Below, piece by piece: positions 1-64,000 of a stretch of DNA of 64,000 nt. This DNA comes from a virus. A program made the position numbers and the translations under genes. A model generated the notes under the pieces. It searched no databases. It was not told the origin of the DNA and saw only the letters and a list, made by a program, of their open reading frames with translations. Position 1 is the first letter of the stretch. Each line of letters starts with the position of its first letter. The stretch is from positions 17,299-81,298 of the IMG/VR virus record IMGVR_UViG_3300013212_000072. The stretch is one strand, 5' to 3'.

Positions 1-1812
1 AATTTAAAGACTGTTAAAGAATCTGTTTTTAATAATATTCCAAGCGGATGTGAAATTAATTGGCACTTAGTATTTGACACTAAAAATCTTAAAGATATTG
101 ATGCAGAATTACTATGTGATTTAAAAGATGATTCAACAACATATCATTTTGAAAAGGGAGACTCCATAGGAATGTTATATCCTCAATGTTCTGATATAAT
201 TTCAAAATTTGGAGAAGGTTGGGTTTATTTTTTAGATGATGACAATATTATTCATGAAGGTTTCTATGAATATGTTTTACAATCTTCATTAGAGAATCCA
301 GACAAAAAAGTTCATGTGGTTTCGCAGAATGTCGCAGGAAAGGATTTTACCAACTTAACATATAGAAAGGCAGCTCCTAAATATACAAAAGTACAGTGTA
401 TAGATTTAGCACAATATATCGTTAATACCGAAGTTTACAATAAATACGGATATAAATATTTACCTGACTATCGAGCAGATGGAATCCTTATAGGAACTAT
501 CCACGCAGAACATCCTGAGTGGTTTACATTTACTGAATTAACATTATCACACTACAACTATCTCCAGAAAAACGCAAAAGCAAAACTTCCTAAAGTATTA
601 TATATTGGTGATGATGAACCTGAATTAAAATCACTTAAAATACTAGATTACGAGGATGATAGTCTAGAGATTAAATACTTAAAGAATGATAATGATATTG
701 CAATATCATTAGCTTCATTTAAACCAGATGTTATTATAACCAGAGGGAAATCTTGGGAAGATTTCCCGGAAATGGCAAGCATGTCACTTCAATTTAGACG
801 AAAATGGTTAAATCTTGACAAAGAAATTTCTATTGGAGATGTTGGACAAACTGCGTATCAATGTTCAATGGAAAGTATGTTGAACCCAGATGGATTAGAA
901 GATAGTTCAATGATTTCATACTTTACCCCAATATACAATACTGGTGAAAAACTATTCAATACGTATCAATCCTTACTAGACCAAACATACGGTAATTGGG
1001 AATGGGTATTAGTAAATGATTCTTCCGATGGTGGAAAAACATTAAAAATAGCAGAATCTATTGCAGCAAAAGACCCAAGAGTACGTCTTTATGATTTTAG
1101 AGAAAAAAGCGGTGGAAATATTGGTGAGGTTAAATGGAGATGCTGTGTAATGGCTAAAGGTTTTATTTTAGCTGAATTAGACCATGATGATTTATTAGTT
1201 CCATGGTGTACTGAAGATCTTTATAAAGCAGCTAAAAAACACCCAGAAGCCGGATTCTTTTTTAATGATACCGTTGAAGTTGATGAGAACTGGAATTCTT
1301 TAACCTATCCAGAAGGATTTGCGCTCGGATACGGATCATATAGAAAAGAAGAGTATGCTGGACAGATAATGAATGTTTCTAATCAACAGAATATTAATCC
1401 AAAAACAATTAGACATATAGTTGGCGTACCAAATCATGTAAGAGCATGGAGACGATCTACATATTTTGAAGTCGGAGGACATAATAGAAGTCTTGTAATA
1501 GCCGACGATTATGAGTTGGTTGTGAGAACGTTCTTAAAAGCAATAACTTGTAAAATACCAAAATTAGGATACGTTCAATTCTTATACAATAATGCGAATG
1601 GACAAAACACGCACAATTTATCTAGAGCAGATATCCAAAGGCGTGTAAGAACAATAAGTTATTATTATAACGAACAGATTAAAAATAGATTTGAAGAATT
1701 AGGATTAAAAGATTGGGCGCATGAAGAATGTCCATGGGCTCCTTTAAATACTGTCTCAAGATTTGGTCAAGAAGAGATGGCAGCAAATATAATATACAAC
1801 GAAAATGAATAA
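1..1812 (+). CDS. Two-domain family 2 glycosyltransferase, 5' end cut by window
   Basis: The reading frame is open from base 1, so the true start lies upstream. Two GT-A (GT2-like) regions are visible. The first has a YFLDDDNII metal-binding motif about 80 residues in. The second, in the C-terminal half, has the classic start SYFTPIYNTGEKLF, then LVNDSSDGG and ELDHDDLL, the usual DxD-type sites for a nucleotide sugar. It probably transfers a sugar to phage DNA, a virion protein or a host surface glycan; the acceptor cannot be read from sequence. The stop overlaps the next start by 8 bases, suggesting co-transcription. The glycosyltransferase call is strong; the biological role is open. Confidence 0.85.
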   Translation, partial: NLKTVKESVFNNIPSGCEINWHLVFDTKNLKDIDAELLCDLKDDSTTYHFEKGDSIGMLYPQCSDIISKFGEGWVYFLDDDNIIHEGFYEYVLQSSLENPDKKVHVVSQNVAGKDFTNLTYRKAAPKYTKVQCIDLAQYIVNTEVYNKYGYKYLPDYRADGILIGTIHAEHPEWFTFTELTLSHYNYLQKNAKAKLPKVLYIGDDEPELKSLKILDYEDDSLEIKYLKNDNDIAISLASFKPDVIITRGKSWEDFPEMASMSLQFRRKWLNLDKEISIGDVGQTAYQCSMESMLNPDGLEDSSMISYFTPIYNTGEKLFNTYQSLLDQTYGNWEWVLVNDSSDGGKTLKIAESIAAKDPRVRLYDFREKSGGNIGEVKWRCCVMAKGFILAELDHDDLLVPWCTEDLYKAAKKHPEAGFFFNDTVEVDENWNSLTYPEGFALGYGSYRKEEYAGQIMNVSNQQNINPKTIRHIVGVPNHVRAWRRSTYFEVGGHNRSLVIADDYELVVRTFLKAITCKIPKLGYVQFLYNNANGQNTHNLSRADIQRRVRTISYYYNEQIKNRFEELGLKDWAHEECPWAPLNTVSRFGQEEMAANIIYNENE

Positions 1813-2023
1813 TACTTACGTAAAAATATGGGTTCATAATAGAGAATCTGACTTAATGATGGATTTCTTATTAGATAGAGTTGCTGAGCCTCCTCACTAT
1901 ATAATTGACTATAAAGAAGTACCCAAATCCATTACAGGTGGATGGATCGAAATGACAATATCTTATGATAGGTACCTTAAACTTCGGCAGTCTCATGACC
2001 ATGTAGATACTACGCATCTTTAA
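1805..2023 (+). CDS. Small hypothetical protein (72 aa)
   Basis: I do not recognise this protein. Its start overlaps the glycosyltransferase stop, which suggests translational coupling. It has a mixed composition with no membrane segment and no cysteines. The only notable feature is a histidine-rich end (HDHVDTTHL). It is followed by a 31-base gap before the next small gene. The call rests on tight packing and same-strand context. Confidence 0.6.
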   Translation: MNNTYVKIWVHNRESDLMMDFLLDRVAEPPHYIIDYKEVPKSITGGWIEMTISYDRYLKLRQSHDHVDTTHL

Positions 2024-2054
2024 ACTTTTTTATTTTCTTGTGTATAATTAGTAT

Positions 2055-2303
2055 ATGGCAAAAAATATAAAAGAACCCAAAGTATATGTGGTTAAACCAA
2101 AGGTTGGAGAAAACTATTATTTTAAATTTGCGGGGAGTATTATGCATGGTGAATTAGTTTCCTTAAACGAAGCACTAACTAAATTGCATGGAATTCCACA
2201 CTATTGGATGAATGAAAAGTCAGACAGAAGTGTAAAAAAATGCGTATACCCAATATCGATTTATAAGATTTTTAAAGATTTAAACGACTCAAGATATGTA
2301 TAA
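2055..2303 (+). CDS. Small basic hypothetical protein (82 aa)
   Basis: This is a lysine-rich, soluble-looking protein with no family I can name. The start follows a TATAATTAGTAT stretch. Its stop overlaps the start of the exonuclease gene by 8 bases (ATGTATAA), so the two are probably co-translated. A small accessory or host-takeover role is only a guess from the neighbourhood. Confidence 0.6.
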   Translation: MAKNIKEPKVYVVKPKVGENYYFKFAGSIMHGELVSLNEALTKLHGIPHYWMNEKSDRSVKKCVYPISIYKIFKDLNDSRYV

Positions 2304-3027
2304 CACTAGCGAATTAAAGTCAATGTTATTTATTGACATTGAAACCTCTTCAGAATACCCAAATTACGAAGAATTTTGTATTAAAAGGCCAGGCGCCATA
2401 AAGCATTGGGCTAAAAAAGCAGAACAGCACAGAAATACTGAATCGCATTTAGTAAAACTTACCGATGCAGAAATGTATACTCACATGTCGGCACTTAGTC
2501 CAGAATTTAGTAAGGTTATTGTAATTTCTATGGGACAAATTAAATTCCAAGATGGTATTACAACCTCAAAAATTCGTTCTTTCTATAAGGGTAGTGAAAC
2601 GGAAATTCTTAAAGAGTTTATGGGTACTGCTCAAGCTGTTTTTAATCAAAGTCCTTCAGTTCAATTTACTGGACATAATATTAAAAACTTTGATTTTCCA
2701 TATCTAATAAAAAGATCCATTGTAAATGGAGTAGCTATACCTCATCAATTTCATTTACAAAAGAAAAAACCTTGGGAAAACTGTCTTGTAGATACTTATG
2801 AAATTTGGAAATTTGCAGGTTGGAATAGCGCATCATTAGATTTAATTTGTGACACTCTTAATATTCCATCTCCTAAAACTATAATGGAGGCAAGTAGTAC
2901 TACTGAAGAATATTGGAATGGTAATATTGAAAAAATAAAAACGTACTGCGAAGGAGATGTTAAAGCAACAATGAATGTGATGCTTAAAATATCAGGGATG
3001 GATATGGTTGATGAGGTACCATTTTAA
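2296..3027 (+). CDS. DnaQ/PolB-type 3'-5' exonuclease (DEDDy)
   Basis: The protein (243 aa) has the RNase H-fold exonuclease motifs in order. Motif I is LFIDIETSS with D14 and E16. Motif II is GHNIKNFDFPYL, with an Asp. Motif III is YCEGDVKAT, a YxxxD pattern that places it in the DEDDy class. The family removes nucleotides from the 3' end of DNA using two metal ions. No polymerase domain is attached, so it is a stand-alone proofreading or repair nuclease, or it degrades host DNA. A promoter and a new transcription unit follow it. The motif assignment is firm; the substrate is unknown. Confidence 0.85.
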   Translation: MYNTSELKSMLFIDIETSSEYPNYEEFCIKRPGAIKHWAKKAEQHRNTESHLVKLTDAEMYTHMSALSPEFSKVIVISMGQIKFQDGITTSKIRSFYKGSETEILKEFMGTAQAVFNQSPSVQFTGHNIKNFDFPYLIKRSIVNGVAIPHQFHLQKKKPWENCLVDTYEIWKFAGWNSASLDLICDTLNIPSPKTIMEASSTTEEYWNGNIEKIKTYCEGDVKATMNVMLKISGMDMVDEVPF

Positions 3028-3070
3028 ATTGTTAATAACTTTTTGATAAAAAGTTTTACCGTGTCAAGAA

Positions 3071-3099
3071 TTTGTATTATATTTACATATCAAATTAAA
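3071..3099 (+). promoter_or_regulatory. Host-like promoter, copy 1 of 3
   Basis: It carries the core TTATATTTACATAT followed by AATTAAAAC. This is shared almost exactly with sites near 8800 and 25110 and lies just upstream of a start codon in all three. The core resembles the -7 element (TAnnTTTG) of Bacteroidota promoters, with A in place of the last G. The 14 bases after the upstream stop (ATTGTTAATAACTT) also recur before the 25.1 kb copy. No experimental support. Confidence 0.55.
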
Positions 3100-3110
3100 A
3101 CCTTATAATC

Positions 3111-3404
3111 ATGGACGAAGACTTTAACAATTTATTTGAAGAACAAGAAAACGAAATCGACACTATTAAAAAAGAAGCCGAAATGAATAACGTAATGTAT
3201 GATTTGAAAATCAAACTTGCAAATGAAAATTATGAATCAATAATTTCTAAAGGGGTTGATTTTAAATTAATGGAAAAACAAGAAATCGATATTAGACCCA
3301 TTGTTAAAATACTGGGAGATATGTTAGAACTTTTTGAAGAACGCGAAGAGTACGAAAAATGCGCAAAAATAAATAAGATACTTAAGAAAGCAAAGGTCCT
3401 ATAG
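3111..3404 (+). CDS. Small acidic protein with UVR-like C-terminal motif, paralogue 1
   Basis: This 97-residue helical protein ends in EEREEYEKCAKINKILKK. The same tail pattern (E-E/D-Y-E-K-C-x-x-L/I-K-K) occurs in the proteins at 4486 and 4835, so the three form a family. The pattern resembles the UVR motif (EFEKAAELRDKI) of UvrB, UvrC and bacterial arginine-kinase activators, a helical hairpin for protein contacts. It follows the first host-like promoter, suggesting early expression. The stop codon lies inside the terminator palindrome. Function unknown. Confidence 0.7.
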   Translation: MDEDFNNLFEEQENEIDTIKKEAEMNNVMYDLKIKLANENYESIISKGVDFKLMEKQEIDIRPIVKILGDMLELFEEREEYEKCAKINKILKKAKVL

Positions 3405-3420
3405 GACCTTTTTTTTTTAA
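3392..3420 (+). terminator. Intrinsic terminator
   Basis: A perfect 20-base palindrome (3392-3411) is followed by a run of ten T residues. The stem includes the stop codon of the preceding gene, so termination and translation end are fused. A TATATAAT box begins directly after it at 3421. Confidence 0.85.
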
Positions 3421-3449
3421 TATATAATGTACTAATAAAGTATATCGAT

Positions 3450-3659
3450 ATGAACGAAGAATTATTAAAAAAGATTGCAGATAGTCTGGAAAGAATTGCA
3501 ATTTGCATGGAAAACAAACAGCTAAGAGAAATTGCGACTTATAGAAAAGGTCAAGCTTCATTAATTGCCGAGAAAAAAGAAGCTAGCAAGAATCAGGTAA
3601 AATCTGCTCCGATTCCTATAGTAAAGCAGACGGTTAGAGTTAGAAATTCTAAAAAATAA
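3450..3659 (+). CDS. Small hypothetical protein, helical with basic tail (69 aa)
   Basis: An amphipathic N-terminal helix (ELLKKIADSLERIAICME) resembles a short coiled coil. The C-terminal third is lysine/arginine-rich, ending in VRVRNSKK, and could bind nucleic acid. It sits between a TATATAAT box (3421-3428) and dnaJ, only 6 bases before the dnaJ start. Not recognised as any family. Confidence 0.6.
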   Translation: MNEELLKKIADSLERIAICMENKQLREIATYRKGQASLIAEKKEASKNQVKSAPIPIVKQTVRVRNSKK

Positions 3660-3665
3660 ACTCTA

Positions 3666-4493
3666 ATGAATTATTACGAAACTCTTAATGTTTCAAAGAA
3701 TGCTACTCCTGAAGAGATTAAAAAATCTTATAGGAAACTTGTAAAAGAGCATCACCCTGACAAAACAGGGGGAGACGACACACAATTCAAAAAAATATCT
3801 GAAGCATACGAAACTCTTTCTGACTCTGTCAAAAAAGAGCAGTATGATAATCCATCTAGAGGACATAATCCTTTTAACAATTTCCATGGATATCAAGATA
3901 CATCAAATCCATTTGCGCACGCCTTTCGAGGATTTGGTGGAGATTTTGCTGATATGTTTAATCAATCGTTTGGCGGAGAAGCAAGAGGATCTGACGTTAG
4001 AGTTATGCTCAACATAACTCTTGAAGAATCTTATGATGGTTCGAGAAAATATATTGATGTTGGTACTGGTGGATTTAATATCAATATACCTCGAGGAATT
4101 TTGAATGGAACAAAACTTAAAATTCCAGGTAAAGGAGCTAACCATCCTGTAAATTCATCTGCACCTCCAGGCGATATTATTCTAATTGTCAATGTTTTAC
4201 CAGACCCTGAACTTATTGTTAACGGTAGTGATATTTATGTTGATTTAAACTTAAGTTGGATTGACATCTTGCTTGGAGGAGAATTTGAAATTCGTACCAA
4301 ACTAAAGTCTATTAAAATAAAAGTTCCTCAAGGTTCTCATGAGTCACAATTGCTGCGAGTAGTTGGGCAAGGAATGCCAATATATAATTCAGAAGGATTC
4401 GGAAATCTTATGGTAAAATTAAGAACTCTTCCTATAACTTTAACCGAACCCGAAATAGAATTACTTAAAAAGATAAAAAATCAAAATGAGTAG
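3666..4493 (+). CDS. DnaJ-like co-chaperone (class B, no zinc domain)
   Basis: Residues 1-62 are a J domain with the HPD motif at residues 30-32, the site that stimulates ATP hydrolysis by DnaK/Hsp70. A glycine/phenylalanine-rich linker (about 65-105) follows, then two DnaJ C-terminal beta-sandwich repeats (from about 110). There is no CxxCxGxG zinc cluster, so the layout is CbpA-like. The protein (275 aa) would recruit host DnaK, probably for virion folding or takeover. It overlaps the next gene by 8 bases. Confidence 0.93.
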   Translation: MNYYETLNVSKNATPEEIKKSYRKLVKEHHPDKTGGDDTQFKKISEAYETLSDSVKKEQYDNPSRGHNPFNNFHGYQDTSNPFAHAFRGFGGDFADMFNQSFGGEARGSDVRVMLNITLEESYDGSRKYIDVGTGGFNINIPRGILNGTKLKIPGKGANHPVNSSAPPGDIILIVNVLPDPELIVNGSDIYVDLNLSWIDILLGGEFEIRTKLKSIKIKVPQGSHESQLLRVVGQGMPIYNSEGFGNLMVKLRTLPITLTEPEIELLKKIKNQNE

Positions 4494-4740
4494 CATTGAA
4501 GAAAGCCCGGAAGAATCAAGAAAATTTATAAAAAAACTACACGAAGCATCCAAAGAAGATATGATGGATGTTATGTACTCTTCTATTGTCAATGGTAAAA
4601 TGGGAGCATTAAAGCACGATGGAACCATTGAAGAAAAAATAGAAGGAGTAAAAACGGTTCTTAATTTCTTTAAAGATAAAGAAGATTATGAAAAATGTAA
4701 AGAACTCAAAAAAATAATCGAAAAGTTGTCAATAATATAA
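4486..4740 (+). CDS. Small protein with UVR-like C-terminal motif, paralogue 2
   Basis: This 84-residue acidic helical protein ends in KDKEDYEKCKELKKIIEK, matching the tails of the proteins at 3111 and 4835. The N-terminal half is not obviously alike in the three. It overlaps the end of dnaJ, so it is probably co-translated with it. Function is unknown; a role in binding a shared partner through the UVR-like hairpin is inference. Confidence 0.7.
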   Translation: MSSIEESPEESRKFIKKLHEASKEDMMDVMYSSIVNGKMGALKHDGTIEEKIEGVKTVLNFFKDKEDYEKCKELKKIIEKLSII

Positions 4741-4743
4741 TAT

Positions 4744-4834
4744 AGTAACCTTTTTAGCCCGGTTATATTAAAAGTGCTTAGCTAAAAATATATATTATAT
4801 GTGGCTATAGCCACTTTAAAAACATTAAGGCAAG
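4744..4834 (+). promoter_or_regulatory. Structured leader with palindrome
   Basis: This 94-base gap holds a short hairpin (TAACC 4746-4750 with GGTTA 4761-4765) and a perfect 14-base palindrome GTGGCTATAGCCAC at 4801-4814. An outer pairing of AAAGTG (4771-4776) with CACTTT (4812-4817) is an alternative to the palindrome. An AT-only stretch at 4785-4800 lies between the arms and could hold a promoter. Start codon at 4835. Confidence 0.4.
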
Positions 4835-5092
4835 ATGGGAGATATTACAGGGGAGGAAAGAGATTCTCTGATGAGGTCCAGCTACTATATACTTACTAGA
4901 AATTTTACTAAAACCATTAATAGATTTGTTGTTTATAATGATGGTAATCACACAATCGATATTCCACATGGAATCGGACAGCGAAGCAAATTCGTAGATG
5001 TCCTAATAGAATATTTCGTTGAGTTAGAGGAATATGAAAAATGCGATTCGCTCAAGAAATTAAAAGAACTAGTCATAATGACTGGTGATTAA
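4835..5092 (+). CDS. Small protein with UVR-like C-terminal motif, paralogue 3
   Basis: This 85-residue protein carries VELEEYEKCDSLKKLKEL, the third example of the shared tail. Unlike the other two it starts with its own structured leader rather than overlapping a gene. AAGG five bases before the ATG is one of the few plausible ribosome-binding sites in the window. Function unknown. Confidence 0.7.
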   Translation: MGDITGEERDSLMRSSYYILTRNFTKTINRFVVYNDGNHTIDIPHGIGQRSKFVDVLIEYFVELEEYEKCDSLKKLKELVIMTGD

Positions 5093-5108
5093 ATATATAC
5101 AAATTTGT

Positions 5109-5858
5109 ATGCAAAAAAGAACAGTGGAAAGTAAATCAAAAACAACTAAAGCAAAACCCACAACTACTAAAAATCCAATTGGACGTCCTAAAAAAACAGT
5201 AGTAAAAGAATTAGATTTAGTAGGAGTACAATTAAAGCCGTCTCAATATGATTATTTTGAAAAAATTAAAAAAAATGAAATAACATTCTGTTCTGGTCCT
5301 GCTGGAACTTCAAAAACATTTACGGCATGTTATACTTCCCTATGGTTGCTAGCAACAAAAGGAGTTTCAAAAATTATTTTATGTAAACCAATTCAAGAAT
5401 CCGGAGAAAAACTTGGATTCCTACCTGGAGATATTGCAGACAAGGTTGACCCTTACATGCAATCATATATTTCAAATTTTAAAAAAATAGTAGGTGATGA
5501 ATTAACCGAAGGTTTAATTGCTTCAGGTGCTATTGAATTTAAGCCACTTGCATTTATGAGGGGTGATACATTTGATGATGCGTTTATGATTCTAGATGAA
5601 GCGCAAAATGCTCCATGGAATGCTCTTATACTATTTATTACTAGAATGGGTAAAAATTCTAAAGTACTAGTATCTGGAGATATAAGTCAGTATGATATTG
5701 CAAAAGATAAGGTAACATTTCATAAATTCATAGAAATGTATAAACCAGTACATGGTGTTGGAGTTCATGAGTTTGGGATTAAAGACATTGTGCGTGCAAA
5801 AATATTACAAGAAATTGTAAGCATTTATGATAAATGGAAATCCGATAATAATCTTTAA
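5109..5858 (+). CDS. phoH: PhoH-like P-loop ATPase
   Basis: The PhoH/RecD-like ATPase core shows Walker A GPAGTSKT, Walker B FMILDEAQNAP and the VSGDISQYDI sensor region. I chose the ATG at 5109; a GTG at 5085 in the same frame would add eight residues and overlap the previous gene. PhoH-like proteins are common in T4-like and other large phages and are predicted RNA-related ATPases; their exact function is unsettled. The gene ends with a normal helix (IVRAKILQEIVSIYDKW). A second, diverged copy of that 3' end lies beyond the following endonuclease gene, so this C-terminus may have been brought in with the insertion. Confidence 0.92.
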   Translation: MQKRTVESKSKTTKAKPTTTKNPIGRPKKTVVKELDLVGVQLKPSQYDYFEKIKKNEITFCSGPAGTSKTFTACYTSLWLLATKGVSKIILCKPIQESGEKLGFLPGDIADKVDPYMQSYISNFKKIVGDELTEGLIASGAIEFKPLAFMRGDTFDDAFMILDEAQNAPWNALILFITRMGKNSKVLVSGDISQYDIAKDKVTFHKFIEMYKPVHGVGVHEFGIKDIVRAKILQEIVSIYDKWKSDNNL

Positions 5859-5867
5859 TACATAAAT

Positions 5868-5980
5868 AAAGTTGCGTATGAGATGTTGATTTTGTAGTTA
5901 TTTTCATGAAATTTTCATATGCAACTTTTTTATAATTTTTTGGTGATATATAATCTAACTACAAATATATTATCAACATC
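5868..5980 (+). promoter_or_regulatory. Nested terminator/pseudoknot leader of homing endonuclease 1
   Basis: Stem A pairs 5868-5881 with 5915-5928 (14 bp, one G-T pair) and is followed by a T run, as in a terminator. Its loop contains 5882-5900, which is complementary to 5956-5965 plus 5972-5980 (stem B, 19 pairs with a 6-base bulge). Stem B's 3' arm ends at the base before the endonuclease ATG. A GATATATAAT box at 5945-5954 lies between, so transcripts starting there lack the 5' arms. Two other endonuclease leaders (7629 and 56802) have the same topology. Confidence 0.7.
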
Positions 5981-6775
5981 ATGAAAAACTACAAATATTA
6001 TTATGTTTATAGAATAACTAATACTTTACATAATAAACATTACTACGGCTACAGATCTTCTAATACCTCACCTTTATTAGATATTGGTATTAAATATTTT
6101 TCTTCGAGCAGAGATAAAGATTTTATAAAAGACCAAATTGAAAATCCAAATAATTATAAATATGTTGTTGTTAGGGTTTTCGAAAATAGGGAAGATGCAC
6201 ATAATTTAGAAATAGAACTGCATGCAAAATTCAATGTAGGTATTAATCCATCATTTTATAATAGAGCAAAAGCAACTAGTTCTAGATTTTCAATAACTGG
6301 AACTTCTCTATCAGATGAAACCAAAAAAAGAATGTCAATATCACATAAAGGCAGGATTGTTTCTCAAGAAACTAGAGATAAAATATCGAATGCTAACAAA
6401 GGAAAAAAGCATACGGATAAATTTAAAGATAAAATTAGAAATCGAGCGCAAGGAAATTCATATCATAAAAATAAAAAGCATACTGAAGATTCAAAGGTTA
6501 AGATGAGCAATTCACTTAAAGGAAAGAAAGCATGGAATAAAGGTATAAAGACTCCGGATGAAGTTAAAGCAAAACAATCATTAGCTAAATTAAATATGAC
6601 TCAAGAGCAAAAAGATAAAATGCATTCTTGGAAAAAAGGTCGACCATTATCTGAAGAAACTAAGAAAAAATTATCAAAACCTCAAACAAAGGTAGAATGT
6701 CTATATTGTAATAAAATTGGAGGTATTTCTGCAATGAAACAATATCATTTCGATAATTGCAAACAAAAAATATGA
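5981..6775 (+). CDS. GIY-YIG homing endonuclease with NUMOD3 repeats
   Basis: The N-terminal 95 residues are a GIY-YIG nuclease (YYYVYRITN ... HYYGYRSS; catalytic Glu in LEIELHAKFN). The centre has several NUMOD3-type DNA-binding repeats of the form SxETKxKxSxxxKGK. The C-terminus is a C2HC zinc motif (CLYC ... YHFDNC), also found in the endonucleases at 7750 and 56896. Such proteins cut a specific site and spread their own gene. It sits between phoH and a duplicated phoH 3' end. Its stop codon lies inside the first codons of that fragment. Confidence 0.92.
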   Translation: MKNYKYYYVYRITNTLHNKHYYGYRSSNTSPLLDIGIKYFSSSRDKDFIKDQIENPNNYKYVVVRVFENREDAHNLEIELHAKFNVGINPSFYNRAKATSSRFSITGTSLSDETKKRMSISHKGRIVSQETRDKISNANKGKKHTDKFKDKIRNRAQGNSYHKNKKHTEDSKVKMSNSLKGKKAWNKGIKTPDEVKAKQSLAKLNMTQEQKDKMHSWKKGRPLSEETKKKLSKPQTKVECLYCNKIGGISAMKQYHFDNCKQKI

Positions 6776-6941
6776 TATACCAAAAGCAAGTGCAGGTCTT
6801 CCAGGATTCATGCAGCTAATGAAGGGAATTAAAGGAACAGGAGAACATGTTTTTGAGAATAAAGATATTGTAAGAGCTAAAATACTTCAAGATGTTGTAG
6901 ACAGATACGACAAATGGAGAGTTGAAAATCCTGAAAAATAA
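6771..6941 (+). pseudogene. phoH: Displaced 3' fragment of phoH
   Basis: Translating from base 6771 gives 56 residues starting YDIPKASAG and continuing through KDIVRAKILQDVVDRYDKW to a stop at 6939-6941. This matches the intact phoH C-terminus (YDIAK ... KDIVRAKILQEIVSIYDKW) closely at both ends, with a different middle. It has no start codon and begins at TATGATAT, also present in phoH at the homologous codons (Tyr-Asp-Ile). It is best read as the original phoH 3' end, cut off when the endonuclease cassette supplied a new one. Confidence 0.85.
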
Positions 6942-6955
6942 GAAACTATCTGGAA

Positions 6956-6991
6956 TCCATCTATATAATACGTATAAAACATATAGATGGA
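6956..6991 (+). promoter_or_regulatory. Hairpin enclosing a promoter box and the rnhB start codon
   Basis: An 11-bp perfect stem pairs 6956-6966 with 6981-6991. The rnhB ATG (6987-6989) is inside the 3' arm. A TATATAATA box begins in the 5' arm at 6962. A transcript read through from upstream would hide the start codon; one starting in the loop would not. Regulation is inferred by analogy with T4 late-gene hairpins. Confidence 0.6.
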
Positions 6992-7619
6992 AACCAGACA
7001 AATACTACTTAAGCACTCCTACACAGGAGATGAATCAATTATAGAAATTGGTGTTGATGAGGCTGGCCGAGGTTCACTAAGTGGACCTGTTACGGTAGCC
7101 GCATGTATAATGCCATTTGGATTTGAAAACCCCCTGATCAAAGATTCAAAACTATTAAATGAGCAACAGCGAAAAGAGGCTCGTCGAATTATCGAGGAAA
7201 ACGCTATTGCATATCACATTGAACATATATCTCCCGAAGATATTGAGGCAACTAATATCTTAAAAGCAACCTTAATTGGAATGCAACGATGTTTAGAAGG
7301 TGTAAAGAATAATGCATTATTTGACTTTATATTAGTTGATGGCGACCAATTCCACGGATTTGAAGGAATTCCTTTTGAAACAGTAGTTGGAGGAGACAAT
7401 AAATATATTTCAATTGCTGCTGCAAGTATTCTAGCCAAAACCGAACGGGATTCAGTTATGAAAGATTTGGATATTGAGATTCCCGGATATGGCTGGAATT
7501 CAAATAAAGGGTATGGCACCGCGGCACATTTAATTGCAATTAAAGAATTAGGCCCAAGTAAGTATCATAGAATGAGTTTTATATCGCATTTGTTAACATC
7601 AACTAATTCTTTATTTTAA
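6987..7619 (+). CDS. rnhB: Ribonuclease HII
   Basis: This 210-residue protein of normal family length has the RNase HII signature GVDEAGRGSLSGPV (D24, E25), then LVDGDQ and AKTERD, supplying the acidic metal-binding residues. A GYGTAAH segment follows, typical of type 2 enzymes. It cleaves the RNA strand of RNA-DNA hybrids, for example primers, in the cytoplasm. T4 uses an unrelated RNase H for primer removal, so this may be its replacement. Its start lies in a hairpin, and a terminator with a long loop follows. Confidence 0.93.
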   Translation: METRQILLKHSYTGDESIIEIGVDEAGRGSLSGPVTVAACIMPFGFENPLIKDSKLLNEQQRKEARRIIEENAIAYHIEHISPEDIEATNILKATLIGMQRCLEGVKNNALFDFILVDGDQFHGFEGIPFETVVGGDNKYISIAAASILAKTERDSVMKDLDIEIPGYGWNSNKGYGTAAHLIAIKELGPSKYHRMSFISHLLTSTNSLF

Positions 7620-7628
7620 AATATTTTT

Positions 7629-7749
7629 AAAGGGTCTCTACTTATACATATATTTTGTTTGTCGTTATTCTAAAATAGTTTGTCTAGAGGCCCTTTTTTC
7701 TTATGATGTGAGATATATAATATAACGACAAACAAAAATATTATATTAA
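7629..7749 (+). promoter_or_regulatory. Nested terminator/pseudoknot leader of homing endonuclease 2
   Basis: Stem A pairs 7629-7640 with 7685-7696 (12 bp, one G-T) and runs into a T tract, giving a terminator for rnhB. Its 44-base loop contains 7653-7668, perfectly complementary over 16 bp to 7722-7737 (stem B), just upstream of the endonuclease ATG at 7750. A GATATATAAT box lies at 7712-7721. The nesting order (A, B, A', box, B', ATG) is the same as at 5868-5980. Confidence 0.7.
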
Positions 7750-8392
7750 ATGTACATCTACAAGACAACAAACAACAAACAACATCAACAACAAAATTTA
7801 TATTGGACTATCTACTAGATTAGTAGAAGAGTCGAAAGATTACTTTGGTTCCGGATTAAAATTAAATAAAGCTATTCAAAAATATGGCAAAGAAAATTTT
7901 ACTAAAGAAATAATAGAAAGTGGTATAGCAAATAAAGAGTTATTAAATGCTCGAGAAGTGTATTGGATATCCTATTACAATTCGACTGATAAATATGTTG
8001 GATATAATATTTCAAATGGAGGTACTGGAGGAGATATGATAACTAATAATCCTAATAAAAATAAAATTTTAGAAAAAATATCTATTGCGGTAAAAAAATC
8101 ATGGAATGATGACCGTAAAGAACATTATAAAAAATTATGGGAAGGTTCTAACAATCCTAATTATGGTAAAGAATTCTCAGAGGAACACAGAAAAAAGATT
8201 AGAGAAGGTGGGATTGGAAATACTAATGCAGCAGTACCTTGCTCAAACGAAAAGAAAAATAAGATTAGTAAAAAATTAAAAGGAATTAAACAGATTGTGG
8301 TTGAATGTCCACATTGTAAGTTAACCGGAGGAAACCCTATAATGAGAAGATACCATTTTGATAATTGCAAGCAAATAAAAAATAAAAAATGA
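7750..8392 (+). pseudogene. GIY-YIG homing endonuclease, frameshifted by a 7-base duplication
   Basis: The start reads MYIYKTTNN, then goes out of frame and stops at TAG near 7816. The frame resumes as KIYIGLSTRLVEESKDYFG and runs to 8392. The break is a tandem duplication of AAACAAC (7770-7776 and 7777-7783); removing one copy restores MYIYKTTNNINNKIYIG, a textbook GIY-YIG start. The rest has the catalytic region (NAREVYWISYYN), one NUMOD3-like repeat and the same C2HC zinc end (CPHC ... YHFDNC) as its paralogues. It overlaps the next gene by 4 bases. A sequencing error in a simple repeat is the main alternative to decay. Confidence 0.85.
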
Positions 8393-8733
8393 GATCGTTA
8401 ATTTATGGTATTCTATTGTTCCTATTTGGACAATCGTTTATATGGTTCCAAACAAACGGACAGTTTATGTGGCCATGGTTTAAAAAGAATCCACTCCTAG
8501 TTGCAATAATTGGAGGGTCTACAATATCATACGTTTTTATAGAGGCAACCAGAATGATTGCAGAATATTATGACGGACAATTATGGCCTGGAAGATTTAT
8601 TGGATTTTCAATGGGCATGATTTCATTCTCTATATTAACATATTACATAATGAATGAGCCACTAAACGCAAAGACCATAATCTGTTTGATACTTTCATTA
8701 GCCCTAATCTGTGTCCAAATATTTTGGAAATAA
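8389..8733 (+). CDS. Small multi-pass membrane protein, DMT/EamA-like
   Basis: Four hydrophobic segments cover most of the 114 residues (about 4-20, 30-50, 65-85 and 93-112), with short polar loops and a motif NGQFMWPWFKKNP between the first two. The layout resembles half of a drug/metabolite transporter or a small multidrug resistance-type protein. It would lie in the host inner membrane. No substrate can be inferred. It ends 30 bases before a terminator and overlaps the broken endonuclease by 4 bases. Confidence 0.7.
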   Translation: MRSLIYGILLFLFGQSFIWFQTNGQFMWPWFKKNPLLVAIIGGSTISYVFIEATRMIAEYYDGQLWPGRFIGFSMGMISFSILTYYIMNEPLNAKTIICLILSLALICVQIFWK

Positions 8734-8762
8734 CATTAACAAAAAATTAACATAATTTTAAC

Positions 8763-8791
8763 AACCCAGATTTTCGGATCTGGGTTTTTTT
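8763..8791 (+). terminator. Intrinsic terminator, near-identical to the one at 25069
   Basis: Arms AACCCAGAT (8763-8771) and ATCTGGGTT (8778-8786) with a 6-base loop are followed by T residues. The same hairpin, with one loop change, occurs at 25069-25097, also directly before a host-like promoter. Confidence 0.92.
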
Positions 8792-8819
8792 GATTATATT
8801 TACATATCTAATTAAAACA
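8791..8819 (+). promoter_or_regulatory. Host-like promoter, copy 2 of 3
   Basis: The core TTATATTTACATAT plus AATTAAAAC starts within 2 bases of the terminator T run and precedes the ATG at 8830. It matches the sites at 3071 and 25097 in sequence and spacing. Confidence 0.55.
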
Positions 8820-8829
8820 AAGAAATATT

Positions 8830-9090
8830 ATGAGTTACACAAGATTTGATAGACAAGAAAACATGGTTGCAGAAACTAGAACTGAAATTATGGGAATCAT
8901 TAGAGAAATTGGAGACAATGATTACTCTAGAAACCTAGAAAATATGATGTATGGTTTATTTGATGGATATTTATACGCTGAAATTCAAATTGAAGCCCTT
9001 CAATTACCTACCGAACTGGCTTCAAAAGTTATGAGAATCTTCGATATCTGTAACCGTTATCCTAAATACGAACCTCAAACAAATTATTAA
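8830..9090 (+). CDS. Small hypothetical protein (86 aa)
   Basis: First gene after a terminator/promoter cassette, hence likely expressed from a host-like promoter early in infection. It is soluble-looking and helical, with an acidic N-terminal half and a tail rich in Tyr and Pro (YPKYEPQTNY). Not recognised. Confidence 0.65.
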   Translation: MSYTRFDRQENMVAETRTEIMGIIREIGDNDYSRNLENMMYGLFDGYLYAEIQIEALQLPTELASKVMRIFDICNRYPKYEPQTNY

Positions 9091-9091
9091 G

Positions 9092-9223
9092 ATGAAAACT
9101 TTTAAAAAAAGATTTGATTTTCTTTGGATTCCGAGTTATCCGGGAATGTTAACTTTAATGTGGATGTGCATATTATTTGCAATTGCAGAAATTATAACTA
9201 TAGTATTAATATTGATAAATTAA
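9092..9223 (+). CDS. Very small single-pass membrane protein (43 aa)
   Basis: ATG at 9092, one base after the previous stop. A basic N-terminus (MKTFKKRFDFLW) is followed by one hydrophobic segment of about 25 residues ending in LILIN. The positive-inside rule predicts the N-terminus in the cytoplasm. It fills a gap that would otherwise hold no gene. Function unknown; small inner-membrane proteins of this kind are common among early phage genes. Confidence 0.55.
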   Translation: MKTFKKRFDFLWIPSYPGMLTLMWMCILFAIAEIITIVLILIN

Positions 9224-9227
9224 ATAA

Positions 9228-9539
9228 ATGGAAACTTTCAAAAAAATAGAAGTAGTAAAAAACTTAGTTGCAAAATATCTTAAGGAAAACGGCGAACATG
9301 CTGGACTAAGCGAATTAGATTGTCAAAATGCGCATATTGTCGAAATAGGAACATCAATCTTATGTACCAAATGGCAAGTTGGATATGCTGGAGGTGGATT
9401 CGTTCAAGCAGTTGTAGATAACGATTTACAAGGTGCTATTGGTAGAGCAGATGGTACTAGTATTCGGGCTCTTAAATTCTATTGTCAATTAATGTATAAT
9501 GTCGGGATGCCTTACTTTAATGAGGAACTATTAAAATAA
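9228..9539 (+). CDS. Hypothetical protein (103 aa)
   Basis: Start 4 bases after the 43-residue gene. The sequence has a glycine-rich centre (KWQVGYAGGGFVQAVVDN) and two cysteines, with no membrane segment. I recognise no family. It is part of the run of small genes transcribed from the 8.8 kb promoter. Confidence 0.6.
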   Translation: METFKKIEVVKNLVAKYLKENGEHAGLSELDCQNAHIVEIGTSILCTKWQVGYAGGGFVQAVVDNDLQGAIGRADGTSIRALKFYCQLMYNVGMPYFNEELLK

Positions 9540-9546
9540 TAAAAAC

Positions 9547-9933
9547 ATGGACATAAAAAATTTTAAATGTAATGGCATTAGTCTTAATTCAAATGCCGAT
9601 AAAGTAAAACCCTTTATTCAAACTGCAATATCTTTATATAGAATGAGAAACTCTTCTCATGAGATAATTGAAAAACTGGTACAAAATAATCCTAAGTATG
9701 ATTATTACCCTGGCACTAGATTTTCTAACAATGAAGCAATTGCTATTCGAATATGCTCAGGTCTTGTAGAATTAGCTTTAAATTCTGGCAAACAAGATAA
9801 TACAATTGAAGAGAATATCGAATCATTTGTGAATTCTCTATCTGGCACAGAACTAGACCAGATAATTTTAGAAGCTATGCGAGATTGTGCAAGTGCCGAC
9901 CACTGGTATGCTTTTGAAAAAGAATGGGATTAA
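9547..9933 (+). CDS. Hypothetical protein (128 aa)
   Basis: A soluble, mostly helical protein with no recognised domain. The C-terminal stretch LEAMRDCASADHWYAFEKEW is distinctive. It lies 7 bases after the previous gene and 29 before the UV endonuclease. Function unknown. Confidence 0.6.
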   Translation: MDIKNFKCNGISLNSNADKVKPFIQTAISLYRMRNSSHEIIEKLVQNNPKYDYYPGTRFSNNEAIAIRICSGLVELALNSGKQDNTIEENIESFVNSLSGTELDQIILEAMRDCASADHWYAFEKEWD

Positions 9934-9962
9934 ACTTTTTAAATTAACTTAATATAAAATAC

Positions 9963-10871
9963 ATGGGAGCTAACTACGGATATTGTTGTATAAATCTAAC
10001 TCTAGACAAGAGTGGTATTAAAATCGGGCGTTCAATGATTAAAAAGACCTTTGACGCAAAAGGTATCAAATACGCTGGAGAACTTGCCGAGGCAAATATC
10101 CGTGACATGATAGAAATTATTAAATGGAATCATAAAAACGGTGTTACATTATATCGTATGTCCTCTAGTATGTTTCCATGGATGTCAGAATACGAGCTTA
10201 CTGATTTGCCAAATTGGTCAACAATTTCAAATCTACTAAAGGGTGCTGGCACACTAGTGCAAAAATACGGACAGCGTGTTGGTTTTCATCCTGGACAGTT
10301 TTGTGTACTTCCAAGTCCAAATCAAAAAACCGTAGACAATTCTATTAAAGAACTCGACCAACATGCATTTATTCTTGATACTATGGGTCTACCGGTTAAT
10401 CAACAATACTCTATGAATATTCATGTTGGTGGTTCTTACGGAGATAAAGAAGCTGCAATCCTAAGATTCATTGAAAACTTTAAATTGTTATCTCCTTCTG
10501 CACAGTCTCGTTTAATCCTTGAAAACGACGATAAACCTGCGCAATATTCGGTAAGCGACCTTTACCGAATCTATCAAGCGGTTGGTACGCCTATCACCTT
10601 TGATTACCATCACCATCGATGTTACAATGACCCGATGTCCGAACAAGATGCTCTTCTTTTGGCAGCTCGTACTTGGCCTAAAGGTATTCGCCAATTGTGT
10701 CACTACTCAAGCGCTAAAAAATTACACGAGGATGCTTCTGTTATTATAAGAGCACATGCTGATTATTTGTATGAATTTATTGATACTTACGGTATGGAAA
10801 TAGACATTGAACTTGAAGTAAAAATGAAAGAGCTAGCTTTATTAAAATATTTTAAAGATTACTTACATTAA
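9963..10871 (+). CDS. uvdE: UV damage endonuclease, UvdE/UvsE type
   Basis: This 302-residue TIM-barrel enzyme carries the UVDE motifs HPGQFCVLPSP, NIHVGGSYG, LILENDD and DYHHHRC, whose His, Glu and Asp residues bind metal. The family nicks DNA 5' of pyrimidine dimers and other lesions, a parallel route to T4 DenV. The last residues (KELALLKYFKDYLH) are matched by a second copy of the 3' end at 11704-11766, beyond the following endonuclease gene. The present C-terminus is therefore probably a replacement brought in with the insertion. Confidence 0.93.
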   Translation: MGANYGYCCINLTLDKSGIKIGRSMIKKTFDAKGIKYAGELAEANIRDMIEIIKWNHKNGVTLYRMSSSMFPWMSEYELTDLPNWSTISNLLKGAGTLVQKYGQRVGFHPGQFCVLPSPNQKTVDNSIKELDQHAFILDTMGLPVNQQYSMNIHVGGSYGDKEAAILRFIENFKLLSPSAQSRLILENDDKPAQYSVSDLYRIYQAVGTPITFDYHHHRCYNDPMSEQDALLLAARTWPKGIRQLCHYSSAKKLHEDASVIIRAHADYLYEFIDTYGMEIDIELEVKMKELALLKYFKDYLH

Positions 10872-10933
10872 AATCAATAAATTTCAATAAGTAAGGTAAG
10901 GCAAAAGATATATAAAGTAAAGTAAAATAAACT

Positions 10934-11704
10934 ATGTATACTAGAAACTGTCCTACGTGCAATAAAGAAATTTCATATTCAAATAAAGGTAATGCAGATA
11001 GAGCTATAAATGGTAAAAAGGTTTGTAAATCATGCTCGGTTAAACTTAGAAATAATGACAAAACATATTTAAACAAAATATCTGAATCTAGAAAAAAATA
11101 CTTTAAAGAATTGTCTGAAGAAGATAAAGAAATTTGGAAGTCTAATAACTCAAAAGCTCAAAAGAAAGCATGGGAGAATAAAAGTGATGAAGACAGAGAA
11201 AAATATGCAAAAAATGTAAGTGAACAATCAAAAGAAAGATGGAGTGACCCTGATTATACAGAAAGAGTTTCAACATCTATGAAAGAAAACCCATGGCCTA
11301 AAAATAAAACTCCTGAAGAAATTATTGAAATAAATAAAAGAACAACCACTACTAAATATGAAAAGTACGGAACATTATTTCCAGGAGGAGGAAACAAACA
11401 AAAGAAAACTATAATAAAAGGATTGATATGTGAAAGTTCATTTGAGTTAAAATATATTGAATCTTTAATTTCTAAAAATATAGAGTTGCCAAAAAATGCA
11501 AAACGTATTGAAACTCCATTTGGATATTATACTCCAGATTTTGAATATGAAGACAGATTTATAGAAATAAAGTGTGAGTTTACCTATAAGGTTTTAATTG
11601 GAGAATCTTCATTTAGTAAAAGTGGAAATTATAATCCAAAGCAATTAAATAAAATAAAGTGGGTTAGTGAAAATATTAAAAATGTAGAAATAATAGTTCT
11701 TTAG
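10934..11704 (+). CDS. Putative homing endonuclease of the PD-(D/E)XK fold
   Basis: The N-terminus is a zinc-finger-like C4 motif (CPTC ... CKSC). A highly charged middle follows, with repeated ESRKKYFKEL / QKKAWENKS-type helices suited to DNA binding. The C-terminus has GYYTPDFEYEDRFIEIKCEF, a PD-(D/E)XK catalytic site (Asp in PDF, then E-I-K). This nuclease family is unrelated to the GIY-YIG genes elsewhere in the window. Homing function is inferred from its position between uvdE and a duplicated uvdE 3' end. A GATATATAAA box lies at 10907-10916. Confidence 0.75.
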   Translation: MYTRNCPTCNKEISYSNKGNADRAINGKKVCKSCSVKLRNNDKTYLNKISESRKKYFKELSEEDKEIWKSNNSKAQKKAWENKSDEDREKYAKNVSEQSKERWSDPDYTERVSTSMKENPWPKNKTPEEIIEINKRTTTTKYEKYGTLFPGGGNKQKKTIIKGLICESSFELKYIESLISKNIELPKNAKRIETPFGYYTPDFEYEDRFIEIKCEFTYKVLIGESSFSKSGNYNPKQLNKIKWVSENIKNVEIIVL

Positions 11705-11766
11705 CAAAATCAAAAGAATTGGCTCTTCAAAAATACCAAAAAGAATATATACTCTGTGAAAAATAA
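11704..11766 (+). pseudogene. uvdE: Displaced 3' fragment of uvdE
   Basis: Reading from 11704 gives AKSKELALQKYQKEYILCEK and a stop at 11764-11766. This lines up with the intact uvdE end (VKMKELALLKYFKDYLH), sharing KELAL-KY-K-Y. It has no start codon, begins inside the endonuclease stop codon, and its own stop overlaps the next gene's GTG start. That fits the ancestral gene junction being preserved downstream of an inserted cassette. The match is short, so alignment to uvdE of related phages is needed. Confidence 0.7.
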
Positions 11767-12073
11767 AACAATTGAGTTAGACAAACTAAAAAAGGAAGTT
11801 AACCTATTTTTAGAGGCTCTTAAAAAAGAGGGCATTGAAACAAAATCAATGTCTAAACTTTTAACAACATGTGTTATAGAACGCAGACCTTTAACTGATG
11901 AAGAGGGTAAGAAGTTTGCAAATCAATTAAAAAATCTGGTTAAGACTCTTGGACTGGCAACAATAATCCTAATGCCAGGAGGTTCAATATTCTTTATATT
12001 AATACACTATCTTAAACTTCGAGACTACTTTCTTTCAGACAGTTTTAATTATTTAAAAAATAAAGATATATAA
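11756..12073 (+). CDS. LETM1-like hypothetical protein (105 aa)
   Basis: The start codon is GTG at 11756, overlapping the uvdE fragment's stop. The N-terminal half is a charged helix. The C-terminal half holds LATIILMPGGSIFFILIHY, a hydrophobic stretch with PGG, followed by a polar tail, reminiscent of the LETM1-like family seen in phages and Bacteroidota. It probably sits in or on the membrane. The family call is tentative. Confidence 0.55.
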   Translation: MKNKTIELDKLKKEVNLFLEALKKEGIETKSMSKLLTTCVIERRPLTDEEGKKFANQLKNLVKTLGLATIILMPGGSIFFILIHYLKLRDYFLSDSFNYLKNKDI

Positions 12074-12099
12074 AATCTAAACAAAAATACAAATATATT

Positions 12100-12582
12100 A
12101 TGGCAAGTATTAAAAGATTCGAAGAATTTGTCTCAGAAATGGACAGAGCCGAAGAAATAGAAGCAGACGTTGTTGCTAAAGGAACTCCTGATGTTAAATC
12201 TGAAGAAGAAACAGAAGAGGAAGCAGAAGAGGTTCAAGGATTAGACGAAGCTGTCGAAGCAAACATTGGAGATGACGCTGAAGAAATTAAAGAAGAGACT
12301 AAACCTGTTTCAGAACTATTAAAAGATTGCTACGAGGCAGTTATTGCAGAGGCTAAAGCATGGGAAGAAGATGCGCACGATGAGCATACTGTAGAAACAT
12401 ATATGGCTGAAAATGCAGCACTTGTTGCAGGTATGGCAGCTAATTGTGTTAAAGAAATGAAAAAAGACATGGCTTCTGAAGCATATGAAGCATGCTTAAA
12501 CAAAATGAGCGAGGCTTTCAGTAAGAAAATTAATGAAAATAAAGAGGCCACTGCAGCTACAGACGCTGAAGATATTAAATAA
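12100..12582 (+). CDS. Acidic protein with capsid-targeting-like N-terminus
   Basis: The N-terminus MASIKRFEEFVSEMD resembles the T4 capsid-targeting sequence (MKTYQEFIAE) carried by internal proteins. The next 60 residues are almost all Glu, Ala, Val and Asp. The C-terminal half is a predicted alpha-helical bundle (SELLKDCYEAVIAEAKAW). The likely role is a prohead core or internal protein of the capsid, by analogy with T4 internal proteins. It is preceded by a GATATATAAA box (12065-12074), consistent with late expression. Confidence 0.6.
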   Translation: MASIKRFEEFVSEMDRAEEIEADVVAKGTPDVKSEEETEEEAEEVQGLDEAVEANIGDDAEEIKEETKPVSELLKDCYEAVIAEAKAWEEDAHDEHTVETYMAENAALVAGMAANCVKEMKKDMASEAYEACLNKMSEAFSKKINENKEATAATDAEDIK

Positions 12583-12610
12583 TAAATCCGGTCCAACCGG
12601 TAAACTAAAT

Positions 12611-12647
12611 AAAAAGTCTATATATAATAAACATATATAGACTTTTT
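12611..12647 (+). promoter_or_regulatory. Hairpin enclosing a TATATAATA box before dCMP deaminase
   Basis: A perfect 15-bp stem pairs 12611-12625 with 12633-12647 around a 7-base loop, with the ATG two bases later (12650). The box TATATAATA (12621-12629) spans the 5' arm and loop. The stem ends in seven T residues, so it can also act as a terminator for the upstream gene. Confidence 0.65.
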
Positions 12648-12649
12648 TT

Positions 12650-13165
12650 ATGCCAAAAATTCCGACAGAGATAATTTATATGCAGTGCGCATATCAGTTC
12701 GCAAAACTTAGTTATGCTGAACGCAGAAAGGTAGGATGTGTTATTGTTAAAGACAAACAAGTAATTTCATTTGGCTACAATGGTACTCCCCATGGATTCG
12801 AAAATGAATGCGAAGATATTGAAACTAGGCATTATGATAATCCAGCCGCTGCCGAAATGTTAGAAGATATGGGTTGGACAATTCCCCATGACAATAGCTG
12901 CACGTGCTATAGAAGTATTACTAAACGAGAAGTCTTACACGCAGAATCCAATGCAATTATGAAAGTTGCAAAATCTACAATGAGTTGTGAAGGAGCTGAT
13001 TTATATACTACAACATGCCCATGTTTTGATTGCGCAAAATTAATTATACAAGCTGGAATTAAAAAGGTATACTACACCGAAGATTATAGAGATATGAGTG
13101 GTGTTGAACTACTTAAAAGAGCAGAAATTGAAGTTGAACAAGTAATAACATGGAATGAGCATTAA
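12650..13165 (+). CDS. cd: dCMP deaminase
   Basis: The cytidine/deoxycytidylate deaminase zinc site is complete: HAESNAI (His ligand and catalytic Glu) and CPCFDC (two Cys ligands). An extra CTCYR region matches the second, structural zinc site of T4 dCMP deaminase. The length (171 aa) is close to the T4 enzyme (193 aa). It converts dCMP to dUMP, feeding thymidylate synthesis, and is normally activated by dCTP and inhibited by dTTP. Thymidylate supply suits an AT-rich genome. It overlaps the next gene by 11 bases. Confidence 0.92.
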   Translation: MPKIPTEIIYMQCAYQFAKLSYAERRKVGCVIVKDKQVISFGYNGTPHGFENECEDIETRHYDNPAAAEMLEDMGWTIPHDNSCTCYRSITKREVLHAESNAIMKVAKSTMSCEGADLYTTTCPCFDCAKLIIQAGIKKVYYTEDYRDMSGVELLKRAEIEVEQVITWNEH

Positions 13166-13355
13166 TAATATATTTGTCCCGGCAAAGAAAGAGTTAAAAC
13201 AATTTCTTAAAGATAATGGCAGTGAACTATTTTATGTAAGATATGTGAAAAACGTCGATGCATTAATTGGTAGTTCAAAGTCTGTAGATTACATAGATAA
13301 ATTTAAAAACAAATATCGAAATGAAAGTGATTCAGTCTTTTTTGAATTGGACTAA
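13155..13355 (+). CDS. Small hypothetical protein (66 aa)
   Basis: It starts inside the dCMP deaminase end (11-base overlap). It is a soluble, lysine- and aspartate-rich protein with no recognised domain, beginning MSINNIFVPAKKELKQFL. Likely a real coupled gene given the overlap. Confidence 0.55.
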   Translation: MSINNIFVPAKKELKQFLKDNGSELFYVRYVKNVDALIGSSKSVDYIDKFKNKYRNESDSVFFELD

Positions 13356-13401
13356 GAAACATTTTTTCAAAAAGCAATATAATTATAAAAATACATTAAA
13401 A

Positions 13402-13926
13402 ATGGAACTAGTGAAAGACACTGTAAAAAAATATCAATGGAAAGCTGGAGATGACTTTGGTAAAATAGTTGAAGTCGAATCAAAAGATGGAGAATTTACA
13501 AACTTCACAGATGGTAGTAGAATATTTAATGAAGTTTTACCTGAATTTCTAGAAGAAATTATAGATGGTGTAATTCCACTTCCAGGAATAGATCAATTAT
13601 CTGGAATGGCGCAAGGAATTAAAGTAACTCAAAACAAAAAACCAGCAGATACTAAAATAGTCCATGTTGAACCTAAAGAGTCTCCGTTAGAACAATTAGT
13701 TAACAAACTTTCTAAAAAGAACGTTGAACCCTTTGAAGCTAAAATTAATCTAAACATACCAAATAAAAAGGTATTTGAGATGCTAATAGATAATGCAGAT
13801 GAAGATAGAGAAGAATTAATTAAGACCATTGCAAAAGTGGCAGTGTCTCAAATCGAGATACATAAACTACAAGAATATTTAACTGAAGAAGTATCAATTT
13901 TTATAAACAATTACTATAATGACTAA
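13402..13926 (+). CDS. Hypothetical protein (174 aa)
   Basis: I prefer the ATG at 13402 (A-rich leader, start MELVKDTVKKYQWKAG). An in-frame ATG at 13321 would overlap the previous gene and add a basic 27-residue leader. The middle has a short hydrophobic, glycine-rich stretch (GVIPLPGIDQLSGMAQGIK). The C-terminal 80 residues look like a helical domain. It overlaps the following gene by 8 bases. No family recognised; position just before the baseplate module suggests a structural or assembly role. Confidence 0.6.
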   Translation: MELVKDTVKKYQWKAGDDFGKIVEVESKDGEFTNFTDGSRIFNEVLPEFLEEIIDGVIPLPGIDQLSGMAQGIKVTQNKKPADTKIVHVEPKESPLEQLVNKLSKKNVEPFEAKINLNIPNKKVFEMLIDNADEDREELIKTIAKVAVSQIEIHKLQEYLTEEVSIFINNYYND

Positions 13927-14311
13927 AACAGAAACGGTCTCTAGAAGACAAAGAAGAGCTCAATTGAAAGCAATGGGTTATCTAAAAATTAAAAACATGT
14001 TAAATCCACTTTCTCCTGAAGGTAGAGAATTACGCGAAACTCTTCGTTCAAATTCTAAAGCAACAACAGAAGCTTTTGAAAAAAGAATGATGGAACAATT
14101 AGAAGAGCAATTAGCACAAAAAGCTGAAAGTAGAAAAGAAACCTGGAAGCAAATTGGTTATAATGATGCAGAAATTGAAATGCTAAGCGAGGCATTTTTT
14201 ACATTGACTGTTAAAAATAAACAAACTCTTAGAGAGGACAAAAAAGCGGCTAGAAAACTAATGAAAGACGCTAAAGATTCATTAATGCAAAGAGTAAATG
14301 CAAACAGTTAA
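13919..14311 (+). CDS. Charged helical protein (130 aa)
   Basis: Almost entirely helix-forming residues with many Arg, Lys, Glu and Gln, for example KRMMEQLEEQLAQKAESRKE, suggesting a coiled coil. The N-terminus SRRQRRAQLKAMGYLK is strongly basic. It could be a small tail assembly chaperone, but that is only an inference from position. It overlaps the genes on both sides. Confidence 0.6.
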   Translation: MTKTETVSRRQRRAQLKAMGYLKIKNMLNPLSPEGRELRETLRSNSKATTEAFEKRMMEQLEEQLAQKAESRKETWKQIGYNDAEIEMLSEAFFTLTVKNKQTLREDKKAARKLMKDAKDSLMQRVNANS

Positions 14312-14633
14312 GATAACACTAGCAGACAACGGTGTTATTAAAACGGTAGTAGATGATAATATTAATGCTGGAGGGGAAAGTTATGAATCAACAGTAGTAT
14401 ATGATTTTTCTGACCAAATTTCCAAAATTAAATTCATTGAAGACCTTTGCATCGACATAGGTCTTTCTTTTGGTAATTCCAAAAGTAAAAACCAAATCAA
14501 AATTATTGAATCATGGGGAGTTGATTATATTCCGAATGATAAAGATAAAAATGAAAAAATAGAAGCTATTAAGTCCGATCTTAAGAGATTATCGGGTGGC
14601 AAGTTAACAGTTAATGAACAACCTACAAATTGA
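14298..14633 (+). CDS. Hypothetical protein (111 aa)
   Basis: A soluble protein starting with a beta-rich segment (MQTVKITLADNGVIKTVVDD) and ending in a basic helix. It overlaps its neighbours by 14 and 20 bases, typical of a coupled cluster. No family recognised. Confidence 0.6.
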   Translation: MQTVKITLADNGVIKTVVDDNINAGGESYESTVVYDFSDQISKIKFIEDLCIDIGLSFGNSKSKNQIKIIESWGVDYIPNDKDKNEKIEAIKSDLKRLSGGKLTVNEQPTN

Positions 14634-15021
14634 TTGCATTTGGTGCCCATCACGAAGAGATTTTAACAGGTTTATTAAAGGTACAATAAAAGAGTCGACT
14701 AAAATAATTGACTTTTTTAGTATTAAAAATAAACTTATTAAAGCTGACCCGTACTGCGGAGACCCGAATGACTCAATCATTGGATTAACAATAATAAATG
14801 AAATTACGCGATGCTTACGTTCCGATACAAAGGATGTAGATCGCGTAATTTATGTTTTTAGAAACCTTGATTATGATATTATAAGCAACTTCAAAACATT
14901 AATTCAAACAAATACTGAAAGAGAACTTCAAATCTCTTTAATCGTCATCGATAAACATAAAATTATTGATGATACAGTATCATCTCAATTCGACAGTATT
15001 CAACTAATACAAAATGATTAG
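14614..15021 (+). CDS. Hypothetical protein (135 aa)
   Basis: A compact alpha/beta protein with the start MNNLQIDCIWCPSRRDFNRF and a central DVDRVIYVFRNLDYDIISNF. No catalytic motif is evident. It overlaps both neighbours. By position before the baseplate genes it may be an assembly factor; no family recognised. Confidence 0.6.
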   Translation: MNNLQIDCIWCPSRRDFNRFIKGTIKESTKIIDFFSIKNKLIKADPYCGDPNDSIIGLTIINEITRCLRSDTKDVDRVIYVFRNLDYDIISNFKTLIQTNTERELQISLIVIDKHKIIDDTVSSQFDSIQLIQND

Positions 15022-15601
15022 ACATAAACTTTTTTCAAAGGGTGAATACATCAATGTTCTAATAACTAATAATAGATATAGCAATATTGTTTTCCCTGTT
15101 AAAGCAATAATCCACGATATTGAGTTTAACGATAAAATGCCCAGATATCAGATTAGAATTGTTAAATTTTATGATGACATAGACTTTCTTAAAAGATACA
15201 TGTTTGATATGAAATTTGACCGCTCATTTGAGGGTGGACATACCATCTTTAGAATTTCCAGAACAAATATCCCAAGTGTAAAAGAACTTCAGAACTATAT
15301 TGATTCAAAGTGGGAAACCTTCTTAATAGTTGTAGACTCTGTGATGTGCGTTAGAACTTATGATGAACTTAATGAGTTACAGAACAACATCCAAGACTTC
15401 TTAGTTGAAAAGTCTATTAGAGACCTTTATGAACTTACATCTCGGTCAACATATTCAAAGGGTAAATATTATTATGAAAGTCGAGGAGTATTTGAAGCAC
15501 ATATTAAAAAGTTTCTAGACAAAAGAGCCGGAACCCAAAAGGATTATTTTGATAAATTATTGTATAGACCTCTATCTATTGACTACGATAATTTAGAATA
15601 G
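15014..15601 (+). CDS. Hypothetical protein (195 aa)
   Basis: The N-terminal third is beta-rich (HKLFSKGEYINVLITNNRYS) and could be an SH3-like or OB-like fold. The rest is helical with many Tyr and Asp. It ends 43 bases before the first baseplate gene, after an 8-base overlap with its upstream neighbour. A ClpX-like or T4 gp26/gp51-type assembly role is possible but unsupported by motifs. Confidence 0.55.
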   Translation: MIRHKLFSKGEYINVLITNNRYSNIVFPVKAIIHDIEFNDKMPRYQIRIVKFYDDIDFLKRYMFDMKFDRSFEGGHTIFRISRTNIPSVKELQNYIDSKWETFLIVVDSVMCVRTYDELNELQNNIQDFLVEKSIRDLYELTSRSTYSKGKYYYESRGVFEAHIKKFLDKRAGTQKDYFDKLLYRPLSIDYDNLE

Positions 15602-15644
15602 CCAGTTTCTATGATATATACTTAAACAAATATATTTAATAGGA

Positions 15645-17522
15645 ATGGCTGGAGAAAAAGGCTGGTTTGATAAAGCAAAAGAAAAGGTTGGATCTGCGTT
15701 TAAAACTACTAAAGATTCCTCAATAGGAAAGGGTTTTATTAACATTGTTAAAAATGTAACTGGATTTGACCTTGAAAATTTAGATGGAACAAATCCCGAT
15801 GGGGTGCATTCTGGATCTGATAATTTGTATAGAAGACCTGTTGGAGCTAATAAAAAAAATCCAGATCTAACACAGTTACGAGCCGCGGCGCAGGATGCTC
15901 CTTTTGCAATAACAGGTTCGAAAACAGGTTCTAAATACTATACTGAAATTGTTGATTCTGAAATATATACATCAACTTCTCCAACATCAAAAGGCAAACG
16001 GTTTGATGTTGGCAAAAAACCATATTCTCATTTTAATAAATATTCGCTGATTAACTATAGAGGTACTCCGCTAGACATAACGCCAAATGGATTTGAATCT
16101 AATATTGGAGGAAATACGGTTTATCAAAAAATAGATATGCAGACTCTTCAAAATCCAACGGTAACTCAGATTATAGAAAGAACTTCAGCAATTGCTATTG
16201 GAACTGGAAAAGATGCACAAACTGCTGATAATTATGCATACAGATACCAATATTCAGATTTTGCACTAGCAAAATACTACGGCAAAATACCAAACAATAT
16301 GCTTATTACTCTTCGTAGATTTGCATACCCTGCTCCTGACGATATTATAACTCCAAAAGGTTTACATAAAGATGGAAAAACTATGGTAAGCATTCAACAG
16401 CCGGATATTGCGAGAGCAGTAACATGGATTGGTGAAGCACCTGGAAATGCAATTGGAGAAATAATAAAATTTAAAAATGGATTTGGATGGGATGAAGCAG
16501 AATCTCAGGCACAAGAGATAACTTCAAAACAACAAGCCGCTTCAGGATCTTTTGGAAATGCTGTTCAAAGCAATATGATACTGTCTGCAATGGCCAACGC
16601 AGGTGCAGGTAGAGATGCAGTTGCATCAAATATGAATAAACAAAATGCAGGATATGATTCGTTTAAAGAAACATATCCAAATCATGTTTTTGGTCCATTA
16701 AATGTTATTAAAAAAGTATTAATTAGAAAGCAGGGTCTTGAATTTGACCAAACATTTACACTTAAGTTTGAATATGAATTAAGAGCATTTGAAGGAGCAA
16801 ACCCTAAAATTATGATGCTGGACCAACTTGCAAATATTTTGGCATTAACATATAACAATGCTCCTTTTTGGGGAGGATCTGTTAGATATATTAGTGATGG
16901 GGCGGTTGCAAAACCATTAGGTAATCTAGAAAAACTTCGAGAAGGAGATTATCTTGGATTTGCTGGAAGCATTGCTGATGATATGAGTAAAATGTTCACT
17001 GGAGTTGGTGCTGGTGTTGGAGGTGCTGTAGGAGCATTAATGAGAGGCGACTTTAGCGCTGCACTAGGAGCTCTTAAGGATAATAAGTTTTTAAATAATC
17101 TTATTGGAGGTGCTGCAATGGAAATGTTTAATACTCCGCAAGGATCTATGGCAGTTCAGTCATTGCTTACTGGTGACCCCACCGGACAATGGCATGTAAC
17201 TATAGGTAATCCTCTTAATCCAATAATGGTGATTGGAAATTTATGCATGCAAGATTGTGAAATTACATTTTCAGGTGGCATGGGAATTCAAGATTTTCCA
17301 GAACACATGTCTGTTGTTATTACATTAAAACCAGGTCGACCAAGAGATAAAGCTGAAATTGAATCAATGTTTAACTCAGGAAGAGGTCGTTTTTATGTTC
17401 AACCTGATGATACTGCTGATATTAACAAAACAGTGGATGTTAGTGCATATGGAAATAAGGATAGAAAAGGATCTGGTACAGATACATTCATAAACAATTT
17501 TAGAAAATTAAGCAACGGATAA
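15645..17522 (+). CDS. Baseplate/tail structural protein (625 aa)
   Basis: First gene of the tail module; it shares one base with the gp53-like gene that follows. Long stretches are rich in Gly, Asn and Ala. There is an alanine/glycine-rich amphipathic segment near residues 445-475 (GVGAGVGGAVGALMRGDF). The C-terminal region (ITFSGGMGIQDFPEHMSVVI) resembles tail-tube-like beta domains. It may link tube and baseplate hub, as T4 gp48/gp54 do, but I cannot assign it to a named T4 protein. Confidence 0.65.
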   Translation: MAGEKGWFDKAKEKVGSAFKTTKDSSIGKGFINIVKNVTGFDLENLDGTNPDGVHSGSDNLYRRPVGANKKNPDLTQLRAAAQDAPFAITGSKTGSKYYTEIVDSEIYTSTSPTSKGKRFDVGKKPYSHFNKYSLINYRGTPLDITPNGFESNIGGNTVYQKIDMQTLQNPTVTQIIERTSAIAIGTGKDAQTADNYAYRYQYSDFALAKYYGKIPNNMLITLRRFAYPAPDDIITPKGLHKDGKTMVSIQQPDIARAVTWIGEAPGNAIGEIIKFKNGFGWDEAESQAQEITSKQQAASGSFGNAVQSNMILSAMANAGAGRDAVASNMNKQNAGYDSFKETYPNHVFGPLNVIKKVLIRKQGLEFDQTFTLKFEYELRAFEGANPKIMMLDQLANILALTYNNAPFWGGSVRYISDGAVAKPLGNLEKLREGDYLGFAGSIADDMSKMFTGVGAGVGGAVGALMRGDFSAALGALKDNKFLNNLIGGAAMEMFNTPQGSMAVQSLLTGDPTGQWHVTIGNPLNPIMVIGNLCMQDCEITFSGGMGIQDFPEHMSVVITLKPGRPRDKAEIESMFNSGRGRFYVQPDDTADINKTVDVSAYGNKDRKGSGTDTFINNFRKLSNG

Positions 17523-18013
17523 TGGAGTTTTATACACTAAATAGTAAAAAAATAGTAAATGATAAATTTAAGTTTACCAAGCCTACTCTTGTATTTTTAA
17601 ATACAAATGAGACTATTGCAGAGCATACAGTAACTGAGGATCAGGTTGGTAGAATTGATTTAATTTCACTACTATATTATAGAAGTGCAGATTATTGTGA
17701 TTATATATTAAAATGGAATGGAATTTCAAATCCATTCTGTTTAAAACTTGGAGATGTTATTAACATTCCAAATCATAGAAATTCAATTCAAAGTATTACA
17801 GAAATTAAAGTCTTAAATACAACAAATGAGCCTTCAATTAGAGACCAGTTTGTCGATACTAAAAGACTTTCGGTTAAAGATGCTGCACGAATTGAGTATC
17901 TACAAAGAAAAGCTACACAAAAACCAAATGGAGCAAAACAAATTTTACCTCCAAATATCTTAAAAGAAGGAGACACTAATATTAAAATCGGTAACGGTCA
18001 AATTGTAATCTAA
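17522..18013 (+). CDS. 53: Baseplate wedge protein, gp53-like with LysM-type fold
   Basis: Residues about 40-95 show the gp53 pattern: DLISLLYYRSADYCDYILKW followed by NGISNPFCLKLGDVINIP. The latter half reads like a LysM motif, as known for T4 gp53. The length (163 aa) is slightly under T4 gp53 (196 aa). In T4 this protein clamps neighbouring wedges around the hub. It is coupled by 1-base overlaps to genes on both sides. Confidence 0.82.
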   Translation: MEFYTLNSKKIVNDKFKFTKPTLVFLNTNETIAEHTVTEDQVGRIDLISLLYYRSADYCDYILKWNGISNPFCLKLGDVINIPNHRNSIQSITEIKVLNTTNEPSIRDQFVDTKRLSVKDAARIEYLQRKATQKPNGAKQILPPNILKEGDTNIKIGNGQIVI

Positions 18014-19560
18014 TGGCATCAGTTAATAATCATATTCTTACAATAACAGAGCCCGCTATTAAATTAGATACGGTTGCTTTTGAATCATTTGGAGAGGGTG
18101 AACCAAATGTTACACGAGCGAATATTAGTAAAGGTTATCTCTTAATGGTTTCTATTAATGGATATATTTTTACTGATAAAGATATTTTAAGAATGACATT
18201 AAATTGTGGTGGTCCTCTTCCAACAATAAACCTTACTATTTCAGATTCATTAGGTCTATTTAATATCGATACCTTTCCTAGAGATGGAGACGTTATCAAT
18301 TTTAGAATGGGTACTCTTGACAAAACTACGTATAAAGATATTAGAATTGATTTTGATATTACAAGTGCAGATCAACCTCGACAAAACTCAGACGTTAGAG
18401 GAGGAAAGTATAATTTTTCAGGAAGAATTAAAGTGCCTGGACTATATGCAGATGAATGTAAGTCTTATGGAAAAGGAACTTCATTAGACCATATTGAAGC
18501 AATTGCAAATGATTTAAAACTTGGAGTTGCAACAAACATTGATTCAGCCAATGATAAAATGAACCTGATTTTACCATATAGTACTAGATTTGATACATTG
18601 CAAGATTTGGTAAGACACTCATATATTGATGAGGATAGCTTCCAGACATATTGTATTGACCAATACTATTATATAAATTATGTTAACTTAAACACTTTAT
18701 TAGAATCAGAAGAATCTTTTGAAGAGATGATTTACGCATACGATAAAGAATTTAATGATACACCTGGAAGCGGATCAGATGATTCAACTAATCAAAGTAA
18801 AAAAACACTTTTATTAACTAATCATAAAAGAGATATCGGTACAAATTTATTTATTGAAGCTCAATCTCTAATAAATAACGCTGGTAGTAAATTAAAAAAG
18901 AATGGTTACAAAAGAACTCTTCAATTTTTTGAAAATGATTCAGATGAAGGATTAGTAAGTCATGAAATTGAACCCCTTTCCGGTAAAAACATGTCAGATA
19001 TTGAAGAACCTATGAAAGGTAGAAGAGGCGAAGAGCGTTATAAAGGTGAAACTAAAACAAAATATACCGGTAGAAAAAACGCAGATCTAGAAACTTCGCA
19101 TACACATCTAAACTATGAGTATGCTGCAATAAGTAATGCGCAAAACATAGACGAGATTAAAAAAATGTCGTTAGAAGTTTCATTGGCAGCTTTTAATCCT
19201 GCAATACATTTATATCAAAAATTGCCTGTATTGATTTACACAGGACATCAACAAAAGTTAGGAGCTGATAAAGTTATTAAGGATGCTAAAAAAGAAAAAG
19301 GATTTGATACTGTTGTAGATGAAGATGCTTCAATGCTCAATTCTGGAAGTTATGTAGTTGACGAATTTTTATCAGCATTCTATATTGTCGGAGGTATTGA
19401 ATATACTTACAAATCAGGGGATTCTTCTGTTAAACAAAAATTAAGATTGCTAAGAAGAGAATGGCCAAGTAGGATTAATAACCTTAATCCAGAGACTGTT
19501 GCACCAGCACCAACTTCCTCTATTACACCGGATCCTGTTGCAACTCCACCTAAGAATTAA
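18013..19560 (+). CDS. Baseplate hub protein (gp27/gpD-like)
   Basis: The protein (515 aa) begins with a beta-barrel-type region (YLLMVSINGYIFTDKDILRM) and a segment FPRDGDVINFRMGTLDK, as in tail-hub proteins of the gp27/gpD/VgrG family. The section GTSLDHIEAIANDLKLGVAT and later WPSRINNLNPET fit a hub with a second tube-like domain. It lies between gp53-like and gp5-like genes, matching the T4 hub (gp27-gp5) pairing. The C-terminus is Pro/Thr-rich and probably flexible. Confidence 0.72.
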   Translation: MASVNNHILTITEPAIKLDTVAFESFGEGEPNVTRANISKGYLLMVSINGYIFTDKDILRMTLNCGGPLPTINLTISDSLGLFNIDTFPRDGDVINFRMGTLDKTTYKDIRIDFDITSADQPRQNSDVRGGKYNFSGRIKVPGLYADECKSYGKGTSLDHIEAIANDLKLGVATNIDSANDKMNLILPYSTRFDTLQDLVRHSYIDEDSFQTYCIDQYYYINYVNLNTLLESEESFEEMIYAYDKEFNDTPGSGSDDSTNQSKKTLLLTNHKRDIGTNLFIEAQSLINNAGSKLKKNGYKRTLQFFENDSDEGLVSHEIEPLSGKNMSDIEEPMKGRRGEERYKGETKTKYTGRKNADLETSHTHLNYEYAAISNAQNIDEIKKMSLEVSLAAFNPAIHLYQKLPVLIYTGHQQKLGADKVIKDAKKEKGFDTVVDEDASMLNSGSYVVDEFLSAFYIVGGIEYTYKSGDSSVKQKLRLLRREWPSRINNLNPETVAPAPTSSITPDPVATPPKN

Positions 19561-19589
19561 TTCTATTAAATAAAAATAATATATAATAC

Positions 19590-20801
19590 ATGTCAGATTT
19601 TAAAACACCAGTGGATTTTAGAAAGGGTTCCTACAGGACATACCCTTACCAAGATCCAACGTACCTTTCTTTTGCCTTATTATTCGATTTTTATGATATA
19701 GAAAGCTCACCTCTTCTTGCCGGAGGGGCTGAGGCATTTTTACTAGATTTAGCAGGAAGAGAAAGTAAAGATTCTTTTTATTTGGAAAGGCTTAATGACC
19801 TAGAAGCTTTTATAGAAGCATTAAAGCAAATTAATAAAGAATTGCCTTGGTTTTGGCAATCATTAAAAGGACTTGAAAGATTACAGCAATACAATCCTGA
19901 AAATGCGTATATGGGAGGTGATGATGCAAAACTAGAAATTGAAACCTTAGAATCTTTAAATCTTACAATTTCAGGTTTAATGCATTTATATAGAAGAGCA
20001 ATATTTGATGAAAGAAAGTGGAACTATATAATTCCAGCTAACTTAAGAAAGTTTAGAATGTGGGTATATGTTACTGAAGTACGTACAATTGCAATTGTTG
20101 AAGACGTAAAGGTAAATGGTATTCCTAAAAAAATGGATAAAAGTGCCGTAACTGGATTTCCCGGTAATTTTAAACCATCAATCGATACTGAAAATAAAAA
20201 TGCTGGTATTTCTGGGCCAGAAGCCCGTCCTTATTTTATGATAGGATTAAAATATTGCGAGTTTGATTTAGCATCAGGAACTACTGTTTTTGCAGATCTT
20301 AGTAAAAATCCTGAGATGGCAAAAGAGGCACTTAAGATAAAATATGAAAAACTCGAAAAGGTTGAAGCTCGGGTATTAAATGGAATTATTAAAGAAACAT
20401 ACCAAGCGGGTCAATTATCTCCCGCGCCTGACGCGGAAATGTTTTCATCTTCAAAGAAAACTCCTCTTGAATTCGCTAAAGATAAACTTAAAGGTAAACT
20501 TGATAGCGTAGTTTCGAGTGCAAAGGAAGACCTTAAAGCACTTGCAGAAAAAAAGAAAGCAGAAGTCCTACAAAGATTAAAAGATGAAACAATTAATAGA
20601 ATTCCTAAATTTGAAAATGTATTTTCAAATTTTATAAGAAAGGTGGATCAACAAAGCACAACAGCCTTAAATAATGCAACTTCAAAAAGAAGCATAGGAG
20701 CTGCAATTAATGCAAATGTGTATGGTGTAGAACCAGGATCTACAATAGAACAAGGACTTAATAAAGCGGCAATTAATAGTTTAGGTAACGTTTATAAATA
20801 A
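19590..20801 (+). CDS. Baseplate/tail structural protein (403 aa)
   Basis: The N-terminal 240 residues form a compact domain with FRKGSYRTYPYQDPTYLSFA and PANLRKFRMWVYVTEVRTI. The C-terminal 120 residues are Lys- and Ala-rich helix (KEDLKALAEKKKAEVLQRL), probably coiled coil. It sits between the hub and spike genes, so it may be a gp48/gp54-type tube-baseplate connector. A TATATAAT box ends two bases before the ATG, leaving almost no leader. No firm family assignment. Confidence 0.62.
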   Translation: MSDFKTPVDFRKGSYRTYPYQDPTYLSFALLFDFYDIESSPLLAGGAEAFLLDLAGRESKDSFYLERLNDLEAFIEALKQINKELPWFWQSLKGLERLQQYNPENAYMGGDDAKLEIETLESLNLTISGLMHLYRRAIFDERKWNYIIPANLRKFRMWVYVTEVRTIAIVEDVKVNGIPKKMDKSAVTGFPGNFKPSIDTENKNAGISGPEARPYFMIGLKYCEFDLASGTTVFADLSKNPEMAKEALKIKYEKLEKVEARVLNGIIKETYQAGQLSPAPDAEMFSSSKKTPLEFAKDKLKGKLDSVVSSAKEDLKALAEKKKAEVLQRLKDETINRIPKFENVFSNFIRKVDQQSTTALNNATSKRSIGAAINANVYGVEPGSTIEQGLNKAAINSLGNVYK

Positions 20802-21520
20802 TGGCAACAGATACTGAATTAGAAAAAGATAATATTAGGGAGACTCATTGGATAGGTGAAGTTGTTGATAATGCAGATCCAAAGAATTGGGGTAGATGCA
20901 GGGTTAAGGTATTTGGAAAATTTGATAAACTTCCTAACGATGCTATTCCATGGGCAACACCAATGAATAGAGATTTAGTTGGAGCTCACAATACTCCAAA
21001 TGTTGGAACTATCGTTGCTGTCCGTTTTGATAATGGTAATCTCTATCACCCGGAATATTGGTTTCAAATCAATCAAAGTAAAGCTCTTAAAAAGGATGTC
21101 TTAGATAAATCAGGTGCGGCGCATAATGTTGTTTCACTTATATATGATGAAGTAAGAAATATAAGAATCTATCATTCGCCTGAAGATGGATTGGTAATTA
21201 CCCGAGGAACCGGAGCCAAAGAACGTCCATTGATTCAAATTGATGAAAAGGGATTTATTAAAATTTCAACTAAAGACAAGATATTCTTAGACTCTGGAAA
21301 CATATTCTTAAGTAATACTGGAGAGGGAAGTGAGAATGAATCTGAGCCTGCGGTTCGTGGAGTTTCTTTAGAAAAATGGTTAAATAAATTATTGGATGAC
21401 TATAAAGCCCATATCCATCCAACACCGACGGGCCCTTCAGGTCCTCCTTCGCCACCGACTCCTTCGACAGTTTCAAGTCTTAAGAGTTCGCATATAACAT
21501 ATCAGCAAAAGAATAAATAA
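20801..21520 (+). CDS. 5: Baseplate spike protein, gp5/gpV-like
   Basis: Residues about 15-90 are the OB-fold of gp5/gpV spikes (HWIGEVVDNADPKNWGRCRV ... NVGTIVAVRFDNGNLYHPEY). A short beta region follows, then the tip signature AHIHPTPTGPSGPPSPPTPS, where HxH binds a metal ion at the apex of membrane-piercing spikes. There is no lysozyme domain, unlike T4 gp5, so peptidoglycan cutting must be supplied by another protein. At 239 aa it resembles the shorter P2-type spike. Confidence 0.85.
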   Translation: MATDTELEKDNIRETHWIGEVVDNADPKNWGRCRVKVFGKFDKLPNDAIPWATPMNRDLVGAHNTPNVGTIVAVRFDNGNLYHPEYWFQINQSKALKKDVLDKSGAAHNVVSLIYDEVRNIRIYHSPEDGLVITRGTGAKERPLIQIDEKGFIKISTKDKIFLDSGNIFLSNTGEGSENESEPAVRGVSLEKWLNKLLDDYKAHIHPTPTGPSGPPSPPTPSTVSSLKSSHITYQQKNK

Positions 21521-21551
21521 TTGGGATAAATATCCTATAAATTAACACAAT

Positions 21552-23786
21552 ATGCCTGCACAGTGGCCAATATTTATTAATAACGTTTCCAAAAAACTGG
21601 CCAGTAGAACTTCTAAAGGTCCAGATGATATTGGTACGTTTGTTGCTAATGAATATTTTAATGCTGTTAAAACCGCACAAACTCCATTTGGAAATATCCA
21701 TAAATCTGGACAAAAGCCAATACTTGAAGAGGGATTTAAAAAGGCATTCAATATGTTATTCAAATCTCTTGAACCTCAATTAGAAGATAAATTTGGAAAT
21801 CCATTATATGATGACATGTTTGAAAAACTTCCTGGAGTAGATTTAAGCACAAATCCGGATTGTGACTTTGAAGAGTGGACAATAAAGAATAAAGAAACGA
21901 TAACACCATTTGAATTCTATCCTTTATTTCCTACGACATGTATAATTCCAAAACCAATTGTTTCTCCAACTAATCTTTTTGGAGATATTGATATAACTTC
22001 TGAAAATGTAGATAACCAACCGGAACTTCGATATGTAACAATGTCCGTTTTTGGCGGTGATGGAACTTCTCCATACGAATTTACATATTCATTAAATGGA
22101 ATCGTACAACCAACATTGACTTCTGATAGCCAAGGAGTTGTAAAGTTCTTAGCTCCTACGGATCCTGGTAAATATGAGTATATTTTTATTAGTGCAATGG
22201 ATGCATCTAAACTGGCAGAAATTAAAAATATAGATAGAAGTGCTTCAATAGAAATAAAAGAAGACACAAAGGCAGTTGAAATTAAAGTCGATCCACCTGT
22301 AGCTTTTCAACTTGTAAAACCTATGACTGAAGCTCAGCAAGTTGATGAACTTACAAATAGAGTATTATACCAAAATGATGGAACTGAAACATATTTAGAT
22401 TGGGTTGAAAGACTTCCATATCACGGGGATTTTGCTAGAAAAGTAAGTAAACAAGTTTTAGAATTTTTAGATAAAGAAACCAACTCTATAAAAACAGGAA
22501 CTGGAATTAATGGACTTCCACAGACTAACGCAATTAGTCCAATCAATGTTACTAGATACAATTACGAAAGTCAACTCAATTCCGCGACTGAATCTATTAG
22601 AAAGGCAAAAGAAAAATATAATAAATTAGTTGAAAAAGATAATTCATCTAAGGTTAAAGTTGATTCAATTCAGAAAACGCATGCACGCGTTGAAGTGCTC
22701 CGATCTGAAATTTTGCTAGAAAGAATTGAATTAGAGTATAAAAAAAAAAACGATTATAATAATTTTGGCACTAATGTAGTTTCAACATCTACATCCCCTA
22801 GAATTGAAAGTTTAAATGAACAACTTGCAGTAGAATTACAGTTAATTAATATTGATGTTCTTAAAAAAAATATTAACAAGATTAAAGATATTGATTCAAT
22901 TGATTTTATAATGGCTAAGATTAAGATATACCAAAATGAATTAACAGTTGCACAATCAAATTCACGAAGAGATACTAATAAAATAGATACTTTAAATAGA
23001 GAACTAACAGTACAATCTCTTCGTGTAATAAAACTTAAGAATAAAATCAAAAAAGAAGCAGCCACAAATGATAGATTATTTCAAGAAGAATATGATGATA
23101 GACCTGATAGTATACCAAAATTCATAACTTCAAAATTGATATGTATATTTACATATGTTAAAGGAATTGATAATAATCAAAAAAACGCGCCAAGTAAGAA
23201 CCCAATACTTGCGACTAATACTACTAGTTATAATAGTGGTTACGGTAACTTAAATGGAAATACAAAAAATGAAACATTTGGTCAATGGTCTAAGAGAACC
23301 GAACCGGGCCGTATAAATGCAAAATTGACTAGGTATAATCTTGAAAAGGTTAAATATAGAGACCTAAAAATAAGACATATTAATCAAATAGCGGAAGATA
23401 ATAAAAAAGCTGGGAATGCATGCGGCGCCGATGATGCGTATTGCGTAATGTCAAAATGTATACTTGACTATTGGAAATCTACAGCAGCGCAGCCATTTGC
23501 AACATCACCACCTATATTACCGTGTTTAATACCATCTCCTGGAAATTACATTCCAATATATTATGGAGATGAATCAAAATTAGGGGCAGATTTAAGAAGA
23601 GCATGGAATACTGGTAAAAGATTTAAAATTGAACCAACTCTACAGACTGCTACAAAAGCAGTTGCAACTGCAGTTGCGGCATCATGCGCAAAGCATCTCT
23701 TAGATCTGAAATTCATATACAATGGACAAATACCAACACCTAGCGGTCCTGTTCCAATGATTGGTTTTTCACCATTGGCCTTATAA
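21552..23786 (+). CDS. Large virion structural protein with Ig-like and coiled-coil regions
   Basis: This 744-residue protein has an N-terminal alpha/beta part and an Ig-like beta domain near residues 170-225 (VFGGDGTSPYEFTYSLNG). A long coiled coil (about 335-510) carries heptad-like KAKEKYNKLVEKD and LRSEILLERIELEYKKKN. Its C-terminus is compact, Ala- and Cys-containing (ATAVAASCAKHLLDLKFIYN). By position it belongs to the baseplate. No T4 counterpart recognised. Confidence 0.65.
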   Translation: MPAQWPIFINNVSKKLASRTSKGPDDIGTFVANEYFNAVKTAQTPFGNIHKSGQKPILEEGFKKAFNMLFKSLEPQLEDKFGNPLYDDMFEKLPGVDLSTNPDCDFEEWTIKNKETITPFEFYPLFPTTCIIPKPIVSPTNLFGDIDITSENVDNQPELRYVTMSVFGGDGTSPYEFTYSLNGIVQPTLTSDSQGVVKFLAPTDPGKYEYIFISAMDASKLAEIKNIDRSASIEIKEDTKAVEIKVDPPVAFQLVKPMTEAQQVDELTNRVLYQNDGTETYLDWVERLPYHGDFARKVSKQVLEFLDKETNSIKTGTGINGLPQTNAISPINVTRYNYESQLNSATESIRKAKEKYNKLVEKDNSSKVKVDSIQKTHARVEVLRSEILLERIELEYKKKNDYNNFGTNVVSTSTSPRIESLNEQLAVELQLINIDVLKKNINKIKDIDSIDFIMAKIKIYQNELTVAQSNSRRDTNKIDTLNRELTVQSLRVIKLKNKIKKEAATNDRLFQEEYDDRPDSIPKFITSKLICIFTYVKGIDNNQKNAPSKNPILATNTTSYNSGYGNLNGNTKNETFGQWSKRTEPGRINAKLTRYNLEKVKYRDLKIRHINQIAEDNKKAGNACGADDAYCVMSKCILDYWKSTAAQPFATSPPILPCLIPSPGNYIPIYYGDESKLGADLRRAWNTGKRFKIEPTLQTATKAVATAVAASCAKHLLDLKFIYNGQIPTPSGPVPMIGFSPLAL

Positions 23787-23792
23787 AACAAA

Positions 23793-23800
23793 TATATAAT
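23793..23800 (+). promoter_or_regulatory. TATATAAT box before the S1-like gene
   Basis: The octamer found in front of many genes here lies 26 bases upstream of the ATG at 23826, in a 39-base gap. It is one of the better-spaced examples of the putative phage promoter. Confidence 0.45.
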
Positions 23801-23825
23801 TTATTAACCTTTAAAAATAAAAACA

Positions 23826-25040
23826 ATGTCACAAGACGTTTTAACTAAACAAACAGAGAATCAACTAAACGATATCTCTAACTTTGATTGGGATTTGTAT
23901 TCTGCAGATTGCCCATCTACTCTTAGAAAGATAAACCACCATGTAAAAGCTCCAGAAGGTGTTAAGGTGTATTCAAGAGAACCTTATGCCCAAGAACTTC
24001 TTAATTTAATGGAAAGTCACTGGAGTGAAAATACACAAACTCATATTATACATGCTGGAGAAACCCACACTGGTAAAGTGTACGCAGTAGATATGGAATG
24101 GGCATCTATCGATATTGGATATCGAGAAATGGTGTATGTTCAATTGTCAAAAGAATCTGCAATCTCAAGATCAAAATTAATTCCTGGAACTGAAATATCT
24201 GTTGAAATTACGGCAGAAAAAAGTAAAAGTACCAGAGGATTTGTATTAGGTTCCGTTGAAGCTGGTATTAAAGCTGCTACATTAAGAGAAATTTTAGCAT
24301 CTGCTGAAACTGGAAATACTGCCTATATGGGAACTGTAACAAGTATGATTCCAGGTGGAGGTTACTTTGTTAATGTGCAAGGAGTCGATTGTTTCATGCC
24401 GGGATCCCTAGCAGGTATTAATAAACTTGCAGATTTTGGTTCTGTCATTAACACACAAATGTATGTAGTACCGATGAGTTACTCTCCTGAGAAAGGAACA
24501 GTAATTGTATCTCATAGAAAATATCTTCAAGCACTTATTCCAAATGCGATTGAAGACCTTAGAAATAATCCTGGAGAAACTAAAGAAGGTAACGTAACAG
24601 GTTCTACAAAATACGGAGTATTTGTTGAATTTGATAATTGTTTAACTGGAATGATTCATGCAAATGATTTAAACCCTGAAATGGCAAGAAAACATAAGGC
24701 TAGAGAAATTAATCCAGGTGATGTTATTGATTTTAAGATTAAAGAAATAATCAACAATGATAAAATAACATTGACTCAATTAGAGCATGTTGAAATTAAC
24801 GACCCATGGTCTGATGTTGCTACTAAGTATAAAAGCTTTCCAGTTGAAGTTAAAGGTACAATAAAATCTGTTAAAGATTATGGAGTATTTGTAGATGTTG
24901 GAGATGGAATTGTTGGATTACTTCACGTATCCGAACTTCCTGATAATGTTAAGGTTGATTCGCTTACAAAGAACGATAATATTACCGTTCAAATAACAAG
25001 AATGGACGTAGCTACTAGAAAAGTTTTCTTGAAACTATAA
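23826..25040 (+). CDS. Ribosomal protein S1-like RNA-binding protein with four S1 domains
   Basis: Four S1 (OB-fold) repeats can be counted in 404 residues. They start near 80 (THTGKVYAVDMEWASIDIGY), 160 (AYMGTVTSMIPGGGYFVNVQ), 250 (EGNVTGSTKYGVFVEFDN) and 330 (VKGTIKSVKDYGVFVDVGDG). Cellular bS1 has six; the ribosome-docking first repeats seem to be replaced by an unrelated 75-residue N-terminus. S1 unwinds and holds mRNA at the 30S subunit. It has its own promoter box and terminator inside the baseplate module. It may steer translation toward phage mRNA or bind phage RNA in another role. Confidence 0.88.
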   Translation: MSQDVLTKQTENQLNDISNFDWDLYSADCPSTLRKINHHVKAPEGVKVYSREPYAQELLNLMESHWSENTQTHIIHAGETHTGKVYAVDMEWASIDIGYREMVYVQLSKESAISRSKLIPGTEISVEITAEKSKSTRGFVLGSVEAGIKAATLREILASAETGNTAYMGTVTSMIPGGGYFVNVQGVDCFMPGSLAGINKLADFGSVINTQMYVVPMSYSPEKGTVIVSHRKYLQALIPNAIEDLRNNPGETKEGNVTGSTKYGVFVEFDNCLTGMIHANDLNPEMARKHKAREINPGDVIDFKIKEIINNDKITLTQLEHVEINDPWSDVATKYKSFPVEVKGTIKSVKDYGVFVDVGDGIVGLLHVSELPDNVKVDSLTKNDNITVQITRMDVATRKVFLKL

Positions 25041-25068
25041 TTGTTAATAACTTTAACATAAAATTAAC

Positions 25069-25097
25069 AACCCAGATTTTAGGATCTGGGTTTTTTT
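25069..25097 (+). terminator. Intrinsic terminator of the S1-like gene
   Basis: Arms AACCCAGAT (25069-25077) and ATCTGGGTT (25084-25092) with a T run. It is nearly identical to 8763-8791, including flanking AACATAA and AATTAACA-type sequence. Confidence 0.92.
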
Positions 25098-25124
25098 GTT
25101 TATATTTACATTATAATTAAAACA
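25097..25124 (+). promoter_or_regulatory. Host-like promoter, copy 3 of 3
   Basis: Core TTTATATTTACAT followed by AATTAAAAC, immediately after the terminator. A second box, GATATATAAA (25125-25134), lies between it and the ATG at 25137, so this gene may have both promoter classes. Confidence 0.55.
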
Positions 25125-25136
25125 GATATATAAAAC

Positions 25137-25925
25137 ATGAACAAATTTAAAACATACGGACAATTCTTAAATGAGTCAAATCAAGATAATATTGTTAATG
25201 TTATTTTAGATTCGTTGGAACCTACAATTGTTGAAATGTTAGCTGCAACCGAAAAATGGTTTGTTGAGACCTTTAAACAGGAGTTTACTAAATATGACAG
25301 AGAGTATGCTAGAATCAATTTAACATACGATATGGTTAAATCTATTGAAATGTATACCTTACCAACCGATTCACTATTATCAATGAACGTGCGTAAGAGC
25401 GTTAAAGGAAATATTCAAATTGATGCTCAAATCCAAAGAGGAGAAAACACTTATAGTTTCCAAACTGAAGCGATTTATGCAGGAGGACATAACATTCAGA
25501 GACTTCACTATAGATATATTGTTAAGACCAGCATTCCAAAAACTGGAGCTACCGAAATTGCTAAAGAATATGCAGACAAAATTAAGAAAATGTCTAAGCT
25601 TGAACAAATTAATAAAGAAATAAATAGTTACAAGCAACGTATTAAAATAGAACAAGAAAAACTTGAAGTTAACTCTAAATTAACAGATGATGAGATTAAG
25701 GCAAAAAGTGATTATGTATGGCCGACTTGGAAAGAAATTGTAAAGAGAGATGCTGCTAAAAATTATAATAATGACGAAGCATACTACTATCAAGAACAAG
25801 AAAGAAGCATCCAAGCTCAAATCGATAGTTGGAAACGAATTAATGTTACTTCAATACAAACGTGGTTAGTAAGCGTTAACAAATCACTTCAAAAACTTAT
25901 AGCAAAACGGGATTCTATGGTATAG
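25137..25925 (+). CDS. Probable internal capsid protein with capsid-targeting-like N-terminus (262 aa)
   Basis: The N-terminus MNKFKTYGQFLNESN strongly resembles T4 capsid-targeting sequences (MKTYQEFIAE). In T4 these are cut off by the gp21 protease after the Glu. Beyond that the protein is a soluble alpha/beta domain of unknown fold, with a long Lys/Gln/Glu helix (INKEINSYKQRIKIEQEKLE) near residues 160-190. It could be delivered into the host with the DNA, like T4 internal proteins. Promoters of both classes precede it, an odd pairing for a late protein. Confidence 0.6.
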   Translation: MNKFKTYGQFLNESNQDNIVNVILDSLEPTIVEMLAATEKWFVETFKQEFTKYDREYARINLTYDMVKSIEMYTLPTDSLLSMNVRKSVKGNIQIDAQIQRGENTYSFQTEAIYAGGHNIQRLHYRYIVKTSIPKTGATEIAKEYADKIKKMSKLEQINKEINSYKQRIKIEQEKLEVNSKLTDDEIKAKSDYVWPTWKEIVKRDAAKNYNNDEAYYYQEQERSIQAQIDSWKRINVTSIQTWLVSVNKSLQKLIAKRDSMV

Positions 25926-25936
25926 TTATTTTTTAC

Positions 25937-25972
25937 TTGGATATATAACCTAACTTAAGTTAATATATCCAA
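25937..25972 (+). promoter_or_regulatory. Hairpin containing GATATATAAC box and inner palindrome
   Basis: Outer arms 25937-25946 and 25963-25972 pair over 10 bp. Inside lies a perfect 12-base palindrome, TAACTTAAGTTA (25951-25962). The GATATATAAC box is partly in the 5' arm. A four-codon ORF (25978-25992, Met-Asn-Thr-Leu-stop) follows at once. Confidence 0.5.
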
Positions 25973-25998
25973 ATTGAATGAATACTCTATAAAAAATA

Positions 25999-26047
25999 AT
26001 GAGTTTGGGTTTTATTCTTAGATATATAGAATAAAACCCAAACTCAT
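25999..26047 (+). promoter_or_regulatory. Perfect 20-bp hairpin covering the start of homing endonuclease 4
   Basis: Bases 25999-26018 pair perfectly with 26028-26047 around a 9-base loop, TAGATATAT. The ATG is 26046-26048, so its first two bases are in the 3' arm. Such a stem should block initiation on any transcript carrying both arms. The GATATATA core in the loop could start a transcript that lacks the 5' arm. Confidence 0.75.
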
Positions 26048-26735
26048 GTTTCATTATGTTTATATTGTAAAACATCCGCAAACTGGTGAATTTTACTATG
26101 GAAGTAGAACTAGTTATGTTTTGCCAGAATTAGATGATTATAAAGGCTCGATGTGCAAATGGAAAGTTAATAAATTTGAATTAATTAAAACAATAGTTAA
26201 GACATTTAATTCCAGAGAAGAAGCATATTTATTTGAAAGAGAAATAATATTAAAAAATATAAGACATTCATTAAATAGAAATTATGCAATTCCATCAAAA
26301 CACGGTGCCGGCGCACTACCTGGTCCAAAAAATTCTTTTTTTGGTAAAAAACACACCGATGAATCTTTAATTAAAATGAAAGAAAACTCAAATAATGCAG
26401 GCGTTAATAATCCAATGTTTGGAAAAGAGCATAAAGATGTATCTAAAAAGAAAATGTCTATTAAAAAAATAGGCCTTTACAATGGCGTAAATAATCCGAT
26501 GTCTAAAAAACTATATCAATATGATATAAATGGAAATCTAATGAATATATGGGATTGTGCAACTCTATGCGTGAAACATTATGGTGATATTGGTATTAAT
26601 TTATCTAGAGGTAATATTTCCAATAGCGCAAAAAACAATTCAATTGAAGATACTTCGTTAAAAAGATTAAATGTATTTATCTTTTCATTTTCAGAGATAG
26701 ATATAGTTAGATTTAATAAATTTAAAAATAAGTAA
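26046..26735 (+). CDS. GIY-YIG homing endonuclease with NUMOD3 and NUMOD1 domains
   Basis: GIY-YIG core at residues 3-90 (HYVYIVKHPQTGEFYYGSR; Glu in YLFEREIIL). NUMOD3-type motifs follow (FGKKHTDESLIKMKEN, FGKEHKDVSKKKMSIKKIG). A C-terminal NUMOD1 helix-turn-helix-like part reads YQYDINGNLMNIWDCATLC. It lacks the C2HC zinc tail of the other three GIY-YIG genes, so it is a different subfamily. It sits between two intact genes with no duplicated gene end visible. Confidence 0.9.
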   Translation: MFHYVYIVKHPQTGEFYYGSRTSYVLPELDDYKGSMCKWKVNKFELIKTIVKTFNSREEAYLFEREIILKNIRHSLNRNYAIPSKHGAGALPGPKNSFFGKKHTDESLIKMKENSNNAGVNNPMFGKEHKDVSKKKMSIKKIGLYNGVNNPMSKKLYQYDINGNLMNIWDCATLCVKHYGDIGINLSRGNISNSAKNNSIEDTSLKRLNVFIFSFSEIDIVRFNKFKNK

Positions 26736-26739
26736 TATA

Positions 26740-28032
26740 ATGAATAATCTAAATGAATCTGACATTTTATCTAAATCTCTTATAGGTTGTGAATTTGAGT
26801 TCTACTCAAATTTTAGTGCTGAAGATACTGCAAAAAAACTTGAAAAACTGCTTGGCAAAAAGATTCACGTCGAGGATAAAGCACATAGCGATTTTGAAGT
26901 AACTCGCGATGAATTTAAAATAGAACCTGACATGTCGGGTGGAGCTAAACTTCTTGAGTTAGTTACTGGAGCCCTTCCATATACTGCAGCCAGACTAATG
27001 ATAATTAATGTTTGTCAATGGATTCAAGAGAATGGATATACAAATGATAGGTCTTCGATTCACTTAAATCTTTCATTTGATAAATCAAAAATTGAAAACA
27101 AGTATCGTATTTCTAAGATGAATGTTCTTAAATTCATTTTAGATTTTAATGAAGAGCAAGTATTCAAATTCTTTCCTAAAAGAGAAAACTCAGCCTACGC
27201 AAAATCTATTAAATTTGTCCTACCAAAAGAGGACACGTACTTCTTTGATGGAAAGCATATCAATCAACAAAACTTTATCTACCCTGATACAAAATATTAT
27301 GGGATAAATTTTGACAAAAGACATAAAAATTATCTGGAATTCCGCTATATTGGAGGAGAGGACTGGGAAAAGAAAACAACTACAATTCTTTATTTAGTTG
27401 ACCGTTTCCTACTTCAATTATGGAAATCAACCGAAAACCCAGACTTTACGGAATTAAATGCAATTGAATTAAAAAAAATAGTTGCAGATAACCAAAGAAT
27501 AATCGATGCTAGAAAGGACTGGAAAACAATTAAAGATAATTGGAAAAATGTTAAGTTCACTGTCGACATGGATGACAATCCTAAAGTAGTAGATTTATAT
27601 TGGACTTCTGTCAAAGAACGTGTAATGAAATTATTTACACATGGAGACCTTAGCAAAGGACATATTAATTATGATACTGACGCTGGTAAAATCCAAGTAA
27701 ATGGAGGTCGTTTAGAATATTGTGTTGACCTTAGAGGGTATGAATTTGTGAATTGTTTCTTGCGAGGAGAATTTACCGAATGCGATATGTATGGATGTGA
27801 TGTTAACGGTTCTGATATTCATTATTGTAATTTCTACCAATCAACACAACTTAATAGTTCTAAATTAGATGGTTCTTATGTTCATGGAACATGTACCGCA
27901 AATGATTGTTATGTCTATGGAAAAGGAACTTTTAAAGGAACAATGAATGGAGGAATCTTTAGAGAGGGTTCATTTGATAAAAAACTGGCTAGATTTAATG
28001 ATGTTGAAATTATTAAATCTAGAGCAATATAA
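26740..28032 (+). CDS. Putative amidoligase-like enzyme with pentapeptide-like C-terminus
   Basis: The N-terminal 240 residues resemble the amidoligase/glutamate-cysteine-ligase superfamily. LIGCEFEFYSN matches the G-x-E-x-E/F metal motif, and YYGINFDKRHKNYLEFRYIG matches the later strand pair. These enzymes form amide bonds using ATP. The C-terminal 110 residues have a regular five-residue spacing of Cys, Phe and Tyr (FVNCFLRGEFTECDMYGCDV), suggesting a pentapeptide-repeat helix. In a baseplate cluster this is unusual. It could modify a virion protein or host peptidoglycan. The enzyme call is moderate. Confidence 0.55.
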   Translation: MNNLNESDILSKSLIGCEFEFYSNFSAEDTAKKLEKLLGKKIHVEDKAHSDFEVTRDEFKIEPDMSGGAKLLELVTGALPYTAARLMIINVCQWIQENGYTNDRSSIHLNLSFDKSKIENKYRISKMNVLKFILDFNEEQVFKFFPKRENSAYAKSIKFVLPKEDTYFFDGKHINQQNFIYPDTKYYGINFDKRHKNYLEFRYIGGEDWEKKTTTILYLVDRFLLQLWKSTENPDFTELNAIELKKIVADNQRIIDARKDWKTIKDNWKNVKFTVDMDDNPKVVDLYWTSVKERVMKLFTHGDLSKGHINYDTDAGKIQVNGGRLEYCVDLRGYEFVNCFLRGEFTECDMYGCDVNGSDIHYCNFYQSTQLNSSKLDGSYVHGTCTANDCYVYGKGTFKGTMNGGIFREGSFDKKLARFNDVEIIKSRAI

Positions 28033-28047
28033 AAATAAAATAAAAAG

Positions 28048-28878
28048 ATGGGTAATATATTAGTAGGTGGAGAATCAATTCAACAACATCCTGAATGGGA
28101 TAATGAATGTTTTAACAATTTTGTAAATGAACTTGCAGACGATATAACAGGTTCATGTATGATACCGATGAATCTTCCAAGACAAGAGGTTCAAAACATA
28201 GTTAGACGAGCAAAGAAATGGTTCTATAAAAATTATGAGTATTCAGTACAAGAAAACTTTTTAGTAATTCCAGCATCTGCGTTTCTATCAGATCATTTTA
28301 AATATTCTAGGTCTTTCACTCTTCCTGCAATGGACCCTCTTACCGGTGGCGGTGAAATATTTTCAGTATTTGCGGTGCTTGAAAGAGGAAACACATGGGG
28401 AGGAAGTATGGACATTAACTTTACTCAAGGAGATTTTGCAATTGAAAGAATGTTAATGGGTGGAATTTATGGAGGTTCTAAAACTGGACAGGCTGCAGAA
28501 AATTTACAATACTACGTAATCAATGAATCTTTCTTTGATTTAGCACGACAAATTTTTAAGAATCCGTATGGTTTTCATTATAGCCAACTTACACATGAAT
28601 TAAAATTCATGGGAGAAACTCCTAAAAAAGATACAATTCTAAAGGTTTATCAAACAATTCCAGAATGTGCGCTATTTCAAGATGAAGCATTTTTTAGATA
28701 TTGTTCGGCTAAGATTAAAATTTCGTTAGGACAAAAACTTGGAATATTTGGATTCTCTCTTCCTGGAAATATTCAAATTAATCCAGATGTAATTAAATCG
28801 CTTGGCGAAGATGAACTAACTGCAGTAATTGAAGAAATCAAAAGCGAAGAAGGTACTGACTGGATGTTCCATTCTTAA
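28048..28878 (+). CDS. Tail/baseplate structural protein (276 aa)
   Basis: Aromatic- and Gly-rich, with a helical start (LPRQEVQNIVRRAKKWFYKN) and a beta-rich centre (FSVFAVLERGNTWGGSMDI). It lies directly upstream of gp25 and gp6, where wedge or neck components are usual. I cannot match it to a named T4 protein. The last residues are acidic (EEIKSEEGTDW). Confidence 0.62.
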   Translation: MGNILVGGESIQQHPEWDNECFNNFVNELADDITGSCMIPMNLPRQEVQNIVRRAKKWFYKNYEYSVQENFLVIPASAFLSDHFKYSRSFTLPAMDPLTGGGEIFSVFAVLERGNTWGGSMDINFTQGDFAIERMLMGGIYGGSKTGQAAENLQYYVINESFFDLARQIFKNPYGFHYSQLTHELKFMGETPKKDTILKVYQTIPECALFQDEAFFRYCSAKIKISLGQKLGIFGFSLPGNIQINPDVIKSLGEDELTAVIEEIKSEEGTDWMFHS

Positions 28879-28894
28879 ACAAATATATATTATT

Positions 28895-29248
28895 ATGGAA
28901 TTGTACATAAAATCGCTAGAAGACCCAAATTACGATGAAGACCAATTACAAATCGACGAAGATATTGCTCTAATAATATCCCAGATCGAAACGCTGGTAT
29001 TTACAGAAAAAGGCGATGTGATGGGAGACCCTGAATTTGGGCTTAATCTTGAAGATTATGTATATTCTTTTATGTACAATGATACAATGTTACAAGGAGT
29101 AGTTCAAAGTGCTATTTCGCGATATGTTCCATTATCCGCAAAAATACCAGTGCATGTTACTGTTGAATTTGCAGAAATGACCGAAAGAAATGTAGTTTTT
29201 ATAGATATTGCTATTGACTATAGGTTTGGAATAACAATCGCTATATAA
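28895..29248 (+). CDS. 25: Baseplate wedge protein gp25
   Basis: This 117-residue protein matches the gp25/GPW family. IDEDIALIISQIETLVFTEK is followed by GDVMGDPEFGLNLEDYVYSF, the region holding the conserved E-P-x-G-x-x-L-type motif (here D-P-E-F-G-L-N-L). I chose the ATG at 28895; an earlier in-frame start at 28829 would run into the upstream gene. gp25 joins the wedge core bundle with gp6 and gp53 and contacts the first sheath ring. Confidence 0.9.
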   Translation: MELYIKSLEDPNYDEDQLQIDEDIALIISQIETLVFTEKGDVMGDPEFGLNLEDYVYSFMYNDTMLQGVVQSAISRYVPLSAKIPVHVTVEFAEMTERNVVFIDIAIDYRFGITIAI

Positions 29249-29261
29249 AAAAATAAATGAG

Positions 29262-31082
29262 ATGACTGAATTAAAATTTTTATCAAAAGCCAGAATTAAG
29301 GCTACTGAAATGATTGCCGATACTCGAACATATATTTCGAGAGTATATGGGCGATCAAGCGATTTATTTACAACAGCTTCACCGTATTCTCAAATACTTG
29401 AAGTACTAGCTGAAATTACTAATTTAGTATTCTTTTACATTGAAGATGCTACAGTTGAACAAAATATATTAACAGCACAAGACCCGGAATCTATATATGG
29501 ACTTGCAAGACTTGCAGGACACGACGCATTTAGAGGTTCATCTGCCTTAGGTGAATTAAAAATAAGACTAAATACTAGCGCATTTAATGATATTGAAGGA
29601 GATACCCTAATTATTCCTGCAAATTCAATAATTAAGGCAAGTAAAAATGGTTTAGAATATATCTTAAAAACAAACAATGATCAGTTTGTAATTCAAAAAA
29701 GCAGTCCTGATTATATGTATATCCCTATTATTCAGGGTAAAATTGAAAAGCAGACACTAACAGGTACTGGCGAAAAATTACAATCATTTAACGTAATTAT
29801 TAAAAAACAAACAGACAATGATTCGGTTCGGGTTAGTGTTAATAGCGAATTGTGGAGCAAATATGATTCATTATATGATATGCACGTTGGAACTAAGGGA
29901 TATCTTGTTAAGACTGGAATCACCGGAGGTTTAGATATTTATTTTGGTAATGGTTCATTTGGAATGATTCCACCTGAAGGTTCTACAATTGATATTGAAT
30001 ATATTGTTTCAGATGGAGTCAAAGGTAATTTAACAGGTTCTAAAGACCTTAATTTTAAATTTCAAACTGAAGGTTTTGATTCTCTTGGAAATTCATGTGA
30101 CTTAAATAAATTATTAGAATCTTCATTTACGGTTGCACCTACAATGGGATCTAACCCTGAAAGTATTGAACTTACTAAATTGATTGCACCTTTGCAAAGT
30201 CACTCATTTGTATTAGCAACACCGGACAATTATGAAGCATTTCTATCAAAATATGGTATGTTCTCATATCTAGATGCTTACAATACTACCGATGACGGAT
30301 ATATTGATGACGACAATGTGATTTACTTATTCATGTTACCAGATACTAAAAGAAAATTAACTAAAAATAATGACTATTTTAATCTGCATAAAGAGGAATT
30401 CTTTTTCTCAGAAGAGGAAAAGAATGGAATTCTTAGAACTTTAGAAAATTCAGGTAGACAGATGGTAACAACCGAAGTTAAGATTGTAGAACCTAAAGTT
30501 CAATATTTTAGAATGGATGTTAAAGTAAGATATTTCGAAGGATTCAATAAGATTAACCTTTTTGGAGAAATAAGAACTAAAATATCACAATACTTAATTA
30601 ATATAACACGTAGAGACCGTTTACCAAAATCAGATATTATTGCACTATTAGAAGGAATTGAAGGAATCGATTCGGTTAATGTTCGATTTGTTTCTGAAAA
30701 GGAAGAAACTGCAAGAAGACTAGGATATTATGTAAGTGAAACAGTTACAGTAACTCCTTCAACTACAACGCTAGAGGATATTGGAAATGGAAAACAAAAA
30801 TACGTTTTCTTTAAAAGAAACGTATCTACTACTTTGGTTAATTTTGAACCAAATGCTGCACTTCCAGAAAATGTAATTAATCTAGATTCCTTTGGAGATA
30901 TTATTTTAGAAAAAGAAGAGGTTGCCCTATTCAGAGGAGGATGGATAGATAGAGACGGTGCATCAGTTTTAGATGATGCTAAAGTTGGAGAGATGGCAGC
31001 GCTATCTGTTTACTTTGATGAACCTGCAGTACCAAATACAGTTTTTAGTAGAATTCAAGCTCAAAATAGAAAAGCACTATAA
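29262..31082 (+). CDS. 6: Baseplate wedge protein gp6 (J-like)
   Basis: A 606-residue protein directly after gp25, as in contractile tails generally. The N-terminal third (TRTYISRVYGRSSDLFTTAS ... VLAEITNLVFFYIEDAT) and the part ending in MVTTEVKIVEPKVQYFRMDV match the gp6/gpJ family. In T4 dimers of gp6 form the ring that holds the wedges together and changes shape on contraction. The next start overlaps its stop by one base. Confidence 0.88.
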   Translation: MTELKFLSKARIKATEMIADTRTYISRVYGRSSDLFTTASPYSQILEVLAEITNLVFFYIEDATVEQNILTAQDPESIYGLARLAGHDAFRGSSALGELKIRLNTSAFNDIEGDTLIIPANSIIKASKNGLEYILKTNNDQFVIQKSSPDYMYIPIIQGKIEKQTLTGTGEKLQSFNVIIKKQTDNDSVRVSVNSELWSKYDSLYDMHVGTKGYLVKTGITGGLDIYFGNGSFGMIPPEGSTIDIEYIVSDGVKGNLTGSKDLNFKFQTEGFDSLGNSCDLNKLLESSFTVAPTMGSNPESIELTKLIAPLQSHSFVLATPDNYEAFLSKYGMFSYLDAYNTTDDGYIDDDNVIYLFMLPDTKRKLTKNNDYFNLHKEEFFFSEEEKNGILRTLENSGRQMVTTEVKIVEPKVQYFRMDVKVRYFEGFNKINLFGEIRTKISQYLINITRRDRLPKSDIIALLEGIEGIDSVNVRFVSEKEETARRLGYYVSETVTVTPSTTTLEDIGNGKQKYVFFKRNVSTTLVNFEPNAALPENVINLDSFGDIILEKEEVALFRGGWIDRDGASVLDDAKVGEMAALSVYFDEPAVPNTVFSRIQAQNRKAL

Positions 31083-31351
31083 TGGGTATTTTAAGTAATT
31101 TATTTAAAGTTCGTAAGGTTAAGAGTTACAACACTCGACTTTCGGTAATGGACAAAAGATTACATGAAGGTAATGATTATCGAACAAATATATTAAGCAA
31201 TTCATTATCAAAATACATACAGAGAAATAATACAATGTATGATTTTATTACAATGATGCAACATGTTGTCGCTGATTGGGTTGATTCTGTAACATATTTA
31301 AAAGCCTACAAATCATATACAATTAGAAAAGACGATAAAAAAGTTAAGTAA
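31082..31351 (+). CDS. Small baseplate-region protein (89 aa)
   Basis: Basic, soluble and Tyr/Asn-rich, beginning MGILSNLFKVRKVKSYNTRL. It lies between gp6 and the gp7-like gene with 1- and 2-base spacing. A wedge accessory or chaperone role fits the position, but no family is recognised. Confidence 0.6.
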   Translation: MGILSNLFKVRKVKSYNTRLSVMDKRLHEGNDYRTNILSNSLSKYIQRNNTMYDFITMMQHVVADWVDSVTYLKAYKSYTIRKDDKKVK

Positions 31352-31353
31352 GA

Positions 31354-34122
31354 ATGGCGAATCCAAATTTAAGATTTTTTGATAGTGAATCAAATGACCT
31401 AAACCTTCTATATAATTCTGATACGGATATATGGGAGGGAGTTTGTTATTTACCAAAAGTATCTACTGGACTATATGAAACCCTTACAATTTATATATTA
31501 GAACAAGTAGAAGGTAAATTAGGCGGTGAAAAGTTTATTACTCCTATTGGAACTGGAAATACTACAAGTACTTTTAAATTCAAATTTTTTAGCGGTTATG
31601 AATTTAGTGAAGACATATTTATGTATAGCGCTAAAAATAATAATGGAGTTCTTGAAATTCAAAAAGATGATATTCAAACTCATACTATATTAAACGCAAA
31701 TACTGCAGTAGGAACAAACTCTGATGGTTTTAAAATTATTGATAGTAAAATTCTAATGATTCCCGTTAAGTGTAACATTGCTCTTATGAGTGAGGAAGAT
31801 AATTACCATACAAGAATCCTTGATATTTATGAAATAGCCGATAATGACCCAGAAGTATTAATTGCAAGTATAAGAATATATGGAGAGACGGAATCTGAAG
31901 ACGAAAGATTATCGGTTCTTCTATCAAATATGGGAATGTCACTATCTGAGGAAGAGTATATCATACTTAAAGATTCTAACATTTTAGAAATGTCTCCAGA
32001 CTGGATTTTAATGAATCAAAAGAGAAAAGAACTCTTATTACAAGCTTCCCAGATAAAACCATTTGTTGGTACTTATAAAGCCCTCCTAAATGCTATCGAT
32101 TTTTACGGTTACAATAAAATAACAATCAAAGAATATTGGTTGAACATTAATGAACAGGCAGAAAACTTTGGAAAACTACAAGCAATTGCCCTTCCAAATC
32201 AAGATGTTGTTGGATTTCTTGCAAATAAAAACCAAGGAAACCAATTACCAAGTTCTAATTTAAAAAAGACCAGCAGATTTTCTCTTGTCTATAGATTAAA
32301 TGAGGCTGATGGTAATGTTGATGAGTGGGATATCCCAACTGTAGTTGAATCAACTGACTATAGTCCGGATGAAGTACTTATAAAACTGTATGGACTTAAA
32401 AATAAACTACAAGCAACGTATTTGCCGCTTCAGGCTAAAATTGTAGATATTACAGGAGAAGGTGATTATTTTGCACAATTTAATTTAAACGTTTGGAATA
32501 ATCAACATTCTATTAAAGACCAAACTGCCGGACAGAGGGTTGATTTTAGTAGATACCCAATAGATAAACAATTATTCATCGAAGACTTAAGAAAGGTTGA
32601 CTACAGATTAACCGGAATTGGTCAAGACTTTTCTGCTCTTAGTAATACCAATAGAGAAGAAATTTCAGAATCTATAATAAATTTTTATGATGTCTATTAT
32701 ATTGATGACCTATCTAGTTTTAATACACTTGCTGGAATTCCAGTAGGATGCCCCGTTATTTTAAATGCAGACTCGTTTATAGGAAGTTGGGATTCGGCAG
32801 AATTTACATATATGGATGCAGAAGATACTGGAAATCACTTATTAACTTGGGATAACTGGTGGAGACAGGGAATCTATGAAATGGAATGGACAATTCTTGG
32901 ACCTAGAGGTTATTCAAAATCCTTTAGAGGTGGAGTTGGTTATTACGATGGATCTGGGGTTTTTCATCCAGAATATCAGAAGTTTCCAATAGTACTTCCA
33001 TACTCTGGAGTATATTCGGTTGAATTGTCTATATTTGATTTATATAATGTGCGAAGTTCTTATAGAAAACCCGATTATTTTGAAGTAAAAAACAAAAATG
33101 TTGAGGTGTATGGAATATTCCAAAGAATGTTACCTCAATTAAATTGGAATGAGTATAAGTACTCTTATGATGTTGCGGGTAGTGACTGGGATTGGGCTAG
33201 AGAGAACACTGCTGATGTTGATAGTATTATCGCAACATATTATTTAACATTAGACCGCGCAAATTATGTACACGACGAAGAGGATGGTCCGGAATTTTCT
33301 ACAGTAAGAAGATATATTGACCCAGATCCAAGTAACCCTACTGGATTTGCCGAAACTCCGGGACCATATCAGTGGAGAGAATTAAGAACTCAATTATGGG
33401 AAGATGGTGACGAGGTTAATTGGAATATGATGAGAGTCGGTGCTGATATAAACTCATCATTCAAGATGGATTTATTACAATCTAACGGTTATGTTAATGG
33501 CTATACTTTTTACATGACACAATATGACGTTAATTCACATTTATTAATTACTGATTCATATGAAATCCAATCAACCTATCCCGTTGATAACACTGATTTA
33601 AGTGCATGGAGAGCAATTGCAAATGAACTTTCTCAATTAGATCAGGTAGAGCATCCAATATTAACTAAATTTAATTACAACCCGATATTAGTTGACAATG
33701 ATATTAATGGAACTGAAGATGTTTGCGATTATATTTTAGTAGTTGGCGAAGAACCCGCAAGAACTCATGATTATTTTAGTGTTGGATTTACTGCAACGGG
33801 TGGAGAAATACTACCAGATTCTGAAACACATTTTGAAAGTTTTAATCCTGACTATCAAGACTTATGTGTTATTGATAGTCATGTCGAGGTTAAAAGATTA
33901 AATCATGTTACATTTTCTTATGATATTACAAATATGCCAGGAATTATTGCCCAGAAATGGACGCTTAAAAATAATAACGAGAATGTAAATGATATATATT
34001 ATAGTAATACATGGCTGACATACCTATTCAAACATAAAGGTGATTATACTGTTGAATTAGAATTAACTGACGTGAATGGAAATAAAAACACAATAAATAA
34101 AAATATATTAAAAATCATTTAA
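31354..34122 (+). CDS. Baseplate wedge protein, gp7-like
   Basis: This 922-residue protein follows gp6. Residues about 225-265 (ASQIKPFVGTYKALLNAIDF, then YGYNKITIKEYW) resemble the tail protein I region in T4 gp7 and P2 gpI, which completes the wedge core bundle with gp6. The C-terminal half is beta-rich, with PKD/Ig-like repeats, for example near the end (YLFKHKGDYTVELELTDVNG). T4 gp7 is 1032 aa. The assignment rests on the local match and gene order. Confidence 0.65.
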   Translation: MANPNLRFFDSESNDLNLLYNSDTDIWEGVCYLPKVSTGLYETLTIYILEQVEGKLGGEKFITPIGTGNTTSTFKFKFFSGYEFSEDIFMYSAKNNNGVLEIQKDDIQTHTILNANTAVGTNSDGFKIIDSKILMIPVKCNIALMSEEDNYHTRILDIYEIADNDPEVLIASIRIYGETESEDERLSVLLSNMGMSLSEEEYIILKDSNILEMSPDWILMNQKRKELLLQASQIKPFVGTYKALLNAIDFYGYNKITIKEYWLNINEQAENFGKLQAIALPNQDVVGFLANKNQGNQLPSSNLKKTSRFSLVYRLNEADGNVDEWDIPTVVESTDYSPDEVLIKLYGLKNKLQATYLPLQAKIVDITGEGDYFAQFNLNVWNNQHSIKDQTAGQRVDFSRYPIDKQLFIEDLRKVDYRLTGIGQDFSALSNTNREEISESIINFYDVYYIDDLSSFNTLAGIPVGCPVILNADSFIGSWDSAEFTYMDAEDTGNHLLTWDNWWRQGIYEMEWTILGPRGYSKSFRGGVGYYDGSGVFHPEYQKFPIVLPYSGVYSVELSIFDLYNVRSSYRKPDYFEVKNKNVEVYGIFQRMLPQLNWNEYKYSYDVAGSDWDWARENTADVDSIIATYYLTLDRANYVHDEEDGPEFSTVRRYIDPDPSNPTGFAETPGPYQWRELRTQLWEDGDEVNWNMMRVGADINSSFKMDLLQSNGYVNGYTFYMTQYDVNSHLLITDSYEIQSTYPVDNTDLSAWRAIANELSQLDQVEHPILTKFNYNPILVDNDINGTEDVCDYILVVGEEPARTHDYFSVGFTATGGEILPDSETHFESFNPDYQDLCVIDSHVEVKRLNHVTFSYDITNMPGIIAQKWTLKNNNENVNDIYYSNTWLTYLFKHKGDYTVELELTDVNGNKNTINKNILKII

Positions 34123-34123
34123 A

Positions 34124-34705
34124 ATGGCAAGTATAACAACAATTTTAGGAACCGACAGTGTTTCTTCATCTAGAATCGTATTAAATAATAATTTTGCAGC
34201 TCTTAATGATGAGTTAGCAGATATTGCAAACGTATTAAATACAAGCACTCAAGTTCTTACATTAACGGGATTAATTACCGGAGGTACTTTAAGAATTAAT
34301 AATGGCTCTGATCTCTTTAAAGTTGAATCAAATGAGATTAATGCAAATCTACCGATTAAACTTAATCAAGAAGTTGTTCTTGGTGATGGATTAATTTATT
34401 CTATTGATTCTAATCCAACAAGTCTCCCACAGTCTGCGGTAGATTATCAAGATACTACTTATGTATTGAATTCGGTTGTGTTTAATACTACCGTTTCTTT
34501 AGCAGCTGCATCTGCTGGTCAAGAAATTACATTAATCGCAAACGGGGGAACAATTACTATTAGCAACAGTAATATAATAGGAGTTGCTGCATCTGTTGTA
34601 ATGTCCAATGGTGGTTCATTAACTTTAAGATATATTACGTCTCCTATTAATGGATTTGTGATAATATCTGCATTCAAATGTACTGTAAGTGGTACTGCAA
34701 TATAA
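34124..34705 (+). CDS. Small fibre or baseplate appendage protein (193 aa)
   Basis: The N-terminus has SSRIVLNNNFAALNDELADI, comparable to the NYNFDQL-type N-terminal motif in the collagen fibres at 45041, 46676 and 49952. It suggests a shared baseplate attachment. The rest is beta-rich and Thr/Ser/Gly-rich, as in trimeric fibre shafts. No family named. Confidence 0.6.
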   Translation: MASITTILGTDSVSSSRIVLNNNFAALNDELADIANVLNTSTQVLTLTGLITGGTLRINNGSDLFKVESNEINANLPIKLNQEVVLGDGLIYSIDSNPTSLPQSAVDYQDTTYVLNSVVFNTTVSLAAASAGQEITLIANGGTITISNSNIIGVAASVVMSNGGSLTLRYITSPINGFVIISAFKCTVSGTAI

Positions 34706-34739
34706 ATGAACCAATACTAATAAAAACAAAATCGCTTAA

Positions 34740-36668
34740 ATGGCAACACCATTAATAAGAATACCCCAAGAACAGGGAGGTACTATGTATGCATTTTCAA
34801 GTGCTGCTCGAGATTTGACAAGGGCTTACTATAATCCTGACATAAATTTTGAGTACTCTAAGTTTGCATTAATAGATATTCCTGTTGTATCGGATCCAGG
34901 CACTAGTGGTGCAAACTTTATTGAATTTAATAAATTATACCAAGCATCTAGTAGTCCGTATGATGATAATACAGTTGACAATGCAAATGTACATTTTGCG
35001 CAAACATTACAAAATTACGCACTTAACTTTGAGAATTTTATCCTAACCGATGATGATTTTGATAACACAATATATGCTAGTGATGCTGAAAAAATATTGT
35101 TTAAATGGTTGCATCATTTAGGTGCGTTTGAGGTTAAAACCGCGAATTCCCAGCAAGTTGTAAGCGGGTATTCTAGAGCTATAGAAAATGAAGATACAAC
35201 AGACACCGGAAATGCATATTCTAGAGTTGTAAAGTATATTGGAAATATCGACGTTTCAAACGATAAAAATTATCAAGGAAATACTTACAATGAAATATTC
35301 GTAAATGTTCCCTCTTCGGTGGGATATACTCCTGAAATATTATTTAAGTCAACTGAGTATAATACAACAGCAATTTCATATCAACCTCAAAATGAAATTA
35401 ATGGAAGAGATGGACAAACTCATCCTGACGCTTTTTTAAATCTAGATGCTCTTGCTGATAATGCTGCGGGTACTATAAGCTTGGATCCGGTAGATTTATA
35501 TAATTATGGAATTGAATGGAATTCAACTCTATACGCTAAAATTGCAAATGACCCTGGATTAAATAATTTTCAAGAATTTTCTAAAAGAGGAGGAGACTTT
35601 AGATTTAATGCAATATTAGTTTACTATGACTTATATTCAAAATCAAATATTTCTAATAAGTCTACGAATCTTTATGGTATATTAATATTAGATAATTTTA
35701 AAAATGACCCTAACACCACAGGATGGTACATACCTGAACTTTCTAAATATAAACCGAATGATGTTACTGGATTAAATGGAAATGCATTTGCTCTTAAGTT
35801 AAATGTAAAATTTAACTCATCATTAGATAATGTAGGTGTAGAATTAAATATAAATGATTACTCTACATTTTCGATGGATATTTTCTTGGACACAACAACT
35901 GCTCTTGAAAATGCCGCTAAATTGCTGGTTGATGCTGGAAATTCTTATGCTGCAATTGCGCAAAGAGTAGCGGAATTAGAAAATTTAATGGCATATAGTA
36001 CATCAACTGATTTTTCTGAAAGAATTGCGTTGCTTGAAACTGCTGTTGAAAATGCATCTTTAAATTATGCGTCATCCACTTCAATTTTAGATATGATTAC
36101 TTCGGTAAATACAAGGTTGAACCAAATGATTAGTGGAGTTATTCCAACTGAAATACAATACAATACTAATGTACTTAGCGCTGGAAATGGGGTAAAAATT
36201 GACAAATCAAATCCTAACATGATTAAGATAGTTAATGACAATAATGGATATACATTAAATTCTATTTTTGAATACAACTTTATATCGAGTACGTCTGGTT
36301 CTTTAATTGCGCCAAGTAATCCATTCAATTTAACTCTTACTGCATCTACTGGCTTAATCACAAGAATACGACCATTCGATAATTTGATTAGAATTAATAC
36401 CGATACAGGTACAATGACCGGAGACTTGAATATATACTTAGATGATAGTATTAATTCTTGGAAAAACGGGCAAACTATTAAGTTTTCTTTTAAAAATCAA
36501 TTGTCAACTCTAGGAACTTACAAAATAAACATATACACAGATAAAAATAATAGTTATGTGTTAAAGGCTTCTATAGATAGTAATAATATTTTAAGCCTAA
36601 AACCTTACTTTGAATTAATATGTATAGACGAAATAAACAAGACATTTGAACTTGAAATAATAAGATAA
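34740..36668 (+). CDS. Tail fibre/baseplate structural protein (642 aa)
   Basis: Asn-, Asp- and Thr-rich with many beta segments. A predicted coiled coil around residues 395-460 (AAIAQRVAELENLMAYS) is typical of trimeric fibre shafts. The C-terminal 150 residues look like a beta-sandwich (GDLNIYLDDSINSWKNGQTI). It follows the small fibre-like gene and overlaps nothing. No receptor-binding family can be named. Confidence 0.6.
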   Translation: MATPLIRIPQEQGGTMYAFSSAARDLTRAYYNPDINFEYSKFALIDIPVVSDPGTSGANFIEFNKLYQASSSPYDDNTVDNANVHFAQTLQNYALNFENFILTDDDFDNTIYASDAEKILFKWLHHLGAFEVKTANSQQVVSGYSRAIENEDTTDTGNAYSRVVKYIGNIDVSNDKNYQGNTYNEIFVNVPSSVGYTPEILFKSTEYNTTAISYQPQNEINGRDGQTHPDAFLNLDALADNAAGTISLDPVDLYNYGIEWNSTLYAKIANDPGLNNFQEFSKRGGDFRFNAILVYYDLYSKSNISNKSTNLYGILILDNFKNDPNTTGWYIPELSKYKPNDVTGLNGNAFALKLNVKFNSSLDNVGVELNINDYSTFSMDIFLDTTTALENAAKLLVDAGNSYAAIAQRVAELENLMAYSTSTDFSERIALLETAVENASLNYASSTSILDMITSVNTRLNQMISGVIPTEIQYNTNVLSAGNGVKIDKSNPNMIKIVNDNNGYTLNSIFEYNFISSTSGSLIAPSNPFNLTLTASTGLITRIRPFDNLIRINTDTGTMTGDLNIYLDDSINSWKNGQTIKFSFKNQLSTLGTYKINIYTDKNNSYVLKASIDSNNILSLKPYFELICIDEINKTFELEIIR

Positions 36669-36669
36669 T

Positions 36670-39600
36670 ATGAGCGCTAGCAATTCAATATCACAATTAC
36701 TTGAACAGTTTCTTGAGTTAAATACTAACTCATTAGAAACATTTGTAAGAATTAACGAAGCTATCACTACCGATAAGGAAACTGTCAGTATTGACCTTTT
36801 TAATAGTAAAACAAACAAGATGGAAACCATTCAAATACCTGCATTTGGGTATTTGAAAAGAGAAATCGATCGTTTGAATAGTAATGTGAGCTCAATTAGT
36901 GGTCTTGAAGGTTCAAACGCAAATGTAAGACTAAAAGACGGTTCTTTTAGAACTATACATACTTCAAGATTAAAAGGACCATCTCCTTCTATTACTTCTC
37001 TAGCATCTCCTACCCAGTTTTCGACTAAATTAAATGATTTTTTCGAAAACTTTTTAAATCCATTGCTTACAATAAATTTAGATGTAAGCAAACAAATTCC
37101 AGTAGAAACTGAAAAGGTATATGTTGAAAGATACATATTTAATGAAAATGATCTAACTTCAATTACTGCGTTTGATGAACTTTATAAAGGAGGTAGCGAA
37201 ATTGTTTATTCTGATTTTACAACGCAATTAAGTAACAATAACTTTGTTTATTATTTAGATTCTCAAGTTATTGATATGCCAATTAGAAAAATTCAATACA
37301 CTGGATTTTTTGATGTGATTAAAATTGACAATGCTCAAAAAAATATTGTTATTGATGGAACAACTCAAACTAAAATAGTTAAGTTATTCACATTTAACAA
37401 ATTAACCTTTACAGATTCAACTAAAACTCTTAAAGACACTGAAACTTTAAAGACTGGAGATTCTCTTATTGTAAACTCTGGAAATTATAGAACAAGATAC
37501 CAAATTCTTTCTATTGATGCTTCGACATCACAAGTTGAATTGTTATTACTTGAAGGTTCTGAATCTATTAAACTTGGAGTTAACCAACTTGGAATTTATA
37601 AAGCAATCGATACTGATTTGAATATAGAAATCAATGTTGCATTTAATGAACGTCAAGTTATCTTTGTTAAACCAATAGACCCTGTTTCAAAAATACCTGC
37701 TGAAGATTTTTCACCAGGGGTTGGATTCTATTCTAATAGTTTAGAAATGAATGATGTTGCTGGTAATAAAATGACCCTAGCTGAATACTATAAAAATGAA
37801 GTTGCGGATTTTGGACAGTTTCTTAAATCACTAAAGGTAGATTATATTCCACCTGCAGCTTCTGGAATCAAACCAACACCACCGGTCATTAATGTTGAAA
37901 ACTTTAAAGTTGTTCAAATTAATAAGCATTTAACTGATAACACTACAACCGATAAAATTAAACAATTAAAGTCTGATAAATCATCTACAGAGCAGTCATT
38001 AAAACAACTTGATGAATCTATCAAACAGAAAAAATCTTTAATTAATACTAAGAAATTTGCATCTCAGGCAGAAAGTGATACTCATAAAAATGAATTAAAC
38101 TCTCTAGTTTCTCAAAGAGAATCTGAATCAAAACTTTTTTCATCTGTTGTTAGTGAAATAAAATCTTCAGCAGAATCTGCAGACCTACAAACAGCATCTC
38201 CAAAGTATAAAGTTAGAGGATTTTGGGCAGTTCCAGAACCAAAAACAATTGGAAACCAAGTATCACAAGAGGTTGTACAATTTAAAATTAGATACCGATA
38301 TGTTTCTACTTCAGGTAAAACTTCAAATATCGATCAACTTAAATTTATAGATGCAACAAACCAAACTGAAAAAACAGCTGCTTTTTCAAATTGGGTAGAA
38401 GTTAACGGGCCTGTTAGAAAAAGAGCAATGGATGCTAATGGAAAATATGGTTGGATTCTTGAAAGTGAAGAAGATGCTAATGCGGTAAACTTTAACTCTT
38501 TTGATATTGCAATTAACCCTGGTGAAGTTGTTGAATTTATGATTAAATCAATTTCTGAAGCTGGATTTCCTGCGAATCCTTTAGAATCAGACTGGTCTCC
38601 AATTGAAAAAATAGAATTTCCACAAGGTGAAATTAACACTGATAATTTAGGAAATGTTATTAAGGCTAATGAGCTTGACCTATTAAAAGTGCAAATCCAA
38701 CAGGACCTAGAATCTGTAGGTGTATACAAACATGTTGGAGAATCTTTTACAGTTGGTAGTCAAACATTCGCGCATAGCGCAAATACAATAGCTTCTGGTT
38801 TTATAACCGATGCTCAAGCCCCAATCACTGTTTATGAAAAGCTACTAGCTCTTCAAAATGAGGTTCTAAGCTTACGCGCGGTTATTGAAAAAACAACTGG
38901 AGAATTACTTGTAAGAATTATTGATGAAAATGGAAATGTTACACCAGTAACAAATAACTCAACTGTACAGTTGTTTGCAGGATACTATAGTCAAGAAATT
39001 CCAGCAGTTAATGGAAAAGGAGCAATTGTTACTAAAAACTTTAAAATTGAGCTATCAAATACTAAAGCAACCGACCTTGAGTTAATATCCCGAATTGTAG
39101 GAGATACAACGCAACCTGCTCCGGTTTCTACAAATAATACAAAGTTTGGACTTGGAACTGGAACGCCAGATCCGGTTTACAATAGTGATTATTATAGAGA
39201 TGAAGCTAAGTATGATTTAGTTCCGGTAATTTATCAAAATATTAACAATCTTAATACAGATTATATTAATAGCGGTCCGGATCAGTCTTCTCAGTTAAAA
39301 GGACAATTTATCTACTCTAGATTTAAAAATATTGCAAATGATGATAATTTATATGTAATTACTGAAGGTGTTAATAGTGATGGAAATATTAATACTGCTT
39401 TACCAGCAACGGACGAGGGTATAAATAGTGCGTATGATAAATATGAGTATGGAATTTCATATGATTTTAGTATAGTTCCACAAGATACTATTAATCCTGA
39501 ATTTAAAAACTTTTCAGGAGTAGGAGTAACTGCAACTGCATATATTCCAATATCAAGTAGTCCAAATGATTTTGTTTGGAATGGTGGTTTTAGTGGAGCA

Positions 39601-40392
39601 ACACCTCAAAAAGTTGCAATTGGAAATCAAATAACATATACGCAATACTCGAATGGTATTTATTTACATGTTGACCATCCTCTTTTAAAAACATATAATG
39701 ACGGTGCGGTTCCTGGTTCTACTTTAAAACAAATTGCAAGTAACGGATTAATTGGAATGCCAAAAACTGCTTCGCTAAGAGCAACTGATGCCCATGGTAA
39801 AAAACAAACGCCACTTAGAATAATTGATACAATAAGTACAATAGAACCACCTACTGTAGATAATCAAACTGGAATTGTACAAGGTCTAAGACAGACGGGT
39901 AAAGCAGGATTCTCTCCAGAAGACCAATACTTATTAGGAGGAAGATCGTGCGGTTCTTTTCTTTATATCTCTCCATTAAATGTTAATTCATTAGTAGTAG
40001 ACTCTTCTAATAAAAGTGGTAAAAAGTTAATTCCAGGAGGAAGCGCGAACGCAGTGTCAGTTGATTTGGTATATCAGTACCGTATGACTGATTATTATGG
40101 ACCTAAAGCCACTGGAACTGGTAGAGTTGGTGGAATTTTAGATAATACTTTTACAAACTTAAGTTATGCTAAAAAAATAGGTATTGATATAATTGATTTT
40201 GGAAATAATGATTTTAAATTTGATGTTGAAGTAACCTCTAAATATGCAGCAGAAGGTAGAAATATTAATAATGTTACAAGCACGATGCTAACAACATATA
40301 AACAAAATTACCAACCAGGAAGAGGAAGACGTCGATGGTTATCTTCTAGCTTTTTAGATCTTTCTTTCCCAGATATTAATAAGTTCTACTAA
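36670..40392 (+). CDS. Very large tail structural protein (1240 aa)
   Basis: The gene starts one base after the previous stop. A central charged coiled coil (about residues 430-500, IKQLKSDKSSTEQSLKQLDE) separates beta-rich regions. A fibronectin type III-like domain follows (about 510-660; FKIRYRYVSTSGKTSNIDQL ... WSPIEKIEFP). FN3-like domains are common in tail tip and fibre proteins that touch the cell surface. It probably extends from the baseplate. No T4 counterpart recognised. Confidence 0.62.
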   Translation: MSASNSISQLLEQFLELNTNSLETFVRINEAITTDKETVSIDLFNSKTNKMETIQIPAFGYLKREIDRLNSNVSSISGLEGSNANVRLKDGSFRTIHTSRLKGPSPSITSLASPTQFSTKLNDFFENFLNPLLTINLDVSKQIPVETEKVYVERYIFNENDLTSITAFDELYKGGSEIVYSDFTTQLSNNNFVYYLDSQVIDMPIRKIQYTGFFDVIKIDNAQKNIVIDGTTQTKIVKLFTFNKLTFTDSTKTLKDTETLKTGDSLIVNSGNYRTRYQILSIDASTSQVELLLLEGSESIKLGVNQLGIYKAIDTDLNIEINVAFNERQVIFVKPIDPVSKIPAEDFSPGVGFYSNSLEMNDVAGNKMTLAEYYKNEVADFGQFLKSLKVDYIPPAASGIKPTPPVINVENFKVVQINKHLTDNTTTDKIKQLKSDKSSTEQSLKQLDESIKQKKSLINTKKFASQAESDTHKNELNSLVSQRESESKLFSSVVSEIKSSAESADLQTASPKYKVRGFWAVPEPKTIGNQVSQEVVQFKIRYRYVSTSGKTSNIDQLKFIDATNQTEKTAAFSNWVEVNGPVRKRAMDANGKYGWILESEEDANAVNFNSFDIAINPGEVVEFMIKSISEAGFPANPLESDWSPIEKIEFPQGEINTDNLGNVIKANELDLLKVQIQQDLESVGVYKHVGESFTVGSQTFAHSANTIASGFITDAQAPITVYEKLLALQNEVLSLRAVIEKTTGELLVRIIDENGNVTPVTNNSTVQLFAGYYSQEIPAVNGKGAIVTKNFKIELSNTKATDLELISRIVGDTTQPAPVSTNNTKFGLGTGTPDPVYNSDYYRDEAKYDLVPVIYQNINNLNTDYINSGPDQSSQLKGQFIYSRFKNIANDDNLYVITEGVNSDGNINTALPATDEGINSAYDKYEYGISYDFSIVPQDTINPEFKNFSGVGVTATAYIPISSSPNDFVWNGGFSGATPQKVAIGNQITYTQYSNGIYLHVDHPLLKTYNDGAVPGSTLKQIASNGLIGMPKTASLRATDAHGKKQTPLRIIDTISTIEPPTVDNQTGIVQGLRQTGKAGFSPEDQYLLGGRSCGSFLYISPLNVNSLVVDSSNKSGKKLIPGGSANAVSVDLVYQYRMTDYYGPKATGTGRVGGILDNTFTNLSYAKKIGIDIIDFGNNDFKFDVEVTSKYAAEGRNINNVTSTMLTTYKQNYQPGRGRRRWLSSSFLDLSFPDINKFY

Positions 40393-40399
40393 GAATTCT

Positions 40400-40452
40400 A
40401 CCTCTTTATGTTGTTCCATAATCTGGGATATATAATATAAATAAAAAGAGGT
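40400..40452 (+). promoter_or_regulatory. Inverted arms enclosing a GATATATAAT box
   Basis: ACCTCTTT (40400-40407) pairs with AAAGAGGT (40445-40452), enclosing GATATATAAT (40427-40436). The 3' arm also contains AGAGGTG seven bases before the ATG at 40460, one of the rare Shine-Dalgarno-like sequences here. The stem would mask it in readthrough transcripts. Confidence 0.5.
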
Positions 40453-40459
40453 GTCCTAG

Positions 40460-43400
40460 ATGGCTACAATTAATACTAGTACTGTAAACAATTCAATAGA
40501 TAATAAATCTTTTGTTTTATTAAGAACAAACCCAAAGTTAACAAGTAACTCAAAGTTACTTGTTAACTCTAATGGTGACCTATTCTTAAGTTCTTTTAGA
40601 GCAAATAAAGAACTTTCTAAAATTGAGTATCAAAAATATGAGGTTAAATCTTCTGGGATATATTCTATCGATATCGCTAATTTCTATAGAAATCTTCCAC
40701 TAACCCAAAGATATGAAACTCTTAGAGCATCTTCAGATATTACCCTATTTTCTGAGTATGAATTTCAATACGAAGACCAGTATCAATATGGTGCAATCCA
40801 AAATACTACTAAATTATATGATGAGCAATATAAAATATTTGCTCCAATTTGGCTTGAAAAACAAGTACCTTCTAAATTTGTAATTTATAGAATCGAGGAC
40901 GTTGATTATGCAACTAACTATAGTGAAGATACTATCGGACAAAATTCTAGGATTTTAGAACTTCTTAAAAATGCAACAATAATTAAAACAATTGATTTAG
41001 GTAAATCTTCAAAAATTGGAGAATACTTAAATACTCATGTTAACGATAAAAGATTTCCAAACTCAGCGCTTACTATAAATTTTAAAGAAGGTTCTCAATC
41101 AACATTTAATGGTATTGATATTGTCAATGGTGGATTTACTGTTAAAACAGAGCAATTAGACAGAGATTATGTTCAAGTTGATTATCCTGAAATTTTTAGC
41201 AACCAAACCATAACAAATGGATTTGAAAGAAATGGTATTGTTTCTGCTAATATAATTAATTTAGAATTTTTGTTTGATGATTATACTGCAGAAAACTATA
41301 AAATTTATCGATACTTTGGTATTTATGTAGATGATATTGACGAGGGAGACTTTGGTTCTATTGGACTTGATTCTCATGGTTATTTGAATATTGAATATAA
41401 TAGTTACAAAACATTTTATGACTTAAGTCAATTTTCAATTTCAATTACTGATATTAATATGTTTCCTGGAAACGATCAATTCCAAATTCCAACGCTTCAA
41501 TATGTTAAAGACAAAATAGGTACTTTTTATAATATAAAAAATTCAACTAGCAAATTAATTAATGCAGGTAATTCGGGACTTGGCATACCTCCAATATGGT
41601 CTTATAAGTTTTTAATCTCTCCAAATAACAATGATGAAAAATCTTTTATTGGATATGCAAAAAATGGTAAGAAAATAACAGCAGATCTAAAAAAACCAAG
41701 CTACAAAGGATTTATTAAAGTAACTATAAAAGATATTCCAAGTGCTAATGATAGAGTTTTTATTGGAGATAAAACGGAACTTCAAATCTCGCAATACAAT
41801 TTAGGAGACTATATTGTTGTTGCAAGTGCAGATCCTATGCTTCCTCCTGGTAGAGCAAATGGAAATAAGTTTTCAAACCAAGGAAGTTTACAACAAATAG
41901 CAATCGCATTTGCCTCTGCTATTAACAATGGAGAAATTATAACGTATAAAACAAAAGTTATTGATACTTCGATAATTATTGAAGAGATAGTTTCTGGAAA
42001 TAAAAGAAGACAAACAGCGTTTGGCGTATATAACCTTAATTTTGTTGATTTTATTACAGTTGAGGATAGTGAATTTAATGATATTGGTCTAACTCCATAT
42101 ATCCCAAGCGATTGGAGTATATGGACAACTATAGCAGGATCAGTTGAAGGGCAATCAATTCTTGTTAAGTCTTCAGAAATTGGGAATGTACAGGTTGGAG
42201 AATATTTAAAACAAAAAGATTCTGATAAATTTGTTAAAATTATAGAAATTAATCGGGACCCATTTGATACTGATTATTATAGAGTTATTTTAGATAGGGT
42301 CACAAAACTTTCAAATGATAGAGTATATGAAGTTTACGATGAATATAAAACAGTTCATGGTAGATTTGCAGCATACGATTTTAAAGATTTCGATTTTGAT
42401 TTTTATTCAACCAGAAACTCAGACTTAGGAGACCTTGTTTATGATAAAATTAAAATTAGAAAAAATAATCCAGAATTTATAAGCACAGCAGAAACACCTT
42501 CAATACCTGAGTATATTGATGTTGTAGAGGATGTTAATGCACAATCTTTTTATTCAGGCCTTAGAGATATTTTATCTGGAGAAACTTCAAACACGGTCGT
42601 GAAAACAGAATTATTAAACGAATATGACCGACTTAAAGAAAATAGTCTTAAAGAAACCGCTCTTTTAAGTAGAGTTGTTCCTACTATTTGTAAATATGAA
42701 CTTAAAGACGCATCAAACGCTAGAAATTTACCATACATTTTAAATGTTAATGAAGCGTTTGGAGATGATAATTTATCGCCAAATATAGAATTAGATTCAA
42801 AAAGAAATGTTGAATTTTTAAATATGGAACATTTCTATCTAAATAAGATTCCAACTAATATATTAAGTGATAGAAAAGACTTAAATAATTATTTAGATTT
42901 TGCAAATGATGGAGGTTTAACGGTTGATAAATTAAAAAGAACTGATTTCAATTTCTTTGATAAACATTTCAATTGGACTGGATATGTTAAATACGGAGCA
43001 AATGAAACATGGTTTAATAATAAACCAAAAAGATTATGGTCTAAATTTGATATAGGTAATTTTGAAAAAAATTCATCAACTGTTTTTAGAGGCCTTCGAT
43101 ATGTTTTCCAAAAAAGAAAAGAAATTACAAATGATATTCCAACTGAATTCTTAAAAGGAATCGATATTAGTGATTATAAATTTGGAGCATATCTTAATTA
43201 TGTTAGTGATAATACTATTACTTCAAATTCAATCGTCTTTAATTGTATTAAAAATGACAAGTTTAAATTTATATGCGTTGAAATATCATTAAATGTTGAA
43301 GAAAATGATATAGCGGAAGATGAACTAAATCGATATTTATTGTATACTTTAACTGATTTAAAGGACAATATTACAGGCGATATTATTAATACTAGTATTC

Positions 43401-45037
43401 CATTTCGTATTGATATTGCAGGAGCCTTTCCAGGGGTTGATGAAAATGGATTGGAAGGTGAAGACATTCCTTTTATTGTTAGAGCCCATGATACTTCAAT
43501 TTCTGCAGGAGATGCAAAGTTTACTAATTTTGTTAAAAGGGATTCTTTTGGTGAATATTCTTGGATATATTTTGATGCGCCATCAGAAACATATGCCGTA
43601 AAGGTTATTGATGTTATTGATGACTATTCAATTTTAGTAAGTGGATATCCTTGGAAATTTAATATAGCTTTAGCCACACCAATTACAGATGAAAATGAAC
43701 CTGATCCTCGATTAACTCCGGAACTTTTTTCATTAGTGCCTATTACAGGTCCTTTTTATTATTCACAAGGAGGTAAAAATGAATTTGCTAATTTACTAGA
43801 TTCAATTAGTGCTTATAAATATTCTCAAAGATTTAATTCTTTTGGGCAGATAAATTATATTACAATTCCAGCGGATGGAACTCTAGCAACTGAAAATGAT
43901 TTTATTCTTTCAGTAGAATCTGGAGTTGATGTTACAAAACCTTCTATTATCCAGCCGGCGGCAGATGCAGAAAGACCAAAGGCATATAGATTGTCCTCAA
44001 ATCAAATTGGTAATGTTATAGAAGAAAGAGAAGATGGAGGATATGTATCTATTTTAAGAAGAATGAATGGAGATTATAATCCTATATTCAATGATATTAT
44101 AACATTCTCTGATATTAATTCCGATAAAAAAGTTGAATTAGAATCTATATTCCCTCCGGAAGAACCTGAAGTTGAAGATGCTGCATTAGTTACTTACAAT
44201 AAATTAAATGGTAAGGGAATCTCTTTTGATTCTTTTAAAGAAAATACAACTAATTATGGTTTTATTAGTAACTATTTTTATCATAAAGTTAATGAACAGG
44301 ACTCAAAAAATATATTAAAACTTTCTCAAACAACTGATAAATTACCGTTGTACCCTTTGATTGGTGAAATTGCAATTGATAAAAAAGATATTAATGTTTT
44401 TAAATCTAAGTATTCAAATGATTATTTTACAAGAGCCCTAAGTGGCGGAGAATTTGAAGTAACAAATGGAACCCTAAGTCCTGTAGAAAAGAAAACATTC
44501 ATGACATCAACCATTATGAAAGTTAGAGATACTTATGACATAACAAAGTTTGATAATACTTACGAAGTTTCAATCGAAGTCCTAGATAAAATAAGATTTG
44601 CTCAATCAAATACAACATCTATACATTGGATTGAAGATGCATCTCAAGTTATTGCAGATTTTTATTTGCCAACTGCTATATTAAATGAACTAATTGAAGA
44701 TGGAATTGAAAATAATTTTAGAAGGTATGTTAGTGCTGCAAATTCATATGGAGATAAATCTTCGATAAAAGATGATTTGCAAATATACTCAAAGTCAAAT
44801 ATATCTCCTCGTTTTATTATTGATTCAATTAAAATATATGGAATTGAGGCTAAAGGATTAGAGACTAATTTTGTATCGGTTACTCAAACTTCGCAATTGA
44901 CCCTTGATAATTATGTAGAATTGACTAATTTTAACATTCAAAGTTATCAAAATGACGGATTAAGTTTTAGACTAATATATAATAAAAAACATGGGTATTC
45001 TTATAACTTTAAAATACACATTAAAATACAAGCATAA
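40460..45037 (+). CDS. Giant tail fibre or baseplate protein (1525 aa)
   Basis: The longest gene in the window. It is rich in Asn, Asp, Ile and Tyr with almost continuous short beta segments and very few Cys, as in large adhesins or long tail fibres. No transmembrane segment or enzymatic motif is visible. It opens the fibre operon from its own promoter box and is followed 3 bases later by the first collagen-repeat fibre. A long-fibre or T4 gp10-like role is inferred from position. Confidence 0.62.
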   Translation: MATINTSTVNNSIDNKSFVLLRTNPKLTSNSKLLVNSNGDLFLSSFRANKELSKIEYQKYEVKSSGIYSIDIANFYRNLPLTQRYETLRASSDITLFSEYEFQYEDQYQYGAIQNTTKLYDEQYKIFAPIWLEKQVPSKFVIYRIEDVDYATNYSEDTIGQNSRILELLKNATIIKTIDLGKSSKIGEYLNTHVNDKRFPNSALTINFKEGSQSTFNGIDIVNGGFTVKTEQLDRDYVQVDYPEIFSNQTITNGFERNGIVSANIINLEFLFDDYTAENYKIYRYFGIYVDDIDEGDFGSIGLDSHGYLNIEYNSYKTFYDLSQFSISITDINMFPGNDQFQIPTLQYVKDKIGTFYNIKNSTSKLINAGNSGLGIPPIWSYKFLISPNNNDEKSFIGYAKNGKKITADLKKPSYKGFIKVTIKDIPSANDRVFIGDKTELQISQYNLGDYIVVASADPMLPPGRANGNKFSNQGSLQQIAIAFASAINNGEIITYKTKVIDTSIIIEEIVSGNKRRQTAFGVYNLNFVDFITVEDSEFNDIGLTPYIPSDWSIWTTIAGSVEGQSILVKSSEIGNVQVGEYLKQKDSDKFVKIIEINRDPFDTDYYRVILDRVTKLSNDRVYEVYDEYKTVHGRFAAYDFKDFDFDFYSTRNSDLGDLVYDKIKIRKNNPEFISTAETPSIPEYIDVVEDVNAQSFYSGLRDILSGETSNTVVKTELLNEYDRLKENSLKETALLSRVVPTICKYELKDASNARNLPYILNVNEAFGDDNLSPNIELDSKRNVEFLNMEHFYLNKIPTNILSDRKDLNNYLDFANDGGLTVDKLKRTDFNFFDKHFNWTGYVKYGANETWFNNKPKRLWSKFDIGNFEKNSSTVFRGLRYVFQKRKEITNDIPTEFLKGIDISDYKFGAYLNYVSDNTITSNSIVFNCIKNDKFKFICVEISLNVEENDIAEDELNRYLLYTLTDLKDNITGDIINTSIPFRIDIAGAFPGVDENGLEGEDIPFIVRAHDTSISAGDAKFTNFVKRDSFGEYSWIYFDAPSETYAVKVIDVIDDYSILVSGYPWKFNIALATPITDENEPDPRLTPELFSLVPITGPFYYSQGGKNEFANLLDSISAYKYSQRFNSFGQINYITIPADGTLATENDFILSVESGVDVTKPSIIQPAADAERPKAYRLSSNQIGNVIEEREDGGYVSILRRMNGDYNPIFNDIITFSDINSDKKVELESIFPPEEPEVEDAALVTYNKLNGKGISFDSFKENTTNYGFISNYFYHKVNEQDSKNILKLSQTTDKLPLYPLIGEIAIDKKDINVFKSKYSNDYFTRALSGGEFEVTNGTLSPVEKKTFMTSTIMKVRDTYDITKFDNTYEVSIEVLDKIRFAQSNTTSIHWIEDASQVIADFYLPTAILNELIEDGIENNFRRYVSAANSYGDKSSIKDDLQIYSKSNISPRFIIDSIKIYGIEAKGLETNFVSVTQTSQLTLDNYVELTNFNIQSYQNDGLSFRLIYNKKHGYSYNFKIHIKIQA

Positions 45038-45040
45038 TTA

Positions 45041-46654
45041 ATGGCTATTAATATAAAAGAACTTTTTGTAACTGATCTCGATCCAAATAGTGGAGCCTGG
45101 TGGTCTGTTGACAAGGTCGATAAGATTAATTATAATTTTAATCAGTTTTTAAACGGAGGTGCACCAGGACCTCAGGGTACTATCGGAGTAGATGGCGGGT
45201 TTGGTCAAACTGGACCCCAAGGAGACACTGGATATAAAGGTTCCCAAGGTTTTCAAGGGTATCAAGGCTCCGGAATTTTTAATGAGTGGGAATATTTTCC
45301 AGAGGGCGATGGTTTGCCAGGATATTTATCTCCTAGAAAAAATACTATTGGAGTAAATCAATCGGCACCAGTTGCTCTAAGAATAGGATTCCAAGGCAAT
45401 GATACTGGAGTATATAATGTAGGCTCTGCACAACAGGCTACACCTATTCAAATCGTAAAAGCTAGAGATAGTTGGGTTAATTTAAGAGTTGAAGATAACG
45501 GAGGTTTTAATGGTTATAATTTTGGGTTTGATATTGATTGTGGTTGTCCCGGTGATGCGCATTTTAAGATTTCTCCAGGGCTTGCAGGTACTGAATTTAG
45601 AATTATTTATACAGCAGAAAATATAGTACTAAAAACAGGAGATACACATACTTCTTTAATAGATTCAATCACTATCACAAACTCTGAAATTACTGTAAAC
45701 ACAGGAGGAAATTCCGGAGTTCCATTTTTTCTAGGAGAGCCTTCGGGTAAAACTACAAAATCTAAAGATGCATTTATATTTACTACAGGCGCTATAAAAG
45801 ATAGAGTTCTTGTTTCTAATAATACTAATGGAAACGTTGAATGGAAAGATGCTAAAAAAGTCTTTGGTACATTTCCAATAGGTTCTATAATTTCAATTAG
45901 GCCGGATGAATTTAATACTGATCATTTTTGGCTAAATGACTCAGTAGATGTTGCTTCAGGTTCTCTATTAAATAATATATATGGAAGAGGAAAGATAGGT
46001 ACAGATTTTGAAAGATGGTACCTTTGTAATGGAGAGACCTGGGAAACGGAAGAGGGGTTTAATCAATATTTAACGCCAGATCTAAATAATTTTAGTTATA
46101 CCATAAGCGCAAATGGAGGTGCTCAAAGTTTGGTTACAGCGCCTGAGCTGGATCCAATAGTAATTGGAGGATATGATTTAACGATGTATGCAAATACAGA
46201 TATAGATGGATTATACAAAATAGAATTTACTACCCGTATTTTAGATAATGACACATCACCCGGAAATAATACTATTTCTATGCCAATTTCTGGTTCTACG
46301 CATACCGTAAGTTCGATGATTCATATTGTTTATTTAGAAAATCCAAATTTAAAATGGTCAGTTGGTGGAAGTAGCACTCCTCCGGTTACTGTAAATACAA
46401 TTACTTTAACAGAGCCAGGTGCTACCGACGCATTAACATGCAATTTACCACTGACATCTTATTATGATTGGAATGGACCTGATGCAACAACTTGGAATAC
46501 TTTTGAAGTTTCTTCATCAGTATATAAATTGTTTAATCTTAATACCACAATATATGCCCCATCTGGATGGTATACTAATATTTATGGATATCCAATATAT
46601 TGGAGCTCAAGCATTGGTAAATTTACTCAAAGAGGAACTTTATGTACTACGTAA
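45041..46654 (+). CDS. Collagen-repeat tail fibre 1
   Basis: The N-terminal motif VDKINYNFNQFLNGG leads into a collagen-like Gly-X-Y run (GAPGPQGTIGVDGGFGQTGP and on, residues about 43-78), which would form a short triple helix. A beta-rich shaft follows. A collar-like domain starts near residue 275 (VFGTFPIGSIISIRPDEF ... RWYLCNGETW). The same N-terminus and collar recur in the proteins at 46676 and 49952. The distal 200 residues are unique and are the likely receptor-binding part. Confidence 0.8.
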   Translation: MAINIKELFVTDLDPNSGAWWSVDKVDKINYNFNQFLNGGAPGPQGTIGVDGGFGQTGPQGDTGYKGSQGFQGYQGSGIFNEWEYFPEGDGLPGYLSPRKNTIGVNQSAPVALRIGFQGNDTGVYNVGSAQQATPIQIVKARDSWVNLRVEDNGGFNGYNFGFDIDCGCPGDAHFKISPGLAGTEFRIIYTAENIVLKTGDTHTSLIDSITITNSEITVNTGGNSGVPFFLGEPSGKTTKSKDAFIFTTGAIKDRVLVSNNTNGNVEWKDAKKVFGTFPIGSIISIRPDEFNTDHFWLNDSVDVASGSLLNNIYGRGKIGTDFERWYLCNGETWETEEGFNQYLTPDLNNFSYTISANGGAQSLVTAPELDPIVIGGYDLTMYANTDIDGLYKIEFTTRILDNDTSPGNNTISMPISGSTHTVSSMIHIVYLENPNLKWSVGGSSTPPVTVNTITLTEPGATDALTCNLPLTSYYDWNGPDATTWNTFEVSSSVYKLFNLNTTIYAPSGWYTNIYGYPIYWSSSIGKFTQRGTLCTT

Positions 46655-46675
46655 TTAAAATAATATATAATCTAA

Positions 46676-48022
46676 ATGATAATTAACCTTAAACAGATAC
46701 GAGCGCTTGATCCTGATAACATTAAGCTTGACAAAATTAACTATAATTTTGATCAACTTGTTGTCAATAGCGGAGGTCCTAAAGGTTATATAGGACCGGA
46801 TGGAAATGCAGGTCCTCAAGGATTTCAAGGAGCGTTAGGAGTTCAAGGAAATCGAGGAAATCGAGGTGCTCAAGGACCAAATGCAGTCGATACTACTTCG
46901 TATTGGGTGTCAACTCCTGAAAATGCAACGGACATGTCAACCTTGTTTGGTAAACATGTACCTGACTTACCAGAATACTCTCCAGTAATTGCTTCTGGTT
47001 ATATAGACGGAATAGGCGGAGACATTAAATATAATCAGCAACAATTAGATGACGGTTTGCCGACGTATCAATGGGTTATTAATAGAAGAAGCGCTAAAGT
47101 TGCTTCTAATTTAAGGTTCACAAGTGAAGATGTCGTAGAAAATGCATTCGATATTACTATGGATAATTCTGATGGTTTATCTAAATTGTATCTTGGTTTT
47201 ATTAATATCGTAGATTCACAATTAAATTTACAAACGCAAAATCATATTATTAGAAGCACATCATCCGGGGGTGATTTATTTAGTATTGGAACCGGTTCCA
47301 TAAATATGTATACTGATGCTTCATTTGAAAAACCTGTTACATTTAATTCACTATTAAGTATCTCTATTGATTCTCCGGGTGTAGATAAAATCGTAACGGC
47401 TGAGGATGTTACGGGTAGTGTAACTTTTAAAACTTCAGGAGAAATTGGCGGTAGTGTTAAAATTGGTACAATTATTTCTATATTACCTTCAGTATTTGAA
47501 AGTTCATTTGCGTTTATCGATGGCCAATTTATAGATACATCCTTAAATCCAAATGCGCCATTGCAAATAAGAGTAGGTGCTGGGATTGGAGATTATGAAG
47601 GTTGGTATATATGCAATGGGCAAACATGGACTGATGGTTCTACATCAATTACAGTTCCTGAGCTTAATTCATTTTCATATCAAATTTTATCAAACCCAAT
47701 TTCTCTAGATCCCAATAGTCAGGGTTATATAGGTGTAGTTAATGATGAAGTTTCACTAATAGGAGGTTCCAATATATCAGTATCTGCTAGTATCCCCCTG
47801 GGTGCAACTAGTGCAATATATAATAATTCTCTTACTAATAATTCAAATGATCCGCAAATTTCAACAAGTGTATCCGGTGGACAATTTAAAATTAAAAAGT
47901 TACCTCAAATTATTTATTTAGAAAATATTAATCTATGGTGGTCGCAGTTAGGCAATGGACAAACTTTATTAAGTGACTATTCAAGTGCTGATTATGTATT
48001 ACAAGATTATGATGCATCTTAA
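46676..48022 (+). CDS. Collagen-repeat tail fibre 2
   Basis: Same design as the fibre at 45041: LDPDNIKLDKINYNFDQLV, then a collagen-like run (GPKGYIGPDGNAGPQGFQGA), a beta shaft and a collar-like segment (GTIISILPSVFES ... GWYICNGQTW). At 448 aa it is the shortest of the three and lacks a long unique tip. It ends shortly after IIYLENINLWWS, a motif all three share. A TATATAAT box ends four bases before the ATG. Confidence 0.8.
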   Translation: MIINLKQIRALDPDNIKLDKINYNFDQLVVNSGGPKGYIGPDGNAGPQGFQGALGVQGNRGNRGAQGPNAVDTTSYWVSTPENATDMSTLFGKHVPDLPEYSPVIASGYIDGIGGDIKYNQQQLDDGLPTYQWVINRRSAKVASNLRFTSEDVVENAFDITMDNSDGLSKLYLGFINIVDSQLNLQTQNHIIRSTSSGGDLFSIGTGSINMYTDASFEKPVTFNSLLSISIDSPGVDKIVTAEDVTGSVTFKTSGEIGGSVKIGTIISILPSVFESSFAFIDGQFIDTSLNPNAPLQIRVGAGIGDYEGWYICNGQTWTDGSTSITVPELNSFSYQILSNPISLDPNSQGYIGVVNDEVSLIGGSNISVSASIPLGATSAIYNNSLTNNSNDPQISTSVSGGQFKIKKLPQIIYLENINLWWSQLGNGQTLLSDYSSADYVLQDYDAS

Positions 48023-48041
48023 CTAAAATTAAAATAAAAAT

Positions 48042-48611
48042 ATGGCAAAATACAACGATATATCAACAGATATTTTAAATAAATTACCATCTGGATATCC
48101 AGATGGTATCGGTATAACAGCAGAAAAGCACAGAGAGGTTGAAACTTCTATATTGAATTTTGCAAAAAGCCAATGGCAAATTGGTGACATAAAAGAGGTA
48201 GATTGCACGGATGCATATATAGCAGCTAACTTTATTGGAGGAACTGGTCCTACGGCAGGACTTGGGATTATTGGAGGTGATAGAGAGGGATGGGCAATCT
48301 GTAATGGTAATAATTTAACAGTAAACCTAACAGGTAGAGTTTGTATTGCCTATGGAACCAATCCACCGGGCGGAATAGATTCGTTTCCAACAGTAGGTGC
48401 TACTGGAGGTTCAAAGGATTCGGTTGTTGTCGATCATACCCATACCTTTAATACACGTACGGAAATTTTAAATCTTGATGATGATAATAATTCAACTTCA
48501 AATATAACTGATGTTACAAAGACAACTGGAACAGCAAGTGGTGGTGTTCCAGGCATTGATAAAAATATGCAACCTTATATAGTTACTCTCTTTATTCAAA
48601 AAATATCATAA
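48042..48611 (+). CDS. Tail collar/tip protein, tandem paralogue A
   Basis: First of three consecutive paralogues of about 190 aa. Shared parts are WQIGDIKEVDCTDAYIAANF, GGDREGWAICNGNN, GGSKDSVVVDHTHTF (an HxH metal-type motif) and the C-terminal DKNMQPYIVTLFIQK typical of phage tail collar and microcystin-dependent-like proteins. The region just after HTHTF differs most and would form the exposed tip. Probably trimeric and distal on a short fibre. Confidence 0.78.
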   Translation: MAKYNDISTDILNKLPSGYPDGIGITAEKHREVETSILNFAKSQWQIGDIKEVDCTDAYIAANFIGGTGPTAGLGIIGGDREGWAICNGNNLTVNLTGRVCIAYGTNPPGGIDSFPTVGATGGSKDSVVVDHTHTFNTRTEILNLDDDNNSTSNITDVTKTTGTASGGVPGIDKNMQPYIVTLFIQKIS

Positions 48612-48677
48612 TAAATAAACTTAAATTATTTTTTTACAAGATTATAATATTCTTAAATAAAAATAAAAATAAAAAAC

Positions 48678-49256
48678 ATGGCAATATACAAAACGTATGG
48701 TACTGTAGAAAGTTCTATTAAATCAAAATTAGCTCCTGGAACAGAAATAACAGCAGATAGGCATCGACAAGTTGAAAATGATATATTAGATTTTGCAGAA
48801 AACCGATGGTTAACAGGTGACATAAAAAAAGTGTTCTGTACAACTCAATATATCGAAGATAACTTTGAAACAAGCGGGCCTAATGTTGGCAAGGGAAAAG
48901 TCGGTGGTGATAGAGAAGGATGGGCTATCTGTAATGGAAACAATGGAACAAAAAACCGAACAGGTATAGTTTCTATCGGATACGGATCATTGCCCTTTGG
49001 TTGGGTATCAGCTAATTTTTCATCAGCAGGTGTCGCTGGAGGTTCAAAAGACGCGGTTGTTGTTACACATACACATACCTTTGAAAAATGGGATGCAACA
49101 AATGGTCGGTGGTGGAATTATCCTCCTAAACTCAAAACAACAGGACCAACTGAGACACAACAGACAACAGGAGGTGCAAGTAATGGTGTTCCAGGTACTG
49201 ATAAAAATATGCAACCCTATATAGTTATCTTGTTTATTCAAAGAGTACCATACTAG
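48678..49256 (+). CDS. Tail collar/tip protein, tandem paralogue B
   Basis: Second paralogue (192 aa), with the same blocks GDIKKVFCTTQYIEDNF, GGDREGWAICNGNNGTKNRT, GGSKDAVVVTHTHTF and DKNMQPYIVILFIQ. Its DNA is nearly identical to paralogue C around the CNGNNGTKNRT block, which suggests a recent duplication or exchange. The leader (48612-48677) is also repeated before paralogue C (49257-49320). Confidence 0.78.
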   Translation: MAIYKTYGTVESSIKSKLAPGTEITADRHRQVENDILDFAENRWLTGDIKKVFCTTQYIEDNFETSGPNVGKGKVGGDREGWAICNGNNGTKNRTGIVSIGYGSLPFGWVSANFSSAGVAGGSKDAVVVTHTHTFEKWDATNGRWWNYPPKLKTTGPTETQQTTGGASNGVPGTDKNMQPYIVILFIQRVPY

Positions 49257-49320
49257 ATAAACTTAGATTATGTTTTTTACAAGATTATAGTATATCTTAA
49301 ATATAAATAAAAATAAAAAT

Positions 49321-49902
49321 ATGATAACATATAACGAAGTTTTATCAAATATTCAGAATAAATTAGCGGATAGCGATAATATAAAAGCATTAAGACATCA
49401 AGATGTTAATTTAAGTATTTTAAATTTTACAGATATTCAATGGCTGACCGGCGATATAAAAGAAATAGATTGTACTAATGCATATATTAATCTCAACTTT
49501 GAAACAGCCGGGACTAATATTGGCAAAGGAAAGGTCGGTGGCGAAAGAGAAGGATGGGCTATTTGTAATGGAAACAATGGAACAAAAAACCGAACAGGTA
49601 GAGTTTCTGTTGGATACGGATCATCGCCCTTTGGTTGGGTATCAGCTATTTTTTCATCAATAGGCCCAAATAATTACACTCCAGTCTACGGAGGTTCAAA
49701 AGATGCAGTTGTTGTCGAACACACACATAATTATCAAACTAGGGGAGGAACTCTATATAATGGTGAAGATTCTAACAAATTCCGAGATAATTCGACTAAC
49801 CCGGGTCCTTTTAACACATATACTACTGATCCAACAGGAGTTTCAGGTACTGATAAAAACCTGCAACCATATATAGTTACGCTATTTATTCAAAAACTAT
49901 AA
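49321..49902 (+). CDS. Tail collar/tip protein, tandem paralogue C
   Basis: Third paralogue (193 aa). It keeps GDIKEIDCTNAYINLNF, GGEREGWAICNGNNGTKNRT, GGSKDAVVVEHTHNY and DKNLQPYIVTLFIQKL. It differs from B by a short insert (GPNNYTPVYGG) and a new segment after HTHNY. Three alternatives side by side could let the phage change host range by recombination, but all three look intact and could be built together. Confidence 0.78.
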   Translation: MITYNEVLSNIQNKLADSDNIKALRHQDVNLSILNFTDIQWLTGDIKEIDCTNAYINLNFETAGTNIGKGKVGGEREGWAICNGNNGTKNRTGRVSVGYGSSPFGWVSAIFSSIGPNNYTPVYGGSKDAVVVEHTHNYQTRGGTLYNGEDSNKFRDNSTNPGPFNTYTTDPTGVSGTDKNLQPYIVTLFIQKL

Positions 49903-49951
49903 TAGGTATGCTCTCTGAAAATTAGAATATATAATCTAAATATAGATAGGT

Positions 49952-52339
49952 ATGCCAATTATTCTTAAACATATAAACACTTTAGATTCCGACAGTATTA
50001 AACTTGATGATGTCAATTATAATTTTGATCAACTTGTTGCAAATGGCGGAGGACCCCGAGGCCCTCAAGGTCCTATTGGAGAAACTGGAACTCAAGGTAC
50101 TTCCGGAAAGGAGGGAGTTCAAGGACCTATAGGAGATACTGGATTTCAAGGAACTCAAGGTGCTGTTTCTGATAACTATTGGAAAAAAATAAATTCAGGG
50201 GTAATTGAAGCCGAAACTTTAATTCCTATTCATACAACGGGCGACCAGTTTGCTCCGGTAATAAAAATTGGATATGTTGAAACTGACCTGGAATATGGAG
50301 AAAAACTACAATTAGTCGGAGGAAAAACTCCGTATCAATGGAATATTAATAGAAGACCTTATTCTTCTTCAAATTTACAATTCTTAAATAGCGCGGTTTT
50401 TGGAAAGCAATATGATTTTCAATTAAAAGCTATAAGTAAAAAGAATCAAATGACAATAGGGTTTTTAGACCCTACAAACTCAACAAGTATTTATATTTCT
50501 GAAGGTGTCAGTTTTAAAAGTTCAAATTCTATTAGATCTGCTGATAGCTTATATGTTTCTTCGAGTGAATCATTCTTTAAAAATGCTACAGTTTTTAATT
50601 CACCTGCTGTTATAAAAGATAATTTAATTATTGAAAATGCACTTGCAGATACTGATAAAGTTGCTATTTGCAGTAATGATACAGGTCTTGTTAAATTTAA
50701 AAGTATACAAGAAATTGAAGGAACAGTTCCCTTTGGAACTATAATTTCGATAATGCCTTCTATATTTTCAGAAAATGGTAATTTTATTAATAGTGAAACT
50801 GTTGTGCCAGATAATGATTTTCCACTACAGCTTTCTGTCGGTAAAGGGGTCGGATCTTACGCAGGATGGTATCTTTGCAATGGAAAAGAATGGACTAATG
50901 GGGTTGATAGTTATCAAGTTCCCTCACTAGGACAATTTAATTATACAATTGATGATAATAGTTTTACAGCAACATCAAATAGTCAAGGTGGTGCATCATC
51001 TTCTCCTTCTTTGCCTATACATATTACAGGAGGATCAGATATAGATATGACAGCGACGTCACAATCAATTTCAGTTTATAATGTCACATCTACAGTAAGT
51101 ACCTCTAGCGTTAATGCTAGTGCTAGTACTGGAACGACTTTTAGAATTAAACAATTACCACAGATTATTTATTTAAACGATGCTGATTTATATTGGTCCG
51201 ACGCGGGAACAGGACAAAATCCTGCAGTTCCATTAACGTTTTTATTAGATGATACAAATACAACTGCGTCAAAATTAAGTCCAGACCCTTATACTTTTAA
51301 AAATATAACTAATCAAGGCGAAGGTGATTCCTATACATTTACAACAACTATCACCGCGCCACTTGGGTATTATTGGCTGACTCCTCCGGATCCAGAAGAT
51401 ATTACTGGATTACCAGGATATGCAACAATTACAGGTATAACTCTAGGTCCTGGAACAAAACCAACAACAATTAATGTGTCTGTTAGCATTGTTGGTCATC
51501 CATCAACTACAACAGTATCAACTTTAAATATTAATACAACCCCATTTATTATTTCATTTTCTACGGAAATAACGTTAAATAGGCATGATGGTATAACTCC
51601 AGTTGTTAAATATTCATATGATACCCCTGAATCAACTCCTATTCAATATAATTTTGTTACAGGATATACGTTTCAACTTGTGCTTACTGCTAACGCAGGA
51701 TATACATTTAAACCTAGTCAATTTCAAGGAATATTTGGACTAATCTCGTATGATGGAGGGTTGCTTTGGTCTCCGCCTGCAGGGGGAGGAACCATAACTA
51801 TTATAGATTATGCTCTATCTAATGCTGGTACAACACTAACAATTAATCTTAGTTTGACTGGAGTTCCTTTAACTGGATATTTAACAACACAAGGATATAC
51901 TATATTTATAGATACTTACAATACTCTTCCTAGTATATCTTATAAATCTGAAGATTTTATAACCATTACTAGAGATGGTAATGGACAAGGATTTGTAAGT
52001 GAAGACATGTATATATCAAATAACACGTCTTCAACCGTTTATATATTTATAGGCATACAACAATACCTAGGACCTCTTTTAATACCGGTATCATCTACTA
52101 TTTCCGCAGGTTACTATACTCTTAATATAATTGGGTTTGTACAAGACTCTGTGTCAGTTACCGCACAAACTGCAACTAATACATATTATAGCCCTACATC
52201 GATTACAGTATTACCAGGAGAAACTTTATATGGAACTTTTTATAGAAATGCAACATCAGATAACGCACACAGCGTATCAATGTATTGGTCTAGCACACCA
52301 ACGGGAATAACAAAAACATTATTAACATACATACCATGA
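49952..52339 (+). CDS. Collagen-repeat tail fibre 3 with Ig-like tip domains
   Basis: LDSDSIKLDDVNYNFDQLVA and a collagen-like run (GPRGPQGPIGETGTQGTSGK) match the other two fibres. The collar-like part (GTIISIMPSIFSENG ... GWYLCNGKEW) lies near residue 260. The C-terminal 380 residues are an extension rich in Thr, Ser, Ile and Tyr, with repeated beta-sandwich-like units (GYTFQLVLTANAGYTFKPSQ). It overlaps the spanin-like gene by 4 bases. Confidence 0.8.
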   Translation: MPIILKHINTLDSDSIKLDDVNYNFDQLVANGGGPRGPQGPIGETGTQGTSGKEGVQGPIGDTGFQGTQGAVSDNYWKKINSGVIEAETLIPIHTTGDQFAPVIKIGYVETDLEYGEKLQLVGGKTPYQWNINRRPYSSSNLQFLNSAVFGKQYDFQLKAISKKNQMTIGFLDPTNSTSIYISEGVSFKSSNSIRSADSLYVSSSESFFKNATVFNSPAVIKDNLIIENALADTDKVAICSNDTGLVKFKSIQEIEGTVPFGTIISIMPSIFSENGNFINSETVVPDNDFPLQLSVGKGVGSYAGWYLCNGKEWTNGVDSYQVPSLGQFNYTIDDNSFTATSNSQGGASSSPSLPIHITGGSDIDMTATSQSISVYNVTSTVSTSSVNASASTGTTFRIKQLPQIIYLNDADLYWSDAGTGQNPAVPLTFLLDDTNTTASKLSPDPYTFKNITNQGEGDSYTFTTTITAPLGYYWLTPPDPEDITGLPGYATITGITLGPGTKPTTINVSVSIVGHPSTTTVSTLNINTTPFIISFSTEITLNRHDGITPVVKYSYDTPESTPIQYNFVTGYTFQLVLTANAGYTFKPSQFQGIFGLISYDGGLLWSPPAGGGTITIIDYALSNAGTTLTINLSLTGVPLTGYLTTQGYTIFIDTYNTLPSISYKSEDFITITRDGNGQGFVSEDMYISNNTSSTVYIFIGIQQYLGPLLIPVSSTISAGYYTLNIIGFVQDSVSVTAQTATNTYYSPTSITVLPGETLYGTFYRNATSDNAHSVSMYWSSTPTGITKTLLTYIP

Positions 52340-53148
52340 TAGATTTTAAAAAATACATTCCGACAAACTGGAACACTATCCAATTTATAGTCCTAGCGGT
52401 GCTTGTTTTATTATTAACATATCAATGTGATAGAAATTCAACCCTTAAACAGGACGCTGAAAATGCGCAAAAGGTTGCAACCCGAAATTATAACAATCTT
52501 AAAGCCTCTCAAGATACTATTAAATTTGAAAGAAATAAGAATGGGGAATTAGTAGCAATTAAATTAGCATATGAGTTTGATATAAATACTCTAACCTCTG
52601 AAAATAAAAAGGTTATTGCAGAGTATCAAAAATCTTTGGGTCTCAATAAAGACCTTAAAGGGGTAAATTCACTCTTAAGAGCCGAAATTAAATTAAAAGA
52701 TTCTATTATTAATGCCCAAAGTTCAGTGACACAAAAAACTGATTCAACTGCTACGATATCGATTAGTGATGAAAAAAATTGGGATAAATATAATTGGAGG
52801 AAGTTCAATGCGACTATTGATATTTTAAGAAATAAAAAGACTAACAATATCTCAGTTGTTTCAAATAAATTTAACTTTGAACAAGGAATTGAACTTAAGG
52901 CTGCAATTATAAATGAAGATGGTGTTAACAAATTAAAAATTACATCAACATCTCCTGGATTATTATTTACTAATATTGAAAATATTAATTTAGTTAATGA
53001 CAAATTGAATCAAAAACTTGAAAAATCAGGATGGTCACTTGGGGTTGGGGTTGGTTATGGAATCAACCTAAATAATAATCAAGTTGTTGGTATTGGACCA
53101 TCGATAAATGTAGGACTTATATGGTCTCCAAAATGGCTTAGGTTTTAA
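52336..53148 (+). CDS. Membrane-anchored coiled-coil protein, spanin-like
   Basis: One N-terminal transmembrane segment (TIQFIVLAVLVLLLTY, residues about 14-30) is followed by a long charged coiled coil (about 35-130). The last 45 residues have WSLGVGVGYGINLNNNQVVG and end WSPKWLRF, a beta-hairpin, outer-membrane-like signature. This layout resembles spanin-type lysis proteins of phages of Gram-negative Bacteroidota, which span the periplasm. It sits directly after the fibres, where lysis genes are often found. No holin or endolysin is seen nearby. Confidence 0.6.
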   Translation: MIDFKKYIPTNWNTIQFIVLAVLVLLLTYQCDRNSTLKQDAENAQKVATRNYNNLKASQDTIKFERNKNGELVAIKLAYEFDINTLTSENKKVIAEYQKSLGLNKDLKGVNSLLRAEIKLKDSIINAQSSVTQKTDSTATISISDEKNWDKYNWRKFNATIDILRNKKTNNISVVSNKFNFEQGIELKAAIINEDGVNKLKITSTSPGLLFTNIENINLVNDKLNQKLEKSGWSLGVGVGYGINLNNNQVVGIGPSINVGLIWSPKWLRF

Positions 53149-53162
53149 AAAATTATAGAGTA

Positions 53163-55229
53163 ATGGCAAAATCATCAAGATTCGTTAAATTAGACGACGA
53201 CGTATTATTAGAATTCATGTATCATGACCAATCAACACCTGATTTGGTCAGAATCGAAAATGACAATAATGGAAGTCAAATTAAATATTTAGATGTAGTT
53301 GCTGAAGATGCTAGCGGATCAAGGTTTTTAATACATGAACTTGGAGCATCTGTTGTAGAATTTACAGTGGAGACTTCAAATGAATTTGTTGTTATTAATA
53401 ATTTTGCTTCTAGAATGTTATTGCTAAAAAATGGAAGTACTTATAAATTTGATTTAAGTGATATTACTATTAATAATCTAGCAGGATTTAATATTCCAGG
53501 AGGAAATGGTTATTTAGATGGAACTACATATATCTATACACCAACAACTAATGGTAAATATTCTTATGAATATACAAATTTAGCAGGTGCTGGATTTATT
53601 GGAGGAGAAATTCAAGTTTCAGATCGTGCAAGTTCCCTATTTTCAATTCCATTAGCAGACACTGGAAATGATATTAGAACCGGAGCAGGACAATCTGGAA
53701 GATATTACGCAGTTCCTACTCAAGAAGCAGGAACATGGGCACTTCTTGAAAATGAATTAAACTACTTAGATTCTACTGAATGGACTGGAACAATTAAAAA
53801 TGATTTTGGAGTAGTTTCTGATACAATCGTTCCATCAGTATTATATGACACTATTAGATTACATTTAAGAACTGGATATTCTTTTAGCGGTAGAGGTTAC
53901 GATGGATTCCTATTTCAAACAAAAGTTAAAAGAAATTCTGGAGTCTATAATTATTTTAATTCAACCGTTTATTTAAACTATTCAAATTTTGAAATTCAAA
54001 ACCCAAATCCATTTATATTAGGAGAATCTTCGTATTCTAAATATATTGAAATAAAGGTTCCTTCATTAGTTGAAATGTTTGGATCCGGTACAACTCAAAA
54101 TCAATTATTTAAAAATACATTCTTTGGAGTATCTGGAGATGATTCAATTCCAACAACTGCAAACTATGAATTCGATTTTAAATTAATTGATAGCGTAGTT
54201 ACTCTTGGAGGTTATGAGTATATTAATATTGCTGAAGGAAAATCATTAACATTATCGCAAGAAGATGAGTATACTGATATTTCAGTTAATGTTGAGCATG
54301 CTACCGATGGAGATTATTTTAAAATCTATGGTACTTATAATGGAAATCAAGCTCTATTTGAAAATTATATAACCGGAAGAATTGCAACTTCTGGAGATGA
54401 CATTACTATATTCTACGAAGTTCAAGTTGCAGAACAACTGGGTCTTAATTATATTAATACCTTCAACAACACCTTTACACAAACTTCAAATTATGATGAG
54501 GCTATTGTATTCAGACCGGTTATTATGAACTCCTCGGTTTCAAGTAACTTCTTAATATCGATTAATATGAGAATTTATAATGAAACTGATAATACTCAAA
54601 TCGTAAAGACAGCTTCTTTAATATATGTAGAACCAAAAAAATATGGAAAGAGACTATTAAAACTGGCTCTTAATTCTAATTTTGCGCCAAGCGTAGTTTA
54701 TAATACCTTACCAAATACAAGTGTTAATAGAGAACTTAATCAATTTGTAAATTCTATCCGCCCTAGTGTTGGAGAAACTAAATATGTTCCTGTTGCCCTT
54801 GATACTTATAGAATTATGGGAGGAAGTACTCAAGTAACAGTTGATGGCGCTGCAGTAAATGATATGACATCTATAGATTACAAAAAAGAAGGAGATGGAA
54901 TTATTACGCTTTCAAAGGTTTCTGATAATTATATTAAATTTAAAGTTGCACAACCCGACGGAGATTCGATGAAAAGTGTCAGTCTAGTTAATGCTGAAGA
55001 CCTGATACTTATTATTAAAAGTGGAACAATTGAACAACAAATATCTCACGACCCTAGTTTTCCAGGAGTCGACCTAGGAGTTGGAGAAGTTTTCTTTAAA
55101 GTACCAAAAAGTGTAGCAGTTCGATTTGACCAAAGTGATACAAATCAAAATGCAGACAAATTTTATATTAACATAAAAAATGGAAGTACTGAATCACTAC
55201 TGTACTACGGAAATGTAAACATCGTATAA
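53163..55229 (+). CDS. Large virion structural protein (688 aa)
   Basis: Beta-rich throughout, with many Gly, Asn, Thr and Tyr, no Cys-rich region and no membrane segment. The start MAKSSRFVKLDDDVLLEFMY is followed by several domains of Ig-like appearance. It shares 1 base with the tail-tube-like gene downstream. Possibly a tail or capsid decoration protein. No family recognised. Confidence 0.62.
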   Translation: MAKSSRFVKLDDDVLLEFMYHDQSTPDLVRIENDNNGSQIKYLDVVAEDASGSRFLIHELGASVVEFTVETSNEFVVINNFASRMLLLKNGSTYKFDLSDITINNLAGFNIPGGNGYLDGTTYIYTPTTNGKYSYEYTNLAGAGFIGGEIQVSDRASSLFSIPLADTGNDIRTGAGQSGRYYAVPTQEAGTWALLENELNYLDSTEWTGTIKNDFGVVSDTIVPSVLYDTIRLHLRTGYSFSGRGYDGFLFQTKVKRNSGVYNYFNSTVYLNYSNFEIQNPNPFILGESSYSKYIEIKVPSLVEMFGSGTTQNQLFKNTFFGVSGDDSIPTTANYEFDFKLIDSVVTLGGYEYINIAEGKSLTLSQEDEYTDISVNVEHATDGDYFKIYGTYNGNQALFENYITGRIATSGDDITIFYEVQVAEQLGLNYINTFNNTFTQTSNYDEAIVFRPVIMNSSVSSNFLISINMRIYNETDNTQIVKTASLIYVEPKKYGKRLLKLALNSNFAPSVVYNTLPNTSVNRELNQFVNSIRPSVGETKYVPVALDTYRIMGGSTQVTVDGAAVNDMTSIDYKKEGDGIITLSKVSDNYIKFKVAQPDGDSMKSVSLVNAEDLILIIKSGTIEQQISHDPSFPGVDLGVGEVFFKVPKSVAVRFDQSDTNQNADKFYINIKNGSTESLLYYGNVNIV

Positions 55230-55780
55230 TGATATTAAATAGTAGAAATAATTTATTCAATTTTAAGTTTCCTAGGACTTTTATTCCTAAAGAGGTAGCT
55301 GACAAATATAAGAAGTATTTGAATAGAATGCCAGGTAATTTAATTACGGAACCTATAGATTTTATAAACTATTCAATTCAAGGCGTTGGTCTTCCAGGAA
55401 TCAGTTTTGACCCGATTGAAGTTTCACCGAATGATGGTACAATAACATATCACAGAGGTTCGATTCCAATACAAAATACTATCGATAGACAGTTTAAAGT
55501 AACGATGCAACTTCTAGACGGTTATATAAATTACTGGATTATGCAAGACACCCTGTTGTATTACTATTCAAAGGGTGTTAAAGAACCTTTTCTTAATGAT
55601 GTTAAGCTCCAGATAATGGATGCAGAAGGAATTCATTTGATGAGCGCTGTTTTTGAAAAACCAATACTTAATTCAATTTCAGACTTAGAATTAAATATGA
55701 GTTCAAATATCGCGGAATTTACAACTTTTGACTTGAATTTTTATTATAACAAATTTAATATAATATTAGAAATAGATTAA
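55229..55780 (+). CDS. Tail-tube-fold protein, gp19-like
   Basis: This 183-residue protein has the length and strand pattern of tail-tube monomers. The central part (YSIQGVGLPGISFDPIEVSP) and a late strand pair (FEKPILNSISDLELNMSSNI ... FDLNFYYNKFNI) fit the gp19/gp54 beta-barrel. It could be the tube protein or a specialised tube-initiator copy, as the usual sheath gene is not adjacent. Moderate confidence. Confidence 0.6.
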   Translation: MILNSRNNLFNFKFPRTFIPKEVADKYKKYLNRMPGNLITEPIDFINYSIQGVGLPGISFDPIEVSPNDGTITYHRGSIPIQNTIDRQFKVTMQLLDGYINYWIMQDTLLYYYSKGVKEPFLNDVKLQIMDAEGIHLMSAVFEKPILNSISDLELNMSSNIAEFTTFDLNFYYNKFNIILEID

Positions 55781-55782
55781 AC

Positions 55783-56151
55783 ATGAAAACATTTTTAGAT
55801 TACATCACAGAACAAAACGTAACAGAGACAGAACTACAAGTATTAAATGAGTCCCTTCAAACTGAATGGACCGAAGAACTTGAAGCTAAAGTTGACGCAG
55901 CTTTGGAGCAATTTTCAAAGACATATAAAAATGAGGATGGAACTTATGATATTCAAGCGTTCAATGAAGAGATTACCAATGAAGGTATTTTAGGTAGTAT
56001 CTTTGGTGGACTTGCAGGTTTTGCACTTGGGAAAACTGTAGGTAAAACAATTGCAAATATCTTAGGAATCCAAAGTGGTATAATGTACGATATGTTAACC
56101 TCAAGACTAGTAGGAGCCGCTCTTGGTTCTTCTCTTGGTAGTAGAATCTAG
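55783..56151 (+). CDS. Small protein with capsid-targeting-like N-terminus and glycine-zipper
   Basis: MKTFLDYITEQNVTE resembles the T4 capsid-targeting sequence. The middle is an acidic helix (EWTEELEAKVDAALEQF). The C-terminal 50 residues are Gly/Ala-rich and amphipathic (GILGSIFGGLAGFALGKTVG), like a glycine-zipper that could insert in a membrane. It may be packaged in the head and injected. It starts 2 bases after the tube-like gene. Confidence 0.6.
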   Translation: MKTFLDYITEQNVTETELQVLNESLQTEWTEELEAKVDAALEQFSKTYKNEDGTYDIQAFNEEITNEGILGSIFGGLAGFALGKTVGKTIANILGIQSGIMYDMLTSRLVGAALGSSLGSRI

Positions 56152-56799
56152 ATGAATTTTGTAACAATTGACTTTTCTTTAAATTCTCCAGGTATTTGCA
56201 TCTTCGCAGGAGGCAAGTACTATTTTATTGGGTATTTAAAACCAAACACAGGAACTAAAGCCGAGCAAAAGCTTCAAGAGGAACTAAATATTCTTGCAGA
56301 TACTCAGATTACCCATCAACCAGACTGGACGAATAACGAAGCCTATTCGAAAAGCGAAATGATTAAAATCCAGAGGCACACTCAAACTGCGAATGACATT
56401 ATTAATATGATTATTGAAATTGCAGGCGATGAATCCCACTTTGTGATTGCTTTTGAAGGTTCCTCTTATGGTTCTTCCAGTGGAACTAATAATATTATTG
56501 ATATGGCGGCTGGAGCTGCAATCTTAAAGATGGAATTAATGTCGAGGCTTAAAGTTCAAGATATGATGACCATCGCACCTTCGACAATTAAGAAGTTCAT
56601 ACATAAAGGAAATATGAATAAAAGAGAAATATGGCCGTACTTTTTAGATTTTAAAGAAAATATTAATATTCCTTTAATTAATTTTTGTAATCAAAATATA
56701 GGAAATGATATTAAAAGTATACCTAAGCCGTTAGATGATTTAGTTGACGCGTTTTTTATGTTAAAATATGTTCTATCTATTTATAATAAAGATATATAA
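56152..56799 (+). CDS. RuvC-like Holliday junction resolvase
   Basis: An RNase H-fold nuclease with TIDFSLNSPGICIF (first catalytic Asp), AFEGSSYGSSSGTNNIIDMA (Glu and a substrate loop) and KPLDDLVDAFFML (C-terminal Asp pair), the usual order of RuvC active-site acids. At 215 aa it is near RuvC length. T4 uses the unrelated endonuclease VII for branched DNA, so this may replace it for resolving recombination intermediates before packaging. It lies next to the gp32-UvsY-UvsW recombination genes. Confidence 0.75.
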   Translation: MNFVTIDFSLNSPGICIFAGGKYYFIGYLKPNTGTKAEQKLQEELNILADTQITHQPDWTNNEAYSKSEMIKIQRHTQTANDIINMIIEIAGDESHFVIAFEGSSYGSSSGTNNIIDMAAGAAILKMELMSRLKVQDMMTIAPSTIKKFIHKGNMNKREIWPYFLDFKENINIPLINFCNQNIGNDIKSIPKPLDDLVDAFFMLKYVLSIYNKDI

Positions 56800-56801
56800 A
56801 C

Positions 56802-56895
56802 AAAATGATGTAAGGACATCGGGTTCGAAACCGCTTTAGCAATTAGTCTGTTAAATTACTTACATTATTTTATAAAAAATAGACTAATTATTAAA
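56802..56895 (+). promoter_or_regulatory. Nested stem/pseudoknot leader of homing endonuclease 5
   Basis: Stem A pairs 56802-56814 with 56859-56871 (13 bp, one G-T), running into an AT-rich tract. Its 44-base loop contains 56841-56852, complementary to 56878-56889 (12 bp, one G-T), which ends six bases before the ATG at 56896. The loop also holds a small GC-containing hairpin (56820-56833, centre TTCGAA). This is the same A-B-A'-B'-ATG order as at 5868 and 7629. Confidence 0.65.
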
Positions 56896-57609
56896 ATGTA
56901 CCATTACATATACAGGGTACCCTCGTTGATTGAAAGTAAACATTACTATGGATTACGAAGTTCTAAAGTTGAACCTAAATTAGATTTAGGAATTAAATAC
57001 TTTACAAGTTCTACTGATTTAGAATTTAGAAATGATTTTATAAAAAATCCGCACAAATATAAATGTGTTATTGTTAGAAAATTTACATCTAGAAATGAAG
57101 CTGTGATATTTGAAATATTTTTACATAATAGATTTAATGTAAAGAACCATCCTTCTTTTTATAATAGATCAAATCAATCAGCAAAAGGATTTGATAGATC
57201 TGGAATTTTAACAAGTAAAGATACTAAAAAACTTATATCTAATTCTATAAAGGGTATTATTCGTTCCGAAGAAACTAAGAAAAAGATGTCAGAATCTAGA
57301 AAAGGATATATTATGCCAGTTTCTTCTAGAATAAAATTAAGTAACTCTAAAAAAGGCACTGCGCATTCCGAAGAAACTAAGAAAAAGATGTCTGATTCGA
57401 GTAAAGGTCAAATTATGTCTCCGGAAGCTAGAGATAAAATATCTAATGCTCTTTGTAATAAAGCAAAGACAAAAGAACATGCTCTTAATATCTCAAAATC
57501 TCTTATTGGTTTTAAATATAAAGAAAAAACCTGCGTACATTGTGGTCTTACCGGTAGAGGTGGGAACGTGTCTAGATTTCATTTTGATAATTGTAAAAAT
57601 AAGCAGTAA
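56896..57609 (+). CDS. GIY-YIG homing endonuclease, paralogue of the phoH-inserted one
   Basis: Very similar to the endonuclease at 5981: HYYGLRSSKVEPKLDLGIKY against HYYGYRSSNTSPLLDIGIKY, HPSFYNRS, and the same C2HC tail (CVHCGLTG ... FHFDNC). NUMOD3 repeats (SEETKKKMSESRKG) fill the middle. It lies between the RuvC-like gene and gp32, with no duplicated gene end found. Its target site may be near the gp32 leader. Confidence 0.9.
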   Translation: MYHYIYRVPSLIESKHYYGLRSSKVEPKLDLGIKYFTSSTDLEFRNDFIKNPHKYKCVIVRKFTSRNEAVIFEIFLHNRFNVKNHPSFYNRSNQSAKGFDRSGILTSKDTKKLISNSIKGIIRSEETKKKMSESRKGYIMPVSSRIKLSNSKKGTAHSEETKKKMSDSSKGQIMSPEARDKISNALCNKAKTKEHALNISKSLIGFKYKEKTCVHCGLTGRGGNVSRFHFDNCKNKQ

Positions 57610-57900
57610 GGCCTTAAAATTTTAAGAGCTTAAATCATTTAGCCCGGACTCTATTTTACCCGGAGGCTTAAAGACTTTAGTTATATTCAACCTGTAAGTT
57701 TTTGTTTCAAGAATCTTAAAAAATATTTTAAGAAGGTAACTTTATGCCTTCAGGGACAGGTTTCCCTAATAAAAAAGATATATAATTCATATAGATTCTT
57801 GAAACAAAAAAGAAAGTTTCTATATAAATATCATAAGTAATTAAAGGGCCCTTAAGACTTATTAAATTAAAGTTTAAACAAAATTAAAGCAATTAAAGAC
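57610..57900 (+). promoter_or_regulatory. Long structured leader of the gp32 gene
   Basis: This 291-base gap has no gene but strong structure. A palindrome CTTAAAATTTTAAG lies right after the endonuclease. A GC-richer hairpin at about 57635-57672 is closed by CCGG pairs. A perfect 18-bp stem (57699-57716 with 57793-57810) encloses a GATATATAAT box at 57777-57786 and two small hairpins. A third hairpin at 57833-57867 is centred on AAGGGCCCTT. T4 gp32 represses its own translation through a pseudoknot in its leader, so an operator here is plausible but unproven. Confidence 0.6.
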
Positions 57901-58824
57901 ATGGCAGAATTTGACATTTTTAATCTTGGCGTAAATGACGTCGACACACACGAAACCCAAGCTTCATCTGGAAGCGATCTTTACAAACCCACCGCAGATG
58001 ACGGTAAGGATGGAACTTATAAAGCAATGATTCGCTTTGTTCCAAACCCAACAAACCCACGAAATTCTTTAGTAAAAAAATACGTACATTGGCTAACAAA
58101 CGCTAATGGTGACGGTAAAATGGTAGACTCTCCATCGACTGTTGGAGCACCATGCCCTATCGCAGACGTATTCTTTAAACTACGTAAAAGCGACTCAGCG
58201 GTTGACCGTAAAATGAGTGATAAACTTAAAAGACGTGAGCAATACTTCGCACTTATTAAAATTATTAAAGACCCACAAAATCCTGAACTAGAAGGACAAT
58301 ACAAAGTTTTTAAATTTGGTTACAAAATCAAAGAGAAAATCGATGAAGAATTAAAACCAGCATTTGGTGAACCAACTCAAGTATTTGACCTATTCGCAGG
58401 TAAAAACTTCGAATTGATTATCACAAGACAAGGAGAATTTAACAACTACGATAAATCAAAATTCTCTTCAAAAACTTCACCAGTTGAAATTGATGGTAAA
58501 GGTGCAACACGTACTCCTGAATCAATGGGTGCTATTAAAGCAGAATTGGAAGCAGCTCCAAGTTTAGAGCCGTACGAATACAAAGTATGGGACGGAGAAA
58601 CTCTTGATTTTGTTAATTCTATTCTTAGAAATTACTTAAATCCTGGAAGTTCGATCGACTCAGTTGTTAATAAACCTGCGGCTAAAAAAGCCCCAGCAAA
58701 ATCTGAACCAGTTGCTGAAGATAATGATTTTGAATTTCCATCTGACATGGTAGGAAATCCAAACTCTACGAATGTAGATTCTTCTGACGACTTAGATTCA
58801 TTCTTGAACGACTTAGATATTTAA
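57901..58824 (+). CDS. 32: Single-stranded DNA-binding protein gp32
   Basis: This 307-residue protein has the gp32 core (YKAMIRFVPNPTNPRNSLVK ... FFKLRKSDSAVDRKMSDKLK, then REQYFALIKIIKDPQNPELE) and an acidic tail (SSDDLDSFLNDLDI) that recruits partner proteins. T4 gp32 is 301 aa. The T4 His-Cys3 zinc site is not present; only one Cys remains in the region (GAPCPIADVFF). It coats single-stranded DNA and coordinates primase, UvsY and UvsW, whose genes follow. A strong terminator ends the unit, as expected for a highly expressed gene. Confidence 0.9.
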   Translation: MAEFDIFNLGVNDVDTHETQASSGSDLYKPTADDGKDGTYKAMIRFVPNPTNPRNSLVKKYVHWLTNANGDGKMVDSPSTVGAPCPIADVFFKLRKSDSAVDRKMSDKLKRREQYFALIKIIKDPQNPELEGQYKVFKFGYKIKEKIDEELKPAFGEPTQVFDLFAGKNFELIITRQGEFNNYDKSKFSSKTSPVEIDGKGATRTPESMGAIKAELEAAPSLEPYEYKVWDGETLDFVNSILRNYLNPGSSIDSVVNKPAAKKAPAKSEPVAEDNDFEFPSDMVGNPNSTNVDSSDDLDSFLNDLDI

Positions 58825-58845
58825 TCTAAGTTACTTTTATAAACT

Positions 58846-58873
58846 AAAGGGCTAATTAAACTTAGCCCTTTTT
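58846..58873 (+). terminator. Intrinsic terminator after gp32
   Basis: AAAGGGCTAA (58846-58855) pairs with TTAGCCCTTT (58862-58871) around a 6-base loop, followed by a T run. A TATATAAT box at 58876-58883 starts the next unit. Confidence 0.92.
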
Positions 58874-58886
58874 TCTATATAATAAT

Positions 58887-60011
58887 ATGCAAAGTCAAAA
58901 AATCACAGAGGATTTAAAGATAAAAATCAGGAGCTTGGTTAAACAAGCAATTGTAAAAGCTCATCATGAGCCAAGCAAGCATATGATTAAAGAGATGCCG
59001 GGTAGAATTACTATGGCATGTCCCTATTGTGGTGACTCGACAACTGACCATAAAAAGAAGCGTGGTAACCTCTACTGGGACACCCTACAATTTCATTGTT
59101 TTAACTGTGGAGTCCATTCAAATGCATACCAATTATTAAAAGACCATCATGTAAAATTTCAAAGTACCGATGATTCTATACAGGTTATTGATTATATTCA
59201 AGAACATAAGATGGAAACCAACAAAATTGAGGTACTTGAACATGATGTTTTTAAATTAACATATGACATGGCTCCTACTCGAGTAGAACTTATGGAATGG
59301 TTTAAATTTAAAGAAGTCGAACCAGGAGACCCAGCATTTTTCTATCTTAAGAATCGATTGCTGTCCACACAGATGCGACGTTTCATGTATTCTCCTAAGG
59401 ATAAAAGAATTGTAGTACTCAATGTAGCTCCAAATGACAAAGTTATCGGGTTTCAAACTCGTTCAATCGACAAGCGTTCTAATTCTCGTTATTTAACTTA
59501 TGACCTTGAGAAGATGTATCAAGAGATTCAACGGGAGATTGTGCTGACTGATGAAGAATTGATTGGCGTTAAGAAACTTTCAACCTTATTTGGAGTAATG
59601 ACAGTTGACTTTGAACGTGAAGTTACGATGTTTGAAGGACCTATCGATGCAATGTTTATGCAAAACTCTATTGGATTAGCAACCGCAGGTCGTTCAACAT
59701 TAGAATTTGATGAGATACCTACGATTAGATACATGTTCGATAATGATACTACCGGTAAAAAGAAAATGATGGAAAAGATCCGAAGAGGCAAACAAATATT
59801 TACATGGGAGAAATTCTTTAAAGACACTAAAATCGACAAAGATTGGGAAAGTTTTTTGCAAAAATTAGACAAAGAAAAAAGGGATAAATATCCTAAACAA
59901 ATAGGTGATTTAAATGATTTAGTAATCGCGTCGTGGCTAACAAAAAATAAATGTTTAGCGCAGATTCAAAAGTATTTTACTAACTCCCGGCTAGATGCAT
60001 ATTACCTATGA
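58887..60011 (+). CDS. 61: DnaG-type primase (gp61-like)
   Basis: An N-terminal zinc ribbon (CPYCGDSTTDHKK ... FHCFNCGVH, four Cys, residues about 46-80) is followed by the primase fold. A TOPRIM domain has FEGPIDAMF (Glu) and MFDNDTTG (Asp-x-Asp) near residues 250-290. T4 gp61 is 342 aa, this one 374. It makes RNA primers for the lagging strand with the replicative helicase, which is not in this window. The TATATAAT box ends three bases before the ATG, so the mRNA may be nearly leaderless. Confidence 0.9.
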   Translation: MQSQKITEDLKIKIRSLVKQAIVKAHHEPSKHMIKEMPGRITMACPYCGDSTTDHKKKRGNLYWDTLQFHCFNCGVHSNAYQLLKDHHVKFQSTDDSIQVIDYIQEHKMETNKIEVLEHDVFKLTYDMAPTRVELMEWFKFKEVEPGDPAFFYLKNRLLSTQMRRFMYSPKDKRIVVLNVAPNDKVIGFQTRSIDKRSNSRYLTYDLEKMYQEIQREIVLTDEELIGVKKLSTLFGVMTVDFEREVTMFEGPIDAMFMQNSIGLATAGRSTLEFDEIPTIRYMFDNDTTGKKKMMEKIRRGKQIFTWEKFFKDTKIDKDWESFLQKLDKEKRDKYPKQIGDLNDLVIASWLTKNKCLAQIQKYFTNSRLDAYYL

Positions 60012-60226
60012 TAAAAAAAGATTTTTTACAAATGATCGAGCAGGAATTCGACGATTTTGAAGCCGAAAAAAACAAAAAAAAGAATATTAAAATGATGTTA
60101 GATTTTAACTCATCAAAATACTCGCATAACACAAAAGAATTTAAAATGACCGGTCTAAAATTAAAGCCCAGGTTAAAAAGTTCAGTATTTACTAAAGACA
60201 ATAATAAAGGAAATTCACTTTTTTAA
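60008..60226 (+). CDS. Small charged protein (72 aa)
   Basis: It overlaps the primase stop by 4 bases (ATGA). The N-terminal half is acidic then Lys-rich helix (FLQMIEQEFDDFEAEKNKKK). The C-terminal half has KMTGLKLKPRLKSSVFTKDN. The position matches small genes between primase and uvsY in T4-like genomes. Function unknown. Confidence 0.6.
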   Translation: MIKKDFLQMIEQEFDDFEAEKNKKKNIKMMLDFNSSKYSHNTKEFKMTGLKLKPRLKSSVFTKDNNKGNSLF

Positions 60227-60235
60227 AACTATTAT

Positions 60236-60664
60236 ATGACAGATGTCAAAGATAAAATAACACAACTTGACGAATACCTAATTAAACAAAGAGAAGATTG
60301 GACCCAAAAAATAAAGGGTTTAACCGAAGAACTTAAGTTAGGTAACAATTTAGAAACTGTAAGTGCATATACGCTTAGTTATCGACAAATATTGGTTGAA
60401 CACTTAGCAACCATGGGTAACAGAATCAAAACCCAAAAATCAGTAGTAGACCGAAAGTATAAAGATAAATGGATTGAGTATTATAGTTATGACTATAAGC
60501 TCACTGATAAAATGCGCGAAAAATTCGTTGATGCAGACATCGCAGACGATACAAACATCCTTGAGTTATTAGTGACTCAAAAAAGTTTTTTTGAGGGATC
60601 AATTAAAACACTCGACAACATGGGCTTTGCAATCAAAAATAGGTTGGACATTAGTCGTTTATAA
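60236..60664 (+). CDS. uvsY: Recombination mediator UvsY
   Basis: At 142 aa this is close to T4 UvsY (137 aa) and follows the same layout: KTQKSVVDRKYKDKWIEYYS aligns with the conserved IETQKKTALKARLDYYS, and the end SIKTLDNMGFAIKNRLDI aligns with ALDAVKSRGFAIKHIQDM. UvsY helps the UvsX recombinase displace gp32 from single-stranded DNA. It sits directly upstream of uvsW, the same neighbour as in T4. Confidence 0.85.
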   Translation: MTDVKDKITQLDEYLIKQREDWTQKIKGLTEELKLGNNLETVSAYTLSYRQILVEHLATMGNRIKTQKSVVDRKYKDKWIEYYSYDYKLTDKMREKFVDADIADDTNILELLVTQKSFFEGSIKTLDNMGFAIKNRLDISRL

Positions 60665-60680
60665 AAATATCAAATGAAGT

Positions 60681-62036
60681 TTGATTTTAACATTAACGGA
60701 TGACAATCAATTTTTAAGGATTGATGAAGCAACCGAAATTGAGTTAGAGCAGATTAGAATCTCTTTGACTAAAAGAATAGAGAGCTGGAGGTTTCACCCT
60801 CTGGTTAAACGTGGAGTTTGGGATGGATACGTATCATATATTAAAGATGATAAATGGATTCCAGCCGGTCTTTGGCGCCATGTCATGTCAACTTGCAAAG
60901 AATATAGATACGAACTTAAAATAGATGGTATCAAAAGACTTATTGACTCAAACATAAATGCAGAACAATTCGAAGAATGGTCATTGGACTTCTTTAAGGG
61001 TTCTCAGTTTACACCTCGTGACTATCAAATAGAAACTGCATATAACATTTTAAAATTTAGAAAGTGTCTAGCAGAGCTTGCAACTTCAGCAGGTAAGACA
61101 TTAATTAGCTTTTTGACCGTTGCATACATGCTTGAAAAGGGACATGCTCAACGGATTCTTTTCATTGTACCAAATGTTTCATTGGTGGTACAGGCCCACG
61201 AAGATTTCCATGAATATAATTATAAAAATCGAATTGACCTAAGAATCCAACAAATATTTGCGGGACAAGAGATTAAAAAGAACAAAAATATAATTATTGG
61301 AACCTATCAATCACTAATTAAAAAAGAACCCGCCTATTTTGCAGAGTTCGACGCAGTTATTGTTGATGAAACTCACAAGGCAAAAGGAGCCAGCATTAAA
61401 GAGATTCTTAGCAAATGTGTTAATGCAAAATATAGGTTTGGACTTTCAGGTACAATACCCAAAGACGGTACACTTGATAAATTAACCTTAATGAGTCAGA
61501 CTGGACCGGTTATTAGTGAAGTTAAGGCAAGTTTCCTACAAGAGCAGGGGCATATTGCTCAATGTGTTGTTAAAGTTATTGAAATGAACTATGCAACTCC
61601 AAAACAGCGAACAGCTTTTATGGAATTGGCCCAAAACCGATACGATAATAAAGACGTGTTCTCATTGGAACAAAACTTTGTAATCACTAGCGATGCGCGA
61701 CTTAATTTTATTTCAAACGTAATTGCAAGAGTTCCCAGAAACTCATTAGTGCTTTTCCATCGAATAGAACATGGACAGAGACTCTATGAAAAGCTCCGAC
61801 AAGAGAGCAACAAAAGGGTATTTTATGTTGATGGTGGAACTGCTTCCGAAATCCGAGAGGAATATAAAAAGAAGATGGAGGCTTCTGCAGATCCTTACTC
61901 TATAATAGAGTTTGGTAATAAAAAAATTGAAGTCCCTCAATACACTAATGTTCCTCTTTCAAATGGGACATTTAAACTTGCTAAAAATATAACATTAGAT
62001 GATGATGTGCTAGATGAATGGATTGATTCTAATTAA
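60681..62036 (+). CDS. uvsW: UvsW helicase, N-terminal part, ending in a foreign tail
   Basis: SF2 helicase motifs are clear: LATSAGKTLISF (Walker A), VDETHKAKG (DEAH-like box), FGLSGTIP (motif III), and the second lobe begins with LVLFHRIEHGQRLYEKLRQE. UvsW unwinds branched DNA and R-loops. Homology stops after KKKMEA (base 61883). The next 50 residues (SADPYSIIEFGNKKIEVPQY ... LDDDVLDEWIDSN) are not UvsW-like and end at a stop. They vaguely resemble part of a Hint/intein fold. The missing continuation is found downstream in other frames. The start used is TTG at 60681; an ATG at 60674 in another frame reads MKFDFNING. Confidence 0.82.
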   Translation: MILTLTDDNQFLRIDEATEIELEQIRISLTKRIESWRFHPLVKRGVWDGYVSYIKDDKWIPAGLWRHVMSTCKEYRYELKIDGIKRLIDSNINAEQFEEWSLDFFKGSQFTPRDYQIETAYNILKFRKCLAELATSAGKTLISFLTVAYMLEKGHAQRILFIVPNVSLVVQAHEDFHEYNYKNRIDLRIQQIFAGQEIKKNKNIIIGTYQSLIKKEPAYFAEFDAVIVDETHKAKGASIKEILSKCVNAKYRFGLSGTIPKDGTLDKLTLMSQTGPVISEVKASFLQEQGHIAQCVVKVIEMNYATPKQRTAFMELAQNRYDNKDVFSLEQNFVITSDARLNFISNVIARVPRNSLVLFHRIEHGQRLYEKLRQESNKRVFYVDGGTASEIREEYKKKMEASADPYSIIEFGNKKIEVPQYTNVPLSNGTFKLAKNITLDDDVLDEWIDSN

Positions 62037-62080
62037 ATGAAGATATATAAAATATGAAACCAACATCACATAAAAACATA
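61884..62080 (+). other. 197-base insertion within uvsW
   Basis: The flanks give KKKMEA before and SNEEAAVVIVASY after, which join smoothly into a UvsW-like sequence (T4: MKTLAENGKGIIIVASYG). The inserted part encodes a 50-residue tail and stop in the first frame, then a GATATATAAA box and an ATG at 62054. Its length is not a multiple of three. It could be a decayed intein or homing element, a tiny intron, or a foreign segment that splits the protein in two. Confidence 0.65.
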
Positions 62081-62399
62081 TCAAATGAAGAGGCAGCGGT
62101 TGTTATCGTTGCCTCTTATTGACGGAACGTTTTCAACCGGTATTTCAATTAAAAAAATACACAACATATTTTTCACAGAATCTTTTAAATCAGAAGTGAT
62201 TATCCGACAATCTATTGGTCGTGGACTTCGACAACACCACTCAAAAGACAAGGTGCTAATTGTTGATTTCGTCGATGATATTAGAACAATAGAATGGGAT
62301 AACTATTTGTACAAACACAGCAAAGTACGCCAATCTATTTATAAACAAGAGAAATTTGAATACACCGTAAAGAAAGTGGATTTTGATGGAGATATATAA
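62054..62399 (+). pseudogene. uvsW: UvsW helicase, C-terminal part with an internal frame change
   Basis: From ATG 62054 the frame reads MKPTSHKNISNEEAAVVIVA then SY and stops at TGA (62120-62122). One base further along, the next frame continues GTFSTGISIKKIHNIFFTES through QSIGRGLRQHH (helicase motif VI) to the stop at 62399. The T4 sequence VASYGVFSTGIS shows that these belong together. Either a +1 shift at TATTGAC joins them, adding one Asp, or four bases are extra, or the gene is dead. A short separate protein from the ATG at 62085 is also possible. Confidence 0.75.
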
Positions 62400-62432
62400 A
62401 CATAATAACGTAATAAAAAAACATATTAAAAA

Positions 62433-64000
62433 ATGGCACAAGTAAATAAAATTTCTTCATTTAAGAGTTTTACTGAGGTTAAAAATCAGGAGGCTACAAT
62501 GAAACTAAGAGAAACAAACAATGTAAAAAGACAGGAAACTGTTGGTAAAATTGGAGCAATCCTTGACGAAATGGGGTTAACATCTCTATCTGAATTAGAT
62601 GAAGAGAAAAAACAAGCACTAATTAACAAAATGTTTGGAAATGTTTCTGAAGATGAAGCAGATGATATTGAAGCAGTGATTAATAAATTAGGAGAACCTA
62701 AAAAATTAGAAGAGGGAAATGCATTTATTTTTGCAGCCAGTAAAGCTAAGCAAGACGGAAAATCTGAGTTTGAATTTAATGGTAAAAAATACAAAGTAAC
62801 CATTAAAAAAGATACAGGTCTTAAAGAAGGTAATGCATTTGGAGATGCTGTTAAAAAAGCAAAAGAGGCTGGAAAAGATGAATTCGAATTCGATGGTGAA
62901 ACTTATAAAGTTGAAGAAGATTTAAATTTAAATGAAGGTTCACATGGAATGGCTAAAAAGATACTTCAATCTATCGTTGATGGAGATTCTTCAAGAGCAG
63001 AAGGTATTAAATTATCAAAAGATTTAGCTGATCATTTTTTAAACTGGATTAACACATCTGCATTCGGTAAGAAAAATGAAAACTTACCATTGAACATGTT
63101 AATAAATGCAAGTTTTAACTGGGGAATTGAAAGACAATTAGACCCTAAATTAAAAGGAGAACTTGAAGATTTAAAAGCATCTCAAAAGAAAAATGAATCA
63201 GTAGAATCTATTGATGAAGCTCGTTCAATTGCTAAAATTCAATATGACTGGTCTAAGTTAACAACTTCAATGCAAGCTACCGCACAGAATTGGAAAGCTG
63301 CTGAAGGTTCTGCTAAAGAATCATTACTTGGAAAATTAAAAGAAATGACTGCTCAAAAGAAAGCATTAGAAGCTGAACTCGATGCTACAATTGCTGATAA
63401 AGATAAAGATTTAGAATTGGTAGTCAGTGAAGCATTCTATAGATTACCAAAAGATGTTGTTGGAACTGAATTATATACTGCAAACCAAAACATGCAATCT
63501 CTTTATAGTAGACTTGCTGCCGGAAATGATGTTGACCCAAAAGACATAGATTCTATTATTAAATTATTACAACAAGTAAAATCTCTTACTAAAAAATTTA
63601 ATAGCAAAGAAGACGTTACCGATACTGTTTATGAGGCTGCTACAAAACAATTTGATGTAGACGTTGAAACGTTAATTAAAAATATTAAAAGCGGTTATGG
63701 TTGGATTGAGCCAGAATACGTCGTTGATAACTGGGACAATACGAGTAATGCTATTAGCTTTGATTTAGTTAAAGGAGAAGTTTACAAAAGATTATTCAGT
63801 GCTGGATTATTGTATCATTCTTCGGCTAACGGTAAAGATAAAGGAGCAAAAGTTAAATTAAGCGAATTAGGTGCTTTAGCATTAATGAAAGAATCTGTTA
63901 ATGAAGCTGAAAAGTTTAAAAGCACTAAAGATTTCTTAGATTTCTGCGAGGAAATCGATAGTATGCCAGAGAATAGAATCAAAAGAATCATGGGTAAAGA
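62433..64000 (+). CDS. Prohead internal protein with tandem repeats, 3' end cut by window
   Basis: The frame is open from the ATG at 62433 to the window end (522 codons). The N-terminus (MAQVNKISSFKSFTEVKNQE) resembles a capsid-targeting sequence. Two tandem repeats of about 37 residues follow (EGNAFIFAASKAKQDGKSEF and EGNAFGDAVKKAKEAGKDEF, each then F-x-G-x-x-YKV). LEEG, LKEG and LNEG flank them; these fit the L-x-E cleavage sites of T4 gp21-type prohead proteases. The rest is a long helical region. It is probably a core or internal head protein, processed during maturation. Confidence 0.7.
   Translation, partial: MAQVNKISSFKSFTEVKNQEATMKLRETNNVKRQETVGKIGAILDEMGLTSLSELDEEKKQALINKMFGNVSEDEADDIEAVINKLGEPKKLEEGNAFIFAASKAKQDGKSEFEFNGKKYKVTIKKDTGLKEGNAFGDAVKKAKEAGKDEFEFDGETYKVEEDLNLNEGSHGMAKKILQSIVDGDSSRAEGIKLSKDLADHFLNWINTSAFGKKNENLPLNMLINASFNWGIERQLDPKLKGELEDLKASQKKNESVESIDEARSIAKIQYDWSKLTTSMQATAQNWKAAEGSAKESLLGKLKEMTAQKKALEAELDATIADKDKDLELVVSEAFYRLPKDVVGTELYTANQNMQSLYSRLAAGNDVDPKDIDSIIKLLQQVKSLTKKFNSKEDVTDTVYEAATKQFDVDVETLIKNIKSGYGWIEPEYVVDNWDNTSNAISFDLVKGEVYKRLFSAGLLYHSSANGKDKGAKVKLSELGALALMKESVNEAEKFKSTKDFLDFCEEIDSMPENRIKRIMGK

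Follow-up and report, generated by a model that had tools for sequence, protein, structure and literature searches.

The phoH gene of this phage very probably owes its 3′ end to a mobile homing-endonuclease cassette, which would have brought in a foreign end and left the native one stranded downstream, in an event presumed to have involved cutting, coinfection and resistance. The window, i.e. the whole stretch of 64,000 nt that was analysed, belongs to a viral metagenome record of 81 kb that contains four NUMOD3 endonuclease genes, and a megablast search against known phages yielded no close relative among those deposited.

The phoH locus and its two 3′ ends

As noted in the preliminary description, phoH is complete upstream of an endonuclease gene (positions 5109-5858; PF02562, E = 6.6e-60; this and the following features of the locus lie on the + strand), and a second, diverged copy of its 3′ end, consisting of 56 codons in frame to a stop, follows the GIY-YIG gene at 6771-6941. 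The fragment, translated as YDIPKASAGL...KDIVRAKILQDVVDRYDKWRVENPEK up to the stop, is 47% identical to PhoH residues 193-247 (E = 5.7e-12, within the record), shares 102 of 168 nucleotides with the in-situ 3′ end, and lacks a start codon upstream of an internal ATG at 6810. The gene in between, HEG1 (5981-6775), matches the homing endonucleases of phrog_314 (E = 2.5e-31) and NUMOD3 (E = 1.1e-16). While its GIY-YIG domain scores below the Pfam cut-off, we consider it a probable GIY-YIG homing endonuclease because of the PHROGs and NUMOD3 matches and the visible motifs: YVYRITN...YYG and the R, E and N positions are invariant in four relatives. Its product shares 75-77% of amino acids with endonucleases found at the same place in contigs L003 and L024, and 60% with that of L043.

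A scan of viral contigs yielded 38 phoH relatives. Since several loci stem from a shared sample or from related ones, locus counts are not independent. In 34 of the 38, phoH is native and endonuclease-free, with a single 3′ end whose type is that of the stranded fragment, and in nearly all of these rnhB comes next. None of the 34 has two 3′ ends, the arrangement that had been named in advance as speaking against an insertion. The nearest sister, the endonuclease-free L015, has 98.8% nucleotide identity to the stranded fragment, whose protein is identical to that of L010. The in-situ 3′ end is instead common to L003 and L024, each with the same endonuclease in the corresponding position, and to L025 and L026, in which the foreign end stands without an endonuclease (3989-4700) and which probably represent a cured allele. 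Thus, among the 38 relatives, endonuclease and foreign end occur together in both carriers and the foreign end alone in two; with the window counted in, and the loci not being all independent, the association has a Fisher p of 0.001. L043 is an exception, its phoH end not being foreign in comparison with its own sisters. Searching more widely for the foreign end added no members to L003, L024, L025 and L026, bacterial genomes gave ordinary PhoH alone, at no more than 45% identity, and no donor of the window's end was found, the closest carrier being 78.5% identical in nucleotides.

Codon-aligned comparison places the left edge of the foreign tract at codon 168/169 (nt 5613), where identity to the nearest sister drops in all four backgrounds. 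Codons 1-168 (5109-5612) are 97-100% identical to L015 in most 20-codon windows, with a minimum of 93%, and group with it in the tree, and in codons 169-249 plus the stop (5613-5858) identity falls to 47-83%. In trees of the proteins, codons 1-168 of the four genes with foreign ends fall into different clades, a single clade being rejected (p-AU = 2.6e-18), while their last 81 codons, including those of L003, L024 and L025, form one clade outside the native one (support 100/100). The stranded fragment is nested within the endonuclease-free sister clade (96/91), and constraining the window C-terminus to that clade is rejected (p-AU = 4e-5). The phylogenetic check proposed at the outset thus bears out the claim that the in-situ end is foreign and the old 3′ end stranded: the downstream fragment groups with close relatives, the in-situ C-terminus groups with carriers of other backgrounds, and the opposite tree, with a native upstream C-terminus and an unrelated downstream fragment, was not obtained. 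The foreign end appears to be functional and in use, as carriers differ mostly synonymously (27 synonymous vs 3 other codons between L003 and L024). Between the window and L003, the phoH end, the spacer and the endonuclease have diverged alike (78.5, 74.6 and 77.8% identity), as would be expected if they travel together.

The two copies had also been said to start at the same point, TATGATAT. This holds for the native remnant, which resumes there, but not for the replaced tract, which begins 26 codons upstream of that motif (codon 195); therefore, the two copies mark different breakpoints. On the right side, sister sequence is back and continuous from 6769, and identity then stays at 95-100% across most of rnhB. 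In L003/L041, L024 and L043, the endonuclease frame continues into the final 6-9 native phoH codons, with tails reading ..LVDNPEK, ..KWRIDNPEK and ..KWKDKHNL, respectively, before the stop, and each short remnant resembles the local endonuclease-free sister together with its downstream spacer. The 57-codon remnant of the window, stop included, is unusual in comparison, so that right junctions must have formed at two or more places. We infer that the window junction keeps the right side of the break, or a point nearby, TATGATAT lying approximately at the break end, and that in the other carriers homology close to the stop codon served to resolve the right junctions. The exact junction between HEG1 and TATGATAT was found in no other viral contig. 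Overall, the locus exists in four states: uninvaded (34 loci), with a long remnant (the window), with a short remnant (L003, L024, L043), and with the foreign end alone (L025/L026).

Recurrence at other genes and in other phages

The phenomenon, initially described at phoH alone, is not confined to it: further cases are a RuvC-like gene, probably rnhB, and a gene of Vibrio phages. Judged by sequence comparison, the RuvC-like locus (56152-57671, + strand) is a full second case of the phoH-type anatomy. The native 5′ part of this resolvase gene (56152-56595; phrog_159, E = 4.4e-9) is 90-98% identical in nucleotides to the endonuclease-free L350, and identity drops to 44-67% in codons 149-215 plus the stop (56596-56799), which fall into a clade with L347-L349. 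Next comes HEG4 (56896-57609; GIY-YIG/NUMOD3, phrog_314, E = 4.8e-21), and then a stranded native end of 12 codons, HLARTLFYPEA and a stop (57636-57671), with the same peptide as in L350 and near-identical DNA; the alignment with the sister L324 picks up again at 57630, after HEG4. The RuvC-like C-termini form a clade with the HEG4 carriers L347-L349 (96/84), and the N-termini reject a single clade (p-AU = 7.5e-72). HEG4 is also carried by L359, L361 and L362, in which only about the last 15 codons are replaced; compared with the tract starting at codon 149, this indicates that the left boundary is variable and the right one constant. A more distant version of the foreign end occurs in the endonuclease-free L379. 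ARAGORN detected no tRNA-like feature in the gap between the RuvC-like gene and HEG4.

Immediately downstream of the stranded phoH end, rnhB (RNase HII; 6987-7619, + strand; PF01351, E = 1.2e-35) is probably a further instance of end replacement, to judge from its identity to L015, which is 95-100% in codons 1-168 and 68-80% in the last 40, the diverged stretch (codons ~171-210, 7497-7619) lying beside a second GIY-YIG/NUMOD3 endonuclease gene, GIY2 (7750-8392, + strand; phrog_314, E = 2.2e-29 for 7787-8389). GIY2 is apparently frameshifted near its 5′ end, around 7780; the relatives search returned no close relatives for it, and there is no clear native rnhB remnant beside it. The sequence past GIY2 (8390-9110) is also diverged from L015, and both flanks of 7497-9110 are at 94-100%. 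The remaining gene, HEG3 (26046-26735), is a clean insertion between genes without end replacement, so that end-swapping is not universal; on both sides of it, a short stretch matches sister sequence.

Two isolated Vibrio phages display related arrangements at a gp13-like neck gene. In phiKT1024, this gene matches phiTY18 in 686 of 693 nt up to codon 231, and its last 11-12 codons are recoded, sharing 22 of 36 bases (KFSDPAPIDIA vs KWADPAPIDVA, each before the stop); next comes an endonuclease whose frame closes with SDPAPIDVA and a stop, identical in 29 of 30 bases to the native pv27 end. SRILMA (VB_VaC_SRILMA) is the mirror image: the native first 37 gp13 codons (105/111 vs pv27) are fused to a GIY-YIG frame, which is followed by a complete gp13 with the first 37 codons diverged (73/111) and the rest 95% identical (585/618). 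This locus (L394, 1501-3191) was deposited as two head-tail adaptor genes.

We also searched endonuclease loci for repetition of the upstream gene's C-terminus after the endonuclease. In a shuffle test of 62 loci, which is blind to very short remnants, the window scored highest (z = 23), and only the window and phiKT1024 were flagged; a two-sided test of 25 loci (16 from isolates) returned only SRILMA and the window, the 9-codon remnant of phiKT1024 being too short for it. Among the 16 isolate loci examined, the pattern is seen only in phiKT1024 and SRILMA.

The endonuclease genes also share features of their leaders. A terminator-like hairpin follows phoH (5862-5933, + strand; fold z = -3.4 for 5859-6003), and its loop, TTTGTAGTTA, is predicted to pair, within the spacer 5862-5976, with TAACTACAAA in the HEG1 leader (5945-5980, + strand), which also contains the promoter-like GATATATAATCTAAC, a putative function suggested by the sequence; the exact motif also precedes GIY2. 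Counterpart pairs are present in L043 (TTTGTGGTTA/TAACCACAAA) and at GIY2 (TTTGTCGTTA/TAACGACAAA, 7629-7740), and one position shows compensatory change, with A-U, G-C and C-G in HEG1, L043 and GIY2. The HEG3 start codon lies within a perfect 18-bp stem with an AT-rich loop (26000-26735). When 57 ORFs were ranked by stems reaching the start region, the four endonuclease genes took ranks 1, 2, 3 and 7, the probability of all four being in the top seven by chance being 9e-5. The motif TATATAAT, a possible phage promoter element, has 27 sites in the window vs 15.6 expected, often upstream of genes. The endonuclease leader of phiKT1024 (L389, 1955-2010) contains a T4-late-promoter-like TATAAATA as part of a stem formed with the region of the start codon.

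Proposed mechanism and alternative explanations

The cassette would comprise the divergent phoH 3′ end (81 codons plus the stop), the intergenic regulatory stretch and the GIY-YIG/NUMOD3 gene. During coinfection of a cell by two phages, the endonuclease would cut phoH of the endonuclease-free phage near its 3′ end, and repair would copy the donor. The left end would find homology in the conserved middle of phoH, and conversion would therefore bring the donor 3′ end along, which, differing in sequence, would no longer match the cut site. The right end would usually rejoin through homology in the last few phoH codons, fusing 6-9 native codons to the endonuclease frame; in the window phage it appears to have joined at TATGATAT instead, leaving 57 codons. 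PhoH would stay whole because the cassette supplies its end. More generally, such GIY-YIG cassettes presumably land in essential genes together with a divergent, cut-proof copy of the end that they sever. We lean, by a small margin of confidence, towards the broader proposal that phages harbour recurrent natural home-and-rescue drives, in which GIY-YIG endonucleases settle close to one or the other end of essential genes, within them, and bring along a divergent version of the severed end that resists cutting, repeatedly reshuffle the ends of such genes between lineages, and leave foreign ends as scars after the endonuclease is lost.

A possible, if rather unlikely, alternative is ordinary intronless homing of the T4 type, in which a free-standing endonuclease cuts an adjacent gene and flanks are co-converted, the stranded fragment is a repair accident, and the foreign end has neither a rescuing nor a cut-proofing role. 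It has precedents in the T4 Seg endonucleases (PMC2988022), and the variation in left boundaries, from codon 149 of the RuvC-like gene to about the last 15 codons in L359, is as expected of co-conversion tracts. The position of the endonuclease genes argues against it: in several lineages and genes they lie within the coding region, at a distance of 6-14 codons from the native stop (57 in the window), with native remnants in each, and an insertion there that supplied no end would leave the gene truncated. The mirrored 5′ case in SRILMA is likewise difficult to accommodate.

Chimeric metagenome assembly is very improbable. The exact junction is indeed confined to the window record, but only about 10 bp are common to the two sequences that meet there, the foreign phoH end occurs with the endonuclease in the independent contigs L003 and L024, the ruvC cassette is present in several contigs, and isolate genomes show the same anatomy. 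We give still less credence to a self-splicing intron or bypassed spacer that would join codon ~194 to 6771 and make the in-situ 3′ end intronic. Both copies are open frames sharing TATGATAT, as such a reading would have it; however, the foreign tract already differs upstream of this motif, the remnant is just 6-9 codons in other carriers, and the foreign end changes mostly synonymously and stands alone in L025/L026. An Rfam search of 5000-8500 gave no group I or II intron match at E ≤ 5. An origin by tandem duplication of the 3′ end of phoH, with subsequent divergence and later insertion of an unrelated endonuclease, would explain two related copies at one locus, but has a negligible chance of being correct, since no native endonuclease-free relative has two copies, the downstream copy is 98.8% identical to sisters, and the in-situ copy comes from another lineage.

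Relation to known systems

A literature search, which missed most subscription papers, found no phage example described in these terms. Mobile ORFs with replacement C-termini are known from fungal mitochondria, in atp6 of Allomyces macrogynus and in atp6, atp9, cox2 and nad3 of Glomus sp. (PMC3630166). The likeness to Allomyces atp6 suggested initially is upheld in two respects: a divergent C-terminus, in frame, arrives with an endonuclease ORF and precedes it, and the displaced native end lies downstream and matches close relatives, at 91-98% of nucleotides in fungal mitochondria (PMC3630166) and 98.8% in the window. The present case differs from the fungal ORFs in its occurrence in tailed phages, in affecting at least two and probably three genes of a single genome, in having endonuclease-free alleles with foreign ends and remnants of variable length, and in extending to the 5′ end in a Vibrio phage.

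The second relevant system is T4, in which SegA-SegG and MobE are responsible for intronless homing and marker exclusion (PMC2988022). The window genes resemble them as free-standing GIY-YIG endonucleases with co-converted flanks, which are found at the phoH, ruvC and rnhB loci, and would likewise spread between co-infecting relatives. While the free-standing endonuclease genes of T4 sit between genes, HEG1 and HEG4 lie within the host coding sequence, close to its end, HEG1 in no recognisable intron, and the cassette restores the gene. Phage endonucleases within an essential gene also include those of T4 gene 60/mobA and Aeh1 nrdA/mobE, in which the gene is kept usable by splitting or bypass; in the window, by contrast, a replacement end is supplied. 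In T4 gene 60/mobA, the solution is bypassing (PMC3014915).

In T4 I-TevI and segB and in Aeh1 mobE, the endonuclease start is masked by a helix in read-through RNA, and the structure contains a promoter (PMC3014915). The leaders of the window endonucleases are similar and may exert comparable RNA control, except that for HEG1 and GIY2 the loop of the terminator-like hairpin behind the preceding gene is predicted to form the 5′ half. A further parallel is offered by the synthetic HomeR home-and-rescue drives, in which an essential gene is cut and then rescued by a recoded piece that is copied in (PMC7968924); those are engineered Cas9 drives in insects, whereas the window case is natural, protein-only and of phage origin, with a putative resistance.

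If the proposed reading is correct, bringing along the missing piece provides a route by which a free-standing endonuclease can enter an essential coding sequence without an intron or intein, forms a natural counterpart to recoded-rescue gene drives, and would explain mosaic ends of phage genes, including foreign ends with no remaining endonuclease. The isolated Vibrio phages phiKT1024 and SRILMA, together with pv27, phiTY18 and Va1, make the phenomenon amenable to crosses. It also joins two literatures, on fungal mitochondrial mobile ORFs and on T4 homing, and the closest known kind is, in our best reading of these comparisons, a mobile ORF of the Allomyces atp6 type combined with intronless homing of the T4 type.
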